In this document: positions 1 through 32,547 of the stretch, piece after piece
How the letters are laid out: each line of letters opens with the position of its first letter
How positions within the stretch are numbered: the first letter of the stretch is position 1
Assembly (NCBI GenBank): GCA_017883205.1
Contig: JADGNZ010000062.1
Span: 1 to 32,547 of the forward strand
Reading direction: 5' to 3'
DNA from: Thermoanaerobaculia bacterium
Lineage (GTDB): Bacteria; Acidobacteriota; Thermoanaerobaculia; Gp7-AA8
Length of the DNA stretch: 32,547 nt
Translations under genes and position numbers: made by a program
Notes under the pieces: generated by a model
Told to the model about the DNA's origin: nothing
The model's database searches: none
Seen by the model: the letters and a program-made list of their open reading frames with translations, nothing else

Positions 1-343
1 CCCCATCGTCATCGATGCCCACCTTCACGTAATCCAGTGAGTTGTTCATCTTCATCAGTTTTTGCAGAAGGTCGGCGGTCAGATGGAGCTTGGCCTTCGG
101 TTGCACGACTGCGCCGACAACGCCCATTTCGCCTTCCTGGGCAAGCAGCAACAATCCCGTAACGCCCTCCCCCCGAGGGATGGTTAGAGCGTCTGTAGCC
201 ACCCACACCTTGCAAGGTTTGGCCACGATGAGCTTATAGCCGGTCTTGTTCACGAATCCCTGCAGCCGTGACGTGCATTCCTGCGACAGAGCCTGGCCGC
301 TGAACACCAGAGACAACAAAAGGCCAACGACCAGTTTTTTCAT
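1..343 (-). CDS. Secreted YbjN-like protein, partial (C-terminus off the left edge)
   Basis: An open frame runs from an ATG at 343 to the window edge, giving about 114 residues with no stop. The start is supported by GGAGA about 6 nt upstream. The N-terminus MKKLVVGLLLSLVFSGQALS is a clear Sec signal peptide, predicted to be cut before QEC. The mature part ends in a segment containing LLQKLMKMNNSLDYVKVGID followed by DDG, which resembles the YbjN / type III chaperone-like fold, where a helix is followed by 'vkvgid.dG'. The gene lies 47 bp downstream of pspA on the same strand, so the two are probably cotranscribed. A link to envelope stress is inferred from that context only. The family call rests on a short match. 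Confidence 0.6.
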   Translation of the reverse strand, partial: MKKLVVGLLLSLVFSGQALSQECTSRLQGFVNKTGYKLIVAKPCKVWVATDALTIPRGEGVTGLLLLAQEGEMGVVGAVVQPKAKLHLTADLLQKLMKMNNSLDYVKVGIDDDG

Positions 344-390
344 GATCTTCTCCAAACGTACATGTTCCAAGCCGGTTCTGATCGGACATC

Positions 391-1137
391 CTAGTCCCCC
401 TTCGGCCCCAAACTCTTCTGCTCGGCTGCGGCGATCGCCTTCACGGCCTTCGGCGGCTCCAGCGCCAGTCCCTCGTTCGCGGCGAAGTCGGCGAGCGCCT
501 GATCGGCGAGCGCTTTCTGCTCGTGCTCCTGCATCTCGAAATCGGTGGAGTGGAGCGTGTCGCGGGCGACGCGGGCGCGGCCGGCGGCTTTCTCGCGCTC
601 CTCTTCCAGCATCTCGTGCAAGCGGTTGAGCGTGTCGCCGGAGCCGCCGATCTGCGAGATCATCCCTGACGCCATCTCGTTCAACTCGGCGGTGGCGCGC
701 TTGATCTTCAGATCGTTGAGGCTGGTCTTGAGCGATTCGATCTTCGCTTGCGCTGCTTTCACCGAGACGTCGCGTGCGCGCAGCAACTCCTTGTAGGTGC
801 CTTCGGCCGATTCGAGCTGCGTCCGATTCTCGATCAGTTCGCGCTGCACGGTCTGCAGCCGCAAGGCCTGCTGGCTGGCCAGATCGCGATTGCCGGCGCG
901 GAGGTTGGCTGCTGTCTTGGCTCGAAGCTCCCGCTCTTCCTGCTCCAGGCGTTTGACCTGCGTCATCAGCCGCTCGCAGAGACCGGCGTGCGCGGCCAGA
1001 CCCTGGTTGTAGTTCGCGATCTGGCGGCGGATGTTCTCCTTCTCCACTTCGAGAAGCGCTTCCGGATTCTGGCGCTCGACCCCGCCGATGAAGAGACTCA
1101 GAAATCCGCGGAACAGGTTGGCGATTCGTCGGAACAT
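391..1137 (-). CDS. pspA: PspA/IM30 family envelope-stress protein
   Basis: The 248-residue protein is almost wholly helical. It opens with an amphipathic N-terminal helix (MFRRIANLFRGFLSLFIGGV), followed by the long charged coiled coil typical of PspA/Vipp1/IM30 proteins (residues about 25-190, rich in E, K, R, Q and A). Family members polymerise on the inner face of damaged cytoplasmic membranes and limit proton leakage. The length is close to the usual 220-250. The start has GGGAGAG about 5 nt upstream. The tail after residue 205 (ALADFAANEGL, then a Pro/Lys-rich end) is less conserved. It leads a two-gene unit with the YbjN-like gene. No PspF-like activator is in the window, so its regulation cannot be read here. 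Confidence 0.88.
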   Translation of the reverse strand: MFRRIANLFRGFLSLFIGGVERQNPEALLEVEKENIRRQIANYNQGLAAHAGLCERLMTQVKRLEQEERELRAKTAANLRAGNRDLASQQALRLQTVQRELIENRTQLESAEGTYKELLRARDVSVKAAQAKIESLKTSLNDLKIKRATAELNEMASGMISQIGGSGDTLNRLHEMLEEEREKAAGRARVARDTLHSTDFEMQEHEQKALADQALADFAANEGLALEPPKAVKAIAAAEQKSLGPKGD

Positions 1138-1205
1138 TCAACTCTCCCTCTCAACCATCGCAATCTCTCGCGAAGACGCGGTGCGGACGTCCGGCCGGTC
1201 TTGCT

Positions 1206-1223
1206 GCGGCCAACGTTGGCCGC
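1206..1223. promoter_or_regulatory. Perfect 18-bp palindrome, candidate operator
   Basis: GCGGCCAACGTTGGCCGC is a perfect 18-bp palindrome with a central AACGTT. It sits 69-86 bp upstream of the pspA start and about 200 bp upstream of the divergent porin. A dimeric regulator site is possible. It could also be a chance GC-rich palindrome or a small hairpin; nothing else here ties it to a factor. Confidence 0.35.
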
Positions 1224-1335
1224 GCTAGACTTGATTTCCAGCAAACGATAAGCCCTCGCTCGCTTTCAGGCGAAGAAATTGTTCCGGACTCCGGCTCTTT
1301 CCACGATTGCTGCGATGCGCTTCGTTTTCCCGCCC

Positions 1336-1352
1336 TGCACACCGAATTTACG
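1336..1352 (+). promoter_or_regulatory. Candidate Pho box upstream of the porin
   Basis: TGCACA-N5-TTTACG forms two half-sites with an 11-bp period, 68 bp upstream of the porin ATG. The internal 14-mer CACACCGAATTTAC (1338-1351) recurs exactly upstream of pstS2 (3710-3723). Direct repeats at 11-bp spacing are the known layout of PhoB/PhoP operators. A possible -10, TAGCAT, lies at 1384-1389. The assignment is inference from repetition at two phosphate genes. Confidence 0.5.
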
Positions 1353-1419
1353 CGTGCAGCAACTGAATCTACCTCGGTCCGCCTAGCATCGCCCACAAAT
1401 AAGGAGGCATCGCATCAAT

Positions 1420-2517
1420 ATGAGTTTTCTCAAGACGGCAGCCTGTTTCCTCGCCGTGGCGGCCATCGCCACCGGCGCCTTCCCCCAGGTCACACCCGCC
1501 GCTGGTGTCACCCCGCCCGATGACACCCCGAAGGTCAATGTCGGGGCCACGATGTTCGCCGATTACACATATACCGATTCACCAACCTCGAAGGATTCGG
1601 ACGGCAACACGATCCATCCCAGCGCATTCAACATCACTCGCGCGTACATCAACATCACCGGCAGCCTGAACCATCTGTTTGCGTTTCGCATCACGCCGGA
1701 CGTCTCGCGCGAGACGAGCACGGGGCCGTCGCTCAGCGGCAGCCAGGTCTTCCGGCTCAAGTACGCCTACGCGCAGCTCAACCTGGACGACTGGATGACG
1801 AAGGGCTCGTGGGTACGCTTCGGCCAGCAGCAGACGCCGTACCTTGACTACACCGAGGGCATCTACCGCTACCGCTTCCAGGGGACGATGTTCGCCGAGC
1901 GCGTCGGGTTGATTTCGTCGGCCGATGCCGGCGTCTCGGGTCACTACGCGTTCGATGGCAACTACGGCGACGTCCACGCCGGCTTCTATAACGGCGAGAA
2001 CTACAACAAGGCCGAGGTCAACAACGAGAAGGGCTTTGAGATCCGCGGCACCGTTCGTCCGATGCCGCTCGGCGGCGTCTTGCTGAAGGGTCTGCGGTTG
2101 ACGGGCTTCCTCATCGAAGATCACTACGTCGAGAACGCCAAACGTGAGCGCATGATCGGCCAGATCACGTACGAACATCCAATCTTCAACGCCGGATTCG
2201 ATGTGCTGCGGGCGAAGGACCGCACCTCGGCGACGAAGGCGCAGGTCAACGAGAAGGGATGGTCGGTGTGGGTTACACCGAAGCTGGGCACCAACGGCTG
2301 GGAAGCCTTGATCCGTCACGACGATTACCTGCCGAACGACGCCATCAATTCGCAGAAGCAGAAGCGCGATATCGACGGCATCGCCTACTGGGTTCCGAAC
2401 CTGAGCGGCAAAACGATGGCGATCCTGTTCGACCGCGATCAGCTCAAGCGCACTGGTCTCACACCCGCCGCGCCGAACACCACGAATTACGAAGTGAAGA
2501 TGCTCGTCAACTTCTAA
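1420..2517 (+). CDS. Outer-membrane porin, probably phosphate-selective type
   Basis: This 365-residue protein has a signal peptide (residues 1-22, ending near GAFPQ) and then alternating beta-strand sequence to a terminal Phe (KMLVNF), the usual outer-membrane insertion signal. Strands such as FAFRITPDVS, WVRFGQQQTPYL and GHYAFDGNYGDVHAGFYNG, and a loop YTEGIYRYRFQGTMFAERVG, resemble porins of the OprO/OprP and related anion-porin groups. AAGGAGG lies 12 nt before the ATG. It is placed directly upstream of two phosphate-binding proteins and shares a candidate Pho operator with pstS2, so its likely job is phosphate entry through the outer membrane. Substrate selectivity is inferred from context, not from a recognised binding residue. 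Confidence 0.8.
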   Translation: MSFLKTAACFLAVAAIATGAFPQVTPAAGVTPPDDTPKVNVGATMFADYTYTDSPTSKDSDGNTIHPSAFNITRAYINITGSLNHLFAFRITPDVSRETSTGPSLSGSQVFRLKYAYAQLNLDDWMTKGSWVRFGQQQTPYLDYTEGIYRYRFQGTMFAERVGLISSADAGVSGHYAFDGNYGDVHAGFYNGENYNKAEVNNEKGFEIRGTVRPMPLGGVLLKGLRLTGFLIEDHYVENAKRERMIGQITYEHPIFNAGFDVLRAKDRTSATKAQVNEKGWSVWVTPKLGTNGWEALIRHDDYLPNDAINSQKQKRDIDGIAYWVPNLSGKTMAILFDRDQLKRTGLTPAAPNTTNYEVKMLVNF

Positions 2518-2607
2518 GCAGGGATGCGGAGCCGGTGGCGTTGGGTACCTGCCTCCCGCCACTAGCTCCTCCGTGTCTCATGACGTGATTTCTTAAGGAG
2601 AGACAAA

Positions 2608-3618
2608 ATGAAGAAGCTGTTCCTCGCGGCCTTCGTACTGGCGGCCACTGTGGCATCTGCGCAGACGGTCCAGATCAACGGTGCCGGCGCCACGTTTCCC
2701 AACCCGATCTATTCGAAGTGGTTCGACGAGTACCACAAGGTTCATCCGAACGTGGAGATCAACTATCAGCCGATCGGCTCTGGCGGCGGTATCCGTCAGC
2801 TCTCCGCCGGCACGGTGTTTTTCGGCGCAAGCGATGGTCCGATGACGAACGAACAGATCACCGGCGCCGGTTTCCGCATCCTTCACGTCCCCACCGTTCT
2901 CGGGGGCGTCGTGCCCGTCTACAACATCCCTGAAGTGAGCGCCGAGCTGCGATTTACCGGAAAGGTACTGGCCGACATCTTCCTCGGCAAGATCACGAAG
3001 TGGGACGATGCGGGCATCCGTAGTCTCAATCCCGGCGTCAGCCTGCCGAACGTGGACATCACGGTCGTCCACCGTTCTGACGGCTCCGGCACCAGCTACA
3101 TCTGGTGCGACTACCTGTCGAAAGTCTCGCCCGACTTCAAGAAGACCGTCGGGGTAGCTACCTCGGTCAACTGGCCGACCGGCGTCGGCGCCAAGGGGAA
3201 CGAAGGCGTTGCCGGTTTGGTCCGGCAGACGCCCGGCTCGATCGGCTACGTCGAGCTGATCTACGCGCTCCAGAACAAAATCTCGTACGGCTCGGTGCAG
3301 AGCTCTGATGGCGAGTTCGTCCGCGCTTCGACCGAAACCGTCTCCAACGCGGCGGCGGTGGCGGCGAAGAACATGCCGAAGGATTTCCGCGTCTCGATCA
3401 CCAACGCTCCCGGACACGATGTCTATCCGATCTCGTCATTCACCTGGCTGCTCCTCCAGGAGTCTCCCAAGGACGTGGCGCGCTCGCGCATCATGGTTGA
3501 CTTCGCGCGATGGGCGATCTCTGGCGGCCAGGGTTTTGCCCCACAACTCGGCTACGCGCCGCTGCCGAAAGAGGTTGTCGCGCTCGAGTTGGAAGCCCTG
3601 AACCGGGTAAAGCAGTAA
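2608..3618 (+). CDS. pstS: Phosphate ABC transporter substrate-binding protein (soluble form)
   Basis: The protein has 336 residues. The signal peptide MKKLFLAAFVLAATVASA is predicted to be cut at residue 18/19, so this copy should be free in the periplasm. Typical PstS phosphate-contact motifs are present: GAGATFPNPIYSKW, GSGGGIRQL, FGASDGPMT and HRSDGSGTSY, the last forming the anion-binding N-terminal helix. It binds phosphate and delivers it to PstCA. AAGGAGA stands 6-7 nt before the ATG. It lies 90 bp after the porin with no terminator seen, so the two probably share a transcript. The downstream pstS2 is a close paralogue, roughly 70% identical by eye over the alignable part. Confidence 0.95.
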   Translation: MKKLFLAAFVLAATVASAQTVQINGAGATFPNPIYSKWFDEYHKVHPNVEINYQPIGSGGGIRQLSAGTVFFGASDGPMTNEQITGAGFRILHVPTVLGGVVPVYNIPEVSAELRFTGKVLADIFLGKITKWDDAGIRSLNPGVSLPNVDITVVHRSDGSGTSYIWCDYLSKVSPDFKKTVGVATSVNWPTGVGAKGNEGVAGLVRQTPGSIGYVELIYALQNKISYGSVQSSDGEFVRASTETVSNAAAVAAKNMPKDFRVSITNAPGHDVYPISSFTWLLLQESPKDVARSRIMVDFARWAISGGQGFAPQLGYAPLPKEVVALELEALNRVKQ

Positions 3619-3645
3619 GCGGAACAATCGCAGCAAACGAGACGA

Positions 3646-3676
3646 AGCCTTCTCTCCGGCCCGCGGGGAGAAGGCT
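3646..3676 (+). terminator. Hairpin between pstS1 and pstS2 (terminator or attenuator)
   Basis: AGCCTTCTCTCC (3646-3657) pairs with GGGGAGAAGGCT (3665-3676) around a 7-nt loop, with one G-U pair. It is followed by only a weak T stretch (TCGGTTT). It could end or damp the porin-pstS1 transcript, or protect its 3' end, before the second candidate Pho promoter. Confidence 0.6.
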
Positions 3677-3707
3677 CCGTCGGTTTGGCTAAAGATTGGT
3701 GCCTCAC

Positions 3708-3724
3708 TTCACACCGAATTTACA
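3708..3724 (+). promoter_or_regulatory. Candidate Pho box upstream of pstS2
   Basis: TTCACA-N5-TTTACA are two near-identical half-sites at an 11-bp period, 45 bp before the pstS2 ATG at 3769. The 14-mer CACACCGAATTTAC is shared exactly with the site upstream of the porin. The position after the pstS1 hairpin suggests a separate promoter for pstS2-pstCAB-phoU-phoBR. No convincing -10 was identified. Confidence 0.55.
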
Positions 3725-3768
3725 CGCCATGCATCGCCTGCCCAACACAGGTCCGTACGGTACGCGCC

Positions 3769-4809
3769 ATGAAACGAACGTTGCTCGTAGCCCTTCTGTC
3801 TGTTGCCCTCGCGGCGTGTCAGACGAACGAGTCGAAGACGCAGCCGGGGGCAAACGAATCCGGTCCGCTGGCCATCAACGGGGCCGGTGCCACCTTTCCC
3901 AATCCCATTTACTCCAAGTGGTTTGATGAGTACCAGAAGTCGCATCCCGACGTCCGCATCAACTACCAGCCGATCGGCTCGGGAGGCGGCATCAAGCAGT
4001 TGACCGCGCAAACGGTTTTCTTCGGCGCCAGCGACGGCCCGATGACTGATGCGCAGCTCAAAGGTGCTCCGGCTCCGATCCTTCATTTTCCTACGGTGCT
4101 CGGCGGCGTCGTGCCGGTCTACAACGTTCCCGGCGTGAAACAGCCGCTGCGTTTCAGCGGTCCGGTTCTCGCCACCATCTACCTCGGCAGGATCACCAAG
4201 TGGAACCATCCTGCAATCGCACAACTCAACCCAGGAGTGGTGCTTCCCGCCACGGACATCGCGGTCGTCCATCGCTCCGACGGGTCGGGCACGACCTACA
4301 TCTTCTGTGACTTTCTCTCGAAGGTGTCGCCCGATTTCAAGGAGAAGGTCGGCGTCGCTACCTCGGTCAACTGGCCGGCAGGCGTCGGCGCGAAGGGGAA
4401 CGAAGGCGTCTCCGGCCTCGTGCAGCAGACGCCCGGTGCCATCGGCTACGTCGAGTTGATCTACGCGCTGCAGAACAAGATCTCGTACGGCCCTGTGCAG
4501 AACAAGTCCGGCCAGTTCATCACGGCGTCACTGGATTCCGTGACCGCCGCTGCGGCCGGCGTGACGATGCCCGACGACTTCCGCGTCTCGATCACCGATC
4601 CCGCCGGCGCTGATGCCTATCCGATCGCCTCATTCACCTGGATGCTTCTCTATCAGCATCCAGCGGACAAAGCGCGCACCAAAGCGATAGTCGACTTTAT
4701 GAAGTGGGCTCTCGCCGACGGCCAGAAGTTTGCACCCGGACTCGGCTACGCGCCGCTCCCGCAACCGGTCGTGGCGAAAGAAATGCAGGCGCTTGCAACC
4801 GTGCAATGA
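3769..4809 (+). CDS. pstS: Phosphate ABC transporter substrate-binding lipoprotein
   Basis: A longer frame is open from 3685, but the ATG at 3769 begins a textbook lipoprotein signal, MKRTLLVALLSVALAAC, with lipobox LAAC at residues 17-20; the extra upstream residues are not signal-like. The mature protein after Cys20 has a short hydrophilic linker and then the same PstS core as pstS1: GAGATFPNPIYSKW, GSGGGIKQL, FGASDGPMT, HRSDGSGTTY. It is 346 residues long. Being lipid-anchored, it should stay next to the permease, whereas PstS1 should diffuse. Its stop overlaps the pstC start (ATGA), which indicates translational coupling. No Shine-Dalgarno stands out, and a candidate Pho operator lies 45 bp upstream. 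Confidence 0.93.
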   Translation: MKRTLLVALLSVALAACQTNESKTQPGANESGPLAINGAGATFPNPIYSKWFDEYQKSHPDVRINYQPIGSGGGIKQLTAQTVFFGASDGPMTDAQLKGAPAPILHFPTVLGGVVPVYNVPGVKQPLRFSGPVLATIYLGRITKWNHPAIAQLNPGVVLPATDIAVVHRSDGSGTTYIFCDFLSKVSPDFKEKVGVATSVNWPAGVGAKGNEGVSGLVQQTPGAIGYVELIYALQNKISYGPVQNKSGQFITASLDSVTAAAAGVTMPDDFRVSITDPAGADAYPIASFTWMLLYQHPADKARTKAIVDFMKWALADGQKFAPGLGYAPLPQPVVAKEMQALATVQ

Positions 4810-5756
4810 AGCGTAGCTCCGACGACCGCAGCTTCCGCATCGGCACGGGCGCATTTGCTGCGCTCGTGTTGCTGATCGTTCTCGGCATCGCCTTCGAGCT
4901 GACGCGGCAGTCGGCGCTGTCGATCGCGAAGTTTGGTCTGAAGTTCTGGACCACCTCGACGTGGGATCCCGTCTCCGGCGACTTCGGTGCGTTGCCGTTC
5001 ATCTGGGGAACGCTCTATTCGTCGATCCTGGCGCTGCTGCTTGCCACTCCCATCGCCCTCGGCATCGCCATCTTCATCTCCGAGCTCTCGCCGCGCGTTT
5101 TGCGCCAGCCGCTCGCGTACCTCACCGAACTACTGGCCGCGATTCCTTCGATCGTGTACGGATTGTGGGGAGTCTTTGTCCTCGTTCCGATCGTCCGAAA
5201 ACTGGAGTTGGCGACACCCGCTGCGTTGAAGAAGATCCCGCTGTTCAACGGTCCGCCGCTCGGCGTCGGGATGCTTGCGGCCGCGCTGATTCTCGCTGTG
5301 ATGGTGATCCCCTTCACATCCTCGGTGGCGCGCGAGATCCTGAAAAACGTTCCCTCCACGCAACGCGAGGCCGCCTACGCCCTCGGCGCTACGCGTTGGG
5401 AGGCCATCAAAGTCGCCATCGGCTTCGGCAAAAGCGGCATCATCGGCGCCGTCATGCTCGGCTTCGGCCGCGCGCTCGGCGAAACGATGGCTGTCACGAT
5501 GGTCATCGGCAATTCGCCGCAGGTCTCAGCATCCTTGTTCAAACCGCAGTACACGATGGCCGCCGTGATCGCCAATGAATTCACGGAGGCGGCCGATGAG
5601 CTCTACCTGCACGCGCTCATCGAGATCGGATTGCTCCTCTTCATCATCACCGTCGGCGTCAACCTGTTGTCGCGGATGCTGATCTGGTCGACGAAACGGC
5701 GTGCCGTCGCACCGACGATCGTGACTCCGATCGTTGCCGAGGAGGTGGCGGCATGA
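4806..5756 (+). CDS. pstC: Phosphate ABC transporter permease PstC
   Basis: The start is ATG 4806, overlapping the pstS2 stop as ATGA; the upstream in-frame extension is coding sequence of pstS2 in another frame. The 316-residue protein has a first membrane helix at about 16-35, five further helices, and the permease EAA loop around residues 187-208 (REAAYALGATRWEAIKVA) that docks on PstB. RALGETMAV (222-230) is a conserved PstC signature. It forms the inner-membrane channel with PstA. Its length and motifs are standard. The C-terminal tail after residue 298 is a short hydrophilic stretch rich in V, T and P. Confidence 0.95.
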   Translation: MKRSSDDRSFRIGTGAFAALVLLIVLGIAFELTRQSALSIAKFGLKFWTTSTWDPVSGDFGALPFIWGTLYSSILALLLATPIALGIAIFISELSPRVLRQPLAYLTELLAAIPSIVYGLWGVFVLVPIVRKLELATPAALKKIPLFNGPPLGVGMLAAALILAVMVIPFTSSVAREILKNVPSTQREAAYALGATRWEAIKVAIGFGKSGIIGAVMLGFGRALGETMAVTMVIGNSPQVSASLFKPQYTMAAVIANEFTEAADELYLHALIEIGLLLFIITVGVNLLSRMLIWSTKRRAVAPTIVTPIVAEEVAA

Positions 5757-6604
5757 CGGCGAACCTGCGGCGGCGCAAATGGTTCTCGCGGTTCTTCGAG
5801 ATTCTCTGCGGCCTCGCCGTCGTCATCGCCCTCATCCCGCTGGCGATGATCCTCTTCTACGTGATCAAGGAAGGGGCCGGCGCGCTGAACTGGGATTTCT
5901 TCACGAAGATGCCGAAGCCGGTTGGCGAGAGCGGCGGCGGGATGGCCAACGCCATCGTCGGGACCCTGATCCTCATCGGGATCGCCGCTCTCTTCGCAGT
6001 GCCGGTGGGCGGCATCTGCGGAATCCATCTGGCCGAGTATCCGGGAACGAAATTCTCGTCGGTGGTCCGCTTTGCGGCGGATGTGCTGAACGGCGTGCCC
6101 TCGATTGTCGTCGGCATCTTCGCGTACGGCATCCTGGTCTTGCCGGTCAAACGTTTCAGCGCCATCGCCGGCGGCGTGGCGCTCGGCCTGTTGATGGTTC
6201 CGATCGTCGTCCGCACGACGGAAGAGTTGATCCGCCTCGTTCCCGGCGGTCTACGCGAAGGCGCCCTCGCCCTCGGCGCGACGCGCAGCCGCGCGGTCTT
6301 TGGCGTCATCCTTCCCGCCGCCCTCCCGGGCATCCTTACCGGGATCCTGGTCGCGCTCGCACGTGTGGCCGGCGAGACCGCGCCGCTGCTCTTCACCGCG
6401 TTCAACAACCGATTCTGGTCGACGAGCCTCACGCAGCCGATCGCCTCGCTCACGGTTCAGGTCTTCACGTACGCGATCTCGCCGTATGACGACTGGCACC
6501 GTCAGGCGTGGGCGGGCGCGTTTCTGCTCGTGATGATCATTCTGACGCTGTCGATCGCCGCCCGTTTCGCCGTCCGCCGCCTCGAAAGGATGAACCGATC
6601 ATGA
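5753..6604 (+). CDS. pstA: Phosphate ABC transporter permease PstA
   Basis: The gene overlaps pstC by ATGA. The 283-residue protein has six predicted membrane helices, the first at about 16-38. Its EAA loop is [19 protein letters not shown] (about 167-185), and the PstA-typical RVAGETAPL follows at 204-212. It pairs with PstC to form the phosphate channel. Its stop (6602-6604) overlaps an ATG at 6601 that is in frame with pstB; this probably marks the ancestral coupled start of pstB, now separated from the PstB core by an inserted repeat element. Confidence 0.95.
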
Positions 6605-6617
6605 TGACGATTGAAAT

Positions 6618-6823
6618 GCGGCGGCGGGACGCCGCCGAGCCAGCCGGCGAGGACGCCAGCGTTCCGCCGCGCGCTGGCCGCGCTTCGTTTCGTGCCGAAA
6701 GAGATGCATTGCCTCGCACTGGTGTTGACGTTCCGTTTCCTGACGCGGTACGCCGGGAGCGCGACGACGCCGAGTGGAACGCTGCCGTCCCGGCGGCTGG
6801 CCCGGCGGCGTCCTCGCCGCCGC
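6618..6823. mobile_element. MITE-like inverted-repeat element between pstA and pstB
   Basis: Two 48-nt arms, 6618-6665 and 6776-6823, are imperfect inverted repeats of each other (about 44 of 49 aligned columns match). Both outer ends begin GCGGCGGCG when read inward, and both inner ends finish in AGCGTTCC. They enclose a 110-bp core with no gene. This fits a small non-autonomous element or a REP-type dispersed repeat. No clear target-site duplication is visible. The element contains no stop in the frame leading into pstB. Confidence 0.75.
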
Positions 6824-6882
6824 AAAACACCAATCACGCGCAGCTCCTGACGCGAACGCAACCGTCAGCACAAGAAGGGCCG

Positions 6883-7644
6883 ATGAGCCAAGAAGCCAAG
6901 ATCTCCGTCAGCAACTTCGACTTCTATTACGGCACCGCCAAAGTGCTGCACGGCATCAATCTCGACATTCCTGACCGCAAAGTGACCGCGCTCATCGGGC
7001 CGTCAGGCTGCGGCAAGTCGACATTCATCCGCTCCATCAACCGGATGAACGACATCATCCCGGATGCGCGCGCGAGCGGGTCGATCACGATCGACGGCCA
7101 GGACGTGTACGGCGGCGACGCCGACGTGGTCGAGCTTCGCCGACGCGTCGGAATGGTCTTCCAGAAATCGAATCCGTTCCCGAAATCGATTTACGACAAC
7201 GTCGCGTACGGTCTGCGCATCGGCGGCATGCGCAACAAGCGGCAGCTCGACGAGATCATCGAGCGCTCCCTGACGCGTGCCGCGCTCTGGCACGAGGTCA
7301 AAGACCGGCTGCACGCCAGTGCGCTGGCATTGTCGGGCGGCCAGCAGCAGCGTCTCTGCATCGCACGCGCCCTGGCGGTCGATCCCGAGATCGTGCTGAT
7401 GGATGAGCCGGCCTCGGCCCTCGATCCAATCGCCACCTCGAAGATCGAGGAGCTGATCTACGAGCTGAAGGACAACTACACCATCGTCATCGTCACCCAC
7501 AACATGCAGCAGGCCGCGCGCGTCAGCGACCGCACCGCGTTCTTCATGCTCGGCCGCCTGATCGAATACGCCGAGACGAACGAGATCTTCATGAACCCGA
7601 AAGAGAAGATGACGGAAGATTACGTGACAGGAAGGTTTGGATGA
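6883..7644 (+). CDS. pstB: Phosphate ABC transporter ATPase PstB
   Basis: From ATG 6883 (AAGAAGG just upstream) the protein has 253 residues, the usual PstB length, starting [17 protein letters not shown]. Walker A is GPSGCGKST (39-47), the ABC signature LSGGQQQR (150-157), Walker B VLMDEP (171-176) and the switch His about 206 in VTHN. It powers PstCA. The same frame is open upstream to ATG 6601, which overlaps the pstA stop like the other junctions of this operon. Translation from there would add 94 residues, mostly encoded by the repeat element. I chose 6883 for its family-typical length, but the longer form cannot be excluded. The gene overlaps phoU by ATGA. Confidence 0.95.
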
Positions 7645-8318
7645 TCGTACAACGTCACTTCGACAAAGACATCGACGAACTGAAGCACCTCCTCCTTCGC
7701 ATGGGAGCGATGGTCGAGGATGCCATGGCGCGCTCGATCAAGGCGCTGCTCGAGCGCGACTCCGGGCTGGCCGAGGAGGTCATTGCCAATGATGACGAGA
7801 TCGACCGCATGGAGGTCCTCATCGATCAGAAGACGATCGAGTTGATCGCCAAAATGCAGCCGGCTGCCAGCGATCTTCGCTTCGTGGCCACCATCATGAA
7901 GATCACTCCGGAGCTCGAGCGCATCGCCGATCTGGCTCAGGACGTCTGCGAGCGAGCCATCGAGCTCAATCGCGAGCCGCTTCTCCGTCCGCTCGTCTCC
8001 CTCCCCCAACTGGCCTACGGTGCCCAGGCCATGGTGCGCGACGCTCTCAATTCTTTCGTGCGCGGCGATGCCGATCTGGCCCGCCGCGTCATCACCCAGG
8101 ACGACAATGTCGATGCGCTGACCGAGAGCTCGTTTCGCAGCCTCCTGACCTACATGCTCGAAGATGCCCGCAACATCTCCTCGGCCATTCGTCTGACCTT
8201 CATCGGCAAGTACTTCGAGCGGATGGCCGATGGCGCCACGAACATCTGCGAGATGGTGGTCTACCTCGTCGAAGGAAAAATGATCAAGCACACGGCGACG
8301 AGTGCGGCGGCGAAATGA
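7641..8318 (+). CDS. phoU: PhoU, phosphate-signalling regulator of the Pst system
   Basis: This 225-residue all-helical protein overlaps pstB at its start and phoB at its end by ATGA. It shows the two-fold repeat of three-helix bundles typical of PhoU. The metal-binding E/DxxxD-type motifs appear as [14 protein letters not shown] (about 90-103) and the second-repeat [13 protein letters not shown] (about 192-204). PhoU links the Pst transporter's state to PhoR and restrains the Pho response when phosphate is plentiful. The N-terminus ([22 protein letters not shown]) is family-typical. Its place between the transporter and the two-component pair is the classic one. Confidence 0.95.
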
Positions 8319-8992
8319 CGAAGATCGCGCTGATCGAAGACGACGCCGACATTGCCTTCACGATCCGTCTGAATCTTGAGCGTGAGAACTACCGCGTCTC
8401 ACATTTCGCCGACGGACACGAAGGACTCGTGGGCGTGCAGGGCGGCGGCTTCGACTTCGTGATTCTCGATCTCAACCTTCCCGACGTCGACGGTCTGACC
8501 ATCTGCCGCGAGCTGCGGCGCGAGCCGGCTACGAAGTCGGTTCCGATCCTGATGCTGACCGCGCGCGGCTCGGAGCGCGACCGCATCACCGGCCTCGAGC
8601 TCGGCGCCGACGACTACCTCGTCAAGCCGTTCAGCAACCGCGAGCTGGTGGCGCGCGTGGCCGCGATCCTTCGCCGCACGCAGACCGCGCCGTCCAGCGC
8701 TTCCGGCTACGACGACGGCGAGCTTCGCATCGATGAGAAAGCCTTCCGCGTCTATCACCGCGGCCAGGAAGTGAAGCTGGCCAAAAAAGAGATGGAGCTG
8801 CTCCTGCTCCTCATCCGCAACCGCGGCTCCGTGATCTCGCGCGATCGGATCCTGTCCGAGGTCTGGCAGATGAGCGACGATGTAGAGACGAGGACCGTCG
8901 ACGCGCACATCCGCAATCTGCGAAAAAAGATCGGAACGGAGCGGATCACGACCGTGGTGGGGTTCGGGTATCGATACGATCCCCCGGTGTGA
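8315..8992 (+). CDS. phoB: PhoB-type response regulator (OmpR family)
   Basis: The 225-residue protein has a receiver domain (1-120) with acidic pocket E8/D9/D10, phosphoacceptor Asp52 (VILDLNLPD), Thr82 and Lys104 (LVKPF). A winged-helix DNA-binding domain follows (about 133-223), with VDAHIRNLRKKIG as recognition helix and GFGYRY at the wing. It should be phosphorylated by the PhoR kinase encoded next and bind direct-repeat Pho boxes such as those proposed at 1336 and 3708. The phoU coupling is by ATGA. Its stop codon touches the left arm of a 19-bp inverted repeat. Confidence 0.94.
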   Translation: MTKIALIEDDADIAFTIRLNLERENYRVSHFADGHEGLVGVQGGGFDFVILDLNLPDVDGLTICRELRREPATKSVPILMLTARGSERDRITGLELGADDYLVKPFSNRELVARVAAILRRTQTAPSSASGYDDGELRIDEKAFRVYHRGQEVKLAKKEMELLLLLIRNRGSVISRDRILSEVWQMSDDVETRTVDAHIRNLRKKIGTERITTVVGFGYRYDPPV

Positions 8993-9057
8993 TCCGCAGA
9001 TTACGCAGATAGACACAGATGAAGGAAGATCTGCGTACATCTGCGTAATCTGCGGAT
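8992..9057. repeat. Perfect 19-bp inverted repeat between phoB and phoR
   Basis: ATCCGCAGATTACGCAGAT (8992-9010) is repeated in exact inverted form at 9039-9057, with a 28-nt spacer that itself contains further 'atctgcgta' and 'cagat' words. It begins at the last base of the phoB stop and ends 7 nt before the phoR ATG. The word pattern is that of short dispersed, MITE-like repeats common in intergenic DNA of several soil phyla. As RNA it would form a long stem between the two genes. Confidence 0.85.
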
Positions 9058-9064
9058 AAGAATC

Positions 9065-10324
9065 ATGTTCCTTGTCGCCCTCATCCTCGCCATCGCCGCA
9101 ATCGCCTGTGCCATCGCATTCGGCGCGCTCTGGTCGCGAACGCGCGAGGACATTCGCCGGCTCTCCGACCGGCTCGCGCGCCCCGACGGCGAAGCATCCG
9201 CGTCCCTCGACGTCGACTCCTTCGGTGCGCTCGATGAGATCGCCTCCCGCATTTACCGGTCGCGTGCCGATCTCGCCCGCCAACTATCCGCAGCGGAGTT
9301 TCAGAACACGCTGCTCCAGCAGATCATGAACGGCATGGGCGAGGGCGTGCTGGCCATCGACCGGCAGCGCCGCGTCGTCCTCGCCAATCGCCGGTTCGCG
9401 GGGATGTTCAACCTCGATCCGGGCTTCGTTGGACAGGCGTTGTCCGCTGTTCTTCGCAACGAGGCCATCCTCTCCGGCTTCGACCGCGCTCTCGATCGCA
9501 CCTCGGCCTCCACCGATTCCGCGAGCCGTTTCTCGATCCGCAGCGGCATCGAGGAGCGGACGATCGAGATGCGCGCCTTTCCGCTGCCGTCGCACGATCT
9601 CGCCGCCGTTGCCCTCTTCATCGACGTCACGCGCGTCGAACGGCTCGAGGAACTGCGCCGCGAGTTCATCGCCGACTTTTCGCATGAGGTGAGAACGCCG
9701 CTCGCTGCACTCAAGTCCGCCGTCGAGACATTCGAGTACGACCGCGGTCACCTGACCGAGGAGCAGGACGGACAGCTCCGCCGCATCATGACCCGGCAGT
9801 TGGCGCGGCTCGAGCGCTTGGCGCAGGATCTTTCGGAGCTCAGCCACATCGAGGCCGGCGACCTCAGTCTTGAGCGCGCCGAGATCGACCTGCGCCGTCT
9901 CGTCGAAGATCTTTGCGAAGACTTTCGCGACCGCGCGTCACAGAAACAACTGCGTTTCGTCATCAGCGGCGGCGGCGCGCGCGTTCACGGCGACGCCATG
10001 CGCATCCAGCAGGCCATCTCCAATCTTCTCGACAACGCCATCAAGTACGGCGGGGAAGGAACGTCGATCGATATCGAAGTGACGGCCGGAACGGATTCCG
10101 GCATCGTCCGCATCACCGATCACGGCGAAGGAATCCCGCCCGAAGAGCGCGACCGCATCTTTCACCGTTTCTACCGCATCGACAAAAGCCGTTCCCAGGA
10201 AATCGCCGGCACCGGCCTCGGCCTGGCTATCACCAAACACCTCATCCTCCAGCACCGCGGAAACATCGAAGTGGAAAGCGAGCCGGGCAGGGGAGCGACG
10301 TTCGTGGTGACGTTGCCGAGGTGA
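9065..10324 (+). CDS. phoR: PhoR-type sensor histidine kinase
   Basis: The 419-residue protein has one N-terminal membrane segment (2-23), a short linker, a PAS-like domain (about 78-190, GVLAIDRQRRVVLANRRF), a dimerisation domain with phosphorylated His207 (DFSHEVRTP), and an ATPase domain: N box NLLDNAIKY (320-328), G1 DHGEGIP (352-358), F box FHRFYRID, and G2 GTGLGLAI (382-389). It autophosphorylates and passes phosphate to PhoB, under PhoU/Pst control. The lack of a periplasmic sensor loop matches PhoR. It is separated from phoB by the inverted repeat and has only a weak Shine-Dalgarno (GGATAAG). Confidence 0.93.
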   Translation: MFLVALILAIAAIACAIAFGALWSRTREDIRRLSDRLARPDGEASASLDVDSFGALDEIASRIYRSRADLARQLSAAEFQNTLLQQIMNGMGEGVLAIDRQRRVVLANRRFAGMFNLDPGFVGQALSAVLRNEAILSGFDRALDRTSASTDSASRFSIRSGIEERTIEMRAFPLPSHDLAAVALFIDVTRVERLEELRREFIADFSHEVRTPLAALKSAVETFEYDRGHLTEEQDGQLRRIMTRQLARLERLAQDLSELSHIEAGDLSLERAEIDLRRLVEDLCEDFRDRASQKQLRFVISGGGARVHGDAMRIQQAISNLLDNAIKYGGEGTSIDIEVTAGTDSGIVRITDHGEGIPPEERDRIFHRFYRIDKSRSQEIAGTGLGLAITKHLILQHRGNIEVESEPGRGATFVVTLPR

Positions 10325-10337
10325 GATAGCACCGACC

Positions 10338-11384
10338 ATGCGCATTGCCATTGTTGTCGTTCTTTGCTTTGTGCTTCTCCCCGCTCCGTTGTTTGCCGCA
10401 GATCTTTCTGGACGCGATCTCGTGGTGCCGGTGATCGCTCGTGTCCCAGGCGCATTCGGCTCCGATTGGCGCACCGATCTGATTGTGGCGAACCTGAGAG
10501 CCGAGGGCCTGCGCCCTCCGGTCAGTGTCACTCTGACGTTCTACCGCTCCGGAGCCGAGCCGTTGACTGCGACTCTGCAACTCTCGCGCATGGCCACAGC
10601 CACGCTCGCGGATGTCGTTTTGTCGGCATTCCATCTCTCCAACGCCAGCGGTTTGCTCCGCATCACGGGTCCCGCTGACGCCTCGATCGCTGGCCGCGCC
10701 TACATCTATAACTCCTCTGCGACTGGTGAGACCGGTCAAAGCATCCCGGCAGTACCGCTCGACGCTCTCACAGGTCTCCACACGTTGCCGGCACTGAGCG
10801 GAATCGGCGGTCGTCGAACGAATGTCGGTATCGCTAATCCATGGTCGGTGGATGCCGTCGCCTATGTCCAGATGTTCGACGACACCGGCGCTCTAATCGC
10901 TTACGAGTTCCGGCCGCTGCCACCGCAGAGCGTCACGCAGTTCGATGTGTTCGCGGAGATGAAGGTGCTTCCACGCGGTAGCGCCACGGTCGTGGTGTTG
11001 GTGCCAATTCCGGTATACGTGTATGCATCGACGATTCGGGTCGATGGCGGTGCCGCGACGTTCATCATCGGCAGCGGCATTTCATCCGCAAATGAGGACT
11101 TCGGAAGCCCTCTCTGCCTCGCTCCGGCTCCGTTGCTCCGCGGAAATCCGGTCGCACCCGGATGGATCGGCATTCTGGCCGAGGGCACTGATACCGCGAC
11201 GGTCGTCGCTGCGCTGTCAGTGAAGTACGGATTTAGCGCAACGCCATTACTGGAGGTCGGGATGTTTCTCGCTCAGGAATTGAATGGCGCGCAGCTCGCG
11301 GGTCTTCGCTGCGAACCGGCGGTTCGTTATATCGGGCAGAACTCGTTTGGGTCCCCGACGGCGTCACCGCTTCGGCATCCCTGA
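10338..11384 (+). CDS. Secreted beta-rich protein of unknown function
   Basis: The 348-residue protein has a clear signal peptide (MRIAIVVVLCFVLLPAPLFA, cleavage near residue 20). It starts 14 bp after phoR, so it may be read with the Pho operon. The mature region is beta-rich, without cysteine pairs or catalytic motifs I recognise. It contains a pattern shared with two other exported proteins in this window: 'FHLSNASGLLRI....IAGRAYIYN', then 'RTNVGIANP....VAYVQMFDDTGALI' and 'VYVYAST'. The C-terminal tail (about 255-348) has four Cys and is not part of that pattern. The family looks lineage-specific and its role is unknown; a phosphate-starvation role is only suggested by position. Confidence 0.8.
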   Translation: MRIAIVVVLCFVLLPAPLFAADLSGRDLVVPVIARVPGAFGSDWRTDLIVANLRAEGLRPPVSVTLTFYRSGAEPLTATLQLSRMATATLADVVLSAFHLSNASGLLRITGPADASIAGRAYIYNSSATGETGQSIPAVPLDALTGLHTLPALSGIGGRRTNVGIANPWSVDAVAYVQMFDDTGALIAYEFRPLPPQSVTQFDVFAEMKVLPRGSATVVVLVPIPVYVYASTIRVDGGAATFIIGSGISSANEDFGSPLCLAPAPLLRGNPVAPGWIGILAEGTDTATVVAALSVKYGFSATPLLEVGMFLAQELNGAQLAGLRCEPAVRYIGQNSFGSPTASPLRHP

Positions 11385-11410
11385 TCGAGAGGCTTTTGTC
11401 GCGCATCCGC

Positions 11411-11416
11411 TACAAT
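11411..11416 (+). promoter_or_regulatory. Possible -10 element (TACAAT) before the DUF4287/SRPBCC-type gene
   Basis: TACAAT at 11411-11416 is a good -10 match 167 bp before the ATG at 11583, but no matching -35 lies at 16-18 bp. The leader 11420-11570 has several GC-rich self-complementary stretches (for example CCTTC...GAAGG). I tested it by eye against fluoride, c-di-GMP and SRP RNA patterns and found no firm match. Confidence 0.25.
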
Positions 11417-11582
11417 TTCCCCGGCGATTGACTCGCGCCGAACCTCCTGAGACCTTCCCCAGCGAAGGCCCGATGCGGAGGCAAAGGGGGGCATACTCCC
11501 GGGTCGGGTACTGCGAACCTTCGTTCGAGGGCTTCGCTGCTGGGAGCGGTGCTCGCGAACGTGAACGAAGGAGAATTTCGCG

Positions 11583-12252
11583 ATGCCACAGCAGAAGGAT
11601 TTCAAGCGCGTCGTTCGTACGCGCATGCAGAAGACCGGCGAGTCGTACACCACCGCCCGTCTCCACCTCGTCAGGAAACAAGCGCCCGCGGAGCCTGTCG
11701 CTCCTCCTGAGAATTACGCCGCGCTTGCAAAGTTCAGCGATGAATCGGTGAAGAAGGCCACCGGATGCGATTGGTCGAAGTGGGTCTTCGTGCTCGACAA
11801 AGCCGGCGGCAAAGAGATGTCGCATCCCGAGCTCGTCGGGCATATTCGAGAAAAATACAAAACACCGAGTTGGTGGACGCAGATGGTCGCCGTGGGCTAC
11901 GAGCGCATCCGTGGCTTGCGCGCGCACGGCCAGATGCGCAGCGGCGACTGGTCGGTCACGAAGAGCAAGACGATCGCCGTGCCTCTGGCGAAGCTTTACG
12001 CCGCATTCAGCAACGCCCGAACCCGCGCGAAGTGGCTGGGCGGCGTGAAGCTGACCGTTCGCGGTGCCACCCCAAACAAAACCATCCGCCTTCGATGGGA
12101 AGACGGCGCACCAATCGACATCGGCTTCTTCAAAAGGTGAATCGAATAGCCAGGTAGCCCTCGAGCACCGAAAGCTCGCCACAAAAGCCGACGCCGACCG
12201 CATCCGCGCCTTCTGGACCGACCGCCTAAACGCTCTATCAGCGCTGCTCTAG
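11583..12252 (+). pseudogene. DUF4287/SRPBCC-type protein, frameshifted near the 3' end
   Basis: The frame from ATG 11583 (GAAGGAGA upstream) gives 185 residues and stops at 12140. The middle part (ESVKKATGCDWSKW ... WWTQMVAVGYERIRGLR) fits DUF4287-like sequence. After it comes an SRPBCC-like start (TIAVPLAKLYAAFSNARTRAKWL). The expected SRPBCC C-terminal helix is present in the next frame, 12128-12252 (KGESNSQVALEHRKL ... FWTDRLNALSALL). Removing one A from the AAAA run near 12131 joins them into one protein of about 222 residues. This is a sequencing error, a recent mutation, or less likely a +1 frameshift at the AGG-TGA end. The truncated protein would lack the helix that closes the SRPBCC fold. 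Confidence 0.8.
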
Positions 12253-12287
12253 GAGTGCGGGCGTCTCGCCAGGCGTCTCGCCCGCGG

Positions 12288-12313
12288 CCACCGGGGCGTC
12301 CCCGCCCCGGTGG
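12288..12313. terminator. GC-rich hairpin between convergent genes
   Basis: CCACCGGGGCG (12288-12298) pairs perfectly with CGCCCCGGTGG (12303-12313) over a 4-nt loop. A weaker 7-bp stem (GCGGGCG...CGCCCGC) lies just before it. There is no T run. It sits between the ends of the frameshifted gene and the MFS gene and may act as a bidirectional stop, or be a REP-like repeat. Confidence 0.5.
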
Positions 12314-12348
12314 TTCATTCGTGAACGCGAGTCATCACTGATACGTTT

Positions 12349-12430
12349 CCCCGACCCCCGACCCCCGACCCCCGACCCCCGACCCCCGACCCCCGACCCC
12401 CGACTCCCGACCCCCGACCCCCGACCCCCG
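12349..12430. repeat. 7-bp tandem repeat (CCCCCGA)n, about 11.7 copies
   Basis: Every seventh base from 12353 to 12430 is G, giving twelve exactly spaced copies of CCCCCGA with one C-to-T change at 12405. The complementary strand is a run of G5 blocks separated by TC, a strong G-quadruplex-type sequence. It ends 9 bp before the 3' end of the MFS gene. Confidence 0.95.
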
Positions 12431-12439
12431 CACACCTAC

Positions 12440-13774
12440 TCACTCCCCCCGAATCTCCACATTCGAAGCCGGCGCCGGGGCAAGGTTCCCGTCATCCCAC
12501 GGCAATATCCCCCGCTCGATGTAGATCGGACGAACGTGTTCCGCCAGCATCGCGCGGCGCATGGCGAACCATATGCCGCCGATCAGGCAGAAGAGTGCGC
12601 CGTAGAAGATCGTCATCTCCGCACCGATGCGATCCGCGACGATTCCCGATAGCAGACTTCCGATCGGCTGCATCCCCATGATGGCCACCGAATAGAACGC
12701 CATCACCCGTCCCCGCAGGTTCTCATCGACCACCGTCTGCAGAATCGTATTCACCGATGCCGCCTGCACCATGATCCCCGCGCCGACGACCGCCAACAGG
12801 ATCGCCGACAGCCACAGCGATCGCGAGAACGAGAACGCCATCAGGCCGAAGCTGAGAGCGATCGTTCCGGCGACGATGACCTTGCCCAATCCGACGACGG
12901 TATGCCGCGAAGCGAGGTAGAGCGTCCCCGCCAGGGCGCCGATGCCGGACGCAGTCATCAGAATGCCGAGGGTGTGCGGGCCGCCGTGCAGGACCTTTGA
13001 GGCGATGACCGGCATCAGCGTCGCGTACGGCATTCCCATCACGCCGACGAGCGCAACGATCAGCAGCAGCGCGCGAACCGGCGCGAAGCCGGCCACGTAC
13101 CTCCATCCTGTGCGCAGTTCTTCGAGCATGTGCGTGTCGACATGTGCGCGTGGCGCAGGCGTGAGCCGCATCATCAGCAACGAGATGATCACGGCGAGGT
13201 AGGAGATGGCGTCCACGCTGAAGCACCATCCTTCGCCGACCGTGGCGATGAGCAGCCCTCCGATCGACGGCCCGATGATCCGCGAGGCGTTGATCATCGA
13301 TGAATTGAGCGCGATGGCGTTGGGCAGGTCCTCGCGGTCGGCGACCATCTCCACGACGAACGCCTGGCGCGCGGGCGTGTCGAACGAGTTGATCACCCCT
13401 TGCACCAGTTGCAGCACGATCACCTCGGCCACCGTGATCACATGCGTCAGCGCCAGCACCGCCAGCGCGGCCGATTGCAGCGCGGAGAGGATCTGCGTGA
13501 TGACGAGGATGCGGTGCCGGTCCCAGCGGTCGACGAGCACGCCGGCGATCGGCGCGAGGATCAGCAGCGGAATCTGGCTGCAGAATCCGACGACGCCGAG
13601 GAGGAGCTCGGAGCCTGTGAGGCGGTAAACCAGCCAGCTCGTGGCGATGCGCGTGATCCACGTGCCGATGAGCGAGATGCTCTGTCCGCCGAAGAAGAGG
13701 CGGTAGTTGCGATGCCGCAGTGCGCGCGTAATCCGATTCAAGCGAGCCGGTCCTCGCAATTGATGTTCCCACAC
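12440..13774 (-). CDS. MFS transporter, MFS_3/EntS-like exporter
   Basis: The frame gives 444 residues with 12 predicted membrane helices. Family features are the N-terminal LRHRNYRLFFGGQSISLIGT, the A-type loop DRWDRHRILV (about 81-90), and QGVINSFDTPARQAFV after helix 4, all typical of the multidrug/siderophore exporter-like MFS_3 group. The substrate cannot be told. The start is uncertain: GTG 13774 has GAGG only 3 nt upstream, while TTG 13741, which would begin at residue 12 (LNRITRALRHRNYR), has GAGGA about 11 nt upstream and fits the family's usual N-terminus. The proposed tRNA promoter overlaps this start on the other strand. Confidence 0.88.
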   Translation of the reverse strand: MWEHQLRGPARLNRITRALRHRNYRLFFGGQSISLIGTWITRIATSWLVYRLTGSELLLGVVGFCSQIPLLILAPIAGVLVDRWDRHRILVITQILSALQSAALAVLALTHVITVAEVIVLQLVQGVINSFDTPARQAFVVEMVADREDLPNAIALNSSMINASRIIGPSIGGLLIATVGEGWCFSVDAISYLAVIISLLMMRLTPAPRAHVDTHMLEELRTGWRYVAGFAPVRALLLIVALVGVMGMPYATLMPVIASKVLHGGPHTLGILMTASGIGALAGTLYLASRHTVVGLGKVIVAGTIALSFGLMAFSFSRSLWLSAILLAVVGAGIMVQAASVNTILQTVVDENLRGRVMAFYSVAIMGMQPIGSLLSGIVADRIGAEMTIFYGALFCLIGGIWFAMRRAMLAEHVRPIYIERGILPWDDGNLAPAPASNVEIRGE

Positions 13775-13788
13775 GCCTCGGCTAGAAT
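13760..13788 (+). promoter_or_regulatory. Sigma70-type promoter for tRNA-Ala
   Basis: TTGATG (13760-13765), a 17-bp spacer and TAGAAT (13783-13788) match the -35/-10 consensus well. The promoter points at the tRNA that starts 84 bp downstream, and it overlaps the beginning of the MFS gene on the opposite strand. Confidence 0.6.
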
Positions 13789-13871
13789 CGTGCCCCGGGG
13801 AAATTTCGACGCGCCCGCCGCGTTAGTTCCCGTACCCTGCCGCAGATCGGGCAGCCAGCCAGAAACATCGT

Positions 13872-13947
13872 GGGGCCGTAGCTCAATTGGGAGAGCGCCT
13901 GAATGGCATTCAGGAGGTCGACGGTTCGATCCCGTTCGGCTCCACCA
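13872..13947 (+). tRNA. tRNA-Ala (anticodon GGC)
   Basis: The 76 nt fold into a full cloverleaf. The acceptor GGGGCCG pairs with CGGCTCC and includes the G3-U70 pair that identifies alanine tRNAs. The D arm is GCTC...GAGC, the anticodon stem CCTGA/TCAGG carries loop ATGGCAT (anticodon GGC), and the T arm is GACGG-TTCGATC-CCGTT. The discriminator is A and CCA is encoded. The 3' part, from 13901 on, is duplicated at 18534-18582, as expected for a tRNA used as an integration site. Confidence 0.97.
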
Positions 13948-13949
13948 AA
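13901..13949 (+). repeat. attL-like 49-bp direct repeat (3' half of tRNA-Ala)
   Basis: These 49 bp, from the anticodon stem to two bases past CCA, recur exactly at 18534-18582 in the same orientation. Flanking bases differ on both sides (T/C before, T/A after), so the boundaries are sharp. Confidence 0.9.
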
Positions 13950-14073
13950 TGTTTTCAATGGGTTAGAGCGCGTGCATCACGCTGAATAACTGTTACAGAC
14001 GACTACTTTGCAAAAAAACAGCGGAATTCGCGTAACTGCGCTCTCTTAGATTCAACTAGTGATCAATTCATCC

Positions 14074-16719
14074 TCAGAACGTCTTCAGGAAGGCGATGAG
14101 CGCATGCTTGTCGGCATCGCTCAGCCCCGGCTCTCCCTCGCTGGCCGGGAGGTAATCGGTCCCGAAGTAGTGACCCTTGTTGACCACGAAGTCGGCGCAC
14201 TTGGAGGCTTTGAGCAGCTCCGGCACGAGCGGCGCGAAAACTTTGCGAGCCTCATCGTCGCTCGCCCCTGCCGGCAGGGCATCCAGTTTGTTTTTTATCT
14301 TCAGCAGAAGAAGAAGAACGTCCGGCTTCGAAAGATCGATGTTTGCCAGCAGATTGACCGGCGTGCCTTCGGGAATGGGGCCGATGCGGATACCGCCGGC
14401 GCCGGCCAGCGGTTTCAGCTCGCTCGGGACATAGCCCGGAGCGATATTCAGGTAACTGGTCTGCGTGGTCCGGTCGATCCAACCCGGCAACGATTTTCCA
14501 GACTGGGTAGCGAACGTTCCGTTGCCTTTGCGCTTCTCCGGCCAGAGCATCTGCGTGATGCCATCCTCGAATGCTGCCATCCGGTCCTTCACGGAACCGC
14601 TTTCTTCAAAGTGGCCCATGCTGTTGTTCTGCAGGTAGGGCGCGGTCGCCCAGAGACTGATCAGCGATGGCGGCCGCGTGTATCCGCGTCCGCCCGCCGG
14701 CATGTCGTACCACGATGGCTCGCTCGTGTACGGATGGTGGATCATCACCTTCCCGACCGACGGCAGGTTCTTGTAGGACTCGGAAGAGAAGTTGTCCCAG
14801 ATGTTGTCGCGGGTGGCGTTTGTGGCCAGCGGGCTGCAGGCGTTTGTCTCCATCAGCGTGATCGGCACTCGAACCTCGCTGGATAGGTAGTTATTGTCGA
14901 TGAATTCCCAGAACACATTGTGCGAATCTCGGTTCCCCGCCTTGACGATTGCCTTCATCTCGGTCTTGAACTCGTCGGTCTTCGTCCAGTTCCAGTAGTC
15001 GTTCCAGCACTTCAAGTAGTTCGGACCGATGCAGCCCGGCTGGAAGTAGTTGGTGAAGGCTTTCGCCGGCAGCTTGCTGGAATGGCAGCGCGCGCAACGC
15101 TCGGCGAAGACTTCATTGCCGCGCGGCACCAGATCGGAGTCCTCCATGTACCTTGTTCCACCCGGTGCAACCCTCAGGAAGTCCTGTTTCGCGGTGGCGA
15201 GGAAGAAGAGCGCCACATTCGGCGTCTGCGCGGCGTTCGCTTTCCAATAGCTCGAGTTGCGCTCGGCGTCAGCGATTTTGATCGGGCTGACTCTGGGGCC
15301 ACCGACCAGCGGGATGAAGTGCAGCAGCCACTCTTCGCTGAACAGGCCGATGTTGAGGTAGAGCCGATTCAGTGCGCCGAGGGCGCCGACCGAGTCGGAG
15401 CCGTCCTTGAGCATGAGCGGCGTGTTCACCGAGTGCGTGGCCGGGTCATAAAACTTCGTGAGCGGCGTTCCGGGCGGGACATAGTCATTGAACTGATGGT
15501 TTTCCAGACTGCCGCCTGCGAGCTCCTCGTGTCCCCACTTCCGCGCGATCTCCAGCCGGGCGCCGAGGTTGTAGATCGCATTCATCGTGCGCGGGTTGTT
15601 GATCTGGTCGGAGGAGACAAGCGAGGTATCGAGCGCGCCAGGACGCGAAGTGTGGAGGAGCTGCCAGATGAAGCTTCCCTGATCCTGGTCAACCATGAAG
15701 ATGCGCTCGGTCCGGAAGTACTGCGCGCCAGGATTGCTATTGAGGTTCGCCCAGGTCGGGTTCTCGGGATCGGCGGGCGGGTTGGACGGGTTGGGTCCGA
15801 CGTGGCAGAAGCCGCACGACATGCCGACGCGGAACGGCTTCACGAGACTGGCGTTGTTGTAGTACTTCGGGTCGGTGTAGTACTTCACCGGATCCCACGC
15901 CGCCTGCGCCTTCTCGTCGAAAGCCGGATTGGGGAAGAGGCGCAGACCGACGACGCCCGTTGCGTAGCCGTAGTACGAGCCAACCGGAATGGCACGGTTC
16001 ATCCTGGCTGTCTTGGCCGAGACAACTCCGGATGTCTTCACCGCCGCCTGTGCCGCTGTGACCTTCGCGATCATGGCATCCGCGTCGGCGGTTCCATCGA
16101 CGACGATTGTGAAACGGACGTTTTCGCGTCGGACGTTTTTGCTGATGTTCCTGCCGCGGGCACCGATCTTCACGCCCGGATACTTCTGCTCGTTCTCGAA
16201 CGGATCAGGGCCGCAGCCCGGACCCTCCACCCGTTCGTCGAGCCAAAGGCCGAATCGGTCTGCGCGTGGTCCGGTGGCTTTGCGGAAGCATGGCTCGTTG
16301 ACCAGGCCGAGGTAACTCCAGCGGTTGTCGCGGCTGGCCTTCAATCCCGGATGGCTCGAGATCGTCTTCAGCAGATCGAGGTTGCCGAAACTGCTGCGCG
16401 ACAGCTCATCCCAGAGGCGGTCGTTGCCAGCCGTCCAGACCATCCAGTTGTTCCGGCCGATGGCGACTCGCTTCACCGCGTCCGCGGCGGTAAGGCCCGG
16501 CAGGTAGGAATCAAGCCAGCCCATGCACTGCGGACACTTCGTGAGGCCGTAGTCCATGTCGGCAAAGTAGTCCTCGTCGGCGCCGGGCATGCTGGCGGCG
16601 TCACGGCCGGCGAGAAAGGCCTCGTCCTTCACGGTTCCCGGCTGCGGCTCGACGAGGTGGCAAGAGATCAGAAGACTGCTTACGACGACGATCGCGGCGA
16701 TGGCAAAGAACCTTCGCAT
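14074..16719 (-). CDS. Large di-haem cytochrome c lipoprotein, RoxA/MauG-like
   Basis: The frame opens at TTG 16740, but ATG 16719 has AAGGAGG 8 nt upstream and starts a lipoprotein signal, MRRFFAIAAIVVVSSLLISC, with Cys20 as lipid site. The mature protein (881 residues in all) has two haem c motifs, CGFCH (302-306) and CARCH (542-546), and a third Cys pair CPQCM near 62. The part after the first haem (HVGPNPSNPPADPENPTW, later LDTSLVSSDQINNPRTMNAI) recalls RoxA-type rubber oxygenases; the second half, ending in RPPSLISLWATAPYLQNNS and LIAFLKTF, is typical of the CcpA/MauG superfamily. It should act outside the cytoplasmic membrane in oxidation or electron transfer. The superfamily is secure; the RoxA link is tentative. 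It is the main cargo of the island. Confidence 0.8.
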   Translation of the reverse strand: MRRFFAIAAIVVVSSLLISCHLVEPQPGTVKDEAFLAGRDAASMPGADEDYFADMDYGLTKCPQCMGWLDSYLPGLTAADAVKRVAIGRNNWMVWTAGNDRLWDELSRSSFGNLDLLKTISSHPGLKASRDNRWSYLGLVNEPCFRKATGPRADRFGLWLDERVEGPGCGPDPFENEQKYPGVKIGARGRNISKNVRRENVRFTIVVDGTADADAMIAKVTAAQAAVKTSGVVSAKTARMNRAIPVGSYYGYATGVVGLRLFPNPAFDEKAQAAWDPVKYYTDPKYYNNASLVKPFRVGMSCGFCHVGPNPSNPPADPENPTWANLNSNPGAQYFRTERIFMVDQDQGSFIWQLLHTSRPGALDTSLVSSDQINNPRTMNAIYNLGARLEIARKWGHEELAGGSLENHQFNDYVPPGTPLTKFYDPATHSVNTPLMLKDGSDSVGALGALNRLYLNIGLFSEEWLLHFIPLVGGPRVSPIKIADAERNSSYWKANAAQTPNVALFFLATAKQDFLRVAPGGTRYMEDSDLVPRGNEVFAERCARCHSSKLPAKAFTNYFQPGCIGPNYLKCWNDYWNWTKTDEFKTEMKAIVKAGNRDSHNVFWEFIDNNYLSSEVRVPITLMETNACSPLATNATRDNIWDNFSSESYKNLPSVGKVMIHHPYTSEPSWYDMPAGGRGYTRPPSLISLWATAPYLQNNSMGHFEESGSVKDRMAAFEDGITQMLWPEKRKGNGTFATQSGKSLPGWIDRTTQTSYLNIAPGYVPSELKPLAGAGGIRIGPIPEGTPVNLLANIDLSKPDVLLLLLKIKNKLDALPAGASDDEARKVFAPLVPELLKASKCADFVVNKGHYFGTDYLPASEGEPGLSDADKHALIAFLKTF

Positions 16720-16806
16720 GGAAGATGCCTCCTTGCACAAACATGGGGAGCGTTACTAGAGGAGTGCCGCCGCGAGAAGTTTCTCTGCCTTCAATATTGG
16801 AGAACG

Positions 16807-17097
16807 TGAAGATTCCCTTCCGCGCTGAGAGAATCTACCACGCCGTGGGATACGCCATGGGGGAGCGATCGTTTTACGCGGAGGGCCCACGGGTTTCTGG
16901 CCTGGCGCGACATCGTCATCCGGTACAAGCAGACCAGAGAGCCGGATGGCTGCGTGCGGCGGCTGGGTGCCAACGATGGAATCCTCTTCACCGCCAGTCT
17001 CATTCTCGGGGTGGCAGCTGCTAGCCCCAAAGGAACCTTCATCATGATTGCCGGAATCGCGGGCGCCCGGATGAGAGTACGATGCGAAGCCTCATGA
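16807..17097 (+). pseudogene. Decayed fragment joining ABC-2 permease-like and VIT/CCC1-like sequence
   Basis: This frame has no good start and stops at 17095-17097. From 16894 it reads FLAWRDIVIRYKQT, a signature of ABC-2 polysaccharide/O-antigen export permeases, and then within a few codons changes to LGANDGILFTASLILGVAAA, the first-helix signature of the VIT1/CCC1 Fe/Mn transporter family, continuing to about IAGIAGARM before ending. Neither protein is complete; only about 14 and about 40 residues remain. It looks like two gene remnants fused by deletion inside the island. The next gene (17082) starts within its 3' end in another frame. Confidence 0.6.
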
Positions 17098-17462
17098 GCA
17101 GCCCAAGTCGGAGTTGTGAGATCGCCATGGCGCTTCTCGAGGTCAGTCCACAACCGAGCGATTCGGCCCGCGTTTCAGCCCTCACGCACCTGGTCATTGA
17201 TCTTCTTCAGGAAGTGGAAGCGCTTCGGCTGCTCGCCATGCAGTTGAACCCACACGAGTACGCCCTGGCATACGAGGCATCGGCAGAGCTGGCCCATAAC
17301 GCAGCCGGAGTCAGAACTGGTCTTGAGAAGCTGATCGCACTCTATTGCAACGATCACGAATCCGGTCCACGCGAGCTCCTTCTTCTGCAGCGCCTCGGTT
17401 ACTCATCAACGGAGTTGCGACGATTCGCCGACGTGTTGGAGCGCGCCCAGGCCCTCACGTAG
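17082..17462 (+). CDS. Small helical protein of unknown function
   Basis: The 126-residue frame starts at ATG 17082; Met5 and Met16 are alternatives. The protein is mainly alpha-helical and Leu/Glu/Ala-rich (for example LVIDLLQEVEALRLLAMQL and ELLLLQRLGYSSTELRRFADVL), without membrane segments or a signal peptide. No family is recognised. It ends 2 bp before the next frame and lies inside the tRNA-flanked island. No strong Shine-Dalgarno precedes it. Codon use looks coding, but a remnant cannot be ruled out. Confidence 0.5.
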   Translation: MRSLMSSPSRSCEIAMALLEVSPQPSDSARVSALTHLVIDLLQEVEALRLLAMQLNPHEYALAYEASAELAHNAAGVRTGLEKLIALYCNDHESGPRELLLLQRLGYSSTELRRFADVLERAQALT

Positions 17463-17508
17463 GATGTCCGGGCCGAAACGCAGGGGGTACAGCCCAGGAA
17501 AGGAACAG

Positions 17509-17757
17509 ATGGAAACGGAATGGTTGGACCGGAAAATGTCAGTGGCTGAAATGGAAGCCGCCAATATGCTCGACGGGAAAGCGTTCGGGGCCCGGAACGA
17601 GGAATGGGAGAACCTCAAGAGTCAGATGGTCGAGGGTGATGAGTTGTGGACATTTGCGAGCCCGGCGGCAAGCTGGCAGGATCTGGGCGGAAGGCTGGGT
17701 GTCTCCCTTGTACGACATGGTCAAGTGATATCGAGTTTGGTCACACTGATGAGTTGA
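17509..17757 (+). CDS. Small conserved hypothetical protein
   Basis: The frame is open from ATG 17464, but ATG 17509 has AAAGGA 7 nt upstream and begins a more natural N-terminus (METEWLDRKMSVAEMEAANM). The 82-residue protein ends in a pattern I associate with a widespread small hypothetical family: 'W.....MV.GDELWTF.SP..SW..L.GR.G..LVR.G.VI.S..TLM'. It is soluble and acidic to neutral, with no known function. It follows 17082 closely and may be part of the same transcript. Confidence 0.6.
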   Translation: METEWLDRKMSVAEMEAANMLDGKAFGARNEEWENLKSQMVEGDELWTFASPAASWQDLGGRLGVSLVRHGQVISSLVTLMS

Positions 17758-17781
17758 TGAGACTTGGCGACGAGCACCGAG

Positions 17782-18006
17782 ATGTCGTTCGGGAGTCTCT
17801 TCTTCGAACAGTACGAGCGGCACATCCTGCACGGGTATCCATCGGCAAAGGCCGTTCCGCAAAGCTCGGGCGCCCATGTGTGGACTACGAACGAGGGCGG
17901 CGTGTTCCTCGATCGGCAGGGGCAGGCTGTTCTCATTGCGGAAGGTGTACCGGAGTGCGCGGGCCGGAACACCCGAGCAGTCCCAGCGGCTGAACGCCGC
18001 CGCTAG
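17782..18006 (+). CDS. Short hypothetical protein, uncertain
   Basis: From ATG 17782 (an in-frame TTG at 17764 is also possible) the frame gives 74 residues, beginning MSFGSLFFEQYERHILHGYP. The middle (VWTTNEGGVFLDRQGQAVLIAEG) looks like beta-sheet of a real protein, while the Arg-rich end resembles read-through of non-coding sequence. It may be a fragment of a longer protein. It lies between two better supported small genes of the island, with no clear ribosome-binding site. Confidence 0.3.
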   Translation: MSFGSLFFEQYERHILHGYPSAKAVPQSSGAHVWTTNEGGVFLDRQGQAVLIAEGVPECAGRNTRAVPAAERRR

Positions 18007-18042
18007 TTCAAATCAGAGTTCGCTTTAGGAGGCAGCTTCTCA

Positions 18043-18393
18043 ATGTGGACGATTCATATCGAACGAGTGAATTGGAGCGGTGGGCCGACTCCAGCCGATT
18101 GCTTCGTGAGCAAGAAGGTCGAACGCTTTGATGCGGCTGAGAACCTCCAGCTTCCGGACGGAATTGGCAGGACTCATCAAATCCGGATTCTTGGTGCGGC
18201 CGGGAATGGACTGCGGATTGCGGTCGAGGACCTTTCCGTCAAGCGCGGCGAACAACTTCAGTCGCGGGGCATCGACTTGACGGGATGCCGCCCACAGGAG
18301 CTTGTCGTCGATCCAGGCGAGACCATTGAGCTCAACACCTGCACTCTTGACGCCGGGACGACATACCGGCTCACCTTCGAGTTCGGAGCGTAG
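18043..18393 (+). CDS. Small beta-rich hypothetical protein
   Basis: The 116-residue frame has a good ribosome-binding site (TTAGGAGGCAG, about 9 nt before the ATG). The sequence is acidic to neutral and predicted beta (HQIRILGAAGNGLRIAVEDL, then ELNTCTLDAGTTYRLTFEF), with three Cys and no signal peptide or membrane helix. No family is recognised. It is the last gene before the att-like repeat of the island. Confidence 0.55.
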   Translation: MWTIHIERVNWSGGPTPADCFVSKKVERFDAAENLQLPDGIGRTHQIRILGAAGNGLRIAVEDLSVKRGEQLQSRGIDLTGCRPQELVVDPGETIELNTCTLDAGTTYRLTFEFGA

Positions 18394-18533
18394 GTTGCCG
18401 GCTGTAGATGAAACTCCTCATGGGCGACTACGAGGCGACTACTCTGCGAAGTAGCGACATGTCCGTACAGTTGCAGCCATGTCCAACTCATTGAAATCCG
18501 GAGGTGTCATGAGACGTCCCGAGACCAAGGCAC

Positions 18534-18582
18534 GAATGGCATTCAGGAGGTCGACGGTTCGATCCCGTTCGGCTCCACCAAA
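18534..18582 (+). repeat. attR-like 49-bp copy of the tRNA-Ala 3' end
   Basis: This is an exact copy of 13901-13949: anticodon stem and loop, T arm, acceptor 3' strand and CCA. The 5' half of the tRNA is absent, so it is not a functional tRNA gene. Confidence 0.92.
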
Positions 18583-18917
18583 ACTCTCAATGACTTAGTT
18601 ATAGTTAGAGCGAGCTGCTCAACGAATCACTCATGAGGCGGCTGCTGTTCCTTCCATCCCGTCTCTTGTACGGCCGTGACGCCTCGTCCACTGTCTTTCG
18701 TTCCCGTTGCTCGGTTGACTTCACCATCGGAGAGCTTTAGACTCCGCAATTCCTGAATCTCAAATAATATAGATGTGTGGCAGGGCATCTTTCGGGGTTG
18801 CGTTGGTTCAGGATCGTAGCGGGGAGCGCAGCCCGTCCGGGGACTCGCACAGCAGAGAGAATGTCCAACTCAGAGGCGCCACCGTTAACGGTGGTTGCGA
18901 ACCGGCGGGGATCTACC
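18583..18917. other. Intergenic region with a promoter
   Basis: The stretch between the att-like repeat and the NHL-repeat gene holds a clear promoter (see 18715-18743). An in-frame extension of the downstream gene reaches 18777, but it looks non-coding. No RNA gene or repeat was recognised. Confidence 0.5.
18715..18743 (+). promoter_or_regulatory. Sigma70-type promoter for the NHL-repeat gene
   Basis: TTGACT (18715-18720), exactly 17 bp, then TAGACT (18738-18743) form a good housekeeping-type promoter. It faces the NHL-repeat gene and lies just outside the island boundary. Confidence 0.65.
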
Positions 18918-19895
18918 ATGCATGCTCGAAGTGTTTTCTCCGCTCGGCTGGGCGGATCGTTTCGTCGCAAGACGCCCGCCGTTCTGATGGCGTTCTTCCT
19001 CCTTGGCGCATCGGCCGTGCAGGGAGCGTACACGCGGGTCACGACATTCGCCGGTGGCGGGAGCACGAACGCCTTCAGCGATCCGTGGGGGCTGGCCGTC
19101 ACTCCGCAAGGGGACTTGATCGTGGCGGATCTGACGCATCACCAGATCAAGCGAGTCTCGCGAACGGGCGTGGTGAGCGTAGTCGCCGGAACCGGCGTTT
19201 CTGGCGAAACTAACGGGCCGCCCACCGTGGCGCGGTTCAAGTCGCCCGCGGCGGTAGCCTTCGACGCGCCGAGGAATCTGATCTACGTAGCCGACATGCA
19301 GGCCGGAACGATCCGCAAGATCGCCGCCGACGGCACGGTCTCCACGGTTGCAACAACAGGTCTGAGCGGTCCTCAGGGTCTGGCCGTCGACGCTGACGGC
19401 ATCCTGTATGTGGCCGACAGCGGCAACAACAAGATCCGCAAGATCACCACCGACGGCGTGATGACTACGATTGCCGGGGCTGGAGCGGCCGGAAGCATCG
19501 ACGGCCCGGCCTTGCAGGCCAAGTTCCAGCAGCCGAACGGCCTCGCTCTCAGCTCCACAGGCGCGCTCTACATCGCCGATCAGAAGAATCACCTCATCCG
19601 CAAGCTCGAAAACGGAGTGGTGTCGACCGTGGCGGGCTCAGGAAGCAATGGAGCTGTGGACGGCCCGCCCCTCTCCGCGAAGTTCACCGAGCCGAGGGGC
19701 ATCGTCTTTGATGCAGACGGCAATCTGCTCGTCGCTGATTCCAACAACGACCTGATACGGCTCGTTACTCTCGGTTCGAATCCCACCGTTACGACGGGTC
19801 CGACAGCTTGGGGTCGCACCTTCGCTCTTCGTGGCCGATTCCAGTGCGGGCGTAACTCGCGCATTTTCTTTGGATTGCGCCAGTGGCGCCGGTAG
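18918..19895 (+). CDS. Secreted NHL-repeat beta-propeller protein
   Basis: I take ATG 18918; the upstream in-frame part to 18777 looks non-coding. The 325-residue protein has a long basic N-region and then a signal segment (MAFFLLGASAVQGAYTR). Five NHL blades follow, each about 45-55 residues with the pattern 'P.G.AV...G.L.VAD....I.K...G.V.TVAG', alternating with spacers such as GVSGETNGPPTVARFKSPAA. Such proteins are usually extracytoplasmic and bind ligands or proteins. Five blades is fewer than the usual six, and the last 40 residues (from TGPTAWGRTF) lose all repeat character and become Arg-rich, so a 3' truncation or frameshift is possible. Confidence 0.75.
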   Translation: MHARSVFSARLGGSFRRKTPAVLMAFFLLGASAVQGAYTRVTTFAGGGSTNAFSDPWGLAVTPQGDLIVADLTHHQIKRVSRTGVVSVVAGTGVSGETNGPPTVARFKSPAAVAFDAPRNLIYVADMQAGTIRKIAADGTVSTVATTGLSGPQGLAVDADGILYVADSGNNKIRKITTDGVMTTIAGAGAAGSIDGPALQAKFQQPNGLALSSTGALYIADQKNHLIRKLENGVVSTVAGSGSNGAVDGPPLSAKFTEPRGIVFDADGNLLVADSNNDLIRLVTLGSNPTVTTGPTAWGRTFALRGRFQCGRNSRIFFGLRQWRR

Positions 19896-20358
19896 AACAT
19901 CGCGCCGCGCAACATCGCAACCTCACACCTAAGTTATTGAAAACGCTGCGGTTGTATTACTAGGTCGTACTTCGCAGGGGATGCGCCCGAATCGTTGCGA
20001 GGCTGGTAAGTCACGCTGAGACAAGAACTTGCGCGAGAGTGATCCGGGGTGATCGACGTGCGAAGGTGTGACCCCATCTCACGCCACCATCTCACGCCAT
20101 CTCGCTTCCGCGCGCCACGCACAGTGCGTCCGAACAGGACCTTCCGGCCTGACGGGCTCCTCCAGATTGCCCGAAGTTGCGTTGAGAGCAAACCAACAGC
20201 GCGCCGGGAACCTGACCGAGGATTGGTCATCCTCCTTGAGGTGCTCGAGGATGCGCATGCCGGCGTCGATGATCTCGGGCCGATGCGTTGCCGGAACGAC
20301 TGCGATTTGTTTCGTCATAGCGGCGGCGGATAACACCACAACTCTATATATTGAGGAC
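19896..20358. other. Long intergenic stretch, no gene recognised
   Basis: These 463 bp hold no convincing gene. A 12-13-bp word, CCATCTCACGC, occurs twice in tandem near 20084-20108. A leftward frame, 20079-20318, starts MTKQIAVVPATHRPEIIDAG and then becomes Arg/Pro-rich; it may be a remnant. TATATA at 20345-20350 lies just before the next gene's start. Confidence 0.4.
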
Positions 20359-22305
20359 ATGAAGAGCCTGATCGGCTTGCTGCTTCTCCTCGCCCCCGCC
20401 GCATTCGCCGATCCGGTCGATCTCAGCTTCGGTTACGAAGGGCCCCCGCGTATCGACCGCGGTTACGGCTTCGTCACTGCGACGATTCGGAACAACAGTT
20501 CGACGCCGGCGCACAACATCCGGGTGACGTTCAACTCCAGCCTGCCGGTGAAGTGCAGCACCTGCTCGTTCAGTTACCTCGGGGCCCACGAGTCGACCGG
20601 TCTTCCGTTCGACTTCGCGACGGATTACCCGGACGGCACGGAGCTGACGATCACCGCGACCGTCTCGTCCGACGACGACGATCCCGACACGTCGAACAAC
20701 TCGACGCAGTTCGAGGTGAAGCTCGTCACCGTTCCAGACCTGGTGATCGCCATGGGGGCTTCCTCCTTCGACCCCGATATGCCCGTCGACTACGGCATCA
20801 TCTATTCGAACTACGCGACGACGGCGGCGAACGGCGTCACCGCCACCATGGATCTCCCAGACGGAACCACGATCGAGTCGGTCGACGGAGCGCCGTGCAC
20901 CGTCGCCGGCTCGCACGTCGATTGCACGCTCGGCGATCTCCCCGGCAGGCCGGTCACCGTTTATCCCGAGTTCAAGCACATCACCATCCACGCGCATCAA
21001 GTGGCTCGATACGACGCGCCACTGCTGACCGCCACGGCGACGATCCGCTCGGCCGGCGGCGACGATCTCAACCCGTCTGACAATCAATCGACGTCCTCCT
21101 ACCATTTGACGAGGACGCTCCTCGTCACGACGACGGCGGACGACGGCGACGGGTCGCTCCGCCGCGCCATCGAGGAGGCGAACGAAGCGCCCGAGATTCA
21201 GCCGAAGATCGCGTTCCAGATCGGCGAGCCGCTCCCCGCCTCGGGGTGGTTCACGATCGCGCCGCTTACGCCGCTGCCTGCGATCTCGCATTTCGTGACG
21301 ATCGACGGCGCATGGCAGACGGCGAGGACCGGCGACACGAACCCGCTCGGTCCCGAGATTGAGATCAGCGGCGCGAACGTGAGCGAGGGGAACGGCTTGC
21401 TCGTGAGCGCCCCTTGCGCGTTCACGCTGAATGGAGTGGCCATCAACGGCTTCCCGGAGAACGGCGTGCTCATGACCACGCCGCAACCGTGTCCGTTCGC
21501 GTACTCGGGCGTCCCGCTCGGCACGATCAGCAACTCGGTCCTCGGCGCCGATCCGACCGGCAGCCGCGCCGTGCCGAACGGGCTGCGCGGCATCTCGATC
21601 GTCCTCCCCTCCCAGTCCAACAGCTTCTTCTCCATCGATCACAACGTCCTCAGCGGCAATCTCCGAAGCGGGATCTGGGCACCGACGGGGCCGAAGCTGG
21701 TGGTCAGCAACAACCGGATCGGAGTGGCGTCGCATGAGGACACGCCGCTGCCGAACGGCGCGAGCGGCGTCTATCTCGCCACGAGCGGCAGCACGATCTT
21801 CAGCAACGTGATCGCGAACAACCCAGACTTCGGCATCGCCGTCGGGCGCGACGCCACATACGTTGACTTCGGCAACAACTCGATCTTCGACAACGGCCAG
21901 CTCGGGATCGACGTGGGCCTCGACGGCATCGGGAATCCCATCGGACGACCGACGCTGTTCGACGCCGTGTACGACCCGTCCACGGGCATGACCACCGTGC
22001 GCGGCAACTACGTCGTGCCGGCACGGAACGCCGCCTACTACCTGACGATCGAGCTCTTCGCCAACGATCACGTCGATGCGCACGGACGGGCCGAGGCACA
22101 GATGCCGATCGGCGGCGGAGCCGCGCAAACCGGCGACTTCGCGATCTCGTTGAAGGGCGATTACCGCGGACTGATGATCACCGCTACGGCGAGCATCGAG
22201 GACATCCACACGTTCGCGAAGCAGCCCGATCCCGTCCCCCAGTACAGCAACTACGGATTCGACTACGTAACCTCGGAGATCAGCGACTCCGTCACCGCGC
22301 GCTGA
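20359..22305 (+). CDS. Secreted CSLREX / parallel beta-helix protein
   Basis: The start is ATG 20359 (GAGG 5 nt upstream), which begins a clear signal peptide MKSLIGLLLLLAPAAFA; the open frame upstream to 20068 is not signal-like. The mature part of this 648-residue protein begins with two DUF11/CARDB-like beta-sandwich repeats (about 20-135 and 135-250: 'ATIRNNSSTPAHNIRVTFNS', 'YSNYATTAANGVTATMDLP'). A CSLREX-type segment follows (VTTTADDGDGSLRRAIEEAN, about 257-276), then a right-handed beta-helix region with repeated 'I.NNVI..N..GI.V' coils (about 370-550). Such proteins are exported surface or adhesion-like proteins, or degraded polysaccharide lyases. No catalytic residues were identified. 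Confidence 0.82.
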   Translation: MKSLIGLLLLLAPAAFADPVDLSFGYEGPPRIDRGYGFVTATIRNNSSTPAHNIRVTFNSSLPVKCSTCSFSYLGAHESTGLPFDFATDYPDGTELTITATVSSDDDDPDTSNNSTQFEVKLVTVPDLVIAMGASSFDPDMPVDYGIIYSNYATTAANGVTATMDLPDGTTIESVDGAPCTVAGSHVDCTLGDLPGRPVTVYPEFKHITIHAHQVARYDAPLLTATATIRSAGGDDLNPSDNQSTSSYHLTRTLLVTTTADDGDGSLRRAIEEANEAPEIQPKIAFQIGEPLPASGWFTIAPLTPLPAISHFVTIDGAWQTARTGDTNPLGPEIEISGANVSEGNGLLVSAPCAFTLNGVAINGFPENGVLMTTPQPCPFAYSGVPLGTISNSVLGADPTGSRAVPNGLRGISIVLPSQSNSFFSIDHNVLSGNLRSGIWAPTGPKLVVSNNRIGVASHEDTPLPNGASGVYLATSGSTIFSNVIANNPDFGIAVGRDATYVDFGNNSIFDNGQLGIDVGLDGIGNPIGRPTLFDAVYDPSTGMTTVRGNYVVPARNAAYYLTIELFANDHVDAHGRAEAQMPIGGGAAQTGDFAISLKGDYRGLMITATASIEDIHTFAKQPDPVPQYSNYGFDYVTSEISDSVTAR

Positions 22306-22309
22306 CTCG

Positions 22310-22334
22310 GCGCGCCGGAGTCTCGCCGGCGCGC
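22310..22334 (+). terminator. GC-rich hairpin after the beta-helix gene
   Basis: GCGCGCCGG (22310-22318) pairs with CCGGCGCGC (22326-22334) around a 7-nt loop, 5 nt past the stop codon. It has no T tract, so it may be a weak terminator or an mRNA-end stabiliser. Confidence 0.5.
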
Positions 22335-22438
22335 GATCGCTTTGATGGCTACGAATCAAGCCGGTCCGATCTAACACGGCCTCACGGCACCCACAAAGAT
22401 GCGAGTCATGAACGTGCAAGCCTCACTCGAGTCGCCTC

Positions 22439-23041
22439 TCACCGTCGCCAGCAGAGGATCTCTGGCGCCTTGCGCGACGTGGCAGGCGTCTCCCCTCGCG
22501 GCGTGCCTACAATGATCGGTGCAACGACGGTAACGTCCGGGGGAATCCCGAGCTCTGCCTTCACCTCCGGATTGTTGAGGATCGGAATTGCGAACCCGAT
22601 CGGGCACGTGGCCAGACCGAATGCACATGCCGCGAGCATCAGATTTTCTGCCGCCAGCCAGCAATCGGCCTGTACGAAAGCGCCCATCGGCTTCGCGCAG
22701 ATCGCGATCAGTGTTCCGGCATCGTAGAAGATGTTGAAGTCCGGTTGATCGAGGGGGCTCGGATGAGCGTGATGAGCCTGGGCCGCATGACTCTCCCCAG
22801 CAGCCGCACCCGCCGCATACGCCACCTTGGCCTGCTCGGACAGGCGTGCCAGCAATTCTCGATCCTGCACGATTGCGAATGCCCACGGCTCGAGATGAAT
22901 TGCAGTCGGCGCCAGCACCGCCATCTCGAGGAGTGTGCGGACCCTCGTCTCCGCAACGGGGTCGGGCGTATAGGCGCGAACCGAACGACGTTTGTGGATC
23001 GCCTCGATGACGGATAAGGATTGTCCAGGAGTGGAAGCCAT
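22439..23041 (-). CDS. Nitroreductase family protein
   Basis: The 200-residue protein shows the FMN-dependent nitroreductase fold. The N-terminal AIHKRRSVRAYTPDPV contains the phosphate-binding RRSVR motif. LAPTAIHLEPWAFAIVQD follows the usual 'AP.....Pw.F.vv' pattern. WLAAENLMLAACAFGLATCPIG is the conserved central helix, and the C-terminal PPDVTVVAPIIVGTPRG is also typical. It would reduce nitro compounds, quinones or similar substrates with NAD(P)H in the cytoplasm. An insert rich in His and Ala (AHHAHPSPLDQPD, about 89-101) lies in the cap region. It is a single gene, leftward, between rightward genes. No strong ribosome-binding site precedes the ATG. Confidence 0.88.
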   Translation of the reverse strand: MASTPGQSLSVIEAIHKRRSVRAYTPDPVAETRVRTLLEMAVLAPTAIHLEPWAFAIVQDRELLARLSEQAKVAYAAGAAAGESHAAQAHHAHPSPLDQPDFNIFYDAGTLIAICAKPMGAFVQADCWLAAENLMLAACAFGLATCPIGFAIPILNNPEVKAELGIPPDVTVVAPIIVGTPRGETPATSRKAPEILCWRR

Positions 23042-23431
23042 GCGGGCGAGATTAACACGCTACTCACGCAGGCTCCATCCTTCAAGTCGCCGCCTCAGAC
23101 GGTGTGCGAAACAGCAGTACGAGCTAAGTCTGGCAGCAACAATACCGGCACCTGACGTCGTGCCGCGTCCGCGAACGATGACCCGATTGTGGATGGCGGA
23201 CGAGCAGGGCATTGCACCCGACTACTTTGAGACGCACGACACTCACTGCTCTTTTTGGTACCACTACTGTCCAAGGGGTAGCCCCCCGGTCCGCCGGTCA
23301 CGCGCACAGGTGCCCCGGCTCACAAGGAAAGCGTGCGCGCGGTGCCTACACTATGCAGTGCCTCTTGTGTAGCTGGAGCCAAGTGCGTTTCTGGTCGGAC
23401 AGATTCCGGACACTCTGGTTGGAGCTCGGCT
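23042..23431. other. Intergenic stretch, nothing firm recognised
   Basis: These 390 bp separate the divergent nitroreductase and the secreted beta-rich protein. Short frames here have no protein-like features. TACACT at 23347-23352 could be a -10 for the downstream gene, but no -35 is correctly placed. A GC-rich stretch at 23277-23300 (GGGTAGCCCCCCGG) may fold weakly. Confidence 0.4.
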
Positions 23432-25228
23432 ATGAAGAATCTTACGAAGGCGTTTCGAGAACGATGTCCACACATCTCCTGGGGAGGGGACGAGCCACAA
23501 GACCTCGTGTGTGGCGGGCATGCACCTCGAATGCTGGCCATGGTCTTTGGTCTGTTCCTCGTCGCCGGCCCGGGGATCTTTGCAACGCCGATTAGGTACA
23601 CGTTTAGCGGGACGGTTAGCGGTTCGGTGGGTTCGACAAACTTTACCAACGCATCAGTGAATATCGTCGCTGTTGGTGATACCACGACGGTGACGGTTGG
23701 GTCCGGTACCTACTGCGATAACGTCACCAGCGTTGCGTTGGAGGCTGGAGGCTCAGCACTACTACTGATTGGGACCTTCAGCGTTTTCGACAACACGGGA
23801 GGTGGGAACGCGGGTATCAGGACAGGAGCCTGCGGGGCCGCGGGCTCGGATTGGTTCCGGGTCACGAATTCGCTGTTCAACAGTTACAACCTTGCGACTG
23901 CCGTCGGGCCGGTCTCGGTGACCCCGTCGTTCACCGATACCACTGTTTCGGTGAGTACCACCTCGGGCAACCTCAATCTTACGGGCCAGAATCTGGCTAC
24001 GTTTCAGGCGTCGACCACGCAGGCTGATATCTCGATGGGTCTGATCCTGCCGCATTCAGGAGGTTACGCCTACGTGAACAATGGCCCCAACAGCTATGGG
24101 TCGCCGCAGACGTTCATCGACGCCAGCCATCCGTCGGAGGCGGACGGGCAGATCAATACGGCGACGATCCACTGGGGCCTCGGCTCCTGTTCCGGGGCCT
24201 TCAAGCTGAAGGTTCTCCATCCGGACGGACCTTTCGGTTCGTGGACGGTCACCAGCGAGCGCGGCCCGTTCGACGCGGCTCCCGGATATGTGACGGTGGC
24301 ACTGAGCCCTTCAGCCGCTGTTCTCAAAGGGGACATCATTGCACTGACCCAGCTCGGGAGCGCTGGCTGTGGGGGCGTGTTGTTCACGCCAAACACCGGA
24401 TCGGACGTCACAATCATCGCGGGAGGTGTCGATCCGGCGGTTGGAGCCTTCTTGAGCTCCTCGACGATCACCGAGGGTGCCGTCAAGCCGGGGGAGACGA
24501 TGGGGGTGCGAGCTGGTGCGAGCGGGACCTACCTGTCGGGGATCCTCGCGGGTGCCGGCTCGACGGCCGGAGCGAATAACTCGTTCTTCAGGACCGGATT
24601 GCAGTTGACGAATCCGGAGAACGGAACGATCGCCGGCAAACTCGTCTTTCACCCTGCGGGCACGAGTGGCACATCGAACGATCCGTCGCTCGCTTATTCG
24701 CTCAATCCGGGGCAGACCACTTCGTATGGCGACATTATTTCGCAGATGGGTCAGTCTGGTCTCGGCAGCCTCGACGTCATCGTCACGCTGGGAACCCGCC
24801 CCGTGGCAGCGGCCCACGTATTCAATGACCAGGGAGCGGCAGGAACGGATGGATTCTTCGAAGATCTCATGCCCCTATCGCAGGCAATGAGCCCTCCGCA
24901 GAGCGCGACGCTGCAGATCCCTGATCTGTCGAAGTACCGCGTCAATATCGGGGTTCGCACTCTCGCTGACGGCGCGACGATCCTCGTGTCGCTCTTCAAC
25001 GCCGACGGCTCGCAAGTCCCGCTGGTCTCGTCGCAACAACCATTGTTGACGAAGACCTACCAGCCGGCATATTTTGAACAGGTCGGTGTCGCAGCCTTCC
25101 TCGGAGCAACTCCACCCTCAGCAGGATCGATCAACATCACGGTCACGAGTGGGCACGCCGTGGTCTACGCGTCGACGACCGACAACGTCACGAATGACAG
25201 CAGCGTTCGTTTCGCAGGGAAGGATTGA
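23432..25228 (+). CDS. Large secreted beta-rich protein
   Basis: I take ATG 23432 (MKNLTKAFRERC), with GGAG 8 nt upstream; the in-frame extension to 23333 is not convincing. A hydrophobic signal segment (MLAMVFGLFLVAGPGIFA) lies about 34 residues in, so Met 23531 is another possible start. The next 170 residues (TPIRYTFSGTVSGSVGS...) resemble N-terminal domains of PEP-CTERM-type exported proteins, but there is no PEP-CTERM tail. The C-terminal third (about 370-598) shares the domain pattern seen in the proteins at 10338 and 29699: 'FFRTGLQLTNP..GTIAGKLVFHPAG', 'RVNIGVR', 'ILVSLFNADGSQ', 'AVVYASTTDNVT'. Function unknown. Confidence 0.78.
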   Translation: MKNLTKAFRERCPHISWGGDEPQDLVCGGHAPRMLAMVFGLFLVAGPGIFATPIRYTFSGTVSGSVGSTNFTNASVNIVAVGDTTTVTVGSGTYCDNVTSVALEAGGSALLLIGTFSVFDNTGGGNAGIRTGACGAAGSDWFRVTNSLFNSYNLATAVGPVSVTPSFTDTTVSVSTTSGNLNLTGQNLATFQASTTQADISMGLILPHSGGYAYVNNGPNSYGSPQTFIDASHPSEADGQINTATIHWGLGSCSGAFKLKVLHPDGPFGSWTVTSERGPFDAAPGYVTVALSPSAAVLKGDIIALTQLGSAGCGGVLFTPNTGSDVTIIAGGVDPAVGAFLSSSTITEGAVKPGETMGVRAGASGTYLSGILAGAGSTAGANNSFFRTGLQLTNPENGTIAGKLVFHPAGTSGTSNDPSLAYSLNPGQTTSYGDIISQMGQSGLGSLDVIVTLGTRPVAAAHVFNDQGAAGTDGFFEDLMPLSQAMSPPQSATLQIPDLSKYRVNIGVRTLADGATILVSLFNADGSQVPLVSSQQPLLTKTYQPAYFEQVGVAAFLGATPPSAGSINITVTSGHAVVYASTTDNVTNDSSVRFAGKD

Positions 25229-25312
25229 TTCGGGGTCGTTTGAAGACATCCGTGACGCGGTTGACATGAAACTTCGAATCGGCCCACCAGGTTTCAGATC
25301 CCGCCGTCTTCC

Positions 25313-25687
25313 CTAGCCGGCGCTTCCAATCTTCACGCGCACTCGCTTGACCTCACTCATCGTCGGGGCGCGTGTTTTGCCGTTCGCACGGAGCGACACG
25401 AGCAGGCTCACGCGCCTTCCCGAGATCGCTTCGGCGGGCAATGGAACGGCGTACGTTCCGGACTCATGACCTGGGCGAATGCCGTAAGGCGAGATCACTC
25501 CGAGGAAGTGGCCGGACGACGTCGTGATCTCGATCTCGCCGCTGCGCGGGATCACGCCGACGGTCACGAGCAGCGTTGCAGTCTCGCCTGCCCGCAACGC
25601 GTGGGGCAGGACGAGGTTCACCGTGCGGCTTTCGGAGTGATGCGCGCCAACCGCGAAGAGTGCCAGTATGGCGAGGAAGGCGCGCAT
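25313..25687 (-). CDS. Small secreted protein resembling the tyrosinase C-terminal domain
   Basis: The 124-residue protein has a signal peptide (MRAFLAILALFAVGAHHSES) and a single beta-sandwich-like domain. It starts 8 bp after the tyrosinase stop, so the two form an operon. Its sequence lines up with the end of that tyrosinase: 'GVISPYGI.....GTYAVPLP......VSLLVSLRANGKTRAP' against 'GTIAFFGH.....VTFAVPLP......VSVNIRLVPVQAHGKTTAL'. It therefore looks like a free-standing copy of the enzyme's C-terminal domain. In other tyrosinases such domains, or separate caddie proteins, cover the copper site or aid its loading; that role here is inference. Confidence 0.7.
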   Translation of the reverse strand: MRAFLAILALFAVGAHHSESRTVNLVLPHALRAGETATLLVTVGVIPRSGEIEITTSSGHFLGVISPYGIRPGHESGTYAVPLPAEAISGRRVSLLVSLRANGKTRAPTMSEVKRVRVKIGSAG

Positions 25688-25695
25688 CCCTCACG

Positions 25696-27330
25696 TCATT
25701 GCACGCTGCGCACCGAGACCGCCCTGAGCGCCGTCGTCTTTCCGTGTGCTTGCACCGGCACGAGGCGAATGTTCACCGACACCTGCGCCGCCAGGAGGTT
25801 ATGGAACGCCTCGGGGCGTTTCGGCAGTGGAACGGCGAACGTCACGTCTTCCGACATCGCCATCAGATGAGGCATGTGGCCGAAGAAGGCGATCGTTCCG
25901 GCGTAATACGGACTGTCGGGACCTACCTGCGTAACGTCCGGCGGCGCGCCGACGATCACGTCGAACTCGCGTGCGGCCGACGTCTGGCTGGGACGCTGTA
26001 CCGTGACCGCCGCGATCAACGTCGGTGCTGCGGCGGCGAGATGCTCGTTCACCGCAGCACGCGGGACGGCGAGCGACGCCGTGCGTCCTTTCATTTCTCC
26101 CTTCACCGATACTTTTGCGTGCTTCGTCAGCAAGAGACTCGCGGAGGCTTGCGCTTCGTCGCCGCTGCCCGGCTCGTAGTCGTATTGGAAGCGCTCGGTG
26201 CTGAGATAGTCACCGGCATGACTGGGACCGACGAACTTGCCGTCGCCTCTGACAAAGAAGAGGAACGGCTCTTTCGAGAGCGTGCTGAGGTCCGGCTCCG
26301 GAGGAAGAATCGGGAGATTGAGACGCTTCTGCTTGCGCGTCCAGACGTCCCATAGACGATCCATGTTCGAGTGATGCAGGAAGAAGATCGGATCGACCGG
26401 CGAGAGGTTGTTGGTCATGTTGCCGTACGGCCCAGGATCGAGAGGGCCGACGCCGCCGATGTAGTTATGGGTCTTGTTGTGCGGGAAGCCCTCCAGGACG
26501 GAGGAGGTTCCGGGGCCGCCTGGCTGGGCGTTGTGAGACGACGTCTTTGCGCTGGTGAAGCTTTGGGTGATGTCCGGATCGTAATACTTCTTCGGCTGCA
26601 GGCCAGCCACAATGGTCTGCAGCGAGACGTCGAATGCCGTCCTCTTGTCGAGCTTCGGATTGTCGCGCGTGAGATAACGCGAGCCGCATGTGTTGGCGAA
26701 CGCCATGTTGCCGGAGTTGCCGTTGCCCGACGACGGATCGAGCCCTGTTACCTCATTCCACAGGAGATCGAGACTCGTGTATCCCCGGAGATTGAGCTGC
26801 GCGCGCTGATCCGCGCTCAGCGTTCTCCAGTACGACTTCAGTGCCGGTTGAATGAAGGCGGTGAAGTCGTCGAGGTTGCGCGTGTACCGCTCGAAGGCAT
26901 GATGCTGCGGATTCAGCACGCCGTCGAACATCCCGTCGGGGATCTGCGGCAGCGCCGTCCAGTCCCAATACGGCATGGCGAAGGCCGGATCGCCGCTCAG
27001 ATTGCGAATGGTCTCCTCGAAGAAGCCGACGTAGCCGCGGTGCCACACGTAGAACCACCAGTTCCCGTGCGGGCAGTCCATGAGGTGGACGAACGCGTTG
27101 CGGAACCAATTGCGCGGATCAGACGCCGGCAGATTCCGCATCGCTTCGACGCCCTTGGCGTAGCTCGCCAGCGCCTTCTGCCCCTGCGCGCTCGTCACGT
27201 TGTAGCGCGTGTATTTGGCCGCCGTACTCTGCGCGAACACGCTGTGGAAAGGAAAGGCGGCCGCACCCGCCGCGACCATCGTGGTTTGCAGAAAATGACG
27301 ACGTGTCAGCCCATCGTATATTTCGGACAT
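25696..27330 (-). CDS. Tat-exported tyrosinase (type 3 copper protein)
   Basis: The start is ATG 27330, with GGGAGGG about 6 nt upstream; an upstream in-frame Met lacks such a site. The 544-residue protein opens with a Tat signal (LTRRHFLQTTMVAAGAAAF), so it is exported folded. CuA ligands are His82, His88 and His97 (VHLMDCPHG...WHRGY), with Cys86 two residues before His88, the C-x-H pattern that forms a thioether in fungal tyrosinases. CuB ligands are His284, His288 (HNKTH) and His320 (DPIFFLHHSNMDRLWDVW). The C-terminal 90 residues (REFDVIV ... AVPLP ... GKTTAL) resemble the KFDV domain of plant polyphenol oxidases. It should oxidise phenols to quinones in the periplasm or outside. Confidence 0.92.
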   Translation of the reverse strand: MSEIYDGLTRRHFLQTTMVAAGAAAFPFHSVFAQSTAAKYTRYNVTSAQGQKALASYAKGVEAMRNLPASDPRNWFRNAFVHLMDCPHGNWWFYVWHRGYVGFFEETIRNLSGDPAFAMPYWDWTALPQIPDGMFDGVLNPQHHAFERYTRNLDDFTAFIQPALKSYWRTLSADQRAQLNLRGYTSLDLLWNEVTGLDPSSGNGNSGNMAFANTCGSRYLTRDNPKLDKRTAFDVSLQTIVAGLQPKKYYDPDITQSFTSAKTSSHNAQPGGPGTSSVLEGFPHNKTHNYIGGVGPLDPGPYGNMTNNLSPVDPIFFLHHSNMDRLWDVWTRKQKRLNLPILPPEPDLSTLSKEPFLFFVRGDGKFVGPSHAGDYLSTERFQYDYEPGSGDEAQASASLLLTKHAKVSVKGEMKGRTASLAVPRAAVNEHLAAAAPTLIAAVTVQRPSQTSAAREFDVIVGAPPDVTQVGPDSPYYAGTIAFFGHMPHLMAMSEDVTFAVPLPKRPEAFHNLLAAQVSVNIRLVPVQAHGKTTALRAVSVRSVQ

Positions 27331-27605
27331 AGCTTCCCTCCCATACAAAGGTGTGTTTCCGGCGGCGTTTTCCCTACCCCAAATGGATGATTGTTCGCGG
27401 CGGCCAGGGCGAGGATCGCCGTTCGATCATCGTCATTGATGCTCTTCCAGATTCTTCTGACGTTCGCGCTTTGTAACAGAGATTGCCTGGACGCGGCCAC
27501 ACTGTTTCGTCATAAAATTTACCGCGCGGGGATTCGAGATCCAGGGCGCCACCACCGACAACCACCTACCTTCACGCGGCAGCGCGCGGATCGCTTTGGC
27601 CAGCT

Positions 27606-29675
27606 CTACTTCAGCGACTCGACCCAGCGGAGATTGTGCTCGGCGAGCGGGAAGTCGGGACGAGCACTCAGCGCGCGCATGAGCGATTCACGCGCTTCGT
27701 TTCGGAATCCCAGGCGACCGAGTGAGTATCCGAGGTTGTTGAGAGCGTCGGAGGAGCGCGGACTGAAGCGAAGGGCCTGGCGATACGAGATCGCGGCATC
27801 GAGATCATCGCCTCTGCTTGTTCGCGCGATGCCATCGTTGAACCATCCAGCGTAGTCATCCGTCGCGGCACGAAACGGGGCGCGTCCTGACCCGTACGCC
27901 TGAGCCTCAGCGTCGCGAGGATCGATCATGAGCGACTCTCGCGCGAGATCCCGCAGTGGGGCGAGGGCGCCGCGGGCGGCGTCGAGGCGCATCATCAGCG
28001 AGCGGACCGGCGCCGAACCGGGAGCGAGTACGAGCGCTCGCGCGACGTGCGCGACCGCTTCGGGTCCACGGCCATTCTGTGAGAGCCATCGTCCGTAGTA
28101 GAGATGGCCGTCAGCATCGTCCTTCAGGCGAAGGGCTTCGCGGAAATGGCCCTCCGCCGCATCGTGCAGGCCGAGGGCGCCGTCGACGATCCCGAGGTTG
28201 ATCTGGAGCGTCGAATAGGCGGGCGTGCGCAGCTGCGCGCGCTCGAAATACGACTTCGCCACGGCATACTTCCCCTGCTCCATCTGCGTCAGGCCGAAGT
28301 TCATGAGCGCGCGACCATTCTCGGGGCTCTTCTCCGCTGTGTCTTTCCAGAGCGACTCCTCCGTGCGCCAGACCTTGTTGCGGACATGTGTCCCGATGGC
28401 GTGGGCAACGATGATGATCACGAGGAGCATCGCCGCTGCGATCTCGACCCGGCGAGAGCTTGCCCTCGCCCGACCTGTCGTCGGATCGATCCTTTGATCA
28501 GGGAGCTCGGACGACGCTGCATTCCGGGCACGCTGCGCGAGGCTGCGAGTGGCCATGTACGCGCCGTAAACGGCCGCGGGCGTCAGTCCGATATACGGGA
28601 AGAAGATCCGATGTTCATTCGCTACCTCGGCCAGCGGAAAGAAGCTCGACGTCGGAACGAGCGCGATCCCGAACCAGGCCAGGCCGAACGCGATCGGCGT
28701 CGTCTGGCGCGTTTTCGAGAGACGTCGAATCACGGCGACGAGCACGATCACGAAAACGAACCCGGCGATGGCGCGGGTGTCGTACCAATGCTCGAACAGC
28801 GTCCAGTCCGTGTCTGCGGTCAGCCCGGCCGGGAGAAGAAAGAGCCGGGCGTAATGGAGCCAGACGAACGGTTGGGTCAGCGCGTAGTGCAGTGCCGAAC
28901 CACCGCCCGGCGTCCACTCCTTCGCATTCATGGAATTCAAGAAGAGCAACAGCAGCACGCCCGTCACGAGCGACGGCAACGTGGCACGGATGGCGAGGTG
29001 CCACGAGCGCGCCGGCTCGGAGAAAAGAAAGACGTAACACATCAGGAGCGGAGCGAAGACGACGACGGGTGCCTTGGCCAGCGCGCCGAGTGCGATCGGC
29101 AGCAGATAGAGGTGGTAGCGGCGCGCGACCGGCGAGCGCTGAATGAGGAAAAACGCACCGAGAAGGCCGAGTGCGGAGATCAGCTCCGAGCGGCAGGAGA
29201 TGAAGTTCATCGTCTCGGTGTTGGCGGTGTGAACCGCGAAGAGCGTCGCGGCTACCAGCGCGAGCAGGCGATTGACGGGCGCGGGAGCCGCGAGATCGAG
29301 CACGCGCCGATAGAACGGAATCAGCATCGCCCACACGGCGATGAGCAGCCCGATCTGCGAGACGTGAAACGCCACGGGGTCGAGGCCGCGTCCGGCCGCG
29401 TAATCGATCGCAAAGGAGAGCGAAACGAGGGGGCGGTAGGTCGAGTTCTGCGGCAGGCTGGAGAACGCGTGCGCGTCGGTGAAGAACGATGGGATGTTCC
29501 GCAGGCTGCGGATGTACGCGTTATTAACGATGACGTGGCTGTCGTCGAAGTGGAATTCGTTGTGAAGCGAGTTCGCGTACGCCGCAATGATGAGAAGCGC
29601 AGCAGCGACAGCCAGGAAAAGAAAAAGGCCTCGCGAGGAGAGGCCTTTTTCACGATGCGCGGTGGTCCCGGTCAC
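27606..29675 (-). CDS. TMTC-like membrane glycosyltransferase/TPR protein
   Basis: The 689-residue protein starts at GTG 29675; no other ATG, GTG or TTG precedes the first membrane helix. The N-terminal half (1-440) has about ten membrane helices and a lumenal-type loop after helix 1 (YANSLHNEFHFDDSHVI, with the Asp pair of GT-C enzymes). Later come STYRPLVSLSFAIDY and NEHRIFFPYIGL, both typical of TMTC/O-mannosyltransferase relatives. The C-terminal half (about 455-689) is a series of TPR units (MNFGLTQMEQGKYAVAKSYFERA; LNNLGYSLGRLGFRNEARESL). A protein-glycosylation role is inferred from the family. A perfect terminator hairpin lies inside codons 9-18. Confidence 0.8.
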   Translation of the reverse strand: MTGTTAHREKGLSSRGLFLFLAVAAALLIIAAYANSLHNEFHFDDSHVIVNNAYIRSLRNIPSFFTDAHAFSSLPQNSTYRPLVSLSFAIDYAAGRGLDPVAFHVSQIGLLIAVWAMLIPFYRRVLDLAAPAPVNRLLALVAATLFAVHTANTETMNFISCRSELISALGLLGAFFLIQRSPVARRYHLYLLPIALGALAKAPVVVFAPLLMCYVFLFSEPARSWHLAIRATLPSLVTGVLLLLFLNSMNAKEWTPGGGSALHYALTQPFVWLHYARLFLLPAGLTADTDWTLFEHWYDTRAIAGFVFVIVLVAVIRRLSKTRQTTPIAFGLAWFGIALVPTSSFFPLAEVANEHRIFFPYIGLTPAAVYGAYMATRSLAQRARNAASSELPDQRIDPTTGRARASSRRVEIAAAMLLVIIIVAHAIGTHVRNKVWRTEESLWKDTAEKSPENGRALMNFGLTQMEQGKYAVAKSYFERAQLRTPAYSTLQINLGIVDGALGLHDAAEGHFREALRLKDDADGHLYYGRWLSQNGRGPEAVAHVARALVLAPGSAPVRSLMMRLDAARGALAPLRDLARESLMIDPRDAEAQAYGSGRAPFRAATDDYAGWFNDGIARTSRGDDLDAAISYRQALRFSPRSSDALNNLGYSLGRLGFRNEARESLMRALSARPDFPLAEHNLRWVESLK
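29622..29650. terminator. Perfect intrinsic terminator inside the start of the TMTC-like gene
   Basis: AAAAAGGCCTC (29622-29632) pairs exactly with GAGGCCTTTTT (29640-29650) over a 7-nt loop. On the minus strand the stem is followed by CTTTT, giving TTTTTCTTTT. It lies 49 nt after the collagen-like stop codon, so it should terminate that transcript, yet it lies within the first 20 codons of the next gene. Confidence 0.8.
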
Positions 29676-29698
29676 GAGCCCATTCTCACATTTGAGCG

Positions 29699-32002
<2,304 letters not shown>

Positions 32003-32264
32003 GGGTCTCCCAGGCGGTGCGGCCACCGTGCAATTGTGGAAGGCATTGTACGATACGTCAGATGGCCGACCCTCGCCGCTTGTGGCGTTGATCGGGCATC
32101 GCGCCGGCGACGACCCACTCGAGCGGTTTCCGGACGACCGTCGAAGCTCGCTCCAGGCGTGGCCGCCTGCTGTCCGTGTTTTGTCCGTGCGTTTCGGCGG
32201 TTTCCCCTCCACCAAGCGCCGCGCTGAACCATCCGCATATAGGTACGCTGCACGACGCAAGCAT

Positions 32265-32547
32265 TCACCGATCTTTATAAAACTGCGCCGTCTCCGCGAT
32301 CCCCGTGGCGTACGGCGTCGGCTGGACTCCGAACCGCCGCTCGAACTTCGACGAGTCGAACTGGTACGGCAGCGTGCTCTGATAGAGCATCTCCACCGAT
32401 TCACGGATGTCGCCGTTGAAGATCCCGGCCAGACGGAGCATCCATGGCCGAAGCACCATCAGGCGCGGCTCGACGTTGAGAGCGCGCGCGGCGGCGGCAA
32501 CGAGCTCGCGCCCGCTCCACGGCGGCGCCGCCGTCGGCAGATGCCAC
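32265..32547 (-). CDS. NAD-dependent epimerase/dehydratase, C-terminal part only
   Basis: The frame is open to the right window edge (reading from 32546) and ends at TGA 32265. The 93 visible residues fit the C-terminal substrate domain of extended SDR enzymes: [20 protein letters not shown], then [22 protein letters not shown], and the typical end [20 protein letters not shown]. The Rossmann part and the YxxxK site lie outside the window, so the substrate is unknown. It is upstream of the collagen-like gene on the same strand, with a 262-bp gap (32003-32264) in which I see no gene. Confidence 0.85.

Follow-up and report, generated by a model that had tools for sequence, protein, structure and literature searches.

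Tyrosinase is a melanin-forming copper enzyme. Three architectures have been distinguished among the bacterial enzymes, namely those with a caddie, those with a C-terminal extension, and those with neither, and the excerpted text of PMC9454253 (2022) states that experimental data on the in vivo activation of the lidded forms are lacking. A separately encoded shielding domain is described as the case of the Streptomyces caddie MelC1 (PF06236; PMC11608171), while for the lid of the V. spinosum enzyme a gatekeeper, Phe453, and no caddie are described in the excerpts of PMC10526336. In a study of the HcTyr1 and HcTyr2 lids, the HcTyr2 lid was required for activity and stability (PMC11609597), which shows that inhibition is not necessarily all that a lid does. 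RsTyr was purified with its C-domain and assayed, with no partner mentioned and the caddie invoked only as an analogy in the excerpted text of PMC13416272. PpoB2 of Marinomonas mediterranea (COG5486), encoded by the second gene of a tyrosinase operon, resembles putative transmembrane metal-binding proteins (PMC2855505). In Sinorhizobium meliloti, the mcoA-hypothetical-mepA cluster is treated in PMC7010606, the excerpts of which do not mention the gene that follows mepA; MepA, as cited there, gave melanin in E. coli from a clone that may or may not include that next gene. A free-standing lid-like tyrosinase partner is not described among the literature matches listed, a set that leaves most subscription journals outside and is not proof of absence.

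Here we describe a tyrosinase, P0001, and a small downstream protein, P0002, encoded in the window (the whole 32,547-nucleotide stretch of a Thermoanaerobaculia genome that was analyzed). P0002 resembles the lids of plant and bacterial polyphenol oxidases and tyrosinases (PPO1_KFDV; RsTyr 7XIO, HcTyr1 8B74, MepA-type 9WFM) in remote sequence, in the order of the main strands of its predicted fold, and in an aromatic residue at the position equivalent to the placeholder, but differs from them in being a separate and shortened product that in most cases has a signal peptide of its own, comes in addition to a cis lid, and does not match their Pfam model. Like MelC1, it is a small protein encoded beside a tyrosinase, and its aromatic residue is proposed to extend to the active site in the manner of Tyr98 in the caddie; however, the MelC1 gene lies upstream of its tyrosinase and the P0002 gene downstream, and P0002 does not match PF06236, lacks conserved metal ligands, accompanies an enzyme with its own lid, and has no known essential role. 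With PpoB2 it shares the place of second gene in what looks like a tyrosinase operon, but from that protein, as described, P0002 differs in being a small β protein without conserved metal ligands. The best reading is that the small partner is caddie-like in role and not a homologue of MelC1, and we propose, tentatively and at slightly under even probability, that it acts as a trans lid on the tyrosinase in addition to the cis lid, both binding and effect being part of the proposal.

The tyrosinase P0001 and the small protein P0002

P0001 (27330-25696, minus strand) is a protein of 544 residues with a Tat signal, a catalytic core, and a C-terminal lid domain. It belongs to the type 3 copper tyrosinases by its Pfam match (PF00264, E 1.8e-37), with sub-threshold matches to TAT_signal (0.0017) and PPO1_KFDV (PF12143; 0.025), the latter scoring 15 bits on the lid against a cut-off of 26. 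The core (residues 37-391; 26158..27222, minus strand) carries the residues H82, C86-x-H88, H97, H284, H288, and H320, which are invariant in a 36-row alignment (A2) and probably have the copper and thioether roles of their equivalents in the 8bbq family. The AF2 model of P0001 (36 sequences; pLDDT 85, pTM 0.87) matched the V. spinosum tyrosinase core 8bbq in VIA at Z 44, and over core and C-domain together it matched Ralstonia TYR 7xio (Z 28.4) and the Hahella enzyme 8b74 (Z 26.1). The lid (shielding) domain occupies about residues 400-544 by AF2 secondary structure (25699..26133, minus strand), and a lid profile (A4) matched the C-domains of 9wfm (1.9e-32) and 7xio (3.7e-21).

The small gene P0002 (25313..25687, minus strand) encodes a free-standing lid-like protein of 124 residues. 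Both genes lie on the minus strand and are 8 bp apart, the spacing given in the initial annotation, and the spacer (25688..25695, minus strand) contains GTGAGGG, which resembles a ribosome site. The same-strand frame upstream of P0001 encodes a TPR protein and ends 275 bases short of the tyrosinase start, whereas the long frame past P0002 is convergent with it; P0001 and P0002 therefore look bicistronic, and they would be co-transcribed as one unit. About residues 1-20 of P0002 (25628..25687, minus strand) form a probable Sec signal peptide as read from the sequence: the N terminus is by eye hydrophobic and Sec-like without a twin arginine, and the AF2 pLDDT is low there. Residues 21-122 (25322..25627, minus strand) are predicted to form a β-sandwich domain, the model (29 sequences) having a mean pLDDT of 87, with 83-97 per ten-residue block over residues 21-120.

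P0002 had no match in Pfam at E up to 10 and none in NCBIfam. When the 29 members of its family were compared with Pfam at E up to 5, four families were matched, Big_6 by one member (0.00086), Lmo2446-like_N by eight (best 0.021), and two others more weakly; PPO1_KFDV (PF12143) and MelC1 (PF06236) were matched by none of the 29, and membership of the small family in MelC1 was rejected on this count. The idea that the small protein is an already solved structure was likewise set aside, since the best match of the family profile (A1) among PDB sequences reached just E 0.12. With respect to features of the PpoB2/COG5486 kind, the sole hydrophobic stretch seen by eye in P0002 is its N terminus.

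Conservation of the gene pair

A first single-sequence search with P0002 in the window's order recovered no relative, the best match other than P0002 itself having E 0.027, and a search for tyrosinases across 396 genomes of the phylum turned up 5 distant matches in addition to the window. In a one-genome-per-species collection, 94 relatives of P0001 were found and 80 kept, comprising group A (47 loci, L034-L080), with 36-68% identity to P0001 in the best segment, group B (24 loci, L081-L103 and L105), and nine further loci (L104, L106-L113) that have a C terminus of a different kind. A model seeded with P0002 converges on 28 proteins, each occupying the same-strand slot directly after a group-A tyrosinase and appearing nowhere else in the 80 loci. 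At the genome level, with the best 91 candidates per genome scored, 28 of the 47 group-A genomes have exactly one match and 19 have none, and in all 28 carriers the tyrosinase is in the fetched stretch beside the small gene. In three loci (L066, L075, L077), the tyrosinase lies no more than about 240 bases from a contig end, which makes adjacency unreadable, and the whole-genome search showed no copy.

Searches with the small profile alone covered 297 genomes of the phylum (best 14 candidates per genome), 200 genomes from the order to which the L034 genome belongs (best 21), and 82 from that of the L048 genome, an Azospirillum (best 52). The first returned the strong match of the window and six weak ones (L115-L120, E 4e-4 to 6e-3), which are frames of 254-1768 residues with no tyrosinase in the fetched stretch and were dropped; the second gave 5 matches, 3 of them new, and the third 10, 4 of them new. 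All 7 new copies adjoin a tyrosinase, and in the searched genomes the strong matches (the window, 28, and 7) do so in 36 of 36 cases, in a screen where weak extra copies could escape because the best candidates per genome were scored, and where diverged unlinked relatives could be missed since the profile was built from tyrosinase neighbors. The small gene is kept beside tyrosinases elsewhere, one of the two points on which the initial annotation had made its own reading depend. By record titles, the carriers include Acidobacteria, Alpha-, Beta-, and Gammaproteobacteria, Eremiobacterota, and a cyanobacterium. Matches also occur in 15 plasmid records, 13 of them from Sinorhizobium; 5 plasmid regions were opened (3 through the small-protein match, 2 through the tyrosinase match), and in each the small gene, annotated as hypothetical or uncharacterized, follows the tyrosinase. 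The sinorhizobial plasmids carry the mcoA-hypothetical-mepA cluster, its tyrosinase gene being followed by the small gene, and from this shared gene order the tyrosinase of these records is probably MepA.

The sinorhizobial small proteins begin with MADQ.. straight at the domain, without a signal peptide. Of four records examined, three (two of them alike) have an in-frame stop shortly upstream, and in the fourth the stretch upstream is non-hydrophobic, whereas the S. medicae tyrosinase retains RRSFVKG, a Tat-type signal; the small protein of these bacteria would need either to be carried along by the Tat-exported enzyme or to work in the cytoplasm. Such forms would fit assembly before export and thus a folding or export helper, which would stabilize the apo-tyrosinase until copper loading and export are complete. 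We nevertheless regard a helper of this kind as distinctly unlikely, for the frame opens with a hydrophobic stretch in most other relatives of P0002 (several start codons being uncertain), the 29 small-protein rows share no conserved His, Met, or Cys position (the commonest is a His at position 29, in 14 of the 29), and heterologous tyrosinase activity has been reported with no partner mentioned in the excerpted sources. The same lack of a conserved metal ligand makes a copper chaperone unlikely, and that candidate was rejected. Because MepA and RsTyr are reported active with no partner mentioned in the excerpts, an obligatory helper role of the MelC1 type is also unlikely.

In a quick tree of 57 tyrosinases, the small-gene carriers stand on the deepest group-A branches, and at least 7 changes are required to explain where the small gene is present or absent. 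The pattern is consistent with an ancestral partner that was lost several times, the direction of change being our reading of the tree; together with the 19 genomes lacking a copy, it indicates that the small gene is dispensable in some genomes. The dN/dS values of the small protein in five close pairs from two genera are 0.16, 0.25, 0.36, 0.43, and 0.48, and the protein is constrained, though not strongly.

Group B consists of enzymes of the RsTyr type (L094 matched 7xio at 7e-166), and a different small protein family, small B, lies downstream of the tyrosinase in all 24 of its loci, 21 of which built the small-B model while the other 3 were found with it. Profiles of small B and of the P0002 family (small A) align with a probability of 51-72%, and the small-B model reaches one small-A protein (L076) at E 0.038. 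Compared with the lid of either group, small B gave 2-12%, and its profile A3 gave 0.6% with A4, the profile of mixed lids; each of the five profile pairs compared scored above 100 column shuffles and the reversed profile. The picture is mixed, and small B is not put forward as a clear lid relative. It is a conserved neighbor, and its relation to small A is suggestive.

Relation of P0002 to the lid domain

The initial annotation had called P0002 a copy of the C-terminal domain of the tyrosinase on the strength of AVPLP and VS...GKT.A blocks, both of which are present in P0002 and at the end of P0001. In a single BLASTP comparison, P0001 458-544 and P0002 41-117 share 30% identity over 89 columns (E 3e-4). 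The block common to the whole family is approximately G.I..(F/Y)G...GTY.(V/I)P(L/V)P, while the GKT.A block is peculiar to the P0001/P0002 pair. Alignment by hhalign of 29 small proteins with 48 tyrosinase C termini scored 38.6 (probability 88%), compared with a maximum of 19.9 for 200 column shuffles of the C-terminal profile, 14.0 and 12.9 for the reversed tyrosinase and small profiles, 11.2-18.5 for six windows along the tyrosinase (the top one partly overlapping the lid), and 11.6-14.3 for 12 windows of a β-rich multicopper oxidase family; at about twice the best control, the match between P0002 and the lid is above chance. The small profile scored 39.6 against the C-domain of the tyrosinase group that it accompanies and 24.0 against that of the Ralstonia-type group, the probability falling to 42% with a mixed A+B lid profile, and hmmsearch with the small-protein profile recovered not one tyrosinase at E up to 10. 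These comparisons support P0002 as a probable remote relative of the lid domain. A recent copying from its own enzyme is doubtful, as the pair looks old and occurs in several phyla, and so is secretion in every case, given the sinorhizobial forms without a signal peptide.

The predicted folds agree in strand order. When paired by order, the main strands of the lid and P0002 in the AF2 models are 417-423/21-26, 438-445/35-43, 455-460/51-56, 476-481/61-65, 495-501/77-83, 516-525/92-101, and 535-542/113-122, a pairing read off two DSSP strings and not from a superposition of the two models on each other. Among the paired strand sequences are SLAVPRA/VNLVLPHA, AGTIAFFG/LGVISPYG, and TFAVPLP/TYAVPLP (lid/P0002). 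The lid has in addition two short strands at 408-414 and a helix (424-432) missing from the P0002 model, and P0002 has an additional three-residue strand at 104-106. In VIA, the P0002 model matched the 7xio lid (residues 361-497) at rank 2 (Z 8.2, 2.5 Å, 90 residues) and the plant lids 4z12, 6hqj, and 6els at Z 7.4, 7.1, and 6.8. However, unrelated sandwiches (β-galactosidase, cellulose-synthase, glucuronidase, CBM, and a TGF-β prodomain) score 6-8.2 and nearly equal the lids, and the fold alone therefore does not decide. MelC1 chains are absent among the best 50 VIA matches listed for P0002, which carries no weight. The initial annotation had proposed structure prediction of both domains as a check, and with their common strand order and the superposition of P0002 on the 7xio lid they do not differ as far as these tools reach, the sandwich controls being close.

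Carbohydrate-binding or glycosidase domains (CBM35, CBM6, glucuronidases) account for many of these VIA matches, and the same likeness has been noted for the V. spinosum lid (PMC10526336, excerpts). P0002 could accordingly be an accessory protein that binds glycan or melanin and so tethers the enzyme, or what the enzyme makes, to the cell surface, its lid-like fold being incidental or repurposed, but the sequence profile indicates a lid and the linkage to tyrosinase holds in every strong match, so that we consider such an accessory quite improbable. Foldseek with the P0002 model found nothing at E 0.001 among PDB or viral structures, and tyrosinases are absent among the best 50 PDB matches listed. 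That failure to pick out tyrosinases, and the group-A genomes without a copy, are what a chance neighbor would predict, one with no functional tie whose resemblance to the lid is β-sandwich convergence. We give this explanation almost no credence: the unbroken adjacency to tyrosinases largely refutes it, and the profile score is about double that of the best control.

Residue conservation was counted in 40 rows including P0002, with L157 omitted as a repeat of L156. G44, G63, and E112 are invariant, and R106 is R in 38 of the 40. F483 of the P0001 lid (25882..25884, minus strand) is invariant in A2, and A4 sets HcTyr1 389-398 (NFVGCIGLFG) on YYAGTIAFFG, so that residue 397 in chain sequence numbering, the placeholder Phe397 of HcTyr1 (8b74; PMC11609597, excerpts), falls on F483. 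In hhalign, F483 is in turn aligned with Y68 of P0002 (25484..25486, minus strand), a position held by F in 30 rows, Y in 6, H in 3, and L in 1, that is, by F, Y, or H in 39 of 40. Through these alignments, the small protein keeps an aromatic residue at the gate position. This residue may reach the active site in trans, or it may instead be a core residue and not a gate.

A putative second lid and its consequences

The cis lid is retained in the aligned group-A tyrosinases; the small protein adds to it and does not replace it. Distances among the small proteins correlate with those of the core (r 0.84; maximum of 2000 permutations 0.52) and of the C-domain (r 0.90). Once the core is accounted for, the partial correlation with the C-domain is 0.61 (at most 0.37 in 2000 permutations), compared with 0.25 for the core once the C-domain is accounted for. 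These values hint at a tie between the small protein and the lid, one that similar evolutionary rates could also produce. The presence of the cis lid in these rows means that a second lid is not obviously needed, which speaks against a trans lid. The persistence of the cis lid alongside the small protein, and distances that follow the lid over the core, would also suit the main rival, in which the free domain pairs or competes with the cis lid, uncovers the active site, and switches the latent enzyme on. RsTyr, moreover, was assayed with its C-terminal domain intact, and its authors suggest a conformational change that they could not model (PMC13416272, excerpts). We hold displacement of this kind to be unlikely, given that correlated divergence can come from similar rates and that the interface is purely proposed.

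The trans lid fits the observations best, with the cis-lid displacer as its main rival and a metal chaperone as unlikely. The analysis shows that the gene is linked to tyrosinases and conserved, and that its product has a predicted fold like that of the lid, keeps an aromatic position, and lacks conserved metal ligands; co-transcription, export, binding, a docking site, and an effect on activity we infer. P0002 would be co-transcribed with the tyrosinase and exported, apparently by Sec, while the enzyme would leave through its Tat signal. It would then dock on the tyrosinase in trans as the cis lid does in cis, presenting Y68 toward the mouth of the active site, and would cover or stabilize the copper center before, during, or after the movement or cleavage of the cis lid. 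A wider extension, which we regard as doubtful, is that long bacterial tyrosinases (the MepA type, and the RsTyr type through small B, which is perhaps related) are two-component systems with cis and trans lids of one fold, the exchange of which sets opening. If this two-lid reading is true, MepA (9WFM type) and RsTyr were characterized without their second subunit.

P0001 and P0002 would join the plant-type cis lid and the Streptomyces-type trans caddie, with a lid of each kind in one case. The findings suggest that many lid-bearing bacterial tyrosinases have an overlooked lid-like partner that may control the enzyme. A conserved partner of this kind, annotated as hypothetical and lid-like in fold, might account for the yield, latency, and stability of the enzymes that serve catechol and melanin production, or help to improve them. 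For the question of how lidded bacterial tyrosinases stay latent and then open in the cell, the P0002 family is a direct, testable candidate.

Genes neighbouring the tyrosinases

Downstream of each of the 24 tyrosinases related to the Ralstonia enzyme RsTyr (L081-L103 and L105, group B) lies a member of a second small-protein family, as identified with an HMM built from 21 members (for example, L094:5370-5852). These proteins are probably secreted, and comparison with Pfam gave no convincing family match. A multicopper oxidase gene is also repeatedly found near the tyrosinase in groups A and B, either upstream or downstream. At locus L159, this gene (L159:544-2493) is separated from the tyrosinase by a frame for a 130-aa protein (L159:2521-2913), which has no Pfam match and has a relative in Granulicella (L043); the other loci with such a neighbour are L043, L035, L050, L056-L058, L081, L088, L091, L094, L098, and L105. 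In the tree, the tyrosinase of L060, a contig titled Bacillus subtilis, falls within the Stenotrophomonas clade, and that of L050, titled Mycobacterium, falls within the Inquilinus clade; both records are possibly mislabelled or contaminated.

Other features of the window

A large collagen-like frame with Gly-X-Thr repeats (29699-32404, -) contains an array of 81-bp units (30960-31162), and the 7-bp unit CCCCGAC forms a near-perfect tandem repeat of 11.7 copies at 12349-12430. Positions 2608-4809 (+) hold what we take to be a tandem pair of phosphate-binding-protein-like genes, presumably followed by phosphate-transporter-like and regulator genes.

Probable protease frames and the tyrosinase lid

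Directly 3' of two distant tyrosinases are frames (L104:5315-6205 and L108:5149-6075) that probably encode HExxHxxG metalloproteases, with matches to Matrixin, M57, and other Pfam families, all below the cut-off; the products may act as activators that cleave the tyrosinase lid. In the window tyrosinase P0001 (residues 485-494, about 25849-25878) and in many group A tyrosinases, Met and His are abundant in the lid loop following FFG (M..GM.MS). The small partner does not share this abundance of Met and His; the loop is possibly a copper-entry site.
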